Shown one piece after another: positions 1-64,000 of a stretch of 64,000 bases of DNA. A program made the position numbers and the translations under genes. Under the pieces are notes generated by a model. The model had not been told where the DNA came from and did no database searches. It saw only the letters and a list, made by a program, of their open reading frames with translations. The stretch lies in the NCBI GenBank assembly GCA_017305055.1, contig JAFKMZ010000006.1, positions 1-64,000 of the forward strand, read 5' to 3'. This DNA is from Lysobacterales bacterium (lineage in GTDB: Bacteria; Pseudomonadota; Gammaproteobacteria; Xanthomonadales; Rhodanobacteraceae). The stretch's first letter is position 1; each line of letters begins with the position of its first letter.

Positions 1-185
1 GCCAAGTAGACAGTGGCCGGTACGGCTCTGCCAGTGAAGTTGTCCGAGCCGGGCTGCGCTTGCTTGAGACTACCGAAAGCAAGTTGGAGGTTCTACGGAA
101 CGCGCTAATTGTCGGTGAGCGGAGCGGGCGAGCCAAGTACAGCTATGAGTCGCTCGTTGCAGAGCTGGACTCTGAGCAGCAGTGA
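1..185 (+). CDS. ParD-like antitoxin, 5' end outside the window
   Basis: The reading frame is open from base 3 to a TGA at 183-185, and the start lies before the window. The visible part reads SGRYGSASEVVRAGLRLLE and continues to the C-terminal LVAELDSEQQ. This is the ribbon-helix-helix antitoxin pattern (YxSASEVVRxGLRLLE) followed by the flexible toxin-binding tail. The family neutralises ParE toxins and represses its own operon. The stop overlaps the GTG start of the parE-like gene at 182, so the two are translationally coupled. The pair sits in the first cassette visible of an integron array, a common home for toxin-antitoxin pairs, which help keep arrays stable. Confidence 0.85.
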   Translation, partial: QVDSGRYGSASEVVRAGLRLLETTESKLEVLRNALIVGERSGRAKYSYESLVAELDSEQQ

Positions 186-481
186 GGCGCTTTTATCTCA
201 CCAGATCGGCGCAGGCCGACCTGCGGTCGATCGCGCGGTTTACCCAGAACCGATGGGGTGTGCGGCAGCGCAATGTGTACTTGAAGGAAGTGGATCAAGT
301 CTTTCGCTCGCTGGCGAAGAACCCCCTGATGGGGAAGGCTTGCGACGATATCCGGGAAGGCTACCGGAAGCTCCCTCGAGGGGCGCACGTGATCTATTAC
401 AAGCAGCCGAGTGAAGATGAGCTGCTGATTGTTCGGATCCTTCACGCGACGATGGACGTGGACTCGAACATCGGGGTCTGA
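182..481 (+). CDS. ParE-family toxin (RelE/ParE superfamily)
   Basis: This 99-residue protein starts at a GTG overlapping the antitoxin stop codon. It begins MRRFYLTRSAQADLRSI and has the ParE hallmarks: a central LAKNPLMGKACDDIREGYRKL segment, then GAHVIYYK and a C-terminal VRILHATMD strand. ParE toxins act on DNA gyrase; the related RelE toxins cut mRNA. The sequence is closer to ParE because it carries the G-K-x-C-D-D-I-R-x-G-Y-R-K block. The stop TGA lies in the left core of the following attC site, as is normal for the gene of an integron cassette. Confidence 0.88.
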   Translation: MRRFYLTRSAQADLRSIARFTQNRWGVRQRNVYLKEVDQVFRSLAKNPLMGKACDDIREGYRKLPRGAHVIYYKQPSEDELLIVRILHATMDVDSNIGV

Positions 482-547
482 CGCCTGAGGTAAGCGGCCG
501 ACGACCCGCATAGCGGGACGGCGGTCCGCTTGACCGAGTTGTTAGGC
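476..547 (+). other. attC site of the ParDE cassette
   Basis: The left core is GTCTGAC (476-482) and the right core is GTTAGGC (541-547). Between them are imperfect inverted repeats (TAAGCGGC against GTCCGCTTGA) and a central CCCGC-ATA-GCGGG hairpin. The layout matches the 55-70 bp attC family of Xanthomonas-type chromosomal integrons. Integrase would recombine the folded bottom strand at GTTAGGC. The left core departs from the RYYYAAC consensus (TGAC instead of TAAC). Confidence 0.85.
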
Positions 548-553
548 CGCGTG

Positions 554-940
554 CTATTCACGAACTTCGCCAACTGTACAGTCTGATGGCCGCGTAGCTT
601 TCCAGGCCGCCACGATTTGCGGGTGCGACCGCTCGAACCACCATTGGACAAGCCGGCACTCACGACCACCGATGTCGCCGTGCATGAGCGTGCAATCTTG
701 GATGGTAAATGAGGCATTGATGCCCTTGCCCTTGACGTGGAAGTGAGGTGGCGCGTGCTCGTTGGCGTATACGTGGATCTGCAACCCCTCGACGCGCGCA
801 ACCAGTTGCTTGATGCTGTAAAGCGAACCATCCGTCCAAACTGAGTAACCACCCGAAAGGAGATCGCAGAGAACGGCGGCGGAATCGTGCAAGCACGTTG
901 CTTTCCGCAGTCTGCGCTCCAATTCTTCGTATGGGTTCAT
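554..940 (-). CDS. DUF4160-family protein in an integron cassette, antisense to the array
   Basis: This 128-residue protein starts at MNPYEELERR. Longer in-frame starts would run back through the attC site, so the ATG at 940 was chosen. The C-terminal half has the DUF4160 signature: APPHFHVKGKG at about residues 63-73, a glycine-aspartate turn, then WWFERSHPQIVAAW. DUF4160 proteins are small, of unknown biochemical role, and often found near toxin-antitoxin or DUF2442 genes. The N-terminal 45 residues are outside the core family and I do not recognise them. The gene points against the array, so it cannot be read from a cassette promoter at attI and should need its own promoter. Confidence 0.75.
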   Translation of the reverse strand: MNPYEELERRLRKATCLHDSAAVLCDLLSGGYSVWTDGSLYSIKQLVARVEGLQIHVYANEHAPPHFHVKGKGINASFTIQDCTLMHGDIGGRECRLVQWWFERSHPQIVAAWKATRPSDCTVGEVRE

Positions 941-945
941 CAGCG

Positions 946-1010
946 GCCTAACGCCCGAAATCAGCGGCGCGAGCCGTAGGCGAGCGTCCGACTGGATTGA
1001 GTTGTTAGGC
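946..1010 (+). other. attC site of the DUF4160 cassette
   Basis: The left core GCCTAAC (946-952) is the exact reverse complement of the right core GTTAGGC (1004-1010), and also of the GTTAGGC that opens this cassette at 541. That is the expected signature of a cassette that was once a circle. The inner arms pair as CAGCGGC/GTCCGACTG around a GAGCCGTAGGCGAGC centre. Confidence 0.87.
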
Positions 1011-1031
1011 ACGAACCAAGAGGTTTTTGCA

Positions 1032-1271
1032 ATGAAAAAACCGGAACGATGGACTGAAGAAACCGAAAGCGCCAAGACGGCAAACCACTTGGCATTGATG
1101 CAGCTATTTGAGCGAGCGGACAAAGACCGGCGCGCAACTGTGGACGCGCTCGAAGTGCTATGCAGCATGCACGGCGAGACGAGCGATCTAGGGTACGCAA
1201 TCCGTGCACTTGAGCAGATTTCGCTTCGTGCGCTTGAGCTTGCAGAAAAGGTCGCAGGTACTAGGGCCTAA
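1032..1271 (+). CDS. hypothetical integron-cassette protein
   Basis: This 79-residue protein runs from MKKPERWTEETES to ALELAEKVAGTRA. The ATG at 1032 was chosen because the longer start at 1002 lies inside the preceding attC site. It is predicted to be alpha-helical and charged, with no signal peptide or membrane segment, and I recognise no family. The stop codon TAA (1269-1271) is part of the left core of the next attC site, so the gene fills its cassette exactly. It is one of only two visible cassettes that read in the array direction. Confidence 0.65.
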   Translation: MKKPERWTEETESAKTANHLALMQLFERADKDRRATVDALEVLCSMHGETSDLGYAIRALEQISLRALELAEKVAGTRA

Positions 1272-1323
1272 CGCTTGAATTTAGCGGCGCGCGTAGCGCG
1301 TCCGCTGGAATGAACAGTTAGAA
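1266..1323 (+). other. attC site of the 79-residue-protein cassette
   Basis: Left core GCCTAAC (1266-1272) pairs with the GTTAGGC that opens this cassette at 1004. The right core is GTTAGAA (1317-1323). A GCGGCGCGCGTAGCGCGTCCGC palindrome-like centre lies between. At 58 bp it is the shortest site of the array. Confidence 0.87.
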
Positions 1324-1608
1324 CTCTACTACCTGCACAGGACCAGCATGCTCACCCGTAAGTGTCTCAGCGAACTCGACGGCTTCGGCCAAAGATTCGC
1401 CTGGGTGCGACGTTGTTAGCAAAAAATAAGGAGCAGTAGTGCCGTCCCCAACTGCAACTTCGTCGGCGAGGTCCTCAAGCCGAGCGGCATCCTTACCGAC
1501 GACACCCAAAAAAACCACGCCACCCTTGATCCAGTCTGCGACGCATGTTGCGAATTCTGGGCTGAAGCCCCGTACAGAATGCACAACAATCTTGCGAGAC
1601 GCGGTCAT
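1318..1608 (-). CDS. hypothetical integron-cassette protein, antisense to the array
   Basis: This 96-residue protein begins MTASRKIVVHSVRGFSPEF. It contains a hydrophobic GGVVFLGVVGKDA stretch near residues 30-42 and the segment YFLLTTSHPGESLAEAVEFAETL. The alternation of strands and helices suggests a small alpha/beta fold. I recall similar short proteins from integron cassettes but cannot name a function. The stop codon TAA is formed by bases of the GTTAGAA core at 1317-1323, so the gene runs across the cassette from end to end in the antisense direction. Confidence 0.65.
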   Translation of the reverse strand: MTASRKIVVHSVRGFSPEFATCVADWIKGGVVFLGVVGKDAARLEDLADEVAVGDGTTAPYFLLTTSHPGESLAEAVEFAETLTGEHAGPVQVVEF

Positions 1609-1614
1609 TGTGAG

Positions 1615-1684
1615 TTCTAACGCTTGAGGTAACCGACGCGAACCCGCGTAGCGGGTGAGCGTCCGGTTGACCGAATAGTTAGCT
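1615..1684 (+). other. attC site of the 96-residue-protein cassette
   Basis: Left core TTCTAAC (1615-1621) is the reverse complement of the GTTAGAA that opens this cassette. The right core is GTTAGCT (1678-1684). Arms are TAACCGACGC/GCGTCCGGTTGA around CCCGC-GTA-GCGGG. Confidence 0.87.
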
Positions 1685-2067
1685 CATTGCAAAAGTGCAA
1701 CGAGAGCCTTTGCTTCTTGATCTGTGACCTGACCGCCACGAGCATAAACGTAGCCGAGTAGCTTTGCTTTCTGATTGTACGGTAATGACTGAAACGAATT
1801 GCCGAGCGATTGCTCCATGCAGTTGATAGAGTCGGCAAGTGTTGCGACGTCGAGTGGTGCCAACACACCCGTGCTGGAATATAAGGCGCTGACCGTGGTG
1901 CGCAGAGTGGCCGCGAGCGCCTCAAGATTGCCACTGCTTGGAACGCCAGCCCCTGCCTCCCAGCGTGACAAAGAAGCTGCCGAAACACCCACACGGCGAG
2001 CAACCTCGGCCTGGCTCATGCCAAGCTCCTCCCTTCGGTGAGTGATTTGATTCGCAAGCGACGTCAT
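1684..2067 (-). CDS. XRE-family helix-turn-helix protein in the last cassette
   Basis: This 127-residue protein starts at MTSLANQITHRREEL. The ATG at 2067 sits at the usual distance before the XRE domain, while a longer start would run outside the cassette. Residues 8-60 form the HTH_3 domain (LGMSQAEVARRVGVSAASLSRWEAG). The C-terminal half (KLLGYVYARGGQVTDQEAKALVALLQ) is not assigned. XRE proteins of this size are commonly antitoxins or small repressors, but no toxin partner lies in this cassette. The gene is antisense to the array and its stop overlaps the right core of the preceding attC. Confidence 0.8.
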   Translation of the reverse strand: MTSLANQITHRREELGMSQAEVARRVGVSAASLSRWEAGAGVPSSGNLEALAATLRTTVSALYSSTGVLAPLDVATLADSINCMEQSLGNSFQSLPYNQKAKLLGYVYARGGQVTDQEAKALVALLQ

Positions 2068-2075
2068 GTATTTAG

Positions 2076-2105
2076 AGCTAACGCCTAGTAGGCCCCTGAT
2101 CGGGG
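2076..2105 (+). other. truncated attC, end of the cassette array
   Basis: AGCTAAC (2076-2082) is the reverse complement of GTTAGCT, which opens the last cassette, so the left half of this attC is genuine. No right half with a GTTRRRY core was found in the next 150 bp. A short GGCCCC-TGAT-CGGGGC stem (2092-2105) follows instead. The array therefore appears to end here by deletion or fusion with chromosomal DNA. Confidence 0.65.
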
Positions 2106-2382
2106 CATATGCACCGATAGTCCACACTGCAGGCGGCACCGTCAAGGTCGAAAATGTAACGCCGCGTCAACTGTTTGACGGCGGGTTGGGGCGCTGCGGA
2201 GTCGCCGTCGTCAGCATGCATATCGCGCTTTTCGAGGTGTGTAGGTGGCGTATGCCCGCGAAAGCGGGATAAGCACGCTGCCATGCGCGCGACTCGGGCG
2301 AACTTCTGCGCGCCAGCCTGCGCTGTCGCGCCCAGGCAGTCCTTCATTTACAGTGGCGATCCATTCCCCCGGAGCCCGTCCC
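2083..2382. other. intergenic region after the integron; REP-like hairpin at 2255-2268
   Basis: No convincing gene is seen in these 300 bases. A perfect hairpin CCCGC-GAAA-GCGGG occupies 2255-2268 and has the look of the REP-like elements scattered in xanthomonad genomes. A second copy of the same kind is at 46036-46055. The last 40 bases should contain the promoter and ribosome site (GGAGCC at 2371) of the following amidohydrolase. Confidence 0.45.
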
Positions 2383-3741
2383 ATGTCCTTGCGCCTCGCC
2401 GCCCTGTCCGCCGCCATCCTCGTGTCGCTGCCGTGCAGTGTGCTGGCTGCCGGGAGCGTTCCGTCAAATGACGTCACCGTGATGCATTGCGGGCATCTGG
2501 TCGATACCGTCGCCGGCAAGTTGCTGGGCGAGACCACGGTGGTGGCCGAGGCCGGGCGCATCAAGGAGGTGCGTGCGGGCAAGGTGGATGCGGCGCCGTA
2601 CCAGGCGGCGGCCAGTGCGGCGGGCGGCAACTACCGTTACGTCGACCTGGCCGATGCGACCTGCATGCCGGGGCTGATCGATGCGCATACGCACCTGACC
2701 ATGGAGACCAGCCCGACGGGGTACTCCGACCAGTTCCGCTGGAACACGGCCGACTACGCCGTGCGTTCCACGGTGTATGCGCGCACCACCTTGCTGGCGG
2801 GCTTCACCGCGGTGCGCAACCTCGCCGATGGCAACAACGAATCCATCGCGCTGCGCAACGCGATCAATGCCGGCGTCGTGCCGGGGCCGCGCATCTACAC
2901 CGCCGGCAAGGCGATTGGCAGCACCGGCGGCCATGCCGACGGCACGAACGGCTACCGCATGGATCTGGCCGGTGATCCGGGCGCGAAGGACGGCATCATC
3001 AATTCGCCCGAAAACGCCTGGAAGGCCGTGCGCCAGCATTACAAGGATGGTGCCGACGCCATCAAGATCATGCCCTCGGGTGGCGTGCTGGATGAGGGCG
3101 CCAGCGCCGACAACGCACAGATGACCATCCCCGAGATCGAGGCGGTGGTTGCGGCCGCGCACGACTACGGCTTCACCGTGGCCGCGCACGCGCATGGCGC
3201 GGAGGCGATCCGGCGCGCGGTGATCGCCGGGGTGGATTCGATCGAGCACGGCACGTTCATGGATGCGGCCGACCTGCAGCTCATGAAGAAGCACGGCACC
3301 TGGCTGGTGCCGACCATCATTGCCGGCAAGTACGCCGAGGAGATGGCGTCGAAGCCCGGCTACTACCCGCCGCAGATCGCGCGCAAGGCCAAGGAGGTCG
3401 GCCCGGTGATCCAGGCCAGTGCCGGCCGCGCCTACAAGGCTGGCGTGAAGATTGCCTTCGGCACCGATGCGGGCGTGTTCCCGCATGGCGAGAACGCCAA
3501 GGAATTCGCGTACATGGTGCAGGCCGGGATGCCGGCGATGTTCGTGCTGCAGGCCGCCACCACGCACGCCGCCGAGTTGCTGCACAAGTCCGACGAGCTG
3601 GGGCAGGTGGCCGTGGGCCGCGGCGCCGATGTGATTGCCGTTCCGGGCAACCCGCTGGATGACATCACCCTCATGCAGAAGGTCAGCTTCGTCATGAAGG
3701 GCGGCGTGGTGTACAAGGTCGACGGCAAGCCCACGCTCTAG
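2383..3741 (+). CDS. secreted metal-dependent amidohydrolase (Xaa-Pro dipeptidase-like), copy 1
   Basis: This is a 452-residue protein of the amidohydrolase superfamily. The start at MSLRLAALS gives a clean signal peptide ending near LAAG (residue 24), whereas the longer frame has no such start. Metal ligands are visible: HTH at 102-104, the lysine of AIKIMPSGG at 228 (normally carboxylated), H269, H289 in IEHGT, and D362 in GTDAG. Characterised relatives (the Sgx9260/Cc2672 group) hydrolyse prolyl or other hydrophobic dipeptides and N-acyl amino acids. The substrate here cannot be read from sequence. It acts outside the cytoplasm, and a close paralogue follows 120 bp downstream. Confidence 0.85.
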   Translation: MSLRLAALSAAILVSLPCSVLAAGSVPSNDVTVMHCGHLVDTVAGKLLGETTVVAEAGRIKEVRAGKVDAAPYQAAASAAGGNYRYVDLADATCMPGLIDAHTHLTMETSPTGYSDQFRWNTADYAVRSTVYARTTLLAGFTAVRNLADGNNESIALRNAINAGVVPGPRIYTAGKAIGSTGGHADGTNGYRMDLAGDPGAKDGIINSPENAWKAVRQHYKDGADAIKIMPSGGVLDEGASADNAQMTIPEIEAVVAAAHDYGFTVAAHAHGAEAIRRAVIAGVDSIEHGTFMDAADLQLMKKHGTWLVPTIIAGKYAEEMASKPGYYPPQIARKAKEVGPVIQASAGRAYKAGVKIAFGTDAGVFPHGENAKEFAYMVQAGMPAMFVLQAATTHAAELLHKSDELGQVAVGRGADVIAVPGNPLDDITLMQKVSFVMKGGVVYKVDGKPTL

Positions 3742-3861
3742 GGAACAGACCCGCCACCGCCCGGCCGCTGGCCCATGACTTCTGGCCGGTCGAGCCGCGT
3801 GGCGGGCGGGCCTATACTCCGCGCCATCGTTGCACCTCGATCCCACGCTTGGGGAATTGCC

Positions 3862-5241
3862 ATGTCGCCACGCCTTGCCGTCCTGGCCGCTGCCGTCGTC
3901 CTGTCGTTGTCGTATGCGGTTTCGGCCGCCGACGCGCCGCCGGCGCATGACGTCAGCGTGTTGCATTGCGGCCACCTGGTGGACACGGCGGCGGGCAAGC
4001 TGCTTGGCCCGACGACGGTGGTGGTCGAGGCCGGGCACATCCGCGAGGTGCGCGCCGGCACGGTCGATGGCGCCACCTACGAGGCGGCGGCGAAGGCTGC
4101 CGGCACGCCGTACCGCGTGGTCGACCTGTCCGCTGCGACCTGCATGCCGGGGCTCATCGACATGCACACGCACCTCACCATGCAGGGCAGCCCGACCAGC
4201 TACAGCGACCAGTTCCGCCTGAATCCGGCCGACTATGCGATCCGCTCCACGGTGTATGCCCGGCGCACCCTGCTCGCCGGCTTCACCACCGTGCGCAACC
4301 TGGCCGACGGCGACAACGAGTCGATCGCGCTGCGCAATGCGATCAACGCCGGCATCGTGCCGGGCCCGCGCATCTACACCGCGGGCAGGGCGATCGGCAG
4401 CACGGGCGGCCATGCCGATCCCACAAACGGCTACCGCATGGACCTGGCCGGCGACCCGGGTCCGAAGGAAGGCATCATCGATTCACCGCAGGACGCCTGG
4501 AAGGCCGTGCGCCAGCACTACAAGGATGGCGCCGACGTGATCAAGATCATGCCCGGCGGCGGCGTGCTGGACGAGGGCACGAACGGCGAGAATCCGCAGA
4601 TGACCATCGACGAGATCAAGGCCGTGGTCGCCGCCGCGCACGACTATGGCTTCACCGTGGCGGCCCATGCGCACGGCGCCGAGGCGGTGCGCCGCGCGAT
4701 CCTGGGTGGCGTGGATTCGGTCGAGCACGGCACGCTCATGGACGACACCGACCGGCAGCTCATGAAGCAGCACGGCACCTGGCTGGTGCCGACCATCATC
4801 ACCGGCGAACGCGTCGCCCAGCTTGCCGCCAAGCCTGGCTACTTCCCGCCGGCTATCCAGCGCAAGGCTGCGGAGATCGGGCCGAAGAGCCTGAACAATG
4901 CCGCCGCGGCGTACAAGGCTGGCATCAAGATCGCCTTCGGTACCGACGCAGGCGTCTTCCCGCACGGCGAGAATGCCGAGGAGTTCACCTACATGGTGAA
5001 GGCTGGCATGCCGCCGATGTTCGCGCTGCAGGCCGCGACCACGCATGCCGCCGAATTGCTGCACAAGTCCGACCAGCTCGGGGTGATTGCCGTGGGCCGC
5101 GACGCCGATGTCATCGCCGTGCCGGGCAATCCGCTGGATGACATCACCCTGATGCAGAAGGTCAGCTTCGTCATGAAGGATGGCGTGGTGTACAAGCAGG
5201 ATGGCAAGCCGGCCGAGTTCCACAGTTCGGTGCAGCAGTGA
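3862..5241 (+). CDS. secreted metal-dependent amidohydrolase, copy 2
   Basis: This 459-residue protein is a close paralogue of the gene at 2383, recognisable along its whole length and clearly a tandem duplication. The start at [13 protein letters not shown] gives a signal peptide ending at about VSAAD. All metal-binding landmarks are kept ([28 protein letters not shown]). The two proteins differ mainly in the signal peptide, in the segment around the GK/GE-A-E-M loop (IIAGKYAEEM against [10 protein letters not shown]) and in the C-terminal tail. That pattern fits divergence in substrate range, not decay. The 120 bp gap between the copies leaves room for a separate promoter. Confidence 0.85.
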
Positions 5242-5266
5242 GCCGCAGCCGGGTAAGATGTCGCCC

Positions 5267-6019
5267 ATGAGCGAACAGCCAGACACCACGCATTTCGGCT
5301 ACCGCGACGTGCCGGTTGCCGAGAAGCAGAAGCTCGTCGGCGCGGTGTTCACCTCGGTGGCGCGCAACTACGACCTGATGAACGACCTGATGTCGTTCGG
5401 CGTGCACCGCTTGTGGAAGCGCCATTTCATCGCCGTCAGCGGCATCCGCCGCGGCGACCGCGTGCTCGACCTGGCCGGCGGCACCGGCGACATTGCCGCC
5501 CTGCTCAAGCCGGTGGTGGGCGAGGCCGGCGAGATCGTGGTTGGCGACATCAACGCCGCCATGCTGGATGTCGGTCGCGACCGGCTCACCGATCGCGGAC
5601 TGGTGTCCGGCCTGCGCTGGGCGCAGCTCAATGCCGAGGCGCTGCCGTTTCCGGACAACAGTTTCGATGCCGTCACCATGGCGTTTGGCTTGCGCAACGT
5701 CACCGACAAGGATCGGGCGCTGGCCGAGATTCATCGCGTGCTCAAGCCGGGCGGCCGCGTGCTGGTGCTGGAGTTTTCCCGCGTGCGCAACGCCGCGCTG
5801 GGCAAGCTCTACGACTTCCATTCGTTCCAGGTGCTGCCGCGGCTCGGGCGCGTGTTCGCGCACGATGCCGACAGCTACCAGTACCTGGCCGAGTCGATCC
5901 GCAAGCACCCCGACCAGGAGACGCTGAAGGGCATGCTGGAGCACGCCGGCTTCGGCCACGTCGAGGTGCGCAACCTGACCCAGGGCATCGTGGCCATCCA
6001 TCGCGGCTACAAGTTCTAG
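5267..6019 (+). CDS. ubiE: ubiquinone/menaquinone biosynthesis C-methyltransferase UbiE
   Basis: This 250-residue protein begins [20 protein letters not shown], the normal UbiE start; an alternative ATG lies nine bases upstream. It carries S-adenosylmethionine motif I ([10 protein letters not shown], residues 67-76), the family signature [13 protein letters not shown] and the C-terminal [14 protein letters not shown]. It methylates the quinone ring carbon in ubiquinone synthesis (and menaquinone where that is made) at the inner face of the membrane. It follows the amidohydrolase by only 25 bases but is functionally unrelated to it. Confidence 0.96.
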
Positions 6020-6087
6020 GGCACCGTCACCTGGTACGCGACCATGAACCCCCGGCGCGGACTCCTGCGAGAAAGGCGGGCGCGCGG

Positions 6088-6101
6088 CTGATCCACGTCA
6101 G
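6088..6101 (+). promoter_or_regulatory. possible FNR/ANR-type operator
   Basis: CTGAT-CCAC-GTCAG is a palindrome resembling the FNR/ANR consensus TTGAT-N4-ATCAA with both outer bases changed. It lies about 60 bases before the DUF2249 start. DUF2249 genes are often oxygen-regulated, which is why the site is noted. The match is imperfect and no spacing to a -10 box could be fixed. Confidence 0.25.
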
Positions 6102-6162
6102 GGGGCGGATGTCGCGGCCAGCGTATGTTGGGCACTCCCGTTTCCATGACGAGTACCCGTAC

Positions 6163-6429
6163 ATGTCTGATGTGATGGCAGCCGAAGAGAAGGTCTACCC
6201 GTTCGATGCGCGCGGCATCGCGCACCGCTTCCGCCACTCGGCGATTTTCGGCGCGATCGGCGCGCTGCGCTCGGGCGAGACCATGCGTTTCGTCAACGAC
6301 CACGATCCCATCCCGCTGCTGGCGCAGTTGCGCGACCGCCTCGGCGACAACCTCACCGTGACCTATCGCCAGCGCGAACCTGGCGCGGTGGTCATCGACT
6401 TCGGGATCGTCGACCTGCCCGAGGAATGA
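6163..6429 (+). CDS. DUF2249 domain protein
   Basis: This 88-residue protein starts at MSDVMAAEEKVYPFDARGIAHRF. The body matches the DUF2249 family: an initial LDxRG-like motif (FDARGIAHRFRHSAIF), a central LRSGETMRFVNDHDPIPLLAQL with the typical NDHDP turn, and a final beta strand VVIDFGIVD. DUF2249 domains resemble the SirA/TusA fold and often occur beside denitrification or haem-copper oxidase genes. The biochemical role is unknown. The FmdE-like gene begins 13 bases downstream, so the two form an operon. Confidence 0.8.
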   Translation: MSDVMAAEEKVYPFDARGIAHRFRHSAIFGAIGALRSGETMRFVNDHDPIPLLAQLRDRLGDNLTVTYRQREPGAVVIDFGIVDLPEE

Positions 6430-6442
6430 GGTTGGCTGCGCC

Positions 6443-7057
6443 ATGAACTACCCGGCATTTTTTGACCAGGCGCCGCGCATCACCCTGCGCGACCCGTTGG
6501 CCGACTTCCTCGGCGCCGCCGAAGGCGGCCTGATGGAATACCACTACGTTGACGCGGTACGTCTCGCCGGACACTCCTGTCCGACGGTGGCCGGCGCCTA
6601 CCTGATGGCGCGGGCCGCGCTGCGCGCACTGTATCCCGATGGACCTGCCGTACGCGGTGCGGTCACGGTGCGCATTCCCGGGCCTGAGCATGAGGGCGTC
6701 AACGGCGTCATTGCCCAGGTCTTCACCCTGCTCACCGGGGCCGCGGCCGACAACGGCTTCCACGGTATAGGCGGCCATTTCGTGCGCCAGGAACTGCTGG
6801 CCTATGCTGATGCAGACCACGGTGGCGACATCCAGGTGACACGCAGCGATACCGGCAAGACGGTCAGCGTGGCGCTGGACCTGGGCAGCGTGCCACCGGC
6901 GGCGAACCTCCGCCCCTTGCTGATGGCCGCGTTTGCACCCGATGCAACCGCCGCGCAACGCAAGAGTTTTGGCGACGTGTGGCAGGATCGCGTGCGCCGG
7001 ATCCTGGTCGAGCATGCCGACGACAGCGACATGGTGCGGGTCACTGCACTGAACTGA
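6443..7057 (+). CDS. FmdE-family protein
   Basis: This 204-residue protein carries the FmdE-type motif AGHSCPTVAGAYLMARAAL at residues 42-60, in which H44 and C46 are the likely metal ligands. A conserved VRIPGPEHEGVNG segment follows. FmdE was first described as subunit E of molybdenum formylmethanofuran dehydrogenase, but stand-alone bacterial FmdE proteins like this one have no proven activity. The C-terminal zinc-finger extension of the archaeal protein is absent. Coupling with DUF2249 suggests a redox or low-oxygen role, by inference only. Confidence 0.75.
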   Translation: MNYPAFFDQAPRITLRDPLADFLGAAEGGLMEYHYVDAVRLAGHSCPTVAGAYLMARAALRALYPDGPAVRGAVTVRIPGPEHEGVNGVIAQVFTLLTGAAADNGFHGIGGHFVRQELLAYADADHGGDIQVTRSDTGKTVSVALDLGSVPPAANLRPLLMAAFAPDATAAQRKSFGDVWQDRVRRILVEHADDSDMVRVTALN

Positions 7058-7197
7058 GTGCCGCATCGATACGCAGGGACGGCGGGCGGCGTCGCTGCCG
7101 GCAACCGGGACTTTCTGCATATTTGCCGCGCCGGCTGTCGATGGTAGGGTAGGGTCGCTTTCGATCTCGTTCGACGAACTACACACAGGGGGTTCCG

Positions 7198-8748
7198 ATG
7201 CACCGTTTCCTTACGCCGATCGTGGCGGCTGCGCTGGCGCTCGCTCCGCTTGGCGTCATCCACGCCGCACCCGCACCGGCCAAGGCCGGCAGCAGCCATG
7301 CTCCTGCCGCCGTCGAGGCGCCTGTCACCGAAGACAGCACGCGCACGACGCACTCGGTGACCATCGACGGCCGCAAGTACGCATACACGGCCACCGCCGG
7401 TACCTTGACCATCCGCGACGACAAGAACGATCCACGGGCGAGCGTGTTCTACGTCGCCTATACCGTGGGCGACAACGACGGCAGGAACAGCACGCGGCCG
7501 GTGACGTTCCTGTACAACGGCGGCCCCGGTTCGTCGACCCTGTGGCTGCACATGGGATCGCTCGGTCCCGTGCGCGTCGAGACGGACAGCCCCTCCGCGA
7601 CGGGTCCGGCCCCGTACCACGTGATCCCGAACAACGACAGCATGCTGGACAAGACGGATCTGGTCTTCATTGACGCGGTGGGCGCCGGCTACTCGCGGCC
7701 CGTGGGCAAGGCGACCGGCAAGGACTTCTATGGCGTGGATCAGGATATCCACGCGTTCGCGCAGGCGATCGAACGCTACGTGGAGAAGAACCAGCGCTGG
7801 AACTCGCCGAAGTTCCTGTTCGGCGAGAGCTACGGCACCACGCGCAGCGCCGGGCTGGTCGACGCGCTGCAGAACGACGGCATGACGATGAACGGCGTCG
7901 TGCTGCTGTCGTCGATCCTGAACTACGCGATCCGCCTGCCAGGCTACGACGAGCTCTACATCGGCTACATGCCGACCTATGCCGCTGCGGCGTGGTATCA
8001 CGACAAGATTGCCAACAAGCCGGCCAGCCTGCCGGAGTTCATCAAGCAGGTGGAGCAGTGGGCCCGCGGGCCGTACACCGCCGCGCTGGCCAAGGGCAGC
8101 AACCTGCCGGCGGCCGAACTCGACAGCGTGGCGCAGCAGATGGCCGCCTATACGGGCCTCTCGGTGGACTACATCAAGAGCGCGGACCTGCGCGTCGACC
8201 TGGGCCGCTTCCGCAAGGAGCTGCTGCGCGGCCAGCGCTTGACGATCGGCCGCTTCGACAGCCGTTTCACCGGTACCGACCAGGATGCCGCCGGCGAGAA
8301 TCCCGGCTACGACCCGTCGTCCACCGGCATTACCGGTGCCTTCGTGAGCGCGTTCCACAACTACATGACCAATGAGCTCAAGTACCACAGCGCGCTGGAA
8401 TACCGCACGTCTGCCCCCGGTGCCAACCGCAACTGGGACTGGAAGCACAAGGCTCCCGGCATGCAGCGGGAGCTGCCGCTGGCCTATACGGCGATCGACC
8501 TTGCCCACGCGATGCGCACCAATCCGCGCCTGCAGGTGCTGTCGGCGAACGGCTATTACGACATGGCAACGCCGTTCTTCAACACCGAGTACGATCTCGC
8601 GCACATGCAGCTCGATCCGGCGTTGCGGGGCAACGTACACTTCACGTACTACCCCTCGGGGCACATGGTTTACCTCAACGTCGACGCGCTCAAGCAGATG
8701 AAGGCCGACCTGGTGCGTTTCTATGGCACGGCGACAAAAACCCCTTAG
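7198..8748 (+). CDS. secreted serine carboxypeptidase, S10 family
   Basis: This 516-residue protein has a signal peptide ending near IHAAPA (residue 24). The S10 landmarks are complete: TFLYNGGPGSS (residues 103-113, oxyanion loop), the nucleophile S211 in FGESYGTTRS, D455 in NGYYDMATPF and H489 in PSGHMVY. The enzyme should remove C-terminal amino acids from peptides outside the cytoplasm at acidic pH. It is one of several secreted or peptide-directed hydrolases in this stretch (two amidohydrolases upstream, an M1 aminopeptidase downstream), which suggests peptide scavenging. Confidence 0.93.
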   Translation: MHRFLTPIVAAALALAPLGVIHAAPAPAKAGSSHAPAAVEAPVTEDSTRTTHSVTIDGRKYAYTATAGTLTIRDDKNDPRASVFYVAYTVGDNDGRNSTRPVTFLYNGGPGSSTLWLHMGSLGPVRVETDSPSATGPAPYHVIPNNDSMLDKTDLVFIDAVGAGYSRPVGKATGKDFYGVDQDIHAFAQAIERYVEKNQRWNSPKFLFGESYGTTRSAGLVDALQNDGMTMNGVVLLSSILNYAIRLPGYDELYIGYMPTYAAAAWYHDKIANKPASLPEFIKQVEQWARGPYTAALAKGSNLPAAELDSVAQQMAAYTGLSVDYIKSADLRVDLGRFRKELLRGQRLTIGRFDSRFTGTDQDAAGENPGYDPSSTGITGAFVSAFHNYMTNELKYHSALEYRTSAPGANRNWDWKHKAPGMQRELPLAYTAIDLAHAMRTNPRLQVLSANGYYDMATPFFNTEYDLAHMQLDPALRGNVHFTYYPSGHMVYLNVDALKQMKADLVRFYGTATKTP

Positions 8749-8783
8749 CAGCGTCCTGTGCCGGTTGGGAGGCAGTTTGTTGC

Positions 8784-10475
8784 ATGGCTGAAAAGTTGAC
8801 GGGTCCGGTCCCGGCACCGGACGATGGCTCACCCGAGAACCCCGAGCGCCGCCGCCTGCTTGGCGGCGCGACGGTGGCCGCAGCGGCACTGGCACTGGGC
8901 GCAGGCGAAACCGTTGCGGCAGCCGCGGCGCCGGCCGCTGCCAGGGCCGCTGCCGTCAGTGACGCGGCATTGCGCGAACACATCCGGCACGTCGTGGTGT
9001 TGTTTGCCGAGAACCGCAGCTTCAACAACCTGTTCGGCGATTTCCCTGGGCTGCAGCAGCCGCTGGCCAAGGTGCCGGTCGAGGCGCTGCGCCAGCGTGA
9101 CCGCGATGGCAGCGTGCTCGCCACGTTGCCGCCGATCTGGGGCGGCATGGTGCCGCACGCGCAGATCGTCGAGCACCGCAGGTTCCACATCCAGGAAGGC
9201 GATATCAAGAGCCTGCCGAACGGGCCGTTTGCGCTGCGCACGCCTGATGGCGATCCGCTGCCGCAGGGCGTCATCACGCGCAACCTGGTGCACAAGTTCT
9301 ACGAGAACCAGCTGCAGATCAATGGCGGCAGGAACGACGGCTTCGTCGCCTGGGGTGATTCGGGTGCGTTTCCCATGGGCTGGTACGCCGACAGCAAGGT
9401 GAACCTGCGCCTGTGGCAGCTCGCGCGCCAGTTCACCCTGTGCGACAACTTCTTCATGGGCGCGTTTGGCGGCTCGTTCCTCAACCACCAGTACCTGGCC
9501 TGCGCGCAGCCGCCGCATTATGCCAACGCCGACAAGAGCATCTCACGCTTCCAGATCGTGCAGCTGGAGGGCGATGATCCCACCGGCATCCGCCCCAGGC
9601 TGGCGCCGGACGCGCCACGCAGTGCGATGCAGGGGCACGCGAAGTTCGCCACGCCCGACACCATGACCCCGGATTTCTGGGTGGTGAACACCATGGGCCC
9701 GGCCTACGCACCCGCCTTCAGCACCGACCCCAAGAACCCGCTGCTGGCCGACCCGGCCAGTCCCAACACCCTGCCGCCGCAATCGCACCAGACCATTGGC
9801 GATGCGCTCGATGAGGCCAGGGTGGACTGGGCCTGGTACGGCGGCGGCTGGCAGGCGGCGCTCGATGGCAAGGGCGATGGTGGGCCAGATGCCTTCCCCA
9901 AGGTGCCGAATTTCCAGGCCCACCACCAGCCGTTCAACTACTTCAGGCAATATGGCCCCGGCACGGCAGCACGCAAGCAGCACCTGCGCGATGGCGGCGT
10001 GGGCGAGACCTCGCGCACCAACCATTTCCTGGCCGCGGTGGAGTCGGGCACGCTGCCGCCGGTGACGTTCTACAAACCGCAGGGCGACCTCAACATGCAC
10101 GCCGGGTATGCGGACGTCGATTCGGGCGACCGGCATCTGGCGCGGGTGGTCGATGCGCTGCGCAGCAGTCCGCAGTGGCCGAACATGCTGGTCGTGGTCA
10201 CCGTGGACGAGAACGGCGGCTGGTGGGATCACGTGGCGCCGCCCAAGGGCGACCGCTGGGGGCCGGGCACGCGCATCCCGGCGCTGGTGATTTCGCCGTT
10301 TGCGCGGAAAGGCTACGTGGACCACACCATCTACGACACCGGCTCGATCCTGCGCTTCATCACCCGCCGCTTCAGTCTGAAAAAGCTCGCGGGCCTGCGC
10401 ATGCGCGAGGAGGCCATGGTGGCTGCCGGCGGCCCGGCACCGGGTGACCTGACCGCAGCATTGGATCTTGGCTGA
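8784..10475 (+). CDS. Tat-exported phosphoesterase (phospholipase C / AcpA-type acid phosphatase family)
   Basis: This 563-residue protein has a twin-arginine leader, ERRRLLGGATVAAAALALG, at residues 21-39. The catalytic domain (phosphoesterase family PF04185) begins with IRHVVVLFAENRSFNNLFGDF and ends with VVVTVDENGGWWDHVAPP followed by GPGTRIPALVISPFA. Asparagine, serine and the aspartate/glutamate residues of these blocks hold the metal and phosphate. The family includes non-haemolytic phospholipases C and the Francisella acid phosphatase AcpA, and substrate preference cannot be told from sequence. Export folded by Tat fits a metalloenzyme. Confidence 0.88.
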   Translation: MAEKLTGPVPAPDDGSPENPERRRLLGGATVAAAALALGAGETVAAAAAPAAARAAAVSDAALREHIRHVVVLFAENRSFNNLFGDFPGLQQPLAKVPVEALRQRDRDGSVLATLPPIWGGMVPHAQIVEHRRFHIQEGDIKSLPNGPFALRTPDGDPLPQGVITRNLVHKFYENQLQINGGRNDGFVAWGDSGAFPMGWYADSKVNLRLWQLARQFTLCDNFFMGAFGGSFLNHQYLACAQPPHYANADKSISRFQIVQLEGDDPTGIRPRLAPDAPRSAMQGHAKFATPDTMTPDFWVVNTMGPAYAPAFSTDPKNPLLADPASPNTLPPQSHQTIGDALDEARVDWAWYGGGWQAALDGKGDGGPDAFPKVPNFQAHHQPFNYFRQYGPGTAARKQHLRDGGVGETSRTNHFLAAVESGTLPPVTFYKPQGDLNMHAGYADVDSGDRHLARVVDALRSSPQWPNMLVVVTVDENGGWWDHVAPPKGDRWGPGTRIPALVISPFARKGYVDHTIYDTGSILRFITRRFSLKKLAGLRMREEAMVAAGGPAPGDLTAALDLG

Positions 10476-10562
10476 GCGCACGGTTCCAGTACCGCGTCGG
10501 CCTGGTGTGCATGCTGGCCGCTGCGCGCCGAGCTGTAAGCGAGCGGCCCGGGGCTGCTGACG

Positions 10563-12368
10563 ATGGCCACCGACCCGCATTCCTTTGCGCAGCCCGATCG
10601 GGTGCGAATGACCCATCTGGACCTGGAGCTTGCGCTCGACTTTGCGCAGCGCCAGCTGGCGGGCCATGCCACGTTGCGGCTGGACTGGCTCGCTCCGGCT
10701 GCTGCCGCGCTGCTGCTGGATACGCGCGATCTCGACCTCGAGCGGGTCGAGGCCGTCACCGCCGATGGCCAGGTGCAGACGCTGGCCTGGTCACTGGGTG
10801 CGCGCGACGAAAAACTGGGCCGTGCCTTGCGCATCGAGGCGCCGCAGCGGCCGGCCCACGTGCGCATCCACTATCGGACCTCGGCCCACGCCTCAGGCCT
10901 GCAATGGCTGGGCCCCGAGCAGACCGCCGACCACACGGCGCCGTTCATGTTCTCGCAGTCGGAAGCGATCCACGCCCGCTCGTGGGTGCCGCTGCAGGAT
11001 ACGCCCGCCGTACGCTTCACCTATGCCGCGCACATACGGGCACCGCGCGGGTTGCGCGTGGTGATGAGCGCGCTGGGCGAGGCCGGGCATGCGCTGGACG
11101 GCGAGTTCCGCTTTGCCCAGCCGCATCCCGTCCCGTCCTACCTGCTGGCGATTGCCGCCGGCGCACTGGCCGTGCGCGATACCGGCCCGCGTTCGGCCGT
11201 CTATGCCGAGCCGTCGGTGGTGGAGCTGGCGGCGCGTGAATTCGCGGACACCGAACGGTTCATCGCCAGCACCGAGCAGCTGTATGGCCCGTATCGCTGG
11301 GGACGCTACGACCTCCTGGTGCTGCCGCCCTCGTTTCCGTTCGGCGGCATGGAAAATCCCAACATGACCTTTGCCACGCCTACCGTGCTGGTGGGCGACA
11401 AGAGCCTGGTCTCGCTGGTCGCGCACGAACTGGCGCATTCCTGGTCCGGCAACCTGGTCACCGCCGCCACCTGGCGCGACATCTGGCTCAACGAAGGTTT
11501 CACCACCTATGTCCAGGACCGTATCACCGAGGCGGTCTACGGCAAGGCGCTGGCCGACGAGGAGGCGCTCCTCGCCGCGCGCGACCTGCAGAAAAAATTG
11601 CCCGTCATCGCCGCCAACCTGCAAAAGCTCGCGCCCGACCCGGACGGCCTCGCCGCGGACGACACATTGGGTGTGGTGGCCTACCACAAGGGCGCCTGGT
11701 TCCTGCGCACCCTGGAGGCGCGCTACGGACGCCAGCTGCTCGATGCCTGGCTGCGCGGCTATTTCGATCACTTTGCGTACTGCAGCATCTGCACCGAGGA
11801 CATGCTGGCCTACCTGAAAGCAAGCTTGGTGGACCGCCATCCTGGGCGCATGGGCTGGGACGAGGTGCTGGCCTGGGTTTACCAGCCGGGCATCCCGGCC
11901 GACGCGCCGCTGCCGGAGTCGCCGCGCTTCGCGATGATCGACGCCGCGCGCCACGACTTCCTGGCTGGCGACATCGACGCTGCCGGGCTCGACGCGCACG
12001 CATGGAATACCCAGGAATGGATGTACTTCCTGGATCGCCTGCCGGATGTCGCACCGCTGGAAAAGCTCGAGCAGCTCGATGCGGCCTGGCAGCTCACCGG
12101 CACAGCGAATGCCGAGATCGGCATGCGCTGGTACGTGCACGCCATTGCCGGCGGCTACCAGGCGGCGTGGCCGGCAGCCGGCGAGCACATGCGCCGCATC
12201 GGCCGGCTGTACCTGACGACTCCGCTGTACAAGGCCTTGGCCAGGACTCCGGCCGGGCTCGCCTACGCCGAGCAGGTCTATGCCACGGCGTCGTCGGGTT
12301 ACCACCCGCTGACCCAGGCCGCCGTCGCGGCAATCATTGCCGACGTCAAGTCGCTGCCTCGCGCCTGA
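10563..12368 (+). CDS. M1-family metallo-aminopeptidase (leukotriene A4 hydrolase-like)
   Basis: This 601-residue protein lacks a signal peptide, so it is probably cytoplasmic. It shows the M1 exopeptidase motif GGMENP (261-266) and the zinc site HELAHSW (H288, E289, H292) with the third ligand E311 in LNEGFTTY. The C-terminal 200 residues match the helical leukotriene-A4-hydrolase C-terminal domain. Bacterial relatives are cold-active aminopeptidases that trim N-terminal residues from peptides. Epoxide hydrolase activity is a vertebrate feature and is not claimed here. Confidence 0.92.
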   Translation: MATDPHSFAQPDRVRMTHLDLELALDFAQRQLAGHATLRLDWLAPAAAALLLDTRDLDLERVEAVTADGQVQTLAWSLGARDEKLGRALRIEAPQRPAHVRIHYRTSAHASGLQWLGPEQTADHTAPFMFSQSEAIHARSWVPLQDTPAVRFTYAAHIRAPRGLRVVMSALGEAGHALDGEFRFAQPHPVPSYLLAIAAGALAVRDTGPRSAVYAEPSVVELAAREFADTERFIASTEQLYGPYRWGRYDLLVLPPSFPFGGMENPNMTFATPTVLVGDKSLVSLVAHELAHSWSGNLVTAATWRDIWLNEGFTTYVQDRITEAVYGKALADEEALLAARDLQKKLPVIAANLQKLAPDPDGLAADDTLGVVAYHKGAWFLRTLEARYGRQLLDAWLRGYFDHFAYCSICTEDMLAYLKASLVDRHPGRMGWDEVLAWVYQPGIPADAPLPESPRFAMIDAARHDFLAGDIDAAGLDAHAWNTQEWMYFLDRLPDVAPLEKLEQLDAAWQLTGTANAEIGMRWYVHAIAGGYQAAWPAAGEHMRRIGRLYLTTPLYKALARTPAGLAYAEQVYATASSGYHPLTQAAVAAIIADVKSLPRA

Positions 12369-12678
12369 GCACATCGAATTCAGGCGTTGTGGGCATACCT
12401 TGATTCTTGATGCGGACGTCGCTTCGACCACGTCGCGAAAAGCAGGGTGTCCCTATGATGGAGCGCCTATCCCGGTGCTGCACGCTCCTCACAGGCGCGG
12501 CTCCGCTGTCGGATGCGGGTTTGAGGCATCCAAAATCCTCCATTTGTCGTATCAGGTGGATGAGGAGGCTGAAAATTCGTCGCGCATACCGTGACCACCT
12601 CTCCTCGAGCGAGACCTGCGTAGAATGAACCCAGACAAGCAGATCGCCCAGGTCACGCCCTTGCGGGGGATTCTAAGC

Positions 12679-13257
12679 GTGCCTAACGCCGCAAACGACA
12701 CCGCACTGGATGCACAGTACTGGTCGACGCAAATGGCTGCCGTGTCGGTGCATCGCGACCGCGCCAGTTTCATGTGCGTCTACGACTATTTTGCCCCGCG
12801 GCTGCAGCGCTACCTGCGCAACATGCACGTGCCGGAGTCGATGGCCGACGAACTCGTGCAGGAGGCGTTGTTGATCTTGTGGCGCAAGGCCGACACGTTT
12901 GATCCTGCGCGGGCCAGCCTGGCAACTTGGCTGTACCGGGTGGCGCGCAATCTGTACATCGACCACGTCCGCAAAGAACCGCACTGGCTGCCTGTGCAGG
13001 AGGGACTGGACCGGCTCGATCGTGCCGAATCCGATCGGCGCGATTCGCAGCCGGAATCGATTTTCGATCAAGACCTGTTGAGGCAGGCAATCGACCACCT
13101 TCCACCAATGCAGGCCAAACTGGTGCGCATGTCTTATCTCGAAAGTAAAACGCACAGTGAGATTTCGCGGGAACTGGATATGCCGCTGGGCTCGGTCAAG
13201 TCTTCGCTACGGCGTTCGTTTGCGAAACTGCAAGGCAGCATGGGGGCCCCGCGATGA
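12679..13257 (+). CDS. ECF11-type RNA polymerase sigma factor partnered with ChrR
   Basis: This protein has 192 residues from the GTG at 12679. That start has a GGGGGA ribosome site eight bases upstream; an in-frame ATG at 12625 would add 18 residues read from poorly biased codons, so I prefer the GTG. Sigma region 2 is RASFMCVYDYFAPRLQRYL through ATWLYRVARNLYIDHVRK, and region 4 is MSYLESKTHSEISRELDMPLGSVKSSLRRS. The next gene starts inside the stop codon (ATGA) and encodes a ChrR anti-sigma factor, the pairing that defines ECF11. In Rhodobacter sphaeroides this sigma factor drives the singlet-oxygen response. The photolyase and lipid genes that follow are its likely targets. Confidence 0.93.
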   Translation: MPNAANDTALDAQYWSTQMAAVSVHRDRASFMCVYDYFAPRLQRYLRNMHVPESMADELVQEALLILWRKADTFDPARASLATWLYRVARNLYIDHVRKEPHWLPVQEGLDRLDRAESDRRDSQPESIFDQDLLRQAIDHLPPMQAKLVRMSYLESKTHSEISRELDMPLGSVKSSLRRSFAKLQGSMGAPR

Positions 13258-13916
13258 AGCCGAATCACCATCTCGACGATGCCACGTTGCTCAGCTATTC
13301 GGCGGGCGCATTGCCGACGGCGCTGGCGGTGGTCGCTTCCTCGCATCTCGAACGTTGCAAAACGTGCCGTGAGCAGCTGCGCGACGCCGACCAGATTGGT
13401 GGCGCACTCATGCAGCAACAGCGTGTGGGGACGCCGGCGCCGGTTGCACGCGCTGCCATGCTCGCGCTGCTCGAGGATGAGCAGCAGGGGGGGCCTGTGA
13501 CCCTATCCACCGACATGGTGGAAGAGCGTGATCCGGACCGCCTGCCTGGCGCACTGCATCCATGGTTCGGCAATTCCATGCGCGCCTTGCAGTGGCGCCG
13601 CGTCGCGCCGGGCGTGCAACGTATCCTGGCCAAGGACGTGCGCGGTGGCGACCTGATGTTGTTGCGCATTGCGCCGGGCAGCAAACTGCCCCTGCACAGC
13701 CACGGCGGCAACGAGCTGACCATGATCCTGGATGGCGCCTACGACGACTTGCTCGGTCACTTCGGGCCGGGCGACGTGGCCGATCTGGATGGCGAAACGC
13801 TGCATCAGCCAGTGACCTCTCCGGGTGTCCCATGCATTTGCGTGGCCGCCACCGATGCGCCGCTGGTCTTTTCCGGCTGGCTGGCGCGCACATTGCAACC
13901 CCTGTTCGGATTCTGA
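13254..13916 (+). CDS. chrR: ChrR-type zinc-binding anti-sigma factor with cupin domain
   Basis: This 220-residue protein has an N-terminal zinc anti-sigma domain whose ligands sit at H6, H31, C35 and C38 (SSHLERCKTCRE). These are the same positions as the zinc ligands reported for R. sphaeroides ChrR. The C-terminal cupin domain carries H148, H150, E154 (LHSHGGNE) and H184, a second metal site needed there for the response to singlet oxygen. It holds the sigma factor inactive and releases it on photo-oxidative stress. Start and stop overlap with the sigma gene, giving equal production. Confidence 0.94.
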   Translation: MKPNHHLDDATLLSYSAGALPTALAVVASSHLERCKTCREQLRDADQIGGALMQQQRVGTPAPVARAAMLALLEDEQQGGPVTLSTDMVEERDPDRLPGALHPWFGNSMRALQWRRVAPGVQRILAKDVRGGDLMLLRIAPGSKLPLHSHGGNELTMILDGAYDDLLGHFGPGDVADLDGETLHQPVTSPGVPCICVAATDAPLVFSGWLARTLQPLFGF

Positions 13917-13947
13917 GTGTGCTGTGGTTGCGACGGTGCGTACTTCC

Positions 13948-15360
13948 GTGAGCACGGCGCTGGTGTGGTTTCGGCGCGATTTGCGCTTGGCGGACAATCC
14001 CGCGTGGAGTGCCGCTTGTGCCGAACACACTCGGGTGCTGCCGGTCTACATCCACGGCGAGGACGATGGCCCGTGGAGCCCGGGTGCCGCCAGCCGCTGG
14101 TGGCTGCATCATTCGCTGCACGCGTTGGACAGGGATTTGCGTGACGCGGGTGGAGCGTTGCACTTGAGCCGTGGCGAGCCATTGCATGCGTTGCGCCAAT
14201 TGATTGCGCGGAGCGGAGCCAGCGCGGTGTACTGGAACCGGCTGTACGAACCAGCTGCGATCGAGCGCGATGTCCAGATCAAGAGCGCGCTGCGGGAAGA
14301 GGGTGTCGGCGTGCATAGTCAGAATGCCGCGCTCTGGTTTGAGCCGTGGCAGATCGCGACCCAAAAGGGACAGCCATACAAGGTGTTTACGCCGTATTGG
14401 CGCAACCTGCGTCCGCGGCTGCAGCCGAGCAAACCGTTGCTGGCGCCACACGTGCCGGACGGGCACGCGTTGCCGAATGGCCTTTCGCTCGCGGCCCTGG
14501 GCTTGCTGCCGCGCGTCGACTGGGCTGGCGGCTTGCGGGAAAACTGGCGGCCGGGTGAAGCTGGCGCGCGTGAGTTGCTGGAGGTGTTCCTTGACGATGC
14601 CATTGGCGCCTACGCACACGCACGCGACTTGCCGGCGCGTCACGGCACCTCGCGACTGTCGCCGCACCTGCACTTTGGTGAAATCTCGCCACGGCAGATC
14701 CATTACGCATTGGAGCGTCACGCCTGCGCTGCCGATGTCAAACATCGACCCGATATCGAGCCCTACCTGCGCCAACTGGGCTGGCGCGAGTTCGCCCACC
14801 ACCTGCTGTACCACTTTCCGCTCACGCCGGCCGCCAACTTCAATCCACGCTTCAACAACTTTTCGTGGGCGCCGGACGATCCTTCGATGATCCGGCGCTG
14901 GCAGGAGGGTCGCACCGGCATTCCGTTGGTCGACGCCGGCATGCGCGAGCTGTGGCACACCGGCTGGATACACAACCGCGTGCGCATGATCGTGGGGAGC
15001 TTCTTGACCAAGAATCTACGCCAGCACTGGCAGCAGGGAGCGCGCTGGTTCTGGGACACATTGGTCGACGCGGATCTCGCCAGCAATACGCTGGGCTGGC
15101 AATGGATTGCCGGCTGCGGCGCCGATGCGGCACCGTACTTCCGTGTTTTCAATCCCGTCACGCAGGCAAAGAAGTTTGATCCCGATGGCATGTACCTTCG
15201 CCATTGGTTACCCGAGCTCGCCGACGCGCCGTTGGCGTTGTTGCATGAGCCGTGGAAGTCCGAAGCACTGCTCACGCGCAGCGGCTATCCGCCACCGCTG
15301 GTTGTTCTCGGGAAGTCACGACTGCAGGCGTTGGATGCTTATGGCGCGCTTGCGCGCTGA
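13948..15360 (+). CDS. phrB: class I CPD photolyase
   Basis: This protein has about 470 residues. The GTG at 13948 gives MSTALVWFRRDLRLADNPAW, the usual photolyase start, but GTG codons at 13924 and 13936 are possible. The N-terminal alpha/beta domain for the antenna cofactor is followed by the FAD domain with GTSRLSPHLHFGEIS, GWREFAHHLLYHFP, NPRFNNFSW and NTLGWQWIAGCGADAAPYF. It repairs cyclobutane pyrimidine dimers using blue light. It directly follows chrR, as the photolyase gene follows the sigma/ChrR targets in other ECF11 regulons. Confidence 0.95.
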   Translation: MSTALVWFRRDLRLADNPAWSAACAEHTRVLPVYIHGEDDGPWSPGAASRWWLHHSLHALDRDLRDAGGALHLSRGEPLHALRQLIARSGASAVYWNRLYEPAAIERDVQIKSALREEGVGVHSQNAALWFEPWQIATQKGQPYKVFTPYWRNLRPRLQPSKPLLAPHVPDGHALPNGLSLAALGLLPRVDWAGGLRENWRPGEAGARELLEVFLDDAIGAYAHARDLPARHGTSRLSPHLHFGEISPRQIHYALERHACAADVKHRPDIEPYLRQLGWREFAHHLLYHFPLTPAANFNPRFNNFSWAPDDPSMIRRWQEGRTGIPLVDAGMRELWHTGWIHNRVRMIVGSFLTKNLRQHWQQGARWFWDTLVDADLASNTLGWQWIAGCGADAAPYFRVFNPVTQAKKFDPDGMYLRHWLPELADAPLALLHEPWKSEALLTRSGYPPPLVVLGKSRLQALDAYGALAR

Positions 15361-15444
15361 CATCCTGTCTGCTGCGTTGACGTAACTTGTGCGGTGTCTC
15401 AGCGAATGTAATGACGGATACCATCTCCAACACCCGGATGCTTC

Positions 15445-16557
15445 ATGTCTGAAATCGAACCTGGCGCCACGTCTTCAACTCACCGCCGCGCGTGGCCGGC
15501 GCTGCTTTCCATCACGCTGATCGTCGCGGCTGTCGCCTTGGCGTTCGCATGGGTCGCGGGCTGGTTGACACCGGGTCGGCTCACGCCACAGCGCTTTACC
15601 AACGCCATCGAAGCCGGCAACGGGCAGATCTACCGCGGATTCCGGCGCGCGCATGCGAAGGGCGTCTGCGTGGCTGGCTATTTCGAGGGAAGTGGGAAGG
15701 GCGTGGCGCTCTCCAGCGCGGCCTTGTTTGCCCCTGTGCGCACGCCGTTCGTTGGCCGCTTGTCCATCGGCGGCGGGTCGCCGTACGGGTTGGATGGCAA
15801 GGCGCGCGTGCGCAGCATGGCCCTGCAATTGAACAGCGCCGACGGCCAGCAGTGGCGCATGGCAATGAACAGCTTCCCGTTCTTCGCTGTGTCCTCGGTG
15901 CAGGCGTTCTACGAGCAGACGGTGGCCAATGCGCCCGATCCCACCACCGGCACGCCTGACCCCGCCAAGCAGGCGGCATTCGCCACGGCCCATCCCGAGT
16001 TTGCGCGCTTCGCGGATTGGGCGAAGACGGCACCGTGGTCGACCAGTTGGGCAAACACCACGTTCAACGGCGTCAACGCGTTTCGCTTTATCAATGGCTC
16101 CGGCGAAATACACAACGTACGCTGGTCAATGTTGCCGCAGACTGCCTTCGAGGCGATGACGCCGGAGCAGCGCGCCACTGTCGACAGTGATTTCCTGAGC
16201 GAAGACCTGCAGCGGCGGCTGGTGCAGGCACCTTTGCGCTGGACGATGTTGGTCATCGTGGCGCAGCCGGGCGATCCCACCAGCGACCCGTCACAGGCGT
16301 GGCCCGACTATCGGCAGCATGTGGACGTCGGTACGGTTGTCATCGAAAGCTCGACACCGCAGGACACCGGCGCTTGCCGCGACATCAACTACGACCCGCT
16401 GGTACTGCCCACCGGTGTCACTGGCTCGGATGATCCGATCCTCGCTGCGCGTTCGGCCGTATACGCAGTGTCGTTCAACCGTCGCGAACATGACATTGCC
16501 ACTGGCAAGGCAGCCGCTGCCACCGGCGATGCCAAGGCGCAGGGGCGCAGGCCATGA
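15445..16557 (+). CDS. membrane-anchored catalase-family peroxidase
   Basis: This 370-residue protein has a single N-terminal membrane helix (about residues 19-40) and the compact catalase-like fold of the SrpA type. The catalytic histidine is H70 in RGFRRAHAKG, with the asparagine in MAMNSFPFF as its partner. It lacks the C-terminal domain of full catalases, so peroxidase activity on hydrogen or lipid peroxides at the periplasmic face is more likely than high-rate catalase activity. The gene ends in an ATGA overlap with a cytochrome b561 gene, which suggests that the cytochrome supplies electrons. Confidence 0.88.
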   Translation: MSEIEPGATSSTHRRAWPALLSITLIVAAVALAFAWVAGWLTPGRLTPQRFTNAIEAGNGQIYRGFRRAHAKGVCVAGYFEGSGKGVALSSAALFAPVRTPFVGRLSIGGGSPYGLDGKARVRSMALQLNSADGQQWRMAMNSFPFFAVSSVQAFYEQTVANAPDPTTGTPDPAKQAAFATAHPEFARFADWAKTAPWSTSWANTTFNGVNAFRFINGSGEIHNVRWSMLPQTAFEAMTPEQRATVDSDFLSEDLQRRLVQAPLRWTMLVIVAQPGDPTSDPSQAWPDYRQHVDVGTVVIESSTPQDTGACRDINYDPLVLPTGVTGSDDPILAARSAVYAVSFNRREHDIATGKAAAATGDAKAQGRRP

Positions 16558-17183
16558 ATGGCCCCACGGCGTTGAATGAGGTGTCGCCCGCGCGCGCAAC
16601 GACGCACTTCAACCGCCCCGCGCGCCTGCTGCACTGGGGCATGGCGTTGGCGATATTCACGATGTTGTTTATCGGCATCGGCATGGTTGCCTCCCTGAGC
16701 CTGCGCCCGATCCTGGTCAGCCTGCATCGGCCACTTGGCATCGCCATCCTGCTGCTGGTGAATGTGCGTTTGTTCAACCGGCTGTGGCGTCGGCCACCAT
16801 CGCTGCCAGCCGACTTGCCATCCGCGCAGATACTCGCCGCGAAGGCTTCCCACTGGCTGCTCTACGTCCTGATGTTTGCCATGCCGCTGATTGGCTGGTC
16901 CATGGTCTCGGCCAGTGGCTTTCCCGTGGTGATGTTCGGTGGCTTTGCTCTGCCCCCTATTGCTCCGCATGACGCTACTGTTTACGCAGTGTTGCGCGCC
17001 GCGCATACATGGCTGGCCCTGTTGTTGTTCGTCACCGTGCTGATGCATCTGGCGGCAGCGCTATTCCATGCCTGGGTACGCAGGGACGGTGTGTTTGCGG
17101 GCATGGCTCGCGGCCCACGCGTTGGTGGCCAGTCGGCAAGGGGCGGCATGGACGAATCTGGCGAACCGCCTCCGCCGATGTGA
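16554..17183 (+). CDS. cytochrome b561
   Basis: This 209-residue protein has four hydrophobic helices and the bacterial b561 pattern: HFNRPARLLHWGMAL with the first haem ligand, SLHRPLGIAILLLVNVRL, KASHWLLYVLMFAMPLIGW and AAHTWLALLLFVTVLMHLAAALFH. Four histidines on the helices can hold two b haems. The family moves electrons from quinol across or within the membrane. Translational coupling to the catalase-like peroxidase points to a quinol-linked peroxidase pair, which is an inference from order alone. Confidence 0.88.
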   Translation: MNGPTALNEVSPARATTHFNRPARLLHWGMALAIFTMLFIGIGMVASLSLRPILVSLHRPLGIAILLLVNVRLFNRLWRRPPSLPADLPSAQILAAKASHWLLYVLMFAMPLIGWSMVSASGFPVVMFGGFALPPIAPHDATVYAVLRAAHTWLALLLFVTVLMHLAAALFHAWVRRDGVFAGMARGPRVGGQSARGGMDESGEPPPPM

Positions 17184-17336
17184 TCGACGTCGTTGCGAGT
17201 CATGCCACTCGGATCAGGCCGATATTCCCAGTGGCTTGGTGCAGCTTCCGACGTGGCCTTGGTATGACAACGTGCGGGGCTTCTGCGAGATGGAAAGAAA
17301 GGGGGATGCGTGCGGGCGGGAGGAGCCGGCTCCAGC

Positions 17337-17837
17337 TCAGCCCAGGATCTGCGGATTCAAATGCCACACAGCGAAGTTCAGCACGGCGGCGAAACTGACC
17401 CAGCACAGGTAAGGCACAAGCCACGCACCGGCCAGGGGGCGCACGCGCCAGAAGCAGACGAGCGTGGCCGTGATCAGCAGCCACAGCACCACGATGTCGG
17501 CAAACGCCAGCGCGCCTTGGTGCCAACCGAAAAATAGCCAGCTCCACAATGCGTTGAGAGCCAGCTGCGCCATGAACAAGATGAGCGTGCCGCGCTGCTG
17601 GCGCCAACCACCCTGGCGCCAGACCAGCCATGCGGCGATGCCCATCAGCGCATAGAGCAGCGTCCATACCGGGCCGAACACCGCCGAAGGCGGCGCCCAG
17701 GAGGGCTGCGCCAGCTGCTGGTAGAAACTGGCGGCCTGCATGGAGGCGAGGCCACCGATGCCGGCGGCTATGAAACTCAGCAAGAGCCAGCCGATCAAGC
17801 CGACGACCTGTTTGGCGCGTGACAAGGGCTTGTGCAT
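17337..17837 (-). CDS. tspO: TspO/MBR-family membrane protein
   Basis: This 166-residue protein starts at MHKPLSRAKQVVGLIGW; a longer frame would add 51 unrelated residues. It has five hydrophobic helices and the TspO signature blocks SFYQQLAQPSWAPPSAVFGPVWTLLYALMG, LALNALWSWLFFGWHQ and VPYLCWVSFAAVLNFAVWHLN. TspO binds porphyrins and sterols. In Rhodobacter it damps photosynthesis genes according to oxygen, and elsewhere it is tied to porphyrin photo-oxidation. It is divergent from the desaturase operon and sits in the middle of the ChrR block, which fits a role in handling photosensitisers. Confidence 0.92.
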   Translation of the reverse strand: MHKPLSRAKQVVGLIGWLLLSFIAAGIGGLASMQAASFYQQLAQPSWAPPSAVFGPVWTLLYALMGIAAWLVWRQGGWRQQRGTLILFMAQLALNALWSWLFFGWHQGALAFADIVVLWLLITATLVCFWRVRPLAGAWLVPYLCWVSFAAVLNFAVWHLNPQILG

Positions 17838-17976
17838 GCGGTTGTCCTTGGCGATCCCAGTGTGTACGCGGGAGGCGACCACTTGGATCCCCACGGCCGC
17901 CCCGGTGTCGCTGAATCTACCGCAGCAGGGTACAGGCTTCGTGGGAACCGAGTGGTGGCCATTGGCGCATGTCGCC

Positions 17977-17988
17977 GCATATATATGC
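17977..17988. promoter_or_regulatory. 12-bp AT-rich palindrome between tspO and the desaturase gene
   Basis: GCATATATATGC is a perfect 12-base palindrome in otherwise GC-rich DNA. It lies in the 222-base divergent gap, 72 bases before the desaturase ATG and 140 bases upstream of the tspO ATG. It could be an operator or simply the AT-rich -10 area of one promoter. Confidence 0.3.
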
Positions 17989-18059
17989 ATCCGCTACGCG
18001 TGTTCGTCCGTATCTGTTACTGAATCCGCGCTTCCGTGCTTCACCGGCAGGTATGTTCG

Positions 18060-19043
18060 ATGACCCAATCGCGACCCATTCCGCGTGCGCTTCCCGTGTT
18101 TCCAGCCGTGCCGGCGCCCGGCGAATCGTGGTCTAGCCGCGCGCTGCGCCGCTGGTTTGACACCAGCGTAGCCGTGGAAGTGGTGGTGGGGCGCCAGGAC
18201 CGGATCGATTGGCTGCGCGCAGTGCCGTTCATAGCGATGCACCTGGCCTGCCTCGGTGTGATCTGGGTTGGTGTGACGCCCGTCGCGCTGATCCTCGCGG
18301 CTACGTTGTACGCGGTGCGGATGTTTGCGATCACCGGGTTTTACCACCGCTACTTTTCGCACCGCACGTTTCAAACCTCGCGCCCGGTGCAACTGGTGTT
18401 CGCGGTGATTGGTGCGTCCTGCGTGCAGCGCGGTCCACTGTGGTGGGCAGCGCACCATCGGCATCACCACCGGGTGGCAGACGCGCCGGACGATCCGCAT
18501 TCGCCGCGGGTGCATGGTTTCCTTTGGAGCCACATGGGCTGGTTCCTGACGACACGCAATTTCCGCACCGATCTGGCGCGCGTGCCAGACCTGGCGAAAT
18601 TTCCCGAACTGCGTTGGCTGGACCGCTTCGACATTGCCATGCCCCTCGCGCTCGCCATCACCATGTACGGGCTGGGCGTTCTGTTGCAGCATGTCGCACC
18701 GCAACTGGGCACCAACGGCGCGCAGATGTTGGTGTGGGGCTTTTTTGTTTCCACCGTCGTGCTGTTCCACGCCACGGTGACGATCAATTCGCTGGCGCAT
18801 CGCTGGGGGTCGCGTCGCTTCAATACGCACGACGACAGCCGCAACAATGCATGGCTGGCACTGCTGACGTTTGGCGAGGGCTGGCATAACAACCATCACT
18901 TTTTCCCTGGCTCGGCACGCCAAGGTTTCCACTGGTGGGAGGTCGATCTGACCTGGTATGGCCTGAAAGCGATGTCGATGTTGGGTTTGGTGCATGGACT
19001 GAGGCCGATTCCCGCTTGGGTCCTGGCGAAGGCGAGGGGTTGA
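18060..19043 (+). CDS. acyl-CoA/acyl-lipid delta-9-type desaturase
   Basis: This protein has 327 residues from MTQSRPIPRALPV. It shows the three histidine boxes of membrane fatty-acid desaturases: YHRYFSHR, HHRHHHR and GWHNNHH, separated by two pairs of membrane helices. The closest class is stearoyl-CoA 9-desaturase, which introduces a cis double bond using oxygen and a di-iron centre. It is the first gene of the run 18060-24869, in which the genes are 3 to 22 bases apart or overlap. It could supply the unsaturated chains that the methyltransferases downstream act on. Confidence 0.92.
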   Translation: MTQSRPIPRALPVFPAVPAPGESWSSRALRRWFDTSVAVEVVVGRQDRIDWLRAVPFIAMHLACLGVIWVGVTPVALILAATLYAVRMFAITGFYHRYFSHRTFQTSRPVQLVFAVIGASCVQRGPLWWAAHHRHHHRVADAPDDPHSPRVHGFLWSHMGWFLTTRNFRTDLARVPDLAKFPELRWLDRFDIAMPLALAITMYGLGVLLQHVAPQLGTNGAQMLVWGFFVSTVVLFHATVTINSLAHRWGSRRFNTHDDSRNNAWLALLTFGEGWHNNHHFFPGSARQGFHWWEVDLTWYGLKAMSMLGLVHGLRPIPAWVLAKARG

Positions 19044-19046
19044 GCC

Positions 19047-20351
19047 ATGCGCGTCGCCGTGGTCGGGTCGGGTATCTCGGGGTTGGCATCGGCATGGTTG
19101 CTGTCGCGCCAACACGACGTGACCCTGTTCGAGGCGGCGAGCTATTTCGGCGGGCATACGCACACCCATGACGTGGAGCAGGCGGGGAAGCGCTACCGCA
19201 TCGATAGCGGCTTCATTGTGTACAACCCGGCGCATTACCCATTGTTGACGGCCATGTTTGCGGAGCTGCAGGTGGCGTCGCAGCGGACCACGATGAGCTT
19301 TTCGGTACACAACGAAGGCAGCGGACTGGAGTACAACGCCGCCACGCTGGACACGTTGTTTTGTCAGCGCCGCAACCTGCTGTCGCCGCGCTTCCTGAGG
19401 ATGGTGTGCGATCTGGCGCGCTTCTATCGCGAGGCTCCGAGGCTGCTGTCGCATCCGGGGGACACGACCAGCCTCGGCGACTACCTGACGTCGAATGGCT
19501 ACGGTCCGGGGTTTCGCGACGAGCACCTGATTCCGATGGCGGCAGCGCTGTGGTCATCACCACCCTCGCAGATTCTGCACTTTCCGGCACGCTATCTGGT
19601 GCAGTTCATGGCCAACCACCAGATGCTGCAAATCAGTGGTCGCCCGGAATGGCGAATAGTGCAAGGCGGCTCGTCGACTTACGTCGCCGCACTGCGCGCG
19701 CACTGGATGGTAAATGAGCGGCTGAACTGCCCGGTGTTCTCGGTGAGGCGACGGAGCGATGGTGTTGCGGTGGACAGCGCGGCTGGCGTGGAGCATTTCG
19801 ACCAGATCGTACTGGCCTGCCACAGCGACCAGGCATTGCAGTTGTTGGCGGATGCCAACGAACGCGAGCAGTCAATCCTTGGGGCCATGACGTATCAGGG
19901 CAACGACGCGGTGCTGCATACCGATGCCAGCGTCTTGCCGCGTCAGCGCAAGGCGTGGGCGGCGTGGAATGCTTGGCTGCCGCGTGATGCCGGCGCGGCG
20001 TGCACGGTCAGCTACTGCATGAACCTGTTGCAAGGCATCACATCCCCCGATCCCTTCGTGGTGACTTTGAACCGCAGCGACAAGATCGATCCAGCCAAGG
20101 TGCTGGCGCGCATAAGCTACCACCATCCGGTGTACACGCAGGCCTCGGTGCACGCGCATACGCGCAAGGCCGAGATCCAGGGCGTGCGTCGCACCTGGTA
20201 TGCCGGCGCATATTGGGGCTGGGGCTTCCACGAGGATGGCATGCGCAGTGCGGTGGACGTGGCGCAAGCGTTGGGTGTGCGCTGGCCGCTGGGCGGCGAA
20301 CTTGCCGCGGCGAAGCCCATGCGCGAAGTCGCGTCGGTCACATGGCGGTGA
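19047..20351 (+). CDS. FAD-dependent amine-oxidase-family protein, candidate lipid desaturase/oxidase
   Basis: This 434-residue protein begins [20 protein letters not shown], a Rossmann dinucleotide motif for FAD, followed by [15 protein letters not shown]. The C-terminal FAD segment includes [14 protein letters not shown] and [17 protein letters not shown]. This COG2907-type oxidoreductase is regularly found with DUF1365 and CFA-synthase-like genes in ECF11/ChrR regulons, and one such flavoprotein takes part in furan fatty acid formation in Rhodobacter. Here it precedes exactly those partners. The precise reaction is not shown by sequence. Confidence 0.88.
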
Positions 20352-21142
20352 ACCGCTCCAGCTCGAATCCGTCTTTGCACAGCGCCGTATACGAAGGTGT
20401 GGTTCGCCATCACCGGTATGCGCCACATGCGCATGAGTTCAGCTATCGCATGGCCCAGCTGTATCTGGACCTCGACGAAGTCGATCAGGTGTTTGCCAGG
20501 CGCTGGCTGTGGTCAAGCACGCATCGCAACGTGGGCGAGTTTCGCCGCAGCGATTTTCTCGGGCCACCTGGCATGCCGCTGGGCGAGGCGGTGCGCCAGC
20601 GCGTCGAACAGGCCACCGGTTGGCGCCCGGTGGGTCCGATCCGGCTGCTTGCGCATTTGCGCTACGCCGGAATGGTGTTCAATCCGGTCAGCTTCTATTA
20701 CTGCTACGACGACGACGGCGAAGCGCTGGTGGCGGTGCTTGCCGAGATCACCAACACGCCGTGGAAGCAGCGCCACGCATACGTGTTGCCGATCGAGAGC
20801 GCACGCGTCCACGGCCGCACGTTGCACTGGGAATTCGCCAAGACCTTCCACGTGTCGCCGTTCATACCGATGGACTGCTCCTATGACTGGCGCTTCACTT
20901 TGCCCGGCGATGACTTGCTGGTGCATATGAAGGTGCTCCGCGATGGGCAGCGTGTGTTCGATGCCACGTTGAATCTGGAGCGGCGCCCGCTCACTGGCGG
21001 CTCATTGACGCGCGTGCTCTGGCGTTACCCGCTGATGACCGCGCAAGTGGTTGGTGCCATCTACTGGCAAGCGTTGCGCCTGTGGCTCAAGCGCAATCCC
21101 TTTTACGGCCATCCGTCGCCCCACTCACGTCACCGCGATTGA
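20342..21142 (+). CDS. DUF1365 protein of the lipid-modification operon
   Basis: This protein has 266 residues from [19 protein letters not shown] and overlaps the previous stop by 10 bases. DUF1365 landmarks are [27 protein letters not shown] and [17 protein letters not shown]. There is no signal peptide, only weak C-terminal hydrophobicity ([22 protein letters not shown]). The activity is unknown. The family nearly always sits next to the FAD oxidoreductase and a CFA-synthase homologue, so a step in modifying unsaturated phospholipid chains is the best inference. Confidence 0.88.
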
Positions 21143-21164
21143 TTCCGCCATCCGGAGGTTTGCC

Positions 21165-22460
21165 ATGCGTGACATTGCCGACACCGCCGCTTGCGCGACA
21201 GCCGACGTTTCCGCGTTCGACCGACTTTTACGCAAACAACTGGTCGGTCGGATGACTGCTTTGCGCCATGGCCGGCTGGTACTGGAGGACGCTTGCGGCA
21301 CGGTTGTGCTGGGCGATTCGGACAGTGTCCATCCTGGCCTGCAAGTTCACCTGCAGGTACTGGACAGCGCGTTTTACCGCGCGGTGGCGCGCAACGGCAG
21401 CGTCGGTGCCGGCGAATCGTACATGGCAGGGCAGTGGCGTTGCGACAACCTGGTCCGGTTGATGCAGCTGCTCGTGCGAAATCGGGACCTGCTAGATGGC
21501 ATGGAGAGCGGTCTCGCCCGGTTGGGCGGCATGGCGCTGCGCGCGTGGCACGCATTGCGGCGCAATACGCGCGACGGCAGTCGTCGCAACATCGCGGCGC
21601 ACTACGACCTGGGCAACGATTTCTTCAGCCTGTTCCTCTCGGCGGACCTGATGTATTCGTCGGCGACCTGGACCGATCCCGCCGACACCCTGGAGACCGC
21701 GTCCACGCGCAAGCTGGAACGGATCTGCCGCAAGCTGGATCTGCAGCCTACCGATCGCGTGATCGAGATCGGTACCGGCTGGGGCGGCTTCGCCGTGTAC
21801 GCTGCGCAGCATTATGGCTGCCATGTCACCACCACCACGATCTCACGCGAGCAGCATGCACTGGCCAGCAAGCGCGTCGCTGCAGCCGGCATTGAAGATC
21901 GCGTCCACTTGTTGCTGCAGGACTACCGCGACCTGGCCGGCCGATACGACAAGCTGGTGTCGATCGAGATGGTGGAAGCTGTCGGGGCGTCGTATCTGGA
22001 TGTCTATTTCGGAAAGCTCGGTAGCCTGCTCAAACCGGATGGTCTGGCATTGGTGCAGGCCATCACCATCGAGGATCACCGTTACGCACAGGCGCTGAAG
22101 TCGGTCGACTTCATCAAGCGTCATGTGTTTCCCGGCAGTTTCATCCCGTCGATCCAGGCACTGCTGGCGGCCAAGACGCGTGCCAGCGATCTGGCGCTGA
22201 TCCAGCTTGAGGATTTCGGCAGTTCGTATGCGCTGACGGTGCAGGCGTGGCGTGAACGCTTCATGGCCAAGCAGGCGCAGGTGCGCGCGCAAGGCTTTGA
22301 TGAGCGATTTATCCGCATGTGGGAGTTCTACCTTGCCTATTGCGAGGGCGGCTTCCGTGAGCGCTCGATCGGTGTCGCGCATCTGTTGATGGCCAAGCCG
22401 GGTACCCGTCGCGCCGCATGGTTGCCGGAAGCCCCGGCTCACGTGGAGCTCGCGGAATGA
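21165..22460 (+). CDS. cyclopropane-fatty-acid-synthase family methyltransferase 1
   Basis: This protein has 431 residues from MRDIADTAACATADVS, with a GGAGG ribosome site at 21154. The N-terminal lipid-binding part contains NGSVGAGESYMAGQW, then RRNIAAHYDLGNDFFSLFLSADLMYSSA, the SAM motif VIEIGTGWGGFAVYAA and SIEMVEAVGASYLDVYF. Family members transfer a methyl or methylene group from S-adenosylmethionine to the double bond of phospholipid acyl chains. In the Rhodobacter ChrR regulon the homologue (UfaM) starts furan fatty acid synthesis. Which product forms here is open. Confidence 0.92.
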   Translation: MRDIADTAACATADVSAFDRLLRKQLVGRMTALRHGRLVLEDACGTVVLGDSDSVHPGLQVHLQVLDSAFYRAVARNGSVGAGESYMAGQWRCDNLVRLMQLLVRNRDLLDGMESGLARLGGMALRAWHALRRNTRDGSRRNIAAHYDLGNDFFSLFLSADLMYSSATWTDPADTLETASTRKLERICRKLDLQPTDRVIEIGTGWGGFAVYAAQHYGCHVTTTTISREQHALASKRVAAAGIEDRVHLLLQDYRDLAGRYDKLVSIEMVEAVGASYLDVYFGKLGSLLKPDGLALVQAITIEDHRYAQALKSVDFIKRHVFPGSFIPSIQALLAAKTRASDLALIQLEDFGSSYALTVQAWRERFMAKQAQVRAQGFDERFIRMWEFYLAYCEGGFRERSIGVAHLLMAKPGTRRAAWLPEAPAHVELAE

Positions 22461-23011
22461 GCTTCTGGCTCAGCCTGCTTGGCTATCAGGCGGTGTGGTT
22501 CATTGCGGTGATCGGCGCCAGCCACGGCGTGGCATGGCCGGCTGCGGCAAGCATGCTGGTGTACGCGCTGCTGCAACTTCTCATCGCGCGGAATTGGCGC
22601 GCCGATCTCAGCCTGATGGCGGTGGCACTCCTCATGGGCTTTCTGCTCGACGGGGCGCTGATCCGTGGCGGATTGGCGAGCTACGTTGCTGGCTGGTCCG
22701 ACGCGACCTTGGCGCCGGTGTGGATCCTGGCGCTGTGGATGACCTTCGCGCTGACGTTCACCCAATCGTTGCGTTACCTGCAGACGCGATTGCGGCTGGC
22801 AGCGCTGTTGGGCCTGCTCGGCGGCCCGTTGGCCTATCTCGGGGCAGCGCGCGGCTGGCATGTGGTGACGTTCGCTGACCCGGCATGGCGCGGCTTGTTG
22901 GTACTGGGGTTTGGCTGGGCGATGGCGACGCCGGCACTGGCTTGGCTGGCACGGCGCGGCGCCAAGTGGTCTAAGCCCGCGACAAGGACAACCGTGGAGG
23001 CGTCGGCATGA
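22457..23011 (+). CDS. DUF2878 integral membrane protein
   Basis: This protein has 184 residues from MSFWLSLLGYQAVWF, overlapping the previous stop as ATGA. It has five or six hydrophobic helices and the DUF2878 pattern (LMGFLLDGALIRGGLASY, then APVWILALWMTFALTFTQSL). No catalytic motif is visible. Members occur almost only beside DUF1295 and CFA-synthase-like genes, so it may anchor or assist the lipid-modifying enzymes. This is an inference from gene order. Confidence 0.85.
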   Translation: MSFWLSLLGYQAVWFIAVIGASHGVAWPAAASMLVYALLQLLIARNWRADLSLMAVALLMGFLLDGALIRGGLASYVAGWSDATLAPVWILALWMTFALTFTQSLRYLQTRLRLAALLGLLGGPLAYLGAARGWHVVTFADPAWRGLLVLGFGWAMATPALAWLARRGAKWSKPATRTTVEASA

Positions 23012-23790
23012 GTGCATGGCAGCAACTGCTTTTGTTGTGGCTGCTCGCAGCGCTGATGATGACGTTGGGTTGGCAGTGGCAACGCAGGCGCGCCAATGCA
23101 GGGATCGTCGACGTGTTGTGGGCGGCCGGCGTCGGCGCCAGTGCGGTGTTGCTGGCCCTACTTGGCAACGGCGCACCGTGGACGCGGGTGGGATTGGCAT
23201 TGCTTGGCGGTGTGTGGGGCCTGCGTTTGGCCATGCATTTGTGGCGACGCGTACGCGGCGAGACGGAAGATGGGCGCTATCGGAACTTGCGTGCGCACTG
23301 GCAAGGTGCACAGTGGAAATTCTTCGCGTTCTTCCAGTTTCAGGCTGCGTTGATTGTCCTGTTTGCCCTACCGTTCGTGGCGGTGGCGCAGAACCCGCAG
23401 GCGTCACGCTTGTGGCTGACCGTGGCTGGGGCGATCTGGTTGCTCAGCGTGCTCGGCGAGTCGATCGCCGATGCGCAGTTGGAGCGGTTTCGCAACGCGC
23501 CGGCCAATCGCGGGCGTACCTGCCGCGATGGGCTGTGGCACTACTCCCGGCATCCAAATTATTTCTTTGAGTGGTTGCACTGGTTCGCCTACGTCTGCCT
23601 CGCGGTGGGTTCCCCGACGGCTTGGCTGGCGTGGGCCGGCCCGGTCGTCATGTATGTGTTCCTGCGTTGGATCAGCGGCGTGCCGTACACCGAAGCGCAA
23701 GCATTGCGCAGTCGTGGTGACGACTACCGTGAATACCAAGGCAGCACGCCAATGCTGATCCCATGGCTTCCCAAGAGGGCCGACAAATGA
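23008..23790 (+). CDS. DUF1295 membrane protein (steroid 5-alpha-reductase-like)
   Basis: This 260-residue protein has six to seven hydrophobic helices. The C-terminal block GLWHYSRHPNYFFEWLHWFAY with the final SRGDDYREYQ is the signature shared with steroid 5-alpha-reductases and isoprenylcysteine methyltransferases, where it binds NADPH or SAM. It could reduce or otherwise modify a double bond in an acyl chain. Start and stop overlap the neighbours on both sides (ATGA), so its amounts are tied to the other lipid enzymes. Confidence 0.88.
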   Translation: MSAWQQLLLLWLLAALMMTLGWQWQRRRANAGIVDVLWAAGVGASAVLLALLGNGAPWTRVGLALLGGVWGLRLAMHLWRRVRGETEDGRYRNLRAHWQGAQWKFFAFFQFQAALIVLFALPFVAVAQNPQASRLWLTVAGAIWLLSVLGESIADAQLERFRNAPANRGRTCRDGLWHYSRHPNYFFEWLHWFAYVCLAVGSPTAWLAWAGPVVMYVFLRWISGVPYTEAQALRSRGDDYREYQGSTPMLIPWLPKRADK

Positions 23791-24869
23791 CTACTGCCGC
23801 CACTGCCGCGCATGCACTGCCGACGGCGCACCCTGCGCCTGGCCTCCTTGGCATGGCGGAGAGAGGACATATTCCAGACGCGTTGCTACGTCAGGGAATT
23901 CGCCGCTTGTGCGCGCAGCGCCTGCGCGAAGAAGAGGCTGGTGGTCTCGATTCCCAGGCCGCGCGCTATGCCGAACGCATCGACATGCTGCGCCATAGCC
24001 CGGTCGCCATTCACACCGTCGATGCGAACGCACAGCATTATGAGCTACCGCCCGCGTTCTTCGAGTTGTGCCTGGGCCGGCGACTGAAATATTCCAGTTG
24101 CTACTACCCGCGTGGCGATGAATCGCTGGACCAGGCCGAGGAGGCAATGCTTGCGTTGTATGACGTGCGCGCTGAACTGGCTGATGGCCAATCGATTCTT
24201 GAACTGGGCTGCGGCTGGGGTTCGCTGACACTATGGATGGCAGAGCGCTATCCAAATGCGCGCATCACGGCCGTCTCCAACTCGCATCACCAACGCGAAC
24301 ACATCGAGGCGCAGTGCCTGTCGCGCGGCGTGCGCAATGTGCGGGTTGTGACTTGCGACGTGAACCGGCTGGAGCTTGACGCCAGACAGTTCGAGCGCTG
24401 CGTGTCGATCGAGATGTTCGAGCACATGCGCAATTACGAGGTGCTTTTGCAGCGCATCGCCAGTTGGCTCAAGCCCGGCGGCAAGCTGTTCGTGCACATC
24501 TTCGCGCACAAGACCGCGATGTACCCCTTTGAGACCGGTGGTGACGACAACTGGATGGGCAGGCACTTTTTCACCGGCGGCCTTATGCCCGCGGCAGACA
24601 CCTTGTTGTGGTTCCAGTCCGACTTGGGTATCGAGCAGCGTTGGCACATCGACGGCACGCATTATCGCTGCACCGCGAACCACTGGCTGGCCAACCAGGA
24701 CGCACATCGTGGGCAGGTGCTGGCCGTGTTGCGCGAAACCTACGGGGCGAAGTCGGCGACGCTCTGGTTCCAGCGCTGGCGCATGTTCTGGATGTCCTGC
24801 GCCGAGCTGTTTGGCTATGCCGAAGGACGGGAATGGCTGGTTGCGCATTACCGCTTCGTGCGGCCCTGA
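23787..24869 (+). CDS. cyclopropane-fatty-acid-synthase family methyltransferase 2
   Basis: This protein has 360 residues from MTTAATAAHALPTAHPAPG. The CFA-type sequence has NAQHYELPPAFFELCLGRRLKYSSCYY, the SAM motif ILELGCGWGSLTLWMA and SIEMFEHMRNYEVLL, but it lacks the N-terminal lipid-binding domain of methyltransferase 1. Members of this shorter COG2230 group are SAM-dependent methylases of unsaturated or cyclic lipids. In Rhodopseudomonas a second methylase (FufM) adds another methyl to a furan fatty acid. A comparable second methylation is possible here but not shown. Confidence 0.88.
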   Translation: MTTAATAAHALPTAHPAPGLLGMAERGHIPDALLRQGIRRLCAQRLREEEAGGLDSQAARYAERIDMLRHSPVAIHTVDANAQHYELPPAFFELCLGRRLKYSSCYYPRGDESLDQAEEAMLALYDVRAELADGQSILELGCGWGSLTLWMAERYPNARITAVSNSHHQREHIEAQCLSRGVRNVRVVTCDVNRLELDARQFERCVSIEMFEHMRNYEVLLQRIASWLKPGGKLFVHIFAHKTAMYPFETGGDDNWMGRHFFTGGLMPAADTLLWFQSDLGIEQRWHIDGTHYRCTANHWLANQDAHRGQVLAVLRETYGAKSATLWFQRWRMFWMSCAELFGYAEGREWLVAHYRFVRP

Positions 24870-24907
24870 GGCCGCGACATCCGTCCTCTTTTTCGCCAGG
24901 AATGCCC

Positions 24908-25459
24908 ATGAGAATCCCGAAGACGCTGATGATGGCTTGCATGGTGCTGGTCAGTGCGAGTGCATGCGCCAACGACCTGCCACCCATCACACCAGTTCCC
25001 CACGTCGACCTGCCACGGTTCATGGGCGACTGGTATGTGATCGCCACGATTCCGACGCGCTTTGAAAAGCACGCCTACAACGCGCTCGAGGTCTACACGC
25101 TCAAGCCCAATGGTGACGTCGCCACCTCGTTTCATTTCCGCGACGGCAGCTTCGATGGCAAGCAGAAGGACATCCAGTCCACCGGCATCGTGAAAGGCGG
25201 CACGGGCAATGCGGTATGGGGCGTCCAGGTCTTCTGGCCGCTCAAGGCCCAATACGTCGTGGCGTACCTCAAGGACGACTACAGCCAGGTGATCGTGGCC
25301 AGGGATGCACGCGACTACACCTGGGTGATGGCACGTACGCCGGCTGTTTCGGCGGCTGATTACTCGGCACTGGTTGCGCGCGTCAAAGCGCTTGGCTACG
25401 ACGTGTCGAAGTTGCGCAAGGTGCCGCAGCGATGGCCGTTGTCGGGGCAAGACGGGTAG
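24908..25459 (+). CDS. secreted lipocalin (Blc-like)
   Basis: This protein has 183 residues from MRIPKTLMMACMVLVS. The start at 24908 has AGGA six bases upstream, which decides against the ATG at 24902. A signal peptide ends near SACAN. The lipocalin motif GDWYVIATIPTRFEK begins at about residue 39, and the strand-rich body ends with TPAVSAADYSALVARVKALGYD. Bacterial lipocalins bind lysophospholipids or fatty acids at the outer membrane. As the last gene of the block it may carry or repair lipid products of membrane oxidation. Confidence 0.9.
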   Translation: MRIPKTLMMACMVLVSASACANDLPPITPVPHVDLPRFMGDWYVIATIPTRFEKHAYNALEVYTLKPNGDVATSFHFRDGSFDGKQKDIQSTGIVKGGTGNAVWGVQVFWPLKAQYVVAYLKDDYSQVIVARDARDYTWVMARTPAVSAADYSALVARVKALGYDVSKLRKVPQRWPLSGQDG

Positions 25460-25722
25460 GGATGTTGACTCCCGCGCCACCCCGCGGGAACGACATGGAC
25501 ACGCTGTTGCGGAGCCGTCGCGCAGCTCGCGCAGATGTCGCCACACCATCGCGGCACTTGCCATGGCTGGTGCACCGTTCACCTCCACGAAATCAGCGTT
25601 GACGAAATCGCCTGCGTCCAGGATGCCGGATGTGGCACCGGTAGAATGATCGGCATGGTTAAATGCGCCGTTGCGCGGGAATCGCGTCCAGCGTCCGCTC
25701 CATGCAAGGTCCACCGATCGAC

Positions 25723-26706
25723 ATGTCCACACCTGCTTTGCCGACCCGCCCGTTGTGGCAGCGCCTGCTGCTGCGCCGACTCAAGTTCCTTGCCTGGTTG
25801 GCCGGCCTGCTGGTGGTGGTCCTGGGCGGTAGCTACTGGCTCGCCCCGCAATGGCTGATGCAGGTCGACCTGATGCGCCAGGCGATGGTCGCGCACGTCG
25901 ACCAGCGCAGCGTGGTGGCGGGCGACACCACCTGGTCGTATTACGCCGGCGGGGAAGGCCCGGACATCGTGCTGCTGCATGGCTTTGCCGCCGACAAGAG
26001 CGAATGGCTGGCGGTGGCCGAGCAGTTGACGCCGCATTTCCACGTCATCATTCCCGACCTGCCGGGCTGGGGCGACTCCTCGCGCGTGGCGGGCGCGGAC
26101 TATTCCATCGAAGCCCAGGCTGCGCGCCTGCAGCAGTTCGTGGCGGCGGTCGGCCTGCATGGCTTCATGCTGGCCGGGCACGGCACCGGGGCCGCAGTCG
26201 CTGCGGTGTATGCCGTCGGACATGCCGACCGGGTCGCCGGGCTGGCCCTGCTCGAGGCCTACGGCCTCAAGGCCACGCACAGCGCATTCAGCAGCGAGGC
26301 GGCTGCGGCGCCGCTGTTCGAGTACGACGACCGCGCCGGCCTGGCGCGGTCGCGGGCCATGCTGCTGGCACAGCCGCCGACCGAGTACGGCCGCTTTGCC
26401 GATGTCCTGGTGCGCCGCAACCAGGCCGAGCGCGCGTTCGTGCAGGCGCGGCTGGCCAGCCTGCGCCAGGACTCGCAGCAGCTCGTCGTGCAGCGCCACC
26501 TGGCGCAGCTGGACATGCCGGTGCTTGGCCTGTGGTGCCGCGACGACCCGGTCATCGACCGCTCAGCCCTGGACAGCCTGCGCAACGGCCTGAGCCATGC
26601 CGCGGCCATCAGCTCGAGCCTGTTGAGCGGCTGCAAGCACCTGCCCATGCAGGAGAAACCGGTGCAGACCGCGCAGATCCTCACCGCATTCGTGCTGTCG
26701 CACTGA
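25723..26706 (+). CDS. membrane-anchored alpha/beta-hydrolase fold protein lacking the catalytic serine
   Basis: This protein has 327 residues from MSTPALPTRPLWQR, with one N-terminal membrane helix (about residues 22-42). The fold is clear: IVLLHGFAADKSEWLAVAEQL, IIPDLPGWGDSS, and near the end LGLWCRDDPVID and CKHLPMQEKP for the acid and histidine. The nucleophile elbow, however, reads LAGHGTGAAV, where the family has G-x-S-x-G. The serine is replaced by glycine, so ordinary esterase chemistry is unlikely. It could be a non-catalytic or binding member of the fold. Confidence 0.82.
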   Translation: MSTPALPTRPLWQRLLLRRLKFLAWLAGLLVVVLGGSYWLAPQWLMQVDLMRQAMVAHVDQRSVVAGDTTWSYYAGGEGPDIVLLHGFAADKSEWLAVAEQLTPHFHVIIPDLPGWGDSSRVAGADYSIEAQAARLQQFVAAVGLHGFMLAGHGTGAAVAAVYAVGHADRVAGLALLEAYGLKATHSAFSSEAAAAPLFEYDDRAGLARSRAMLLAQPPTEYGRFADVLVRRNQAERAFVQARLASLRQDSQQLVVQRHLAQLDMPVLGLWCRDDPVIDRSALDSLRNGLSHAAAISSSLLSGCKHLPMQEKPVQTAQILTAFVLSH

Positions 26707-26827
26707 GCGCCCGGGGCTCGGTGCCGGATTGCCCCGATCTTGTCCTGGGACGGTGATTCGGCGATGGTGAAGTGGGACAATGCCCTGGCGGTCCGATTTC
26801 GCTGAAGGTGCCTGTGGAGATGATGTC

Positions 26828-27439
26828 ATGACACGGCGTTTGACCATGCAGGCCATGTTCCGCGCCGGACTGGACGGGATTGCCCGCTTGTCCAGCACGC
26901 GTGCCAATTACTGGCTCGAAGTGGTGGTCGATGCGGTGCTGGGCTTCGCGCTGCTGGTGGTCGGTGCGCGCCTGGGCGCGGGCGGCGTGCCCGGCGTGGC
27001 GCTGGCGGTGGTGCTGGGCCTGTTCGTGTTCAGCTTCATCGAATATTTTTTCCATCGCTGGATGTTCCATACGCACATCCCGCTGTTCGAGCAGGGCCAC
27101 CGCAAGCATCACGAGAACCCGCTCGGCTACGATTCCTTGCCGTTCTTCCTCCCCGCCATGGTGCTGGTGGTGCTGACGGTGCTGCTCGGCCTGGTGCTGC
27201 CGACCGGGTTTGCGCTGGTGCTGATGGGCGCGGTGACGATCGGCTACGTGATCTACGGCCTCAGCCATTTCGCCATCCATCACCTGCGTTTCAGGCAGGC
27301 GTGGCTGCGGCGCTGGGCCGGCGCCCACCAGATCCATCATTTCCACCCGGAAACGAATTTCGGCGTCACCACGCTGTTCTGGGACGACATGCTGGGTACC
27401 CGCTACGTGCGCCAGCCGCGGCCGCTCCCGCCGAAGTGA
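26828..27439 (+). CDS. fatty-acid-hydroxylase/sterol-desaturase superfamily membrane protein
   Basis: This protein has 203 residues from MTRRLTMQAMFRAGLDG, with GGAGA seven bases before the ATG. It has four hydrophobic helices and the histidine clusters of the di-iron hydroxylase superfamily: YFFHRWMFHTH, GHRKHHENP, HFAIHHL and HQIHHFHPETNFG. Such enzymes hydroxylate acyl chains, sterols or carotenoids with oxygen. At about 200 residues it resembles the lipid A or sphingolipid hydroxylase-like and carotenoid hydroxylase groups. The substrate is not evident. Confidence 0.85.
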   Translation: MTRRLTMQAMFRAGLDGIARLSSTRANYWLEVVVDAVLGFALLVVGARLGAGGVPGVALAVVLGLFVFSFIEYFFHRWMFHTHIPLFEQGHRKHHENPLGYDSLPFFLPAMVLVVLTVLLGLVLPTGFALVLMGAVTIGYVIYGLSHFAIHHLRFRQAWLRRWAGAHQIHHFHPETNFGVTTLFWDDMLGTRYVRQPRPLPPK

Positions 27440-27496
27440 GGGGCCGCCCGTCGTAGCTGGGGGCGGAACCAGCGGTTTGCCGCGACGCGACCTGGG

Positions 27497-28267
27497 TCAA
27501 TCGGCGATGTCCGCGACCAGGCGATCCAGCTCGTACTTCAGGGGAGCGCCGTGCTGGCGCAGCCAGTCGCGCTGTGCCTCCCAGCCCGGCAGCAGCCGTT
27601 CCACCTGTGCCCAGAAGCGGGCGGAGTGGTTGCGCTCCTTCAGGTGGCACAGTTCGTGGACCACGACGTAGCGCAGCGCCGCCGGCGGCGCCAGGGCGAG
27701 GGCGAGGTCGAGGTTGATGCGGTCGCGGGTGTCCAGGCTGCCCCACAGGCTCTTCATGGAACGCACGCGTATCGAGGCCGGGGCCAGGCCGAGCTGGGGC
27801 ACGTACAGCGCCAGCCAGCGCGACACGTCGCGGCGGATCAGGCCTTCCAGGTGCATGGCCAGCAGGCCGCGGGCCACGGGCAGGGCGCGCGTGTTCGGGC
27901 GCGGAATGACCAGGGTCACCTGGCCTTCGCGGGCCTCGACCTTGGGGTAGGGGCCTTCGGCCCAGTGCAGGGCGGTGCTCTCGCCGCGCAGGGTGAATTC
28001 CGTGGGCGTGCCCACGTGCAGGGCGCGCGTCGGCTTGGTCACCAGGTTCAGCTCGTTGAGCTTGCGCTCCAGCCAGCCGGCCTGGCTGCGCAGGAACGCA
28101 TAGACCTGGCCGCTGCGCATGCCGCGCGGGTAGGAGACCCGGGCGCCGTTCGGCGTCACGGTCAGGCGCAGCTGCCGCGCGCGCGGGCTCGCCGCCTTCA
28201 GCACGCGGATCGTGCAGCCGCGTGCGGTCACCAGTTCCAGCCAGTCGCCTCGTAGCTGCTGCGTCAT
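27497..28267 (-). CDS. YgjP-like metal-dependent hydrolase (M48 superfamily)
   Basis: This 256-residue protein starts at MTQQLRGDWLELVTARG. The C-terminal domain has the zinc motif VVHELCHLKERNHSARFW, with HExxH and a further histidine, preceded by RVRSMKSLWGSLDTRDRINLDLAL, which is typical of the YgjP/WLM family. The N-terminal half is a beta-rich segment common to the family (RLTVTPNGARVSYPRG). E. coli YgjP is a zinc hydrolase with no firmly known substrate. The gene is a single transcription unit between convergent and divergent neighbours. Confidence 0.88.
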   Translation of the reverse strand: MTQQLRGDWLELVTARGCTIRVLKAASPRARQLRLTVTPNGARVSYPRGMRSGQVYAFLRSQAGWLERKLNELNLVTKPTRALHVGTPTEFTLRGESTALHWAEGPYPKVEAREGQVTLVIPRPNTRALPVARGLLAMHLEGLIRRDVSRWLALYVPQLGLAPASIRVRSMKSLWGSLDTRDRINLDLALALAPPAALRYVVVHELCHLKERNHSARFWAQVERLLPGWEAQRDWLRQHGAPLKYELDRLVADIAD

Positions 28268-28411
28268 TCCGGGCCTGTCCGTACGTCACCGCCGACGCGC
28301 AGTTGCCCCTACCTGCGGCTGTCGAGGGCCGTCATCCGGGGAGGCAGGATTCTGTCGCGTCGTGCGGGGCAAGTATGCCCCGGAGCGGGCGTCATGGGGA
28401 TAGTTTTTCGT

Positions 28412-29329
28412 TCACCCGTCGGTCGGGCGCGGTATCCCGAAACATTCGTCCAATTTGGCCAGCAACTGGGCCAGTTCCAGGCTCATCAGGGCGAAACTGG
28501 CGTCCAGCTCGGCCGCGGCGTCGCCCTGGCTGTCGCCCAGTTCCTCGGTGACCACGTCGAGAAACCGGAGCTTGTGCACCACCAGGTCCTCGCCGAGCAC
28601 GAAGCCGATGCGCTCGTTGAACACCAGGCCCAGCAGGAACACCTGCTTGCCGGTGCGCAGGTGCTCCTTGACCTCGTCGGCCTCCAGGTCCTGGCGCCGG
28701 CAGCGCACGATGGCCCCGGTGTTGCTTGCCGGGTCGCGCAATTCGCATTCGTCGCCCAGCTGCAGCCCGGCAGGCAGCTTGCCGCTGCTCAGCCAGTCGG
28801 TCATCAGCAGGCGCGGGCTGCTGGCGGGCGCCAGCGGCACGGCGGGGAAGCTGCCCAGCGCCTGGCGCATCTGGCTCAGCGCATCCTCGGCGGCCTTGCG
28901 GCTGGCGGTGTCCAGCACCACCCAGCCGTGCTGCCGGTCGACGTAGGCGGCCAGGCGCGAGCTGCGCACGAAGGCGCGCGGCAGCAGCTCGGTGAGGACT
29001 TCGTCCTTGATCCGCTTGCGCTCGCGTCCACCGACCCGGCGCCCGTGCTGCTCGGCCACGGCGCGGACCTTGCGCTGCAGCTCGGTGTTGACCACTTGCG
29101 CCGGCAGCAGCTTGTCCTCGCTGCCCAGCGCCAGCAGGGTGCAGTGCTTGATGCTGCGCGTCAGCGGCTCGTCTTCCGTCGCGGCCATCGGCGGGACGAA
29201 ACCGCGGGTAGCCATTTCCAGGGGCCCGCAGGCGCGCAGCCGGTGACCGGCGAGTGCCTCCTCGAGGCGCGCCAGGTCGTTGCCGACCGCGGGGGAGAAG
29301 CGGAACAAGGTGAGATTGCGAAAAAACAT
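28412..29329 (-). CDS. rdgC: recombination-associated protein RdgC
   Basis: This 305-residue protein starts at MFFRNLTLFRFSP, the standard RdgC beginning; the longer frame adds 24 proline-rich residues without homology. Family landmarks include GFVPPM, EDKLLPAQVVNTELQRKV, RKRIKDEVLTELLPRAFVRSS and ERIGFVLGEDLVVHKLRFLD. RdgC forms a ring around double-stranded DNA and limits RecA filament formation. Length is usual for the family. Confidence 0.95.
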   Translation of the reverse strand: MFFRNLTLFRFSPAVGNDLARLEEALAGHRLRACGPLEMATRGFVPPMAATEDEPLTRSIKHCTLLALGSEDKLLPAQVVNTELQRKVRAVAEQHGRRVGGRERKRIKDEVLTELLPRAFVRSSRLAAYVDRQHGWVVLDTASRKAAEDALSQMRQALGSFPAVPLAPASSPRLLMTDWLSSGKLPAGLQLGDECELRDPASNTGAIVRCRRQDLEADEVKEHLRTGKQVFLLGLVFNERIGFVLGEDLVVHKLRFLDVVTEELGDSQGDAAAELDASFALMSLELAQLLAKLDECFGIPRPTDG

Positions 29330-29438
29330 GCAGCATCCAGTTGAGGCCCGTCCGGGGACGGGCGGAGGGGGGCGTCGCGCCGGCCCGCAGGCGCGGCGCA
29401 CGCGGCCGGCGGTGGGCGTCGCTGCCCGTCGCCGCGGT

Positions 29439-30641
29439 TCAGGCGCTGACGGCGGCGATCGCGTCGGCCACCGCGTCGAGCTTGTCCCGGCTCAGCGCGG
29501 CCAGGCAGATGCGGCCGTTGTCGACCGCATAGATGGCGAATTCGTCACGCAGGCGGTGGACCTGCGCCTTGCTCAACCCCGAGTACGAGAACATGCCGGC
29601 CTGGCGGTTGATGAAGGCGTACTGGGGTGCACCGCGCGCGGCCAGCCGCTCGACCAGGCCGGCGCGCATGGCGTGGATGCGCGAGCGCATGTCGCCGAGC
29701 TCGGCCTCCCAGCGTGCGCGCAGCTCGGCGCTGCCCAGTACCCCGGCCACCAGTGCGCCGCCGTGCGTTGCCGGGCTGGAGTAGATCGAGCGGATGGTCT
29801 GCTTGATCCTCGACAGCAGGCGCGTGGCTTCCTCGCGGTCGGCGCCAACCACGGACAGGGCTCCGACGCGCTCGCCGTACAGGGAAAACGACTTGGAATA
29901 CGAGTTGCAGACCACGAAGGCGGGGATCGGCGAGTCCGCCAGCAGCCGCACGGCCCGCGCGTCCGGCTCCAGGCCCTGGTCGAAGCCCTGGTAGGCCATG
30001 TCCACGAACGGCAGCAGGCCGCGCTCATCGAGTACCGCGATGACCTGCTGCCATTGCGCCGTATCCAAGTCCACGCCGGTCGGGTTGTGGCAGCAGGCGT
30101 GCAACAGCACCACGCTGCCGCGCTCCATGCGGCCCAGGTCCTCCAGCATGCCGGCGAAGTTCAGGCCGTGGCTGGCCGGGTCGAAGTAGCGGTATTGGTC
30201 CACGGTGAACCCGGCGGCGCGGAAGACCACGGCATGATTGCCCCAGCTCGGGTTGCTCAGGGCCACCTTGGCGTGGCCGCCGAGCGCCTGCCTGAGCACG
30301 TCCGCGCCCACCCGCAACGCGGCGCTGCCGCCGATGGTCTGCGCCGTGGCCACGCGGCCGGCGGCGAGGATGTCGGTCCGCCCGCCAAACAGCAGTTCCT
30401 GCGTCAGGCGGTTGTACGCCGGCAGGCCGTCGATCGGCAGGTAGCCGCGCGCTGCCGCCGCCTGGGCCAGGTGCAACTCCACCTCGCGCACGGTCTCCAG
30501 CAGCGGGATGCGGCCTTGTTCGTCGTGGTAGACGCCAATGCTGAGGTTGACCTTGTCGGGCCGCGGATCGGCCAGGAAGGTTTCCACCAGGCCCAGGATG
30601 GGATCATCCGGGGCCATTTCCACCGACGCAAACAGGGACAC
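29439..30641 (-). CDS. aromatic amino acid aminotransferase (class I, PLP)
   Basis: This protein has 400 residues from a GTG at 30641 (MSLFASVEMAPDDPILGLVETF), with GAGGA six bases upstream. It is the TyrB/AspC type: DKVNLSIGVYHDEQG, GLPAYNRLTQELLFG, LLHACCHNPTGVDLD, the PLP-lysine motif CNSYSKSFSLYGERVG and QTIRSIYSSPATHG. It transfers the amino group between aromatic amino acids or aspartate and 2-oxoglutarate in the cytoplasm. Aspartate and aromatic specificity cannot be separated from sequence alone. Confidence 0.92.
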   Translation of the reverse strand: MSLFASVEMAPDDPILGLVETFLADPRPDKVNLSIGVYHDEQGRIPLLETVREVELHLAQAAAARGYLPIDGLPAYNRLTQELLFGGRTDILAAGRVATAQTIGGSAALRVGADVLRQALGGHAKVALSNPSWGNHAVVFRAAGFTVDQYRYFDPASHGLNFAGMLEDLGRMERGSVVLLHACCHNPTGVDLDTAQWQQVIAVLDERGLLPFVDMAYQGFDQGLEPDARAVRLLADSPIPAFVVCNSYSKSFSLYGERVGALSVVGADREEATRLLSRIKQTIRSIYSSPATHGGALVAGVLGSAELRARWEAELGDMRSRIHAMRAGLVERLAARGAPQYAFINRQAGMFSYSGLSKAQVHRLRDEFAIYAVDNGRICLAALSRDKLDAVADAIAAVSA

Positions 30642-30780
30642 GGCATATCCTCGGGTTGAATCGCCACGGACGTGGCGGCCAACTATTGTAACCGTGCCGC
30701 GCATGCCTGGCCCCAGGTGCCGGCGGGTAGCGCGAAGCGCGCTAGACTAGGTCGTCGTCAGCCAACGGCAAGACCACCTC

Positions 30781-30987
30781 ATGCAGGCTCAGGATCACGC
30801 CGAGATCGTCCATTTGCTGGCCGAATTGCGGGCGGAACACCGTGAGCTGGATGCCACGATCGAGCGCGTCGGCGCGACCGCCGGACGCGACGAGCTGCAG
30901 TTGACGCGGCTGAAGAAGCGCAAGCTGCTGCTGAAGGACCACATCGCGCGGCTGGAAAGCAAATTGATCCCCGACCTCGATGCCTAG
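30781..30987 (+). CDS. YdcH/DUF465 small helical protein
   Basis: This 68-residue protein is entirely helical. It has the DUF465 pattern LLAELRAEHRELDATIERV followed by LTRLKKRKLLLKDHIARLESKL, where the KKRKLxLKD block is the family signature. The function is unknown. Members are often found as single genes or next to acetyltransferases, as here, where the GNAT gene starts eight bases inside this one. Confidence 0.88.
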   Translation: MQAQDHAEIVHLLAELRAEHRELDATIERVGATAGRDELQLTRLKKRKLLLKDHIARLESKLIPDLDA

Positions 30988-31618
30988 CCTGCCGTCTGGA
31001 CAGTCGCCGCTGGCCACGCCAGTCACCCTGCGGGCTGGCCAGGTGGTGCTGGAACCGCTGGCGCTGGCCCACGTGCCGGCGCTGGAGGCCGCCGCGGCCG
31101 ACGGCGAGTTGTGGCAGCTGCGCTACACCAGCGTGCCGCCCCCGGGACACATGGCCGCCTACGTCGAAGCGGCCCTGCGCGCGCATGAGGCGGGGCTGAT
31201 GCTGCCGTTCGCCGTGCGCGAGCTGGCGCACGGGGAGGTCGTCGGCTGCACGCGCTATTACGACCTCGATCCCGCGTTGCCACGGCTGGCGATCGGCTAC
31301 ACCTGGTATGCGCAGCGGTGGCAGCGGACCAGCCTCAACAGCGCCAGCAAGCTCCTGCTGCTGGAGCATGCCTTCGGGCCCCTGGGCTGCGTGGCCGTGG
31401 CCTGGCATACGGACATCCTCAACACGCGCTCGCAGCAGGCCATCGCGCGCCTGGGCGCCACGCGCGAAGGGGTGTTGCGCGCGCACAAGCGCCGGGTCGA
31501 TGGCAGTATCCGCGACACCGTGTGTTTCAGCATGCTGGCCGCGGAGTGGCCAGCGGCCCGCACCGCCCTGCGCCAGCGCGTGCAGCGCCTGGCGGCGGCG
31601 CCTGCAGCCGGCGTCTGA
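30980..31618 (+). CDS. GNAT-family N-acetyltransferase (RimJ/RimL-like)
   Basis: This protein has 212 residues from MPSLPSGQSPLATPVTLR, overlapping ydcH by 8 bases. It has the RimJ/RimL-like acetyltransferase_3 fold: VVLEPLALAHVPALEAAA, FAVRELAHGEVVGCTRYYD, YTWYAQRWQRTSLNSASKLLLLEHAF and NTRSQQAIARLGATREGVLRAHKR, the last block closing the acetyl-CoA site. The acceptor substrate is unknown. E. coli relatives modify ribosomal protein N termini or small amines. Confidence 0.87.
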   Translation: MPSLPSGQSPLATPVTLRAGQVVLEPLALAHVPALEAAAADGELWQLRYTSVPPPGHMAAYVEAALRAHEAGLMLPFAVRELAHGEVVGCTRYYDLDPALPRLAIGYTWYAQRWQRTSLNSASKLLLLEHAFGPLGCVAVAWHTDILNTRSQQAIARLGATREGVLRAHKRRVDGSIRDTVCFSMLAAEWPAARTALRQRVQRLAAAPAAGV

Positions 31619-31687
31619 GGCCCATGGAAGCGCGGGCGGTAGAAGCCTCCGGACTTCCCGCCCCGGACGTTTCTGCCGCCCACGCTC

Positions 31688-33049
31688 CTACAGCAGGCGG
31701 TTGACCAGGCGGTCGAGCCGGGTGCGCTTGAGTCGTCGCAGGTTCTTGCGCACCGCGGCTGGATATTGCGCTGGGCTCTCCAGCGCATCGTCGCCGCCGA
31801 GCAAGGTCGCGTGCTCGCGCAGGGCGGCCCACTCGGCCTGGTGGCGGGCGTGCAGCAGCCGGTGCGGGTCGCGCAGTACCAGGGCGTTTTCCAGATCCAG
31901 CCGCCAGGCGCGCGGGTTGAGGTTGCTGCCGGTCAGCACCGCGATCTCGTCGTCGATGAACAAGCCCTTGGCGTGATAGCTGTTGCCGCCGTCGCGCCAG
32001 ACGTGGATGCGCAGCTGGCCGCTGGCGATCTGCCGGCGGTGTCCGCGCATGAAGCGGCGCAGGTTGTTCTCGTACAGGTAGGGCAGCAGGCCGATGGTCT
32101 TGAACGGCTCGGCCGGCGGGATGTAGAAGTCGCTGGCGGTCTTGTCCCCGACCATGATGTCGATGCGGCAACCCCGGCGCAGCAGGTTGCCCACGGCCGC
32201 GCGCAGTGGCCGCGGAAGGTTGAAATACGGCGTCAGCAGGATCACCCGGTGGCGCGCCTCGCGCAGCAGCTGCAGCAGGGCGGCGTCCAGCGCGTTGTGC
32301 GTGCGCCCGAAGCCGAGCAGCGGGGTCACCGCGACCTCGCCTGGGCCCGGTGCCTCATGCGGCACGGCGTAAGTCGCCCGGTCCAGCGCCGCGCGCAAAT
32401 CATGGATGATGCGGGCGAGCCGGCGCGCGCCTGGCGCGCCGGGCAGATCCAGGCGGCAGGCGGCGCCGGCGGTGCGCAGGTACTGGCGGGCGAAGCCGGC
32501 CAGCGCATCGGCCAGGCCGGCATGCCGCAGCAGGTGGTAGCGGTCGAGACGGTAGGCCTGGTGGCATGCCAGGTACACCTCGTTCAGGCTGGCGCCGCTG
32601 TACAGCACCGTGTCGTCGAACACGAAACCCTTGACGTGCAGCACGCCGAACAGCTCGCGGTTCTGCACCGGCACGCCGTATACCTCGATGCCCGGCCCGT
32701 GGCGCTGGCGGCAGCTGCGGTACATGGCCGCGTTGCCCTCGCTGCGCTGCCTGCCGATCAGGCCGCGCCGGGCCCGGTGCCAATCCAGGTACAACGCGAT
32801 CGACAGGTCCGGGCGCCGCGCCTTGACTGCGTACAGCGCCGCCATGATCTCGCGGCCGGCGTCGTCATCTTGCAGGTACAGGGCGACGATGACGACGCGC
32901 CGGGTGGCGGCGGCGATCAGTTCCAGCAGGGTGGTGCGGAACGCGACCGGATCGGGGAGGGTGGCCACGGCGTCGGCCGGCATGGCGAATGCCGGCGCGG
33001 GCACCGCGGCTTGCGGACGGCGCGGCAACCAATGGCGGGCGATGTGCAT
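31688..33049 (-). CDS. pssA: phosphatidylserine synthase, phospholipase-D type
   Basis: This 453-residue protein has two HxK(x)4D phosphotransfer motifs: LHVKGFVFDD at about 137-146 and YHAKGLFIDD near 356. They are surrounded by the E. coli PssA blocks LDWHRARRGLIG, LYSGASLNEVY, TPYFNLPRPLR, GDKTASDFYIP and LTGSNLNPRAWRLDLENAL. It condenses CDP-diacylglycerol with serine, the committed step to phosphatidylethanolamine. The similarity to E. coli PssA runs from end to end. The gene converges on the GNAT gene, with a short GGGCGG/CCGCCC stem between them. Confidence 0.96.
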   Translation of the reverse strand: MHIARHWLPRRPQAAVPAPAFAMPADAVATLPDPVAFRTTLLELIAAATRRVVIVALYLQDDDAGREIMAALYAVKARRPDLSIALYLDWHRARRGLIGRQRSEGNAAMYRSCRQRHGPGIEVYGVPVQNRELFGVLHVKGFVFDDTVLYSGASLNEVYLACHQAYRLDRYHLLRHAGLADALAGFARQYLRTAGAACRLDLPGAPGARRLARIIHDLRAALDRATYAVPHEAPGPGEVAVTPLLGFGRTHNALDAALLQLLREARHRVILLTPYFNLPRPLRAAVGNLLRRGCRIDIMVGDKTASDFYIPPAEPFKTIGLLPYLYENNLRRFMRGHRRQIASGQLRIHVWRDGGNSYHAKGLFIDDEIAVLTGSNLNPRAWRLDLENALVLRDPHRLLHARHQAEWAALREHATLLGGDDALESPAQYPAAVRKNLRRLKRTRLDRLVNRLL

Positions 33050-33103
33050 CGAGCCGGAGACGTCAGGTCACATGCTGCGGTCGAGCCTGCCCGCCTCCGG
33101 CGC

Positions 33104-33505
33104 TCAGCCGCCCTGTACCGGGAAGGTCTGCGTGCGGCCCGCGCTGGCCGGGGCCGCCGGGCGCGCCGGCGCGGCCTTCAGCGTGCGCGAACCGCACTCG
33201 TAGACACCCCAGGCCTGGGAGCCGTCCGCGGGGTCGGCCAGCGGCTTGATGGTGTCGGCACCGCGCATTTGCGCGGCTGAATTGCGCGCCAGCACCTCGA
33301 GTTCGCTCGCCACCTTGATCTCGTTGCGGTCGACTGGGCCGACCCGGTCCATCACCGAGACCGTGACCTTGCCCATGTCGCGGCAGGCGGAGACGTCGTC
33401 GTTCCACGCAGTGCGGATGTTCTTGGCGGCGCTGTCGAGCTTGATGCCCCAGTTGCAGCCGGCGAGCAGCAGCGAGGCAAGGGACAACCACAAGGCTTTG
33501 CGCAT
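33104..33505 (-). CDS. DUF4156-like lipoprotein
   Basis: This protein has 133 residues from MRKALWLSLASLLLAGC, with AGGAGC seven bases upstream. The lipobox LLAGC puts the lipidated cysteine at residue 17, and the following residue is asparagine, not aspartate, which favours the outer membrane. The mature part has DVSACRDMGKVTVSVMD and ends in a proline- and alanine-rich tail. The cysteine-containing strand pattern recalls DUF4156 lipoproteins. The function is unknown. Confidence 0.75.
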   Translation of the reverse strand: MRKALWLSLASLLLAGCNWGIKLDSAAKNIRTAWNDDVSACRDMGKVTVSVMDRVGPVDRNEIKVASELEVLARNSAAQMRGADTIKPLADPADGSQAWGVYECGSRTLKAAPARPAAPASAGRTQTFPVQGG

Positions 33506-33619
33506 AAGGGCTCCTGGATGAGGCCGGTAAAGGTCGTGCCGCGGCGCGGCGTACAGGGTCCATCGTAACGCCTGCACCCGGCCGTGCCGCATGGCTCCCG
33601 CCGTTCACGCTCCTGGCGT

Positions 33620-36381
33620 TCAGGGCATCGGCTTGCCGTCGCTGTCGATGATGTGCACCTCGCCGAGCTGCAGCGCGCGCACCGGGCCCTCGATCTGGCG
33701 CAGGTCGCCGACGATCACCCAGGTCAGGGCGTCCGGCTTGACGATCGCCTTGATCGCCGCCTCGGCGGCTGCCGGGGTCACCGCCTGCAGGCGTGCCTGC
33801 AAGGTCTGCACGTAGTCGTCCGGACGCTCGTACTGCACGATGCCGCTGACCGCGCGCAGGACCGCGCCGGTAGTCTCGTAGCTGCCGGGCAGGGCACGGA
33901 TGCGCTGGTCGTTGACCTTGGCGACTTCCGCGGCGGTCAGCGGCCGCTCGCCCACCACCGCAGGCTCTGTGCACCATAGGCCCAGCGCTTGTCCTCGCGC
34001 AGGTTCATGTTCAGGCGCGAGGTGAAGGTGCCACCGAAGGCGCCGTTGGCCGCCTGGATGGCCAGATTGTTTTCCGCGCGCGTGGACGGCGCCAGCAGGC
34101 CGGCCAGGATCAGCGACTGCGGGGCGTCGTCGCGGTTGATCAGGAACACGCGGGGCTTGGGCTGCGCGTCGACCGTGGCGATGTTCTTGGCCGGGATCGG
34201 GCTGGCCGATGCCTGCCAGTTGCCGAACACGGCGTCGAGCTGCGGGATGATCTGCGCCAGGGTGGTGTCCCCGGCCACCAGGATGCGCACGTTGTCCGGA
34301 CGCAGCCAGTCGCGATGGAAGCCGCGCAGGTCATCGGCATCCAGCGCCAGGATCCCGGCCTCGGTGCCCGAACCGCTGAACGGGATGCCATAGGCGTGCT
34401 GCGTGCCGTACAGCAGGGGCGGCAAGGTGCGCAGCGCCATGCCGGTGGGCTGGGTCTTTTCCTGGGCGATGCCGGCCAGCCACTGGCCGCGCACGCGCGC
34501 GATGTCCGCGGCCTTGAAGGCCGGGTTGCGCACGATGTCGGCAAACAGCGCCAGCGAGGGCGCGAGCTGCTCGTTCAGCGCGCTCAGCGAGGCCGAGCAG
34601 GCATCCAGGCCGCAGCCCACGTGGGTGGCGGCGCCCAGGCGCTGCTTGCGCTCGTCGAGTTCCACCGAATCCAGGCTGGCCGTGCTCTCGTTCATCAGCG
34701 CCGAGGCGAAGCTGGCGGTACCGAGCTTGTGGCCCTGGTCGGCGGCGTAGCCGGCGTCGAACAGCAGTTGCACCTGGGTGACCGGGATGGTGTGGCGCTC
34801 GGCCAGGATCACCTCGATGCCGTTGGCCAGCTTGCCGCGCTGCAGGTCGGGGAAGCTCAAGGCCGGGAACGTATCGACGGCGGGCACGCCCAGGCTGCGG
34901 TCGAGCGTGCTCGGCGTGGTGCGGTGATCCTGCTCCGCCGGCAGCTTCGCCGGGGGACGGCCGCCAGACTTGCCGAGCGGGACCACGGCGGCGTCTTCCG
35001 CCTCCGGGTCGAAATCGTCACCGGCCGGCAGCACGGTGAGCGCGTAGTCGCCCATGCGCAGCCAGGTGTGGGCGGTGTCCCGGACGCTCGCGATCGTGGC
35101 CGCGGCGCTGCGCTCGAGATCCTTGCGGTAGGCGCCCGGGTCATCGCGGTAGACCTGGCCTTCGGCCAGGATGACCGCCTTGCCGCCGAAGCCGCCGACT
35201 TTTTCCAGGCCGCGGATGAACTGCGCGCGGTTGTCCATGCGCGCGCGGTCCAGCTCGTCCTGGGTCGGGCCGTCGGCGAGGAACTTGCGCAGCTCGTCGT
35301 CGATCGCCGCCTTGACCGCGGCCGGATCGATGCCGTCCTTCACGTCGGCCTGGATCTGGAACTGGCTGGCCAGCGCGAAGGCGTGCAAGTCGGCGCTGAC
35401 GTCGTCGGCCAGCTTGTCCTGGTACACCAGGCGCTGATACAGGCGGGAGGTCTTGCCGTCGCCGAGCACGCTGGCGGCGAGATCTAGCTGGATCGCGTCG
35501 TCGCTGCCGAGCTGCGGCACTACCCAGGTGCGGATGATGCGCGGCTGCGCCACATGGTCGTGCTGGATGCCGGCGGTCGGCCGGGCCAGCGGCGTGATCC
35601 AGGCCTGCTGGCGCGGTACCGGCGGCCCGGAGGGGATGTCGCCGAAATACTGCGCCGCCTTTTCCCGCGCCTGCGCCACGGTGATGTCGCCGGCCAGCAC
35701 CAGGGTGGTGTTGGCGGCGCCGTAGTTGGCGTTGAACCAGTCCCGTACGTCGTCCAGCGAGGCCGCGTTCAAGTCGTCCATTGAACCGATGGTGTCGTGC
35801 TGGTAGGGGTGGTTGGCCGGGTAGGTGTGCGACAGGATGTTCTGGTCGGTGCGGCCGTAGGGGCGGTTCTCGCCCTGGCGCTTCTCGTTCTGGACCACGC
35901 CGCGCTGGGTGTCGAGTTCCTCCTGGCCGATGGCGCCCAGCAGGTGGCCCATGCGGTCGGACTCCATCCATAGCGCCATGTCCAGCGCGGTGGTCGGCAC
36001 GGTCTCGAAATAATTGGTGCGGTCGAACCAGGTGGTGCCGTTCATATCGGTGGCGCCGGCCTTCTCGAACGGCTCGAAGAACGTGCCCTTGTGGTTTTCC
36101 GAGCCGGAGAACATCAGGTGCTCGAACAGGTGGGCGAAGCCGGTCTTGCCCTTCGGCTCGTCGGCCGAGCCGATGTGGTACCAGATGCTCACCGCCACTA
36201 CCGGTGCCTTGTGGTCCTCATGCACCACCACGGTCAGGCCGTTCGGCAGCTTGAACCGGGTGTAGGGAATGTCCGGGATTTCCTGCGCCGGCGTGGCGGC
36301 AGTCGCCGCCGGTACCGCGGCAATACCGCCGACGACCATGAGCACGTTGGCAATCAGCCTGACGAGTGATTTCTGGGCCAC
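33620..36381 (-). pseudogene. M16 zinc peptidase gene broken by an internal deletion and frameshift
   Basis: The gene starts at a GTG (36381) with GGAG six bases upstream and a signal peptide ending near PAATAATP. It keeps the inverted zinc motif HLFEHLMF (H84, E87, H88) and the second, inactive M16 half (FPDLQRGKLANGIEVILAERH). After 814 codons it reads NLREDKRWAYGAQS and then RWWASGR-stop. The expected C-terminal continuation, VVGERPLTAAEVAKVNDQRIRAL, follows at once in another frame (33958-33620). The roughly 35-40 residues that normally lie between WAYGA and the ERP helix are missing, so a deletion of about 110 bases not divisible by three is the likely cause. The truncated protein would lack its last helices. 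Confidence 0.8.
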
Positions 36382-36544
36382 GAAAAACTCCGCATGCGTA
36401 GGCGAAACGCTCAGGCTACCGGCGACCGGCATCGGCGGCAAATCCGGACTGGCGTGCTGTGGACGCTGGCGTACGGCGTATGCGGACGCGGCGGCACCGC
36501 GCCAGCTATGCTGCAGCGATGTCCGGCCACTGGAAGCAGCTTGC

Positions 36545-38266
36545 GTGAAGACCCTCCGGTCCTGGTCGGCGGCCCGGCCGTTGTGGCTGTCCAGCGCGCG
36601 CCTGGAAGTGCTGCTGCTCGGCGTGTTTGCCCTGTTGCTGCTTGGGCTGGGCATGGGCCTGCGCGATCCCTGGCCTTCGGACGAACCGCGCTTTGCGCTG
36701 GTGGCGCGGGCCATGGTGGAGCACGGGTACTGGTTGTTCCCGCATCGCGGCAACGAGCTGTACGCCGACAAGCCGCCGCTGTTCATGTGGCTGCAGGCCG
36801 GGGGCTACCTCCTCACCCGGGAGTGGCGTGTGGCCTTCCTGCTGCCCTCGCTGCTCGCGGCGCTGGGCACGCTGGCCCTGGTCTACGACCTGGGACGTCG
36901 GTTGTGGAACCATCGCAGCGCCCTGCTGGCCACGGCGGCCCTGCTGCTGACCATCCATTTCACCTACCAGATGCGCAATGCGCAGATCGACCCGTTGCTG
37001 GTCGGCTGGATGACCCTGGCCAATTACGGGATCCTGCGTCACTTGCTGCTGGGCCCTGCGTGGCGCTGGTTTGCCGTGGGCTGTCTTGCGGCCGGGCTCG
37101 GCGTGATCACCAAGGGCGTGGGCGTGCTCGCGCTGCTGATGCTGGTGCCCTACGCGCTCGCCCGCTGGCGTGGTGCCACGCACTTGGCGCCGCTGTCCGG
37201 CGGCTGGCGCTGGGCCGTGGGGCTGGCCGCCTTTCTCGTGCCGGTACTGGCCTGGCTGTTGCCGATGCTGCTGGTTGCGCGGGTCGACGGTGATCCGCAG
37301 CACGCCGCCTACGTGCGCGAGATCCTGTTCGGGCAGACCGTGCAGCGCTACGCCGCGCCCAGCGGACACCTGCACTCGCCGTTGTATTTTCTGGGCATCA
37401 TCGCCGTGGACTGGCTGCCGCTGTCGCTGCTGCTGCCCTGGGCCCTGCCGGCCTGGTGGAGGCGGCTGCGCCGGGGCGACGGACGCCAGTGGCTGCTGCT
37501 GGGCTGGGTCGTCCTGCTGCTGGTGTTCTTCTCGCTCAGCCCGGGCAAGCGCGATGTGTATATCCTGCCGGCCCTGCCAATGGCGGCCCTGGCGCTGGCG
37601 CCGCTCCTGCCCGGCTTGCTGCGTCGGCTGGGCGTACGGCGTGTGATCTTCGCGCTGAGCCTGCTGCTCGCCGGCATCCTCACCCTGGCGGCGCTGCTGG
37701 CCCTGACGCGCGACCCGCGCTGGGCCGTGCGCATTGGCGAGACACTTGATCCGCGTATCTGGTGGCTGTTCCTGGCAATCGGCCTGCTCGGCCTGGCGAT
37801 CGTGGCCGCGACGCGGATTCGCCATGCCGCGCTGGGCTGGCTGTTGTTTGCCGCTGCGCTGTGGTCGTTGTACGGGTTGTGGGGCTATCCGCTGTTGAAC
37901 GCCGGGCGCTCGGCGGGTGCGGTGATGGGTGAGGCGCGGGCACTGGCCGGGCCGGACGCAACGATCGGCCTGGTCGCCTGGAAGGAGCAGAACCTGCTGA
38001 TGCTGGAGGGTCCGAGAGCGGAATTCGGCTTCCTGCAGCCGTGGCCCGAGCAATATGCACGGGCGGTGCAATGGCTCGCGGCCGATCCGGCGCAGCGGTG
38101 GGTGTTCATCCGTGCTGCGGCCATGGGCACGTGTGTTGACCGCCGGCAGGCGCATTTCATCGGTCACGCCAATCGTCGTGACTGGTGGATGTTCCAGTTG
38201 CCGGCTGCGACACCCGGCTGCATTCCAAGGGTGAGCGCGCCGGCACGGGTCGACGACGAAGGCTGA
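36545..38266 (+). CDS. GT39/ArnT-like dolichyl-phosphate-type glycosyltransferase
   Basis: This protein has 573 residues from a GTG at 36545 (MKTLRSWSAARP), with GGAAG eight bases upstream. It has about 11-12 membrane helices. The first periplasmic loop carries PWPSDEPRFALVARAM, holding the acidic D-E pair that defines the PMT/ArnT clan, and ADKPPLFMWLQAGGYLL follows. Such enzymes move a sugar from undecaprenyl-phosphate carriers to lipid A or another envelope acceptor in the periplasm. The true donor, including whether it is aminoarabinose, cannot be told. An O-antigen-ligase-like gene follows. Confidence 0.87.
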   Translation: MKTLRSWSAARPLWLSSARLEVLLLGVFALLLLGLGMGLRDPWPSDEPRFALVARAMVEHGYWLFPHRGNELYADKPPLFMWLQAGGYLLTREWRVAFLLPSLLAALGTLALVYDLGRRLWNHRSALLATAALLLTIHFTYQMRNAQIDPLLVGWMTLANYGILRHLLLGPAWRWFAVGCLAAGLGVITKGVGVLALLMLVPYALARWRGATHLAPLSGGWRWAVGLAAFLVPVLAWLLPMLLVARVDGDPQHAAYVREILFGQTVQRYAAPSGHLHSPLYFLGIIAVDWLPLSLLLPWALPAWWRRLRRGDGRQWLLLGWVVLLLVFFSLSPGKRDVYILPALPMAALALAPLLPGLLRRLGVRRVIFALSLLLAGILTLAALLALTRDPRWAVRIGETLDPRIWWLFLAIGLLGLAIVAATRIRHAALGWLLFAAALWSLYGLWGYPLLNAGRSAGAVMGEARALAGPDATIGLVAWKEQNLLMLEGPRAEFGFLQPWPEQYARAVQWLAADPAQRWVFIRAAAMGTCVDRRQAHFIGHANRRDWWMFQLPAATPGCIPRVSAPARVDDEG

Positions 38267-38390
38267 GCATGCCGTTCATCCTGGATGGAGGCGGGTATCC
38301 TTAGACTTCACGAGCGCGCGGCGTATCGATCCCGGCCCGGGGCGGCGCCAAGACGCTGCCACCGGCTTACCCCACTGTCCAAGGCCCACT

Positions 38391-39641
38391 GTGCAAGCCG
38401 TATTGAAGTCGTGGCAACCCGTGGCACTCTCGGCGTTGCTGGCGGTCATCCCATTGACGGTGTCGGTCGACCATCGCCTCAAGGTCCTCGTCCCGGTCGT
38501 ACTGCTCGGCGCGGGAATCTGGTTTATCGCCAGCAGTGTGGCGACGCGGCGCAGCTACCGGCAGGCCTGGCCCGTCGTGCTTGCGGCGCTGCTGTTCTTT
38601 GCCTGCATCGTGGGCAACGTGCTGTGGCATCGGCTGGGCTGGCGGCCAGTGGATCGCGCGGCCCACGTCCTGTTGTATCTCTTGATTGCGGCGGCTTTTA
38701 CCCGCGTCTTGAATCTGCCGCTGTTGTGGGGCGGTTTTGGCGCGTGTGCGGTGGTGCTGGGTGTGGTGTGCCTGGATCAGCACTATGCGCAAGGCATCGA
38801 TCGGGCGTATGGGTTGAACGGCGGGCCTTCGGCTTCGATTGAATTTGCCACCGTGCTGCTGGGCCTGTCGCTGCTCGCCCTGTCGCGTCTGCTGGGCGCG
38901 CGGACCGGCAGACCCGAACGGGTGCTGCTGCTGGCAGCGGTAGGCTTGTCCGTGTACGGCGCCCTGCTGACCCAGAGCCGCGGACCGTTGCTGGCCTATG
39001 TCCCGGCGCTGGTGTTTCTGCTCTTCTGGCGTGCGCGGCGCACCGGGCGTTGGCGTCTGGCGGTGCTGGTGCTGGCTGGCATGGTCGTGGGAGCGACCGT
39101 GGCGACCTATGCCACGCATGACGAGCTGTCCGAACGCTTCGCCTCGATTGCCCCGGCCGTGGCCACCTATGGTGAGCGCCAGCACGTGCACAGTGCGGTC
39201 CACGAGCGCCTCGACATGTGGCGTGCGGCGGGCCGTGCCCTGCGCGAGCATCCATGGGTCGGCATCGGCACCGGCAACTTCCATCGGTATGTCGAAGGGG
39301 AGATTGCGGCCGGGCGCAGCAGTCCGGCCATCGGGCGCTACAACCAGCCGCACAACGAGTACCTGGAAGCGGCCGCCAGCGTCGGGGTGCCTGGCCTGTT
39401 GGTGTTGCTGGCGACCTTCCTGCTGCCGCTGGGCTACTTTGTGCGTGGCGTCGACGACAGTGACGCGGCCGTGCACGTGCCGGCCTGCGCCGGCGTGGCG
39501 GTGGTGATCCTGTACATGCTGTGCGCGCTGACCGACAGCGTGTTCTATCGGGTCATGCCGTTGTCGTTCTATTTTTTCGTGGTGCTCGGCATGGCGCTGT
39601 TGATCGGGCGCCAGCGTTCAGTGATGCTCGCTGCCGACTGA
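38391..39641 (+). CDS. O-antigen ligase/polymerase-like membrane protein (Wzy_C)
   Basis: This protein has 416 residues from GTG (MQAVLKSWQPVALSALL). It has ten to twelve hydrophobic helices with one large periplasmic loop containing HERLDMWRAAGRALREHPWVGIGTGNF and YNQPHNEYLEAAASVGVPGL, the Wzy_C signature of O-antigen ligases. Members join O-antigen or other glycans to lipid A-core or to proteins. It sits among glycosyltransferases, which fits lipopolysaccharide assembly. Its last 24 bases overlap the convergent GT2 gene. Confidence 0.88.
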   Translation: MQAVLKSWQPVALSALLAVIPLTVSVDHRLKVLVPVVLLGAGIWFIASSVATRRSYRQAWPVVLAALLFFACIVGNVLWHRLGWRPVDRAAHVLLYLLIAAAFTRVLNLPLLWGGFGACAVVLGVVCLDQHYAQGIDRAYGLNGGPSASIEFATVLLGLSLLALSRLLGARTGRPERVLLLAAVGLSVYGALLTQSRGPLLAYVPALVFLLFWRARRTGRWRLAVLVLAGMVVGATVATYATHDELSERFASIAPAVATYGERQHVHSAVHERLDMWRAAGRALREHPWVGIGTGNFHRYVEGEIAAGRSSPAIGRYNQPHNEYLEAAASVGVPGLLVLLATFLLPLGYFVRGVDDSDAAVHVPACAGVAVVILYMLCALTDSVFYRVMPLSFYFFVVLGMALLIGRQRSVMLAAD

Positions 39642-40571
39642 GGCCACGCGCTGGTGGACCAGCGCCGCAGCTTGCGTTGCGGCCACGTTCCAGCCTGGGG
39701 TCGCCGGCAACGGCCGGGCAAGCGGGCGCGGCATCACGCCCAGGGCGCGCAGGTCCAGCGGCGGGCTGGCGAATTCGGCCAGGTGCTGCTCCACACCGTC
39801 GCGGCAGCGCAGCAGCCCCTGGTCACGTGTGGCCTGCAGGATGTGGTCGTTGGGATTGCTCGGGCCGCCGTGCTTGCGCGTGGGATGGTACAGGTGGGTG
39901 GCAAGCGCGCTGAAGCGCACGTCCCGGCGCAGCAGCCCGATATGGAATGCCCGCACGGCAAGCTCCGTGTCCTCGCGACCCCATCCGGTCATGGCTTCGT
40001 TGAAGCCGTTGACGCGCAGCAGGTCGTCGCGCCAGAACGCCATGTTGCAGCTCTTGATGCCACCCTGGCGCATGCCCGGACGCGTGCTCCAGTAGGCCAG
40101 CGTTGGCAGGCGCAGGGTATGGCGGCGACGTTCGATGCCGTGCGAGAAGAAGTGCGGCATCGAGGGCGAGCGTCCCTGCACCAGCATCTGCGCGGTGAGC
40201 GTGGCATCGCTCAGCACCCGCGAGCCCTGCACGAAGCAGCCACGGCGCGCGAAGCTGCGGTGGTCGGCGATGAAGTGGCGTTCGACCACCATGTCACCGT
40301 CCAGCAGGATCACGTAGTCGCCTTGCGCCGCGGCAATCGCGCGATTGCGCGCGCGGCTCATGCGCGCTCCCCGGTCGGGCTGCCACAGGTGCACCAGGCG
40401 GGTCGGGTAATCCGGCGCCAGGCGCAGAAGGCAATCGCGCGTGGCGGCCTGCGAGCCATCGTCGGTGACGATGACCTCAAGCGGCAATTCGGTTTGTGCG
40501 GCAAGCGCACGCAGCACCAGTTCCAGTGCCTGTGGCCAGTTGTAGGTGATGACCGCGACGCTGATGCGCAT
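39618..40571 (-). CDS. family 2 glycosyltransferase
   Basis: This 317-residue protein starts at MRISVAVITYNWPQALEL, the standard GT2 beginning; a longer frame adds 22 residues. It has EVIVTDDGS, the metal-binding LLDGDMVVERHFIADH, and the catalytic region FNEAMTGWGREDTELAVR. It resembles the galactosyl/glucosyl-transferases with an N-terminal GT-A domain that extend LPS core or capsule. It is on the opposite strand to its neighbours, so it is transcribed separately. Confidence 0.9.
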   Translation of the reverse strand: MRISVAVITYNWPQALELVLRALAAQTELPLEVIVTDDGSQAATRDCLLRLAPDYPTRLVHLWQPDRGARMSRARNRAIAAAQGDYVILLDGDMVVERHFIADHRSFARRGCFVQGSRVLSDATLTAQMLVQGRSPSMPHFFSHGIERRRHTLRLPTLAYWSTRPGMRQGGIKSCNMAFWRDDLLRVNGFNEAMTGWGREDTELAVRAFHIGLLRRDVRFSALATHLYHPTRKHGGPSNPNDHILQATRDQGLLRCRDGVEQHLAEFASPPLDLRALGVMPRPLARPLPATPGWNVAATQAAALVHQRVASVGSEHH

Positions 40572-40891
40572 GCTGCGCGACGTAAGGCCGGGCTCGAACA
40601 ACATCATGCGATCCCCGCGCGGCCAGTCGGCTTCCAACGGCGCGTACCGTGCCCATGTGGCACTGTCGGCAACGTGACCATCACCTGAACTGCGTGCACG
40701 TCATTTCCCCAAAGGAGCCTTGCCATGCAGGGCGCATGGTTTTCGTGACGAGGTATGCACTTACCGTTCACATCTGTCGCTTACTATACCCAGTTCCCCA
40801 CGTTTTGGCGTGTTGCGACCGCACATTGAGACAGGGGTGGCGACCGGGGACGGCTCTGGGCGTGCCGGCCCAATCGGCTAGAATTTGGCGC
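40572..40891. other. 320-base divergent intergenic region
   Basis: No convincing gene. A TACTAT/TATACC AT-rich stretch (40784-40793) and a TAGAAT hexamer (40879) are possible -10 boxes for the downstream glycosyltransferase. A strong ribosome-binding sequence AAAGGAG at 40711 stands seven bases before an ATG that opens only seven codons (MQGAWFS). It may be a leader peptide or a chance. Confidence 0.35.
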
Positions 40892-41707
40892 ATGCGCACA
40901 CTGCCGTTGAGCCTGGTCGTAATCACCCGCAATGAAGCACCGACCATCGCCCGCTGCCTGGACAGCGTGCCGTTTGCCGCCGAGAAGCTGGTGGTCGACA
41001 GCGGCAGTGAGGACGACACGGTGGCCATTGCCCAGGCCCACGGCGCGCGCGTGGTGTACAACCCATGGCCGGGCTTTGGTGCGCAGCGCAACTTCGCCAG
41101 TGCGCAGTGCACGCATGACTGGATCCTGGCCCTCGATGCAGACGAGTATCTGAGCGCCGGCCTGGTTGCCGAGCTCGAGGCACGCCTGCCCACGTTGATG
41201 GACAGCGCCGCCGCCGCGGCCTACCTGCGCCGGCGCACCATCTACATGGGCGCCCCCATGCGCTGGTATCGCCCGGCGGTGGGCGAAAAGCTGGCCCGCC
41301 TGTACCACCGCGGACGGGCACGCTGGAGCGACGCAAGGGTTCACGAGACCCTGGTCTTTGCCGGCGCGGCGCCGACGCTGCGGCAGCCGTTCGAGCACGC
41401 CAACAATCCGACCCTGGTGCACAAGCAGCTCAAGGTGCTGCGCTACGCCGAGCTGAAGTGCCTGGACTGGCGCGACCGGCACAGGGGCGTGCGCATGTGG
41501 CAGGCGCCGTGGGTGTTTGTCCTGGCGTTCCTGAAGGACTACCTTGTGCGCCTCGCGTGGCTGGATGGCTGGCGTGGATTCATCATTGCGTGGACGGCTG
41601 CCAACTACGCGCTGTACAAGCGCCTGCGCTATTACGAGATGGTGCACAACCCCGATTCGGTCGGCGCCGCCGCGCGTGCGCTGGAACAGCATGCGATTGA
41701 ACCTTGA
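40892..41707 (+). CDS. family 2 glycosyltransferase, WaaE/KdtX-like
   Basis: This protein has 271 residues from MRTLPLSLVVITRNEAPTIARCLDSV. It has VDSGSEDDTVAIAQAHGA, GFGAQRNFAS and LALDADEYLS, the pattern of WaaE-type beta-1,4-glucosyltransferases that add glucose to the first heptose of the LPS inner core. The C-terminal amphipathic part with WRGFIIAWTAANYALYKRLRYYE is also typical. It lies 102 bases before a CDP-glycerol-transferase-like gene on the same strand. Confidence 0.88.
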   Translation: MRTLPLSLVVITRNEAPTIARCLDSVPFAAEKLVVDSGSEDDTVAIAQAHGARVVYNPWPGFGAQRNFASAQCTHDWILALDADEYLSAGLVAELEARLPTLMDSAAAAAYLRRRTIYMGAPMRWYRPAVGEKLARLYHRGRARWSDARVHETLVFAGAAPTLRQPFEHANNPTLVHKQLKVLRYAELKCLDWRDRHRGVRMWQAPWVFVLAFLKDYLVRLAWLDGWRGFIIAWTAANYALYKRLRYYEMVHNPDSVGAAARALEQHAIEP

Positions 41708-41809
41708 ACGAGCGCCACGCAACGCGTGGCATCCTCCGCTTGATGCATACGGGCGCTGCGCTGGCCTGCGGCACGCCGGACGGGCGCCATCGTGCCCGAC
41801 GGCTTGGCG

Positions 41810-42850
41810 ATGACGCCGGTGGACCGAGCGCAGCGGTATCTGCTGTACGGTTCCGAGCGCTACGCGCTCGCTATCCTGCGCCCGGTGCAGGAGGCCATTC
41901 GCGCGCGCGGCGACGAGGCGGCGTGGTTTTTCGACGGGCCGGGTGCCGAGGACCTGGTGGCGGGCGAACGTCTGCTCAGCGTGAGCGAAGTCCGCGCGTG
42001 GGATGCGCGCGCCGTCATCACGCCGAGCAATGCGGTGCCGCATTTCTTTCCCGGGGTGAAGGTCGAGACGTTCCACGGCTTTGATGCGGGCAAACCGCGG
42101 CACATCTATATCCGCGGCTTCTTCGACCTGTATTGCACCACCGGGCCGCGCGACACCGTGCAGTTCCAGGCGCTGGCCGACCGGCTCGGGCATTTTTCGG
42201 TGATCGAGACCGGCTGGCCCAAGCTCGATCCGTTCCTGCGCGGCATTGCCGGACCGCTGCCGCCGGTGCGCGAGCCGCCGGTGATCCTGTACCACTCGAC
42301 GTTCTCGCCGGCATGGAGCGCGGCGGAGATCTTGTACGACGAGGTGAAGCGCCTGTCCCGGGAGGGCCGCTGGCGCTGGATCGTCACCTTCCACCCCAAG
42401 ATGGCCGCGGACACGCGCGCACGCTACGAGGCGCTGCAGAACGAGTACCTGCGCTTTGCGCACGACGACAACATCCTGGACCTGTTCGGGCAGGTCGACA
42501 TGATGTGCTCGGACACCTCGTCGGCCTTGAACGAGTTCCTGCTGACCGGCAAGCCGGTGGTGACGTTCCGCAACCGCCGCCCGGGCCCGCAGCTGATCGA
42601 CATCCAGGAGCCAGGGCAGTTCGAGGGCGCCATCGAACGCGCATTGCAGCGTCCGCCGGAGTTGCTTGAGGCCATTCACGCCTACGGCGATATGATCCAT
42701 CCGTGGCGTGACGGACGCGCCAGCGAACGCGTGCTCCAGGCCATCGACAGCTTCATTGCCGCCGGCGCCAGGAATCGCCGGCGCAAGCCGTGGAACCTCT
42801 GGCGCAAGTTCAAGATCCGCCACCGCATCCGCTACTGGGGACCGGTGTAG
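41810..42850 (+). CDS. CDP-glycerol glycerophosphotransferase-like protein
   Basis: This protein has 346 residues from MTPVDRAQRYLLYGSERYAL; a GTG six codons earlier is possible. It shows a GT-B-like fold with ETFHGFDAGKPRHIYIRGFFD, ILYHSTFSPAWSAAEI and the nucleotide-binding SDTSSALNEFLLTGKPVVTFRN, which match the CDP-glycerol glycerophosphotransferase family. Gram-negative members probably place glycerol-phosphate or Kdo-like groups on envelope glycans. The exact activity is unproven. No membrane helix is visible, so it works at the cytoplasmic face. Confidence 0.83.
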   Translation: MTPVDRAQRYLLYGSERYALAILRPVQEAIRARGDEAAWFFDGPGAEDLVAGERLLSVSEVRAWDARAVITPSNAVPHFFPGVKVETFHGFDAGKPRHIYIRGFFDLYCTTGPRDTVQFQALADRLGHFSVIETGWPKLDPFLRGIAGPLPPVREPPVILYHSTFSPAWSAAEILYDEVKRLSREGRWRWIVTFHPKMAADTRARYEALQNEYLRFAHDDNILDLFGQVDMMCSDTSSALNEFLLTGKPVVTFRNRRPGPQLIDIQEPGQFEGAIERALQRPPELLEAIHAYGDMIHPWRDGRASERVLQAIDSFIAAGARNRRRKPWNLWRKFKIRHRIRYWGPV

Positions 42851-42999
42851 GGCGCAGGAGACGGAAGTCGGCCAGGCGGGCTCCCGCGTAGACCTGTCCG
42901 CGGGCGAGTGGTTTGGCCGTTGCACCTATGCCACCAGCCGCGTGGGCAGTCCGTATTCAGCTACGCTAGTTCGTCGCCAACACCCGTGGGAGCCCACGC

Positions 43000-44703
43000 T
43001 TGCCGATCAGCCCCTATAGCCGCTACCAACACCTGCGCTCGGTCTGGCCGTGGCTGCCACTCTGGATGGGTGTGGCGCTCGTCGCGATCTTCTCACATGG
43101 GCCGATGCCGCTGTATTCGACCCGCACGCTGGCTGTGGCCTGGGAGATGTGGGCGCATGGCCACTGGCTGGTACCGCACATCAACGGCGACCCCTACAGC
43201 GAAAAGGCGCCGTTGCTGTTCTGGCTGATCCATGCGGGCTGGTTCGTGTTCGGCGTCAGCGACATCTGGCCGCGTGTCCTCGAGGTGCTGTTTGGCGCCG
43301 CCGAACTGGTGCTGCTGATGGTGTTGGCGCGGCGCCTGTTTCCCACGCGGCCCTGGGTGGCGCGGGCCGGCCCGTGGATGCTGCTGGCGCTGGGCTTCGC
43401 GTTCCTGTTTGGCCTGCAGATCATGTACGACGTGCTGCTGGCGGTGTGCACGCTCGCGGCCCTGCTGTGCCTGGTGCCCAGGGTCGATCGGGTCGAGCCG
43501 CGCTGGTGGCTGTTTGGCCTGTGCGTCGGCTTGGGCCTGCTGACCAAGGGCCCGGTGATGCTGCTGCACGTGGCGTTCCCCTGGCTGCTCGGTCCCCTGT
43601 GGAACGATTGGGCGCGTGGGCATCGGCTGCGTTGGTATGGGCGCGGCGTGCTGGCCCTGCTGCTGGGATTCGCGATCCTGCTGGCCTGGGCGTTGCCGGC
43701 GGGCTGGAGCGGCGGCGAGGCGTATCGCCATCGCCTGTTCTTCACCCAGACCGCGGGCCGCGTGGTGACCGCGTTTGTGCATGCCCGACCCTGGTATTGG
43801 TACCTGCTGGCACTGCCCGTTCTGCTGTTTCCGTTCAGCGGCTGGCCGCGCGCGTGGGTGGCACTGGCGGCACTGCGACGTCCGCTGGAGTCGGGCCTGC
43901 GCTTTGCGCTGTGCTGGGTGGTCCCGGTGCTGCTGACGTTCTCGCTCATCAGCGGCAAGCAGCTGTATTACCCGTTGCCGGAACTTGGCGGCATGGTATT
44001 GCTCCTGGCCGGGGCCGTAGCGGTGCTGCGCGAGCGGCACCCGGCGCTGGCCGGCAACGCCTGGTTGGGGACCTGGCCGCTCGGGGTCGGCGGCATAGGC
44101 TTCGGACTGTTCCTGTTCGTGTTGCCGTGGCTTGCATCCGCCCATCGCGTGCATGGCGAATGGCTCGAGGCCGTTGCGCCCTACAGCCGCAATTTCGGCA
44201 TGGTGTTCCTGTTGCTCGGCATCCTGCTGCTGTTGCGTGGCCGCGGCGAAATGCGTCGGCTGGCGGTTGCCGGCCTGGTCGGGGCTTTGGCCTTGAACAC
44301 GCTGTTCACCCTTACCGTGTGGCCGCGCTACGACCTGGCGCCGACGTCGCACATGGTGCACGAGGCGGACCGCCATGGCCTGGTCGTGGCCTATCTGGGG
44401 AACTACGAGGGACAGTTCAATTTCGCCGCCCGGCTCGTTCATCCGGTGCGCGAGCTGGTCGCAGGCCAGGCCTTGCAGGACTTTGCCCACCAGCATGCGG
44501 ACGCGTTGGTCATCACCCACCCGGACCGCCTGAACGCAAACGACCTGCGCTATGCGCGGCTGGTCCAACCGTTCCGCTCGGGCTGGATCGTGGTGTGGGA
44601 GGCACAGGCGCTGGCCGACCTGCACGCCGGGCGTGCGCCGGACGAACCGCGACAGCCGACCATCATCTACACCGGCGCGCCCGCCAGTCGCGCGCAGCAA
44701 TGA
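43000..44703 (+). CDS. second GT39/ArnT-like membrane glycosyltransferase
   Basis: This protein has 567 residues from a TTG at 43000 (MPISPYSRYQHL) with GGGAG seven bases upstream; an internal ATG at 43066 is an alternative. It has about 12 hydrophobic helices. The first loop reads GPMPLYSTRTLAVAWEM, followed by PYSEKAPLLFWLIHAGWFVF, so the overall PMT-clan pattern is kept. The usual acidic D-E pair of the first loop is replaced by Y-S-T, unlike the GT39 gene at 36545. Either the acidic residue is supplied elsewhere or activity differs. It ends as ATGA with the next gene. Confidence 0.82.
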   Translation: MPISPYSRYQHLRSVWPWLPLWMGVALVAIFSHGPMPLYSTRTLAVAWEMWAHGHWLVPHINGDPYSEKAPLLFWLIHAGWFVFGVSDIWPRVLEVLFGAAELVLLMVLARRLFPTRPWVARAGPWMLLALGFAFLFGLQIMYDVLLAVCTLAALLCLVPRVDRVEPRWWLFGLCVGLGLLTKGPVMLLHVAFPWLLGPLWNDWARGHRLRWYGRGVLALLLGFAILLAWALPAGWSGGEAYRHRLFFTQTAGRVVTAFVHARPWYWYLLALPVLLFPFSGWPRAWVALAALRRPLESGLRFALCWVVPVLLTFSLISGKQLYYPLPELGGMVLLLAGAVAVLRERHPALAGNAWLGTWPLGVGGIGFGLFLFVLPWLASAHRVHGEWLEAVAPYSRNFGMVFLLLGILLLLRGRGEMRRLAVAGLVGALALNTLFTLTVWPRYDLAPTSHMVHEADRHGLVVAYLGNYEGQFNFAARLVHPVRELVAGQALQDFAHQHADALVITHPDRLNANDLRYARLVQPFRSGWIVVWEAQALADLHAGRAPDEPRQPTIIYTGAPASRAQQ

Positions 44704-45026
44704 GCCCGCCGTCGATCGACAGTTTGCGCCGCCAGTGCGACGGGCCGCGCGATGGCGCGCTGTTGCGCTTTGCCCTGGGCGAAGCGCTGCGCGACGCCGG
44801 GGACCTGCCGGCGGCCATCGACGAGCTGCGTCGCGCGCTGGCGTTCGATCCGCTGTACTCCGCCGCGTGGAAGCAACTTGGCCGCGCCTGCCTGGCCGCC
44901 GGCCGGCAGGCCGATGCCGCCGAGGCTTGGCGCCAGGGCGTGGCAGCGGCCGACCGTCGCGGCGACCGCCAGGCGCAAAGGGAAATGGCGGTCTTCCTGC
45001 GCCGCCTGGAGCGGGCCGGCCACTGA
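44700..45026 (+). CDS. small TPR-repeat protein
   Basis: This 108-residue protein is translationally coupled (ATGA) to the GT39 gene. It contains two tetratricopeptide repeats: GALLRFALGEALRDAGDLPAAIDELRRALAFDP and YSAAWKQLGRACLAAGRQADAAEAWRQGV. There is no signal peptide or membrane segment. It is likely a small adaptor for protein contacts, and its coupling suggests a link with the glycosyltransferase. Confidence 0.85.
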   Translation: MSPPSIDSLRRQCDGPRDGALLRFALGEALRDAGDLPAAIDELRRALAFDPLYSAAWKQLGRACLAAGRQADAAEAWRQGVAAADRRGDRQAQREMAVFLRRLERAGH

Positions 45027-45040
45027 CCCCGGCGTTGGCT

Positions 45041-45937
45041 TTATTCCGGTTTTGGAGTGTCGTAGGGGCTGGGCCGGCCCGGGGCCGAATAGCGCTTGTA
45101 CTGCCACTGGTATTGGGTGAAGGCGATTTCGACGCAATCCTGCACGCCGCGGTTGAGCGCCGTGCAGGCAAGATCCAGGTCGGCATCGGCGATGCCGTCC
45201 GGCGCCGGCAGCACGTGGACGCGATAGCCGGCGCCGCGCGGCAGGCGCTCGGCAAACGCATACAGCACGGTCGCGCCGGTGCGCGCGGCCAGGCGCGGCA
45301 GCAACACCATGGTGAGCGCCTCGCGGCCGAAGAATGGCGCAAACCGGCCTTCGCCCTCGCGCGGCTTCTGGTCCGGGAGGATGCCCACCGTGCCGCCCTG
45401 GCCCAGGCGCTTGTACAGCTGGCGTACGCCGGCGCCGTCGGCACGCACCTGTGCGGGGGCCAGCGCCCCCCGTACCTTGCGCAGCAGGGCCTCGAGTGCG
45501 GCGATGCGCGGCGGCCGGTACAGGATGGCCATCGGTGTCTTGCGGCACAGCCAGTAGTTGAGCACTTCCCAGCAGCCGAGATGCGGCGCGGCGATGATCA
45601 CGCCGCTGCCCTTGGCCAGGGCCGCGTCGAGCAGTGCCTCGCCCCGGACTTCCCGCACCAGGTGGAGCGCGCGCTCGGCTCCGCCGCCCCAGATCTTGAT
45701 GATCTCCCAGGCCGATTTGCCGCTCTCCCTGGCCACCGCCTGCAGCAGGTGCTGGTGTTCTGCGGCGGAGTCATCCGGCCGCACGATGTGCAGGTTGGCG
45801 GCCATGTGCCGCGCGGACGCCGACTGGCGCCACAGCAGCAGCATGCCCATGCCGGCGCCCATGGCTTGCAGCACGCGCAACGGCAGCCAGGAAAGCAGGC
45901 GCATCGACCAGTAGAAGAGAAAAATGTCAGCGCGCAT
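45041..45937 (-). CDS. lpxL: lipid A acyltransferase, LpxL/HtrB family
   Basis: This 298-residue protein starts at MRADIFLFYWSMRLLSWLPLRVL, with an N-terminal membrane anchor. It has the catalytic HX4E motif as H119 to E124 (APHLGCWEV), then LYRPPRIAALEALLRKVRG, GILPDQKPREGEGRFAPFFG and GATVLYAFAERLPRGAGYRV. It transfers a secondary acyl chain to Kdo-lipid A at the inner membrane. Whether it is LpxL, LpxM or a paralogue cannot be settled here. Its place beside the glycosyltransferases supports an LPS role. Confidence 0.9.
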   Translation of the reverse strand: MRADIFLFYWSMRLLSWLPLRVLQAMGAGMGMLLLWRQSASARHMAANLHIVRPDDSAAEHQHLLQAVARESGKSAWEIIKIWGGGAERALHLVREVRGEALLDAALAKGSGVIIAAPHLGCWEVLNYWLCRKTPMAILYRPPRIAALEALLRKVRGALAPAQVRADGAGVRQLYKRLGQGGTVGILPDQKPREGEGRFAPFFGREALTMVLLPRLAARTGATVLYAFAERLPRGAGYRVHVLPAPDGIADADLDLACTALNRGVQDCVEIAFTQYQWQYKRYSAPGRPSPYDTPKPE

Positions 45938-46020
45938 GGCCGGGGAACCTTGTGCTCTTGATCGTCCTCCCGGGATCGCGTAGCGATATCCAGGAGCCGG
46001 CGCCTGCGCATTTCGGCATG

Positions 46021-46062
46021 CGATCAGGGCACTGGATTCCGGCTTGCGCGGGAATGGCGGGG
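46021..46062. repeat. REP-like palindromic repeat
   Basis: ATTCC-GGCTTGCGCG-GGAAT (46036-46055) is flanked by CACTGG, the layout of the dispersed ATTCCCGCGNAAGCGGGAATCCAGTG repeats common in gammaproteobacteria. A second imperfect hairpin (GGGATCGC-GTA-GCGATATCC) lies at about 45973-45992. It sits in the divergent gap between lpxL and dtd. Confidence 0.6.
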
Positions 46063-46199
46063 GATGGGTTTGGCGGGGTCTTCCTGGAAGTGTAAATGAG
46101 TGGCCTGCGCCGGGCGCGCGCCGTTCAAGCCTGGTGGCAGCGCTTTCCTTGATCTTGGTTCCCGGCTTAAGCTTTGCGCTTCCTGATCGTGGCCCATGC

Positions 46200-46640
46200 A
46201 TGATTGCCCTGATCCAACGCGTCTCGTCCGCCCGCGTCGAGGTCGACGGCGCCATCGTTGGCGCCATCGGCACCGGCCTGCTGGCCCTGGTGGCGGTGGA
46301 GCCCGGCGACGGCGAGTTGCAGACCGCCCGCATGCTGCAGAAGCTGCTTGCCTACCGCGTGTTTGCGGATGCGGAAGGCCGCATGAACCTGTCGCTCAAG
46401 GATGTCGCCGGCGGGCTGCTGCTGGTCAGCCAGTTCACCCTGGCCGCCGATACCCGGTCGGGCCTGCGCCCAAGCTTCACCTCGGCCGCCAGCCCGGAAC
46501 ATGCGCGTACCTGGTTCGAGCGCCTGCTCGCTTTGGCGCGCGCCGAATACACGCCGGTGGAAACCGGGCGCTTCGGCACCCATATGGTGGTGCACCTGGT
46601 GAACGACGGGCCGGTCACCTTCCGCCTGGAGGTGAAATGA
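46200..46640 (+). CDS. dtd: D-aminoacyl-tRNA deacylase
   Basis: This protein has 146 residues from [17 protein letters not shown], the normal Dtd start. It keeps [21 protein letters not shown] (the SQxTL catalytic block) and the C-terminal NDGPVTF motif, which supplies the cross-subunit Gly-cis-Pro gate. It removes D-amino acids, and mischarged glycine, from tRNA in the cytoplasm. Length is standard. Confidence 0.96.
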
Positions 46641-46805
46641 GCGCTTGCCGACAGGCGTGGGGGCCGGCCTGGCCCCAGGCCGCGAATCCCGCGCCCGGCA
46701 TACGTTTAGGTATGTTTCCGGCGTGGCTTTTTTTCTTGAAATCCGGCCGGCGTGGCTCCACTTCAGCTACACTGTCCGGTTCTTGCACCCTGTGGTGATC
46801 GGTTG

Positions 46806-48704
<1,899 letters not shown>

Positions 48705-48730
48705 GCGTCCATACGCTTCGGACCCTGCCC

Positions 48731-48752
48731 AACCCCCGGTCCGCGCGGGGTT
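48731..48752 (+). terminator. possible terminator after rpoD
   Basis: A six-base-pair stem AACCCC/GGGGTT with a GC-rich loop lies 27 bases after the rpoD stop and is followed by TGTTCGT. The stem is short and the T-run is poor, so this is a weak candidate. Confidence 0.4.
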
Positions 48753-48922
48753 GTTCGTACTTGCACGGCGCCCGCGCAGGACCGCTCTGGGCGATGCCCC
48801 TGCTTGATGCCCATCGCGAGGTCACCGGCAAGAGCGTCGCCCACTGGTGGGCTCCTGCCGGTGCCCACGGGCGGTGCTGCGCTGGCACGCCACCGGCAAG
48901 TCCTCTACCATGCAGAGCGTGT

Positions 48923-49258
48923 GGGCCTGTAGCTCAATGGTTAGAGCAGGGGACTCATCGAAAGGTGCCGCCGCGGCGTAATCCGCGGACGGGATCGGGA
49001 TGAATTCAGGGAAACCTCAGCGGCGCGCATGCGGCCGGTGGCAACCCTGAGCCAAGCCGCCGGTGCACCGGCGGAAGGTGCAGAGACTACCTGAGGGCTT
49101 AAAGCGCCCTTGATCACAGGCTCGAGCGTCCCGCACCCCACTTGTCCACGCGCCATGGCTGCGTCGGGCGAAGGGTGAAGAGATAGTCCGCTCCGCAGGG
49201 AAACCTCCGGTACAAGCGAATCCCTTGGTTCCAGGTTCGAGTCCTGGCGGGCCCACCA
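48923..49258 (+). tRNA. ileX: tRNA-Ile(CAU), interrupted by a group I intron
   Basis: The 5' exon (48923-48958) and 3' exon (49219-49258) join to a complete 76-base cloverleaf. The acceptor stem GGGCCTG pairs with CGGGCCC, the D arm is GCTC/GAGC, and the anticodon stem is GGGGA/TCCCT with loop CT-CAT-AA. The T arm is CCAGG/CCTGG around the TTCGAGT loop, and an encoded CCA ends at 49258. The D loop and anticodon arm match E. coli ileX/ileY closely, so the CAT anticodon is read as isoleucine-2 (lysidine-modified, decoding AUA) and not methionine. The gene is split directly after the anticodon. A TACCAT hexamer at 48906 may be its -10 box. Confidence 0.9.
48959..49218 (+). ncRNA. self-splicing group I intron (Azoarcus-like, IC3 type) in the tRNA-Ile anticodon loop
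   Basis: The 260-base insert starts after the U of the CAU anticodon and ends with the terminal G (49218) that group I introns require. P1 can form between CAT of the exon and GTG at 48965-48967, with the U-G pair at the splice site. P2 is CCGCGG-CGTAAT-CCGCGG. The core blocks match the Azoarcus tRNA-Ile ribozyme in order: TTCAGGGAAACCTCAGC, GGCAACCCTGAGCCAAGC, GGAAGGTGCAGAGACTA and GAAGAGATAGTCC, then AAACCTCCGGTACAAGCG. P7 pairs GACTA (49085-49089) with TAGTC (49184-49188). There is no homing-endonuclease gene inside. Confidence 0.9.
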
Positions 49259-49687
49259 GTTCCAGCCAGCTATGCTGCGATTGTGCCGGAAGCCATCAAG
49301 TGGCCATCTATCGCGTGGAGTAGCCGTACGCGAGGCGATAGGAAGAGGGGCGTTTCTCCGATTCGTCAGGAGTAGATGGCTAGGGCGATTCATTCCGCCG
49401 GTGCCGGTCATCGTGTGCCATCCCTACCTGCGTTTTATGGGAATGGCGCGCCGCTGCGGCTCTTCCCTTGCACCGGCGGCGCCAAATGAATCGGCTTGTT
49501 CGGGCCAGTCAGGGAGACAAAGGTAGGGTGTGGTCGATCTCGCGTGTTCTACAACTGATCCATCCGACGCAAACGCGCTCATGAGTGAAGCAAATCCGTG
49601 TTTTCCAAGGACTTTCCCGCAACAAACAATTGACATGACCTTCGATGTGGCGGCACATTGGGATGGGCCGCCTCGAGGGTAGCGAGC
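49259..49687. other. 429-base region without a gene; possible promoter at 49630-49659
   Basis: No gene or tRNA is seen. A good -35 box TTGACA (49630-49635) stands 18 bases before CACATT (49654-49659), 28 bases ahead of the sigma factor GTG start. It could be a housekeeping promoter for the FecI-like gene. The base composition is visibly less GC-rich than the rpoD side. Confidence 0.4.
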
Positions 49688-50239
49688 GTGTCGAAGTCAT
49701 GGACCAATCGGCTGGAAGTGGAGTTGGCGCCGTCGCGTGATGCGGACGTCAACGCCTTCGTTCGCGAGAACCAGGCCGAGCTGTTGAATTTCTTTCGTCA
49801 TCGTCTGACACAGTCGCAGGACGCTGCCGACCTGGCGCAGGAATCCTGGAGCCGGTTGATGCGTTACCGGCAAGACCAGCCACCAAGCGCGTTACGCAGC
49901 CTGTTGTTCACCATTGCGCACAACGTGCTAAAGAACCACTGGCGCTGGCGATCGTTACATCAGCTCGAACAACCCACTGACTTCACCGAACAGGACGTTG
50001 TCTCCGGCGCCCCCGGTGTGGAGCGGCAGTGGCAGATGCAGCGTTACCTCAAGGCAGTGGAAACGATCGTCGCTGGCATGCCGGACAAGCGTCGCACGGT
50101 ATTCCTACTCAGCCGCATCGAAGAATTGAGCAATGCCGAAGTTGCCCAGCGTTGCGGCATCTCTGTGAAAATGGTCGAGAAGCATCTCGCGAAGGCGATA
50201 GCCGAGTGTCGCACGCGGGTAGGGGAGTTCAATCTTTGA
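49688..50239 (+). CDS. FecI-like ECF sigma factor
   Basis: This protein has 183 residues from the GTG at 49688 (MSKSWTNRLEVELAPSRD), with GAGGG eight bases upstream; an ATG at 49658 is less likely. Region 2 is LLNFFRHRLTQSQDAADLAQESWSRLMRY and region 4 is DKRRTVFLLSRIEELSNAEVAQRCGISVKMVEKHLAKAI, the FecI/FpvI type. It is followed by a FecR-like regulator and a TonB receptor with a signalling domain. The three form a cell-surface signalling chain in which the occupied receptor activates the sigma factor through FecR. Confidence 0.92.
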   Translation: MSKSWTNRLEVELAPSRDADVNAFVRENQAELLNFFRHRLTQSQDAADLAQESWSRLMRYRQDQPPSALRSLLFTIAHNVLKNHWRWRSLHQLEQPTDFTEQDVVSGAPGVERQWQMQRYLKAVETIVAGMPDKRRTVFLLSRIEELSNAEVAQRCGISVKMVEKHLAKAIAECRTRVGEFNL

Positions 50240-50253
50240 GTGTTGGCCACGGT

Positions 50254-51225
50254 ATGAATCCCGCTCACGACGCCATCGAAGAGGAAGCTGCTGCTTGGTT
50301 CGCCAAGCGCCGCGACGGGGTCTGCAGCGACGAGGCAGCATTCGAAGCGTGGCGCGGTCGCAGCGATGCGCATGCGCATGCCTACGCAGAAATCGAACGC
50401 GAGTGGGAACAGTGGAAGCAGCTTCGCACCTCCTTGCGTATGCGCGAGATGACTGCTGCCGCAATGGAAGCTACCGCACCCAGGCGGCGGCGGACGACCG
50501 GCAAGCACTGGTGGCCGCTGCTTGCAGCGGCGAGCCTGGCTGCGATCGCAGTGCTCGGTGGCATTCGGTTGTTGCCCCTGGTGATGCACGCGCCGACGGT
50601 GACCTACAGCACCGGTGTCGGCGAGCAAAGAACGGAACAGCTGCCTGACGGCACCCGGATCGTCCTCAACACGCAGACCGCAATGCAGGTGCGCTATGAC
50701 CGCGGGAGACGCGAGGTGAGGTTGCAGTACGGTGAGGCGATGTTCGATGTCGTGCATGATGCCAAGCGTCCCTTCATCGTTACTACCGCCGGCGGTCGTG
50801 TCACCGATCTGGGGACGCAATTTCTGGTTCGTGACGAAGATGGCACGGCGCTGATCACCTTGTTGCATGGGCGCGTCGAAGTCGCAACAAAGACCGACAG
50901 CAAGCAATTGGTACCGGGGGAGCAGGCTCACTACGGTGCCAGCGTTGCCGGCGTGCGTGTGCAGCCGGTTGACACGGCTTCCGCCACCAGTTGGATGCAT
51001 GGGCGGTTGGACTTCAGTGACTGGCCGCTGGCCAAGGTCGTCGCAGAGGCCAACCGATACTCTGCGGTCAAGCTGCATCTGGGTGATAAGCGGCTGGCTG
51101 ACCTGCGCGTAGGCGGCAGCTTGCGCACCGGCAACAATCCGGAAATCGCTGACGCTCTTACCGCCGTACTTCCGTTGCGTGTGGCTCGCCGTGACGTGAA
51201 CGAAATCGTGCTGATGTCGCGCTGA
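50254..51225 (+). CDS. FecR-like transmembrane anti-sigma regulator
   Basis: This protein has 323 residues from MNPAHDAIEEEAAAWFAKR. The N-terminal DUF4880 segment (residues 5-60) binds the sigma factor. One membrane helix is at about 86-107 (WWPLLAAASLAAIAVLGGIRLLPLV). The periplasmic FecR domain has TEQLPDGTRIVLNTQTAM and FIVTTAGGRVTDLGTQFLVRDED, and a DUF4974-like C terminus follows (LAKVVAEANRYSAVKLHL). It passes the signal from the receptor's STN domain to the sigma factor. Confidence 0.93.
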   Translation: MNPAHDAIEEEAAAWFAKRRDGVCSDEAAFEAWRGRSDAHAHAYAEIEREWEQWKQLRTSLRMREMTAAAMEATAPRRRRTTGKHWWPLLAAASLAAIAVLGGIRLLPLVMHAPTVTYSTGVGEQRTEQLPDGTRIVLNTQTAMQVRYDRGRREVRLQYGEAMFDVVHDAKRPFIVTTAGGRVTDLGTQFLVRDEDGTALITLLHGRVEVATKTDSKQLVPGEQAHYGASVAGVRVQPVDTASATSWMHGRLDFSDWPLAKVVAEANRYSAVKLHLGDKRLADLRVGGSLRTGNNPEIADALTAVLPLRVARRDVNEIVLMSR

Positions 51226-51323
51226 AGCCATGCCGTCGGGCTGGGGTAGGGTCGCGCGTCGCTCAGGTGTTACCTCCCGTGACAGGCGCTTCTGCAGCGC
51301 CAGCCAATTTTGGGGAGGGGCAC

Positions 51324-54128
51324 ATGAGTACATCAGGTCATCGGTCTTGTGGAGGAGTTGTCCGGAACGCCCTGTGCATGGCGCTTTGTATGGCGCTGTA
51401 CGCGGCATATCCGCAGGCGCAGGCGCAAACTTCTGCGGCGACTGAATCGGTTCATCAATACGCCATACCCGCCGGCCCACTGTCTACTGCGCTTAGTGCG
51501 TGGGGTGCGCAAAGCGATCGGCAACTGGTATTCGCCCCGGACCTGGCTGCTGGTAAGCAGAGCCGAGGTGTCTCTGGCAGCTACCGCGCCGAAGAGGCAT
51601 TGGCGAGGGTGCTTGATGGCACAGGGCTCACGTCGGAGCGCGTCAACGGCCAGACCTACACTCTCAAGCGGAGTCTCGGCACAGTACCCGCAGGGCTTGT
51701 GCAGCAATCGGCAACAGCACCACGACAGGCATCCAACTTTCCCCCTTCAACATCCCCAGCAAAAGCACAGACTTTACAAGGGGTGGTTGTTACCGGGATA
51801 CGGGGAATGGTGAGAACGGCCACCGATAGTCCCGCCCCCATTGACGTGATCACGTCCTCAGACATCTTGAAGACGGGCGAGCCGGATGCACTCAACGCAC
51901 TCAAGACCCTGATTCCGTCTTTTACCAGCCCGACTCGGGCCGGTGGTGGCACGGCTAGTGTCATCGCGACCGGCTCTCTCCGCGGACTCAACCCCGATCA
52001 GATGCTCGTGCTCGTCAACGGGCACCGCCGTCATAAAACGTCGCTCATCAACGCCGTATCTTTGATCTTCCTGGGCTCCGTTCCATCGGATCTCAGTCTG
52101 ATACCCGTATCAGCCATCGATCACATCGAGGTGCTGCGCGATGGCGCGGCCGCCAAGTATGGATCCGATGCCATTGCTGGCGTTGTCAACGTCATCCTCA
52201 AGCAGGGGCAATCCAATTACGCCGCTGTTACAGGCGGACGCAACCATGATCGCAGCGATGGTGACTTTCACCAAGCCGACCTGCGTTTGGGACAGACGTT
52301 TGGTACCCAGGGCAGCTTCTTCGACTTCTTCCTTCAATCCAGGGATCAAAGCGCCTCCAATCGCGCTGGACCGGTTGCGCCGAATGTAAATCTGTACCCA
52401 CTTATCAATGGCCAACGTGATCCCAGGGAAGCCACGATCAACCGCCTGGTGACACGGAATGTTGGACAATATCCCCAGCAATTGATGAACGTGGGCTACA
52501 ACGCGGAATGGAAGTTGTCGTCGGTCGACCTCTACTCATTCACAACCTATAGCTGGCGTCGTTCGCACTTGGGATTTACGTTTCGCGGACCAACCAATCT
52601 CAATGATATTCCACAAGTCTACGCAAACGGTTTCGCTCCACAAAACAAGATATCCGAGCAGGATTACCAGGCCGTTGTTGGCGCCAAGGGTACGGTCGCA
52701 GGATGGGATTGGGATCTCAGCACGAGCTACGGTCAAAACCGGGCGCGTCAGAACGAATCCGACACCATCAACGCGTCGCTCGGTCCAGCCAGTCCGACGG
52801 ACTTCTATATCGGCAGCCTGACGTCCACTGAATGGATCAATTCACTTGACATCACCCGTGGATTCGCCGTCGGCGAAAACCTTCAAGTATCAGCAGGGGT
52901 GCAACACCGTCTGGAGCAATACCGAATCGGTGCCGGCGAACCGTTATCCTACGCAGCGGGCACTTATGTTATCCCGGCGGGACAACCATTCGCGGGTAAG
53001 AGACCCGCGCCAGGCGCACAAGGGACTTCTGGATTCACGCCTGATGACGCGGGAAGTGCAAGTCGCAACAATCTTGCTGCCTACGCTGAAGTCACTTACG
53101 ACGCGACACCCAACTTGACCATGGACTTTGCAGGGCGGGCAGAGCACTTCGATGACAGCAGCGGCAACACCGTCGTTGGCGAAGCCAGCGGCCGTTATCA
53201 ATTCGCGCCGTGGATTGCCGTACGCGGAGCCGCGAGCACCGGCTTTCGCGCGCCCGCTCTGGCGCAGCAGCTTTATGCAACCACAACGGGACAGTTCCGC
53301 ACCCTGGACGGGGTCATCAACCTGTTGCAGATAAAAACCCTTCCCGTGGGTTCGCCGGCGGCTGTAGCCCTTGGGGCGGTGCCGCTCAAGCCAGAAAAGT
53401 CCAAAGACCTGTCCGCGGGCATCGTCCTCCAGCCGGCGGCGAATTTCACTACGACCGTCGATGTGTACCAAATCAAGGTCGATAAGCGTATTGCCCTTAC
53501 AGGGACCCTGACCGGCCCGGTCATATCGGGGATATTGGTTGCCAACGGGCTGCCGCCCGACATTAGTGCGCAATACTACACGAACGCCATCAATACAAAG
53601 ACCAAAGGTATTGATGTCGTCAGCGAGTACATGTGGGATCTTGGCGACTGGGGCTCGATGCGATTGAGCGCTGGATTCAACTACACCAAAACATCAATAA
53701 CACACGTCATCCCAAATCCACCGGCACTGAGCGCCCTTGGTCCAGGGTTCGTGGTGTTCGATCGCCGCGTCCGACTCGCCATGACGGAGGGATTGCCAAA
53801 AAGCAAACTGTTCCTGACCGATGTGTGGAAGTTCGGCAAGATGACACTGTCCCCGCGATTGAGTCACTACGCGTCCTATTTGCTTCCGTCACTCCAGCCG
53901 TCCGATGATCGTCGCATCAGTGGCGCCTGGGTTGTCGACTTCGAGGCCGACTATCAGCTGACGCCAAATATCAGTCTGGCGCTTGGTGCCAACAATCTGT
54001 TCAACAAATACCCACGTATACCAAACGAAACGTTCAACCCGACGCTTGGCCCGAGACGGTACGACACAGCGTCGCCATATGGGTTCACCGGCGCAGCATA
54101 CTACGCACGCATTGCCGCGACATTTTGA
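51324..54128 (+). CDS. TonB-dependent receptor with N-terminal STN signalling domain
   Basis: This protein has 934 residues from MSTSGHRSCGGVVRN, with GGAGGGG just upstream. A signal peptide ends at AQAQT. The STN domain follows (YAIPAGPLSTALSAWGAQSDRQLVF), then a TonB-box-like LQGVVVTGIRG, the plug (DVITSSDILKTGEPDALNAL) and the barrel ending in YYARIAATF. The STN domain marks it as a transducer partner of the FecI/FecR pair just upstream. The ligand is unknown: siderophore and carbohydrate receptors look alike at this level. The gamma-glutamyltranspeptidase downstream makes a peptide-like ligand plausible. Codon use is more AT-rich than in the flanks. Confidence 0.92.
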   Translation: MSTSGHRSCGGVVRNALCMALCMALYAAYPQAQAQTSAATESVHQYAIPAGPLSTALSAWGAQSDRQLVFAPDLAAGKQSRGVSGSYRAEEALARVLDGTGLTSERVNGQTYTLKRSLGTVPAGLVQQSATAPRQASNFPPSTSPAKAQTLQGVVVTGIRGMVRTATDSPAPIDVITSSDILKTGEPDALNALKTLIPSFTSPTRAGGGTASVIATGSLRGLNPDQMLVLVNGHRRHKTSLINAVSLIFLGSVPSDLSLIPVSAIDHIEVLRDGAAAKYGSDAIAGVVNVILKQGQSNYAAVTGGRNHDRSDGDFHQADLRLGQTFGTQGSFFDFFLQSRDQSASNRAGPVAPNVNLYPLINGQRDPREATINRLVTRNVGQYPQQLMNVGYNAEWKLSSVDLYSFTTYSWRRSHLGFTFRGPTNLNDIPQVYANGFAPQNKISEQDYQAVVGAKGTVAGWDWDLSTSYGQNRARQNESDTINASLGPASPTDFYIGSLTSTEWINSLDITRGFAVGENLQVSAGVQHRLEQYRIGAGEPLSYAAGTYVIPAGQPFAGKRPAPGAQGTSGFTPDDAGSASRNNLAAYAEVTYDATPNLTMDFAGRAEHFDDSSGNTVVGEASGRYQFAPWIAVRGAASTGFRAPALAQQLYATTTGQFRTLDGVINLLQIKTLPVGSPAAVALGAVPLKPEKSKDLSAGIVLQPAANFTTTVDVYQIKVDKRIALTGTLTGPVISGILVANGLPPDISAQYYTNAINTKTKGIDVVSEYMWDLGDWGSMRLSAGFNYTKTSITHVIPNPPALSALGPGFVVFDRRVRLAMTEGLPKSKLFLTDVWKFGKMTLSPRLSHYASYLLPSLQPSDDRRISGAWVVDFEADYQLTPNISLALGANNLFNKYPRIPNETFNPTLGPRRYDTASPYGFTGAAYYARIAATF

Positions 54129-54237
54129 TGTGTGGGTGCCAATGGACAAACCTGACTGCGATTTCGAGAAACAGGCTCGTGCTCAATGGATACTCGTGTA
54201 ACGTCGCGCCACATTCTGTACAACCGAGGGCCAGATA

Positions 54238-54714
54238 ATGATCAGATCCAAAATCTTGTTGTTTTCAGCCGTGCTGATGTTTGCCGCTTCCGCCAGTTAC
54301 GCGGCATCGCCGCTGGACGGCGCCTGGAAGTCCAATATGAGCAAGAGTTATTGGACCAATGGACCAATGCCCAAAGGCTTTAGTCTGACAATCCACTTGA
54401 AATGGACGCCGTCGGAGCTTGAATACCACTCGGTGAATGACACGAACAAGGCCAAGCCGATGGTGCGAGACTTCGTCGCCAAGCTCGATGACACGGTAGC
54501 GCCGCTGCGTAACAACACCAGGTTCAACCAGGTTCGCGTCAAGCAGCTTGATGGCCGCTCCTTCCAGGTGCTGGAGCAGAAGGACGGGGATGTCGTCGTT
54601 GGTCAGTATTGGCACTTTACGGAGGATGGTAAATCGCTGTTCCGTTGGGGGGTGGCCAAGGCGCCGGACGGCGAGTCAAAAGCATTCCGCGAGTGGTTCG
54701 ACAAGGTTGAGTAA
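54238..54714 (+). CDS. small secreted protein of unknown function
   Basis: This 158-residue protein has a clear signal peptide, MIRSKILLFSAVLMFAASASYAA, cleaved near residue 23. The mature 135 residues start SPLDGAWKSNMSKSYW and are rich in beta strands (SLTIHLKWTPSELEYHSV, FQVLEQKDGDVVVGQYWHF). I do not recognise a family, although the opening LDGAWK pattern recalls small lipocalin-like or immunoglobulin-like secreted proteins. It sits between the receptor and the transpeptidase in one transcription unit, so a periplasmic helper in the same uptake route is possible. Confidence 0.75.
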   Translation: MIRSKILLFSAVLMFAASASYAASPLDGAWKSNMSKSYWTNGPMPKGFSLTIHLKWTPSELEYHSVNDTNKAKPMVRDFVAKLDDTVAPLRNNTRFNQVRVKQLDGRSFQVLEQKDGDVVVGQYWHFTEDGKSLFRWGVAKAPDGESKAFREWFDKVE

Positions 54715-54732
54715 CTGGAGGTCACTGAAGCC

Positions 54733-56661
54733 ATGAATGCAACGAATAAGCTGCGGAGTCGGCGCGAGCATGAATCTGGTCGTCGCGTGCGAGTGACACT
54801 GAACGGAGATGTTCGTCCAGGCGCTACGTCGATCAGGCCCGGTCCGGCTGGGAAAGCATGTTGGAGCGTGATCGGTTCCACGCTAGGACGGATTCTGCGG
54901 ACATCCCGCATGGCTGTGCCTGCATTGACCATTGCGTTGGTCGCGGGATCGTTGCAGTCACCGGTCTACGCCCAGGATGCGGCACAGGATGGTCCGCTGC
55001 AGCATGGGGTCGTGCCACGGGTGCAAACGTATGACACCAACCAGCAGCTCGTCACGGCTACGCATGGCATGGTGGCGACTGCCCAGCACCTTGCAACCCA
55101 GGTGGGAGTGAACGTACTGAAGCAGGGCGGCAATGCGATTGATGCGGCCGTTGCGGTAGGTTACGCGCTGGCAGTGGTGGACCCGTGTTGCGGCAATATC
55201 GGCGGGGACGGGTTCATGACGATCCATCTTGCCGATGGCCGAAACCTGTTCGAGAGCTTTCGCATCAAGGCGCCATTGAAGGCGACGCCCACCATGATGC
55301 AGGATTCGGCCGGGGAGGTGGTGAAAGGTCGAAGCACGACGACGTTCTACGGGGTGGGTGTGCCCGGTACCGTGATGGGTCTCAACGAGGCGCTGGAGAA
55401 GTACGGCACCATGACGCGGCAGCAGGCGATGGCACCTGCCATCAAGCTGGCGCGGGACGGTTACAAGTTGTTGCCGGACGATGTGCGGCTCCTTGACACG
55501 TCGACCAAGTATTTCGCCGAATTCCCCAACGTCGCTGCCATCTTCCTCAACCATGGGCAACCATGGAAGGCTGGGGAGGTACTGAAGCAGACAGCGCTTG
55601 CGAGAACCTTGGAACTGATCGCGAAGGACGGTACCAGCGCGTTCTACGATGGGCCGATTGCGGCTGCCATCGTAAAGGAAAGCGACGCGAATCACGGTCT
55701 CCTCACACTGAAGGATTTTCAGGACTACACAGTCCAATGGGGGGAGCCAGTCGAGTGCGAATATCACGGCTACACCATCGTCACTGCGGCGCCACCAAGT
55801 TCGGCGCTGACGATGTGCCAAACCATGCAGATCATCGAGCCGTATCCGCTTGCGAAGTGGGGCTACCTGTCCGCGCAGAGCGTGCATTATTTCATCGAAG
55901 CCGAACGTAGAGCGTTTGCCGACCGCAACACATATCTCGGCGATCCGGCATTTGTGCGGAATCCCGTCGACAAGTTGCTGTCGTCCGAGCACGCGGCAAA
56001 GCTCCGCGCCAGCATCCAGGCCGACCGGGCGACGCCTTCCTCGGAGGTAAAGGGTAGTCTCGGTGAATTCGAGAGTACCAACACCACGCACTACTCGATC
56101 GTGGACGGCAAGGGCAATGCGGTAGCCGTCACTTACACACTGGATGGATTCTTCGGCGTCAAACAGATGGCCGGTGACACCGGGTTCTTCCTCAACAATG
56201 ACATGGACAACTTCACATCGAAGCCGGGCGTGCCAAACCAGTTCGGACTGGTGCAGGGCAAGGCTAACCAGATTGAGCCAGGAAAGCGTCCACTAAGCTC
56301 CATGAGCCCGACCATCGTGTTGAAGGATGGCAAGCTCGTCATGGTCACCGGCAGCCCCGGTGGCTCGACCATCATCTCCACCACGATGGAGAGCGTCCTG
56401 AACGTCATCGAGTATGGGATGAACGTGAAGGAGGCCATCAATGCGCCGCGCATCCACATGCAGTGGTATCCGGACGAAATCTTTGCCGAACCTGGCGCAT
56501 TCACCGCGGATCTGGAGAAGACGCTCATAACCATGGGCTACAAGATCCGTCCAGTGGGCCATCTCGGGGACGTGGCAGCGATCGTGGTCAACCCGAAGAC
56601 CGGGAAGCTTGAAAGCGTCAACGATCCACGATATCCCGCGGGCCTATCCGCTGGGTATTGA
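54733..56661 (+). CDS. ggt: gamma-glutamyltranspeptidase
   Basis: This 642-residue protein is a full-length N-terminal-nucleophile enzyme. GMVATAQHLATQVGVNVLKQGGNAIDAAVA lies near residues 112-141, GNIGGDGFMTIH at 154-165 and the substrate arginine in ESFRIKAP. The self-cleavage site is T451 in TNTTHYSIVD. The small subunit has PLSSMSPTIVLKDGK and GSPGGSTIISTT. The N-terminal 80 residues hold a long signal region ending at PVYAQD. In the periplasm it removes gamma-glutamyl groups from glutathione and other gamma-glutamyl compounds. The start has GGAGG about 11 bases upstream, and an ATG at codon 60 is an alternative. Confidence 0.95.
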   Translation: MNATNKLRSRREHESGRRVRVTLNGDVRPGATSIRPGPAGKACWSVIGSTLGRILRTSRMAVPALTIALVAGSLQSPVYAQDAAQDGPLQHGVVPRVQTYDTNQQLVTATHGMVATAQHLATQVGVNVLKQGGNAIDAAVAVGYALAVVDPCCGNIGGDGFMTIHLADGRNLFESFRIKAPLKATPTMMQDSAGEVVKGRSTTTFYGVGVPGTVMGLNEALEKYGTMTRQQAMAPAIKLARDGYKLLPDDVRLLDTSTKYFAEFPNVAAIFLNHGQPWKAGEVLKQTALARTLELIAKDGTSAFYDGPIAAAIVKESDANHGLLTLKDFQDYTVQWGEPVECEYHGYTIVTAAPPSSALTMCQTMQIIEPYPLAKWGYLSAQSVHYFIEAERRAFADRNTYLGDPAFVRNPVDKLLSSEHAAKLRASIQADRATPSSEVKGSLGEFESTNTTHYSIVDGKGNAVAVTYTLDGFFGVKQMAGDTGFFLNNDMDNFTSKPGVPNQFGLVQGKANQIEPGKRPLSSMSPTIVLKDGKLVMVTGSPGGSTIISTTMESVLNVIEYGMNVKEAINAPRIHMQWYPDEIFAEPGAFTADLEKTLITMGYKIRPVGHLGDVAAIVVNPKTGKLESVNDPRYPAGLSAGY

Positions 56662-56730
56662 CGTCACGAAGGTAGGGCCAAGCCTGGGAGCATGGCTGCT
56701 GCATACGGTGGCTATGGTCTGAGTCGGCGC

Positions 56731-56785
56731 AACTCTCGGTGCGGACCTCCGCTCGACGCCTCCCTTGGGAGGCGCCCCGAGTTGT
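56731..56785 (+). terminator. nested stem-loop between ggt and the permease gene
   Basis: An outer stem CAACTC/GAGTTG (56731-56736 with 56780-56785) encloses a perfect seven-base-pair hairpin CGCCTCC-CTTG-GGAGGCG (56758-56775). No T-run follows, so it could be a weak terminator, a processing site or an attenuator that lowers permease expression relative to ggt. Confidence 0.4.
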
Positions 56786-56908
56786 CATCTCACGCGATCA
56801 GCGCCGTTCCGATCGCATGAGTTCGATAAGGGCGCAGCACCGTGTGCAGCTGGCCGGACTGCACGATAGCCAAAGCCAGCGGCATGCACTCCTCGCTTGG
56901 GAGCCAAT

Positions 56909-58318
56909 GTGACGCAGAAGACTCAGCAGCCGCCACACAGCCCGTCGCGAGAGCCTCCACACATCATGGGCCAGCTCTCGACCTGGGAGACGGTCAAGGC
57001 TGTCATGGTGGCTTCAAGCGGCAACCTGGTCGAGTGGTTCGATTTCTATGTATACGCGTTCTTCAGCGTGTACTTCGCGGAGGCGTTTTTCACGGGAGTC
57101 GGACAGACCGGCGCATTCATGCTGGCGGCCGGCGTGTTCTTCGTCGGCTTCCTCGTGCGGCCAATCGGCGGCTACATCTTCGGCCGCATTTCCGATCGAC
57201 ATGGGCGCAAGGTCGGGATGGTTGCATCCATCCTCATGATGGGATTTGGGTCGCTGTGTCTGGCCGTGCTTCCAACGGCCGCAAGTGTCGGTGCACTCGC
57301 TCCCGTGCTGCTCCTGATTGTGCGCTGTATTCAAGGGATCGCCGTCGGTGGTGAGTACGGATCGACCGCTACGTACATGTCCGAAATCGCGCAGGAGGGC
57401 CGGCGCGGCTTTTACTCATCGTTTCAGTACGTCACGCTTGTCGGTGGCCAGCTGCTGGCAAGTGCGCTCGCCGTTGCGATGACAACTACCCTCGGTGACG
57501 CGCGCATCACTGCAGGCTGGTGGCGGCTGCCTTTCCTGATCGGCGCGGTCGCCGCGCTGGTCGCATTGTGGCTCCGTTCGGGCTTGCTCGAAACGACTTC
57601 GAAGTCAGACCGCGAACACAAGAATGCAGGCACGCTCCTTGGCGTGCTCCACCACCGACGGGCCTTCTGGGTCGTGTTCGGCATCACCAGCATCGGCTCG
57701 TTGTCGTTCTACGTATTCACCACCTATATGCAGAAGTACCTCATCAATACTGCCGGGTTCGCAAAAGGACACGTTGCCGAGGTCATGACCGTCTGCCTGT
57801 TCATCTTCATGTTGATGCAGCCGCTGGTCGGCGCGCTTTCGGACAAGATTGGGCGCAAAAACTCCATGCTCATCTTTGTGATCGGGATGATTATCCTGCC
57901 GGTCCCGCTGCTTACCGCGATCGGCGCCCAAACCTCAATAGTTGCGGCCGGGTTGTTGATTCTCGTGGCGATGGTCTTCCTGAGTTTTTACAGCTCGATC
58001 TCCGGGATCGTGAAGGCGGAAATGTTCCCTGCCTACATCCGCGGTCTAGGCGTGAGCTTCACGTATGCGGTGGCCAATTCGCTGTTCGGTGGGTCGGCTG
58101 AGTACGTCGCGCTGGCCATGAAAAACTATGGCTACGAAGAAGTCTTTCCGTGGTACTTCGTCGCCGTCGCAATCCTCGGCCTTGTCGCAGTCCTGTTCAT
58201 GCGTGACAACCGGGTTCACTCGATGATCGACAACCCTGATACCAACGGAGGTGACGATGGGGGGCACGTCACTTCACTGCACCGCACGCAACACCAGTCT
58301 CGCCAGCCTTCTGTTTGA
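56909..58318 (+). CDS. MHS-family MFS permease (2-oxoglutarate/dicarboxylate type)
   Basis: This protein has 469 residues from the GTG at 56909, with GGGAG five bases upstream. It has twelve hydrophobic helices with the metabolite:H+ symporter pattern ASSGNLVEWFDFYVYAFFS, the loop GRISDRHGRKVGM between helices 2 and 3, and IAVGGEYGSTATYMSEIA. KgtP, ProP, ShiA and CitA belong here. The nearest visual match is to 2-oxoglutarate/dicarboxylate carriers, though specificity is uncertain. After the transpeptidase it could import released glutamate or a related acid. Confidence 0.87.
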   Translation: MTQKTQQPPHSPSREPPHIMGQLSTWETVKAVMVASSGNLVEWFDFYVYAFFSVYFAEAFFTGVGQTGAFMLAAGVFFVGFLVRPIGGYIFGRISDRHGRKVGMVASILMMGFGSLCLAVLPTAASVGALAPVLLLIVRCIQGIAVGGEYGSTATYMSEIAQEGRRGFYSSFQYVTLVGGQLLASALAVAMTTTLGDARITAGWWRLPFLIGAVAALVALWLRSGLLETTSKSDREHKNAGTLLGVLHHRRAFWVVFGITSIGSLSFYVFTTYMQKYLINTAGFAKGHVAEVMTVCLFIFMLMQPLVGALSDKIGRKNSMLIFVIGMIILPVPLLTAIGAQTSIVAAGLLILVAMVFLSFYSSISGIVKAEMFPAYIRGLGVSFTYAVANSLFGGSAEYVALAMKNYGYEEVFPWYFVAVAILGLVAVLFMRDNRVHSMIDNPDTNGGDDGGHVTSLHRTQHQSRQPSV

Positions 58319-58476
58319 AGCCAACGGAAAAGATCAGCAGATAACGACCCATTGGTTGTGGGCGTGCCACGAAGCGCGCCCGCACACGGCATTCGGCGGC
58401 ATCACGCCCATGAGAAGCTGGTGTTCCTCTTGTCCTTGCGTGTCAACGTATGACCGGTGAATTCACCTCCCGCGGC

Positions 58477-59166
58477 TCAGCGCATGCCGTGCATCAGGCG
58501 GTCGATCCGGGTCGCGACGAGGAACAGCAGCTCGCCGCCGCCCAGCAGGATCCAGAAGCCCATGGTGTAGCCGGACAGCGCCGAGGCCACGGTCATGCCT
58601 TCGTCGCCACTGACACTGGCGGCGAACAGGCCGGCCAGGTTTTCGCCGATGGCGACCGAGAGGAACCAGCCGCCCACGCCGAGACCGACCAGGCGCGCGG
58701 GGGCGAGCTTGGTCACCAGCGACAGGCCGATTGGCGACAGGCACAGCTCACCGGTGGCCCGTAGCACGTAGCACAGCACCAGCGGCCACAGCGGAATCAG
58801 CCCGCCGCTGTCGGACCGGGCTGGTCAGGGCATACATGAGTACGGCGGAGCCCAGGACATTGCCGATCAGGCCCAGGCCGAACTTGCGCCGCCCAAACCA
58901 GAACCACATCAGGCCGATCAGCATGCACATGCCAGAGGCGGCAAAGACGACTGGATAGCTTTCGTGCCCAGGCGTGCCGAACACCCGGCTGGCCAGCACG
59001 CTGGTCAACACCGGTGCAATCAGTGCTCCGGCATTGATGCCCATGTAGAAGAGCGTGAAGCCCCGGTTGCGGCGCGCATCGTCCGGCGTGTACAACGGGC
59101 CGGCCAGGGAGGAGACATTCGGCTTGAACAGGCCATTGCCGACGATGATCGTCGCCAACCCGAGCT
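58477..59166 (-). pseudogene. remnant of a POT-family peptide transporter
   Basis: Two pieces in different frames match the proton-dependent oligopeptide transporter family. The upstream piece (59166 to about 58806) reads IIVGNGLFKPNVSSLAGPLY and YMGINAGALIAPV, which are helices 4-6. The downstream piece (58779-58477) reads VLRATGELCLSPIGLSLVTKLAPARLVG to the natural end. The first 110 or so residues and roughly 150 in the middle are missing. The break is at about 58806. The upstream flank (59167-59347) holds an open stretch on the plus strand (ITYFHQVGYYAMGVHESSS) that may be the 3' piece of another broken gene. Confidence 0.75.
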
Positions 59167-59404
59167 GAAGACGCCATGCACAAGTGCGCGCATCACCTAT
59201 TTCCATCAGGTGGGCTATTACGCCATGGGGGTGCATGAGTCGTCGAGCCGGCGCCAGGCGCTCAGCAGGCTCTACTATCACGTGTTGACCGGCTTCCGCA
59301 ATGGCGAACTGAAGGCCGTGCCTGCCGGCGGCACCAGGGGACCCTGACCAGGTCGCGTTGGCCCGGAGTTCGCCCATGTCGTCCACGTTTGCCAGGCGGG
59401 CCGG

Positions 59405-60760
59405 TCAGTTGCCGCTGGAGGTGGCAGGGGCGGCGCCGGAGCTGCCTGCCGGGGCCGGTTCGGTGACAACTGGCGTGTTCGGGGTGACGCGCCAGATCGT
59501 GTTCGACAGGTCGTCAGCCACGATCAGCGCGCCGCGCGGGTCGACGGTGACGCCGACCGGGCGGCCCCGGGTCAGGCCGTCCTCGCCGCGGAAACCGGTG
59601 ACGAAGTCCATCGGCTTGCCGGTGGGCTTGCCATCGCGGAACGGCACGAACACCACCTCATAGCCGACGGGATCGGGCCGGTTCCAGCTGCCGTGCTCGC
59701 CGACGAACACGCCATCGGCGAACTGCGCACCCATCGCCGGTGAGGAGAACGCGACGCCGAGTGCCGCCACATGGGAACCAAGGCTGTAGTCCGGAGCGAT
59801 TGCCGTGGCGACCATGGCCGGGTTCTGCGGGCGCACGCGCGGGTCCACATGCTGGCCCCAATAACTCCAGGGCCAGCCGTAGAAGCCGCCTTCGCGTACC
59901 GAGGTGAGGTAGTCGGGCACCAGGTTGGGGCCGAGTTCGTCACGCTCGTTGACCACGGCCCACAGCGTGCCGGTTCCGGGCTGGATCGCGAGCGCGGTGG
60001 GATTGCGCAGGCCAGTGGCGTAGGCGCGATGCATGCCGGTCTGCGGGTCGATCTGCCAGATCCTGGCGCGGTCGACCTCGGCGGTCATGCCGCGCTCGGT
60101 GATGTTGCTGTTCGAACCGATGCCGACGTAGAGGAAGCGGCCGTCCGCGCTGGCGGCCAGCGCCTTGGTCCAGTGGTGGTTGATGGCCGATGGCAGGTCG
60201 GTGACCTTGACCGGCGGGCCATCGGCCTGGGTCTGGCCGACGCTGTAGTGGAATTTCAGCAGCGCATCCTGGTCGGCGACGTACAGCGTATCGCCGATCA
60301 GCGCGAGGCCGTAGGGAGCATTGAGGTCCTTGGCAAAGACCGTCTTCAGCTCGTAATTGCCGTCGCCGTCGGCGTCGCGCAACAGGGTCAGGCGATTGCC
60401 GCCCTTGACCGGGCTCGTGCCCTTGGCCTTGATGTAGCCGGCAATCACGTCCTTGGGCTTCAGCTTTGCCGCGTTGCCTCCGCGGCCTTCGGCGACCAGG
60501 ATGTCGCCGTTGGGCAGGACGAGGGTCTGGCGCGGGATGCCCAGGCCGGTGGCGATGGCCTTGATGCTGTAGCCCGCCGGTACCGTCGGCAGCCGGTCGC
60601 CCCAGGCGGCCGGCTTGGCAATCACCATGTCGGGCAGCAGACCGCGTTGCTGGGCCGGTAGCTCGGGATTGGCGCCATACTGCTCCGGGCTGGGGCTGGC
60701 GCCACAACCGCCCAGCACGACGGCGAGCGCGGCGCCCGCCAACAGCTCCAGGCGCTTCAT
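59405..60760 (-). CDS. sorbosone dehydrogenase-like lipoprotein (PQQ-type beta propeller)
   Basis: This 451-residue protein has the lipobox VVLGGC near residue 19. The propeller body contains TGLGIPRQTLVLPNGDILVAEG, NAPYGLALIGDTLYVADQDALLKF, GSNSNITERG and FVGEHGSWNRPDPVGYEVVFVPF, typical of the L-sorbosone dehydrogenase/glucose dehydrogenase group of soluble quinoproteins. A PQQ-dependent oxidation of sugars or aldehydes in the periplasm is the usual annotation, but activity is known for few members. The tail is proline- and alanine-rich. It overlaps the upstream DUF2231 gene by four bases, so the two are one unit. Confidence 0.87.
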   Translation of the reverse strand: MKRLELLAGAALAVVLGGCGASPSPEQYGANPELPAQQRGLLPDMVIAKPAAWGDRLPTVPAGYSIKAIATGLGIPRQTLVLPNGDILVAEGRGGNAAKLKPKDVIAGYIKAKGTSPVKGGNRLTLLRDADGDGNYELKTVFAKDLNAPYGLALIGDTLYVADQDALLKFHYSVGQTQADGPPVKVTDLPSAINHHWTKALAASADGRFLYVGIGSNSNITERGMTAEVDRARIWQIDPQTGMHRAYATGLRNPTALAIQPGTGTLWAVVNERDELGPNLVPDYLTSVREGGFYGWPWSYWGQHVDPRVRPQNPAMVATAIAPDYSLGSHVAALGVAFSSPAMGAQFADGVFVGEHGSWNRPDPVGYEVVFVPFRDGKPTGKPMDFVTGFRGEDGLTRGRPVGVTVDPRGALIVADDLSNTIWRVTPNTPVVTEPAPAGSSGAAPATSSGN

Positions 60761-61179
60761 GCCACACCTCCCGTGCGCCCACCGACGAGGGCAACCACCA
60801 GGGCCGCGCCGGCCAGCACCACCACGATCACCGACAGCACCAGGCTGGTGGGCATGGTGGCGAAGGCATCCCTGGCATGCACCAGGGCGTCAATGAAACC
60901 AAGCACCCAGGCCGCCAGCAGCAGCAACGCGTACAGCGAGGAGCGTGCACGCCATCGCGTGCGGAACAGGCGGACGATGGCAGCCAGCAAGGCGAACCCG
61001 GCGATGACCAGGCCGCCGGCGAGCAGCCATGACGAGAAGTTGTTCCACTGGATGGCGTAGCTGCGGAAGTAGGTGACGTCGCTCAGCAGTGCGCCGAGGA
61101 ACAGCGCCAGCGCCCCGGCCACGAGGGCGGCATGGAGGGGATGAAAGAGGTTGCGTGTCCGTTCCATGATGACCGCCAT
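60757..61179 (-). CDS. DUF2231 membrane protein
   Basis: This protein has 140 residues from MAVIMERTRNLFHPLHAALVAG. It has four hydrophobic helices, and the N-terminal HPLHAALVAGALALFLGALLSDV is the DUF2231 signature. The family often accompanies periplasmic quinoproteins or cytochromes and may pass electrons, but no haem motif is seen. The stop overlaps the start of the sorbosone dehydrogenase-like gene. Confidence 0.83.
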   Translation of the reverse strand: MAVIMERTRNLFHPLHAALVAGALALFLGALLSDVTYFRSYAIQWNNFSSWLLAGGLVIAGFALLAAIVRLFRTRWRARSSLYALLLLAAWVLGFIDALVHARDAFATMPTSLVLSVIVVVLAGAALVVALVGGRTGGVA

Positions 61180-61399
61180 GACATCCTCCCGTCAGCGCGC
61201 AGGCGTGTCCGGGCAGATTACAACAGGTGCGCATTACCACCGCGTCAAGATTCCCGGCACCACGGCTCGGCGCCGACCGGCGCATTCCTGCATGTATTGT
61301 CGCCAATCCGTCCGCTGGGCGGTTGCTTGTGCTTGCCAGCGACGCCGGCGACGGGCCACATCGCTGGTCGTGTGATCTGAAACGGCCGAGTTCCTGGCC

Positions 61400-62179
61400 T
61401 CAGCCGAATTGGATCGACAGCATCGAGATTGAGCCGCCGTCCATGCCTTCGGTCGGAAAATCCACGACGTCGTCCTTGGCACTGGCGCCCAGCACGTAGA
61501 GCAGGGGCAGGTAGTGCTCGGGCGTCGGTATCGAGAGCTCCGCGTCCCGGCCGAGCGCGGCATAATCCACCAGCGCGCCGTAGTCGTGGTCCCCGACCAG
61601 TCCGCGCACCCGCGCCTCGAATCGCGCAGCCCACTCGAACGGCTGCGCCGGATGCCGGCCCCAGGCATAAGTGTGCAGGTTGTGCACCACGTTGCCGCTG
61701 CCGAGGATCAGCACGCCCTCGTCACGCAACGGGGCAAGCCGCCGCGCGAGTTCGAAGTGGTAGTCGGGCGCCTTGGTCTCGTCGATGCTCAATTGCACCA
61801 CTGGCACGTCGGCGCCGGGGAAGACGTGGCGCAGCACGGACCAGGTGCCGTGGTCCAGGCCCCAGGCCAGATCGGCGCGTACCGGCAGCGGTGCCAGCAG
61901 TTCCCGCAACCGGTGCACGAGCATGGGCTCACCCGGAGCCGGGTACTGCACCTCGAACAGTTCGCGCGGGAAGCCGCCGAAATCGTGGATGGTGCGCGGC
62001 GCTGCCATCGCCGTGGCCGCGGTGCCCGGGAGATACCAGTGCGCCGAAACCGACAGCACGACGCGCGGCTTCGGCAGGCGTTGGCCCAGCGCGGCCCAGG
62101 CGCGCGACCAGGCCGAGTCCTGGATGGCATTCATCGGGTTGCCGTGACCGATGAACAAGGTGGGCATGCGCTCAGTCAT
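61400..62179 (-). CDS. 4,5-DOPA-type extradiol dioxygenase (LigB/YgiD family)
   Basis: This protein has 259 residues from MTERMPTLFIGHGNPMNAI. Metal ligands are H12 (GHGNPMN), H47 (SVSAHWY) and the later histidines in ILGSGNVVHNL and PTPEHYLPLLYVLG. AWGLDHGTWSVLRHVFP is a family block. E. coli YgiD opens the ring of L-DOPA at the 4,5 position. The physiological substrate in most bacteria is unknown. Single gene, about 220 bases from the DUF2231 start. Confidence 0.92.
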   Translation of the reverse strand: MTERMPTLFIGHGNPMNAIQDSAWSRAWAALGQRLPKPRVVLSVSAHWYLPGTAATAMAAPRTIHDFGGFPRELFEVQYPAPGEPMLVHRLRELLAPLPVRADLAWGLDHGTWSVLRHVFPGADVPVVQLSIDETKAPDYHFELARRLAPLRDEGVLILGSGNVVHNLHTYAWGRHPAQPFEWAARFEARVRGLVGDHDYGALVDYAALGRDAELSIPTPEHYLPLLYVLGASAKDDVVDFPTEGMDGGSISMLSIQFG

Positions 62180-62221
62180 TCGCGAATCTCCAAAGCAAGG
62201 CGGGTCGGATGCCACCAGACA

Positions 62222-62848
62222 TCAAGTCTGGTCTGCAGATGACTGCGCGTGCGGCAGATGCCAGCCATGGCGGATGGCCATATACCGCAACAGCAGGCAT
62301 GCCACGCCGCCGACGATCGTCGAGGCCACCGGGTGGATGCCCAGCACGTGACCGCCGACCACGATCGCCGCCCCCACGAGCGCGGCCAGCGCATACAGGT
62401 CGGAACGCAGCACTGCGGGGACCTGCATCACCAGCACGTCGCGCACCATGCCGCCGCCGATGCCGGTCAGCATGCCGAGCAAGGCCGCCATGAGCGGGTT
62501 GAGTCCGAACAGCAACGCCTTTTCCGCGCCCGCCACGGCAAAGAAGGCGAGACCCACCGCGTCGAACCACAACACCGCATGCCGATGCCGCATGACCACC
62601 GGATCCCAGAAGAACACCAGCAGGCCGGCCAGCGTGGATACCCCGAGATAGCTCAGATGGCTGATCGCCGCCGGCGGTGTCGCGCCAATCAGCACGTCCC
62701 GCGTGATGCCGCCTGCATTGCCGGCGGCGAACGCCAGCACCAGCACGCCAAAGACGTCCAGGCGGTACTTCACTGCGGCCACCGCGCCGCTGATGGCGAA
62801 CACGAACGTGCCGCCAAGGTCCAGTAGGGTCACCAGGATGTGGGTCAT
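62222..62848 (-). CDS. TRIC/UPF0126-family cation channel-like membrane protein (YicG-like)
   Basis: This protein has 208 residues from MTHILVTLLDLGGTFVFAISGAVAAV. Two repeated halves each have three helices and a conserved glycine-rich loop: GNAGGITRDVLIG and GIGGGMVRDVLV. This is the bacterial TRIC (trimeric intracellular cation channel) family. E. coli YicG is linked to glycine permeation or potassium flux. The protein's job here is not known. Confidence 0.92.
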   Translation of the reverse strand: MTHILVTLLDLGGTFVFAISGAVAAVKYRLDVFGVLVLAFAAGNAGGITRDVLIGATPPAAISHLSYLGVSTLAGLLVFFWDPVVMRHRHAVLWFDAVGLAFFAVAGAEKALLFGLNPLMAALLGMLTGIGGGMVRDVLVMQVPAVLRSDLYALAALVGAAIVVGGHVLGIHPVASTIVGGVACLLLRYMAIRHGWHLPHAQSSADQT

Positions 62849-63078
62849 GGCAGATGCCTCGGCGGTCGCTGGCCGAGGCTGCTTCGGTCGCGCGATTGGT
62901 CTGAAACTCTACGCCCTCCGGCAGGGGCGTGGGCGGAGTGGCCAGATCCCACAGCGGCCCGCGTCCCGGATGCCAGGCATGCGAAGGCATCCCTCACGCG
63001 CATGCCGGTATAGTTGCACGTCCAGTGCCTGGCGTGGTGAAGCTCCGCCCCGGCGGCACGGCTCGGGAGCAGGCATCG

Positions 63079-64000
63079 GTGCGTGTACCACTCTGGATCT
63101 GGTTGGCCACGGCGGCGGGCGTGCTCGCGTTGCTGGCGCTGAGTTTTTTCACCCACATACGCAACGCGCACGAGCCGTCGACCAAGGAGGCTGGGGCGTG
63201 GACCGCGTTTTTCGTCGTGCTCTCGATCCTGTTCGGCATTGGCCTGACCCTGGTCTGGGGAGTCGATCACGGTATCGAGTATTTCGCCGGCTACATCACC
63301 GAGTACAGCCTGTCGATCGACAACCTGTTCGTGTTCGTGATCATCATGGCGGGCTTCGACGTGCCGCGCGCGTACCAGCAAACGGTTCTGCTGATCGGCA
63401 TCGTCATTGCGCTCGTCCTGCGCACCATCTTCATCCTGATTGGCGCCGCGGCGATCGCGCATTTCAGTTGGGTCTTCTACCTGTTCGGCCTGTTCCTGAT
63501 CGCCACCGGCATCAAACTGGGGTTTGGCAAGGGTGACGAGGGCGGGGACTACGAGCCGAACATCATGGTGCGCCTCGCGCGTCGCGTGCTGCCGGTGACC
63601 GAGCACTACGACGGCACGAAGCTGACCACGCGCATCGACGGCAAGCGCTACGTGACGCCGATGCTGATGGTCATGCTGGCGATCGGCATGACCGACATCC
63701 TGTTTGCGCTGGATTCGATCCCGGCCATCTACGGCCTGACCGACCAGCCGTACATCGTGTTTACCGCCAACGCCTTCGCCCTGCTTGGACTCATCGAGCT
63801 GTATTTCCTGATCGGCGGGCTGCTCACCAAGCTGGTCTACCTGAGCCTGGGGCTGGCCCTGGTGCTGTGCTTCATCGGCGTGAAGCTGGTGCTCGAGGCC
63901 ATGCACACCAACAGCCTGCCTTTCATCAACGGCGGCGAGCCGATCCCGGGGATTCCGGAAATCCCGACCTGGCTGTCGCTGCTCGTCATCATCGGCATTC
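63079..64000 (+). CDS. TerC/Alx-family membrane protein, 3' end outside the window
   Basis: The frame is open from a GTG at 63079 (MRVPLWIWLATAAGVLALLALSFF) to the window end, 307 codons. It contains the TerC signature blocks GVDHGIEYFAGYITEYSLSIDNLFVFVIIM and MLAIGMTDILFALDSIPAIYGLT, whose aspartates on helices are thought to bind manganese. Members (Alx, YceF) export manganese or help metalate exported enzymes. The usual full length is about 320-340 residues, so little is missing. I looked for the Mn-sensing yybP-ykoY riboswitch in the upstream 230 bases and did not find its core. Confidence 0.9.
   Translation, partial: MRVPLWIWLATAAGVLALLALSFFTHIRNAHEPSTKEAGAWTAFFVVLSILFGIGLTLVWGVDHGIEYFAGYITEYSLSIDNLFVFVIIMAGFDVPRAYQQTVLLIGIVIALVLRTIFILIGAAAIAHFSWVFYLFGLFLIATGIKLGFGKGDEGGDYEPNIMVRLARRVLPVTEHYDGTKLTTRIDGKRYVTPMLMVMLAIGMTDILFALDSIPAIYGLTDQPYIVFTANAFALLGLIELYFLIGGLLTKLVYLSLGLALVLCFIGVKLVLEAMHTNSLPFINGGEPIPGIPEIPTWLSLLVIIGI

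Follow-up and report, generated by a model that had tools for sequence, protein, structure and literature searches.

The tRNA-Ile2(CAU) gene of a Rhodanobacter-like bacterium is interrupted, immediately after its anticodon, by a 260-nt insert carrying a complete group I intron core. We hold with high confidence that this insert is a working group I ribozyme that encodes no endonuclease, belongs to a lineage marked by a P7.1 helix and distinct from that of the Azoarcus intron, and resides in the sole tRNA-Ile2(CAU) gene detected in its genome. Judged from its sequence and from that of its relatives, the intron almost certainly splices itself out of the tRNA.

The split gene and the structure of its intron

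The gene lies in a 64,000-nt stretch of DNA, here called the window, and starts roughly 220 nt downstream of rpoD. The original prediction of a tRNA-Ile2 gene split by 260 nt right after the anticodon proved exact in its coordinates. When positions 48959-49218 are removed and the exons joined by script, a single complete cloverleaf of 76 nt is obtained, with anticodon CAT and with all stems paired (two G.U pairs). The features are as follows.

46752-48704 (+): rpoD open frame, upstream of the split tRNA-Ile2; true start not settled
48923-48958 (+): 5′ exon of tRNA-Ile2(CAU), 36 nt, its 3′ end (48958) being that of the anticodon CAT
48959-49218 (+): group I intron, 260 nt, first base C, last base G
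48965-48967 (+): internal guide GTG, forming P1 with exon CAT, with U.G at the splice site; read from the sequence
48968-48992 (+): P2 hairpin; 9 of 9 pairs changed on both sides, 85.5% of cells paired
48996-49002 (+): P3, 5′ strand, partner 49127-49133; RF00028 match, drawn pairs and alignment
49006-49050 (+): P4 and P5; P4 is 49006-49011 with 49045-49050, P5 is 49015-49041
49051-49079 (+): P6 and P6a; drawn pairs and alignment
49085-49089 (+): P7, 5′ strand GACTA, guanosine site; sequence and alignment, invariant
49090-49120 (+): P7.1/P7.1a helix, CCTG-AGGGC...GCCCT...CAGG; no counterpart in Azoarcus-like introns
49127-49133 (+): P3, 3′ strand; drawn pairs
49134-49177 (+): P8; drawn pairs and alignment
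49184-49188 (+): P7, 3′ strand TAGTC; sequence and alignment
49193-49210 (+): P9 with GAAA loop; 6 of 6 pairs changed on both sides
49219-49258 (+): 3′ exon of tRNA-Ile2, 40 nt, AATCCC...CCA, with CCA encoded

As had been anticipated, a standard tRNA caller misses or misplaces the gene: ARAGORN finds no tRNA in the window, and on the unjoined gene it reports nothing by default and a wrong tRNA-Arg(ccg) when introns are allowed. The suggested Rfam check of 48923-49258 was borne out in part. In a search of a 1.2-kb stretch, the group I model RF00028 (Intron_gpI) matches positions 48929-49210 with an E-value of 4.8e-11, but its score of 48.6 bits falls 1.4 bits short of the curated cut-off of 50 bits, which is a threshold of the model rather than a structural feature. 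Because of this cut-off, a scan of the whole window at the gathering threshold lists nothing. Matches above the cut-off occur in 36 of 197 sampled genomes of the family. Taken by itself, the insert has an unremarkable folding energy (z of -1.28, with 25 of 200 shuffles folding equally well).

The window intron shows the conserved P3-P4-P6-P7-P8 core with its P3/P7 pseudoknot, together with a U at the 5′ splice site opposite the guide G. The P7 pairing GACTA/TAGTC and the terminal G that had been claimed are both present (49085-49089 with 49184-49188, and position 49218), and all drawn pairs of P3, P4, P7 and P7.1 form in the window sequence. The drawn structure was evaluated on a MAFFT alignment of 101 of the 108 P7.1-type introns described below (L095, L099, L128, L149, L150, L172 and L173 were left out), using 67 pairs taken from the window sequence and the Rfam alignment. 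Pairing is found in 95.1% of 6623 cells and falls to 32-46% when the 3′ partners are slid, and the observed values exceed those of all 500 shuffles, in a test that is biased in favour of the structure because this was drawn from one of the sequences tested. Among these 101 relatives, 43 of the 67 pairs show changes on both sides, the covarying helices being P2 (the two basal pairs of which are often unpaired in relatives), P5, P6a, P8, P9 and P7.1a (3 of 5 pairs); P3 and P4 covary at 3 of 6 pairs each. P7.1 proper (CCTG/CAGG) hardly varies; by eye, its outer pairs differ on both strands in L139 and L106, which are misaligned at this point. P7 is invariant and therefore uninformative on its own.

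Following the steps expected of such an intron, the precursor tRNA would be transcribed and the guide GTG would pair with the exon CAT, a guanosine bound in P7 would cut after U36, and the terminal G would then replace that guanosine in P7, allowing the exons to be joined. The joined tRNA would be modified by TilS and thereby read AUA; the genome contains one match to the TilS family, in a frame of 507 aa. Within the insert there is no listed open reading frame of 80 aa or more that could represent a homing endonuclease gene, and the two that overlap it extend beyond its limits (47801-49003 on the forward strand and 48941-49411 on the reverse strand).

Two probable intron lineages and possible phage relatives

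The intron was compared with 116 distinct introns among the matches listed, after exclusion of the window itself and of 10 of 134 rows: a spurious match (L007), longer second pairings (L082, L095, L099, L104, L149, L151, L175) and long inserts (L116, L130). All 116 end in G; their position after CAT follows from the construction of the search. Classes were assigned by length and, among the matches listed, 108 introns measure 228-334 nt, begin with C and carry GGTG at the guide, and 8 measure 203-212 nt, begin with G and carry TGTG. As read, the short introns lack the segment between P7 and P3 from which P7.1 is built. These eight (L082, L111, L132, L151, L162, L169, L175 and L177), which we take to resemble the pre-tRNA-Ile intron of Azoarcus sp. 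BH72 (group IC3), share with the window intron the host gene, the site, the CAU/GUG P1, the core and the terminal G, and differ from it in their length, first base, guide and lack of P7.1. The window intron was originally held to be some 55 bases longer than the Azoarcus one; it does exceed the short class (260 against 203-212 nt), and the precise figure depends on the length taken for the Azoarcus intron.

A tree of about 100 core positions was computed from 43 hand-picked rows (47 had been named; the phage introns L304 and L305, as well as L077 and L191, were not placed). It sets the Azoarcus-like introns and two ICE-borne tRNA-Leu introns apart from the P7.1 type with support 95/96, in a topology where strong support is confined to 5 of the 39 inner branches and long branches are flagged. 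The attribution of the insert to the Azoarcus ribozyme thus stands for the group I core and fails for the type: of the IC3 marks, the window intron shows the tRNA-Ile2 site, and it has P7.1 and groups elsewhere in the core tree.

With the window gene, blastn against phages hit records of Synechococcus and Vibrio phages and, in one further case, matched the tRNA exon only; one Azoarcus-like intron hit a single Agrobacterium phage (two records). Among plasmids the window gene had no match. The intron of Synechococcus phage S-SRM01 carries CCTGAGGGATACAGTTCCCTTAATAACAGGC after P7, close to the corresponding stretch of the window. By eye, this intron and that of Vibrio phage 11895-B1 show a CCTGAG...CTTAATAACAGG signature after P7, with P7.1 at the same place as in the window intron, and the signature is absent after P7 in the psbA intron of S-CBWM1; Rfam assigns all three to group I. 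Unlike the window intron, those seen in phages interrupt protein genes. A pattern for the P7.1 signature matches at least 120 stretches of IMG/VR contigs. From these likenesses, the lineage of the window intron looks related to phage introns and may descend from a mobile, phage-like element. The available text of PMC4498298 describes a P7.1/P7.2 extension between P7 and P3 in the T4 td intron (IA2), unlike in Azoarcus. The window intron likewise has P7.1 between P7 and P3, and we read it as IA-like in this feature only, which does not by itself decide its subgroup.

The strongest competing explanation is that the intron belongs to the Azoarcus (IC3) lineage, moved from betaproteobacteria and was merely enlarged. 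The identical insertion point and three-nucleotide guide, the similar core, the occurrence of both intron kinds in betaproteobacteria and the position of the tRNA-Leu intron L288, which lacks P7.1 and yet is placed with the P7.1 type in the core tree, all speak for such an origin. We nevertheless consider it unlikely: P7.1, GGTG versus TGTG and a first base C versus G separate 108 introns from 8, the core tree divides them (95/96, on some 100 columns with long branches flagged), and the two kinds match different phages (Synechococcus and Vibrio versus Agrobacterium). This explanation was rejected on P7.1 and the core tree, with the long branches and L288 taken into account. We therefore retain a separate P7.1 lineage for the window intron, and the same position of tRNA-Ile2 seems to have been colonised by two lineages of intron.

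Copy number, distribution and descent

The genome is a draft of 3.50 Mb in 108 contigs, 97% complete and Rhodanobacter-like, in agreement with the gammaproteobacterial host that had been proposed. It yields 41 tRNA matches, of which ARAGORN reads 40. The only CAT anticodons among these are in what we take, from their typical features, to be the initiator (L025) and elongator (L011) tRNA-Met, and no other tRNA-Ile2 or Ile(UAU) is present among the 41 matches. Neither Ile(GAU) nor Ala(UGC) was seen among them either, so the lack of another Ile2 in this draft alone proves little. The 64-kb window likewise contains no other copy of the tRNA-Ile2 exons, whole or as a broken half, with up to 6 substitutions allowed. 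The remaining match (L043, positions 74-148 of contig C101) is weak, has TGT in the anticodon place and by eye lacks a normal 5′ part; it looks like a 3′ piece of tRNA-Thr(UGU), the only Thr(UGU) seen in the genome.

We searched 197 genomes of the family with two patterns, designed to match the split and the intact gene respectively, using reversed patterns as controls. The split pattern matched in 44 genomes, the intact pattern in 115 and the controls in none. Genomes with both patterns were read individually: the intact-type match of G150 is a tRNA-Met, and the split-type match of G091 is a mutated tandem copy without intron (L292, where one tRNA-Ile2 is intact and its neighbour has C for A after the anticodon). 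The split gene is hence present in 43 of the 197 genomes, where it replaces the intact gene, and 40 match neither pattern. By the two patterns, no intact Ile2 occurs in any of the 43. A wider pattern gave 44 matches in 42 of these genomes, 43 of them of the ...GCACTCATAA elongator-Met type and one being the G150 match. Two of the 43 are single-contig assemblies, G135 and G024, with 49 and 42 tRNA matches. Within the genus itself the 17 sampled genomes divide cleanly into 8 split and 9 intact. The suspicion that this is the only tRNA-Ile2 copy is thus upheld both by the draft and by its relatives, and since it is the sole copy found, relatives show no intact copy and the pairs are conserved, splicing is very probably needed for AUA decoding. 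In six mechanical open reading frames of the window, AUA accounts for 12 of 124 Ile codons, 9 of the 12 falling in one frame.

The same data bear on the idea that the tRNA copy is dead and its insert a decayed intron unable to splice, with a working tRNA-Ile2 in the unassembled part of the genome. A draft in 108 contigs that lacks several tRNAs leaves room for such a gene, and the Rfam score of the intron is slightly below the cut-off. Against this, the drawn P3, P4, P7 and P7.1 pairs all form in the window, relatives preserve the pairs through double changes, and the 43 relatives with a split gene, the two single-contig assemblies included, show no intact Ile2, on which ground we rejected a dead intron as very improbable. 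Removal of the insert by protein enzymes, as for archaeal and eukaryotic tRNA introns, would suit its anticodon-loop position, near the canonical site of those introns, and is scarcely credible and was rejected given the full group I core with its covariation and the fact that no splicing endonuclease of that type is known from bacteria.

A group I intron at this site is widespread, and the original notion of a mainly betaproteobacterial site has to be corrected, the window intron being no stray case in its class: besides the 43 of 197 family genomes with a split gene, pattern matches occur in 24 of 369 sampled genomes of the gammaproteobacterial class. A scan of named genomes with the site pattern returned at least 119 stretches, 94 of which, among the matches listed, have both exons and an insert at the exact point. 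Among the hosts are Lysobacter, Luteimonas, Dyella, Rhodanobacter, Woeseiaceae, Variovorax and members of the Bacteroidota, for instance Hymenobacter. For some of them the assembly is a MAG, with a risk of misbinning, as with L082, labelled Akkermansia, which has a Limnohabitans-like intron.

In 25 of 31 family loci, mostly examined with 1.5 kb of flank, rpoD lies upstream of the split gene (a 26th has a weak match on the other side), and an rpoD match lies upstream of it in 53 of 92 scan loci among the matches listed; the 8-kb locus of R. fulvus (L087) has none. rpoD also lies upstream of the intact tRNA-Ile2 in 8 of 9 intron-free congeners, so that intron-bearing and intron-free forms of the same locus exist. 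In an rpoD tree of 26 rows (G189 and G173, without an rpoD match in their loci, were left out), the presence and absence of the intron needs at least four changes on strong branches; the window genome stands beside Rhodanobacter sp. L188 with a support of only 88/86. Intron and RpoD distances correlate over 75 loci (Spearman 0.41, with 0 of 999 permutations as high), and some introns are closer to each other than their hosts are. These observations agree with a partly vertical inheritance in which the intron was repeatedly lost or gained, two options that the data do not separate, and with some transfer.

Possibly mobile relatives and known tRNA introns

The kind of RNA described here is already known, and the branch to which it belongs occurs in many hosts, has an additional helix and seems akin to introns of phages. 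Vepritskiy and others reportedly described in 2002 a tRNA-Leu(UAA) intron from a gammaproteobacterium. The available texts of PMC4033280 and PMC11408192 place tRNA group I introns in cyanobacteria, alpha- and betaproteobacteria; cyanobacterial introns of tRNA-Leu(UAA) and tRNA-fMet are likewise group I and in the anticodon loop, in other tRNAs (PMC4033280). As far as its available text goes, PMC8450103 reports tRNA-Ile2 introns in Acidovorax and Burkholderia, with 36 genomes lacking fMet or Ile2 for such a reason; they share the host gene, are missed by tRNAscan-SE and occur in a host class other than that of the window. Introns in tmRNA genes, in the portion of PMC11915505 available, are similarly widespread, poor in HEGs and set in a tRNA-like gene, with some HEGs in the P7.1 region; unlike the window intron, they have a T-loop site and LAGLIDADG HEGs. 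In the open-licence literature, taken without supplements, we found no report of tRNA-Ile2 introns in gammaproteobacteria or Bacteroidota, of P7.1 in tRNA introns or of islands with intron-bearing tRNAs, which is no proof of novelty given this restriction, and the supplement of PMC8450103 may list others.

For annotation, these results mean that a seemingly essential tRNA is missed or miscalled by a standard caller, in a gene form that is common in the family. They also provide a large and diverse set of small P7.1 ribozymes for comparison with that of Azoarcus. With this site apparently occupied by two lineages, of which one has a phage-like P7.1 as well as an HNH-like open reading frame in certain Bacteroidota, the origin of tRNA introns through homing, phage-borne tRNAs or tRNA-replacing islands becomes testable.

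The HNH-like frames, of 139-152 aa, lie near the 5′ end of inserts at the same tRNA-Ile2 site and were seen only in Bacteroidota relatives, namely Hymenobacter coccineus (L116, 7045-7473), a Saprospiraceae MAG (L130, 5658-6077) and Emticicia agri (L164). We take their LHFHH...CxxC/NCHAE pattern to be HNH-like; Pfam HNH scores below its cut-off in both frames scanned. In viral contigs, 35 stretches match the split-site pattern and 17 show the core words, and 7 of 8 stretches submitted to Rfam have a group I intron at the site. Several virus-like IMG/VR contigs (among them L429, L441 and L461) carry an intron-bearing tRNA-Ile2, some together with several other tRNAs.

A second group I intron of the same genome lies in tRNA-Leu(CAA) on contig C55 (L002, positions 1501-1664 on the reverse strand; also L044 and L303), scoring 30.3 bits, below the RF00028 cut-off; its split gene is the only Leu(CAA) found in the genome. 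It starts 228 nt after the start of the 5′ half of a native-looking tRNA-Leu(CAA) that is broken in the anticodon loop, and the matching 3′ half is about 56 kb away, next to a tyrosine integrase frame. By this layout, an integrative element of about 56 kb with conjugation genes split the native-looking tRNA-Leu(CAA), with the intron-bearing tRNA-Leu at the end of the element. Genes of the VirB8, TrbI and DUF2274 types adjoin this intron-bearing gene, and the same gene kinds adjoin intron-bearing tRNA-Leu genes in two other genera (L296 in G150 and L297 in G073). A broken tRNA-Leu(UAA) half precedes the intron-bearing tRNA-Leu(UAA) in G150, and no broken tRNA-Leu half is present in the 15.5 kb examined of G073. 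This arrangement of substitute and broken gene is thus found for tRNA-Leu in the genome itself and one relative, and for tRNA-Ile2 in a few other bacteria.

In the available main text of Islander (PMC4383910), 2083 of 3919 candidate islands are anticodon-centred and some islands restore the tRNA; the word intron is absent from it. We tentatively propose, as a rather improbable reading, that anticodon-loop introns may persist and spread by hiding the integration site of the tRNA, such that elements supply an intron-bearing, att-masked substitute while breaking the native tRNA; the masking of the att site in the substitute is a hypothesis drawn from the layout of the elements. The intron-bearing tRNA-Ile2 of the window could derive from such a gene, once carried by a phage or island and since settled, though no broken half is found in the window.

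Pieces of tRNA-Ile2 were seen in 6 of 125 other loci, one of them (L157) a 3′ piece. In L082, L095, L149, L151 and L175, a tRNA-Ile2 5′ half that breaks off in the anticodon loop precedes the complete intron-bearing gene, starting 187-265 nt ahead of it, and in L099 a broken half was seen by eye. No element is seen at L095, as fliP soon follows the broken half. L082 and L175 are nearly alike, and downstream of L082 lie a recombinase-family gene and defence-like genes.
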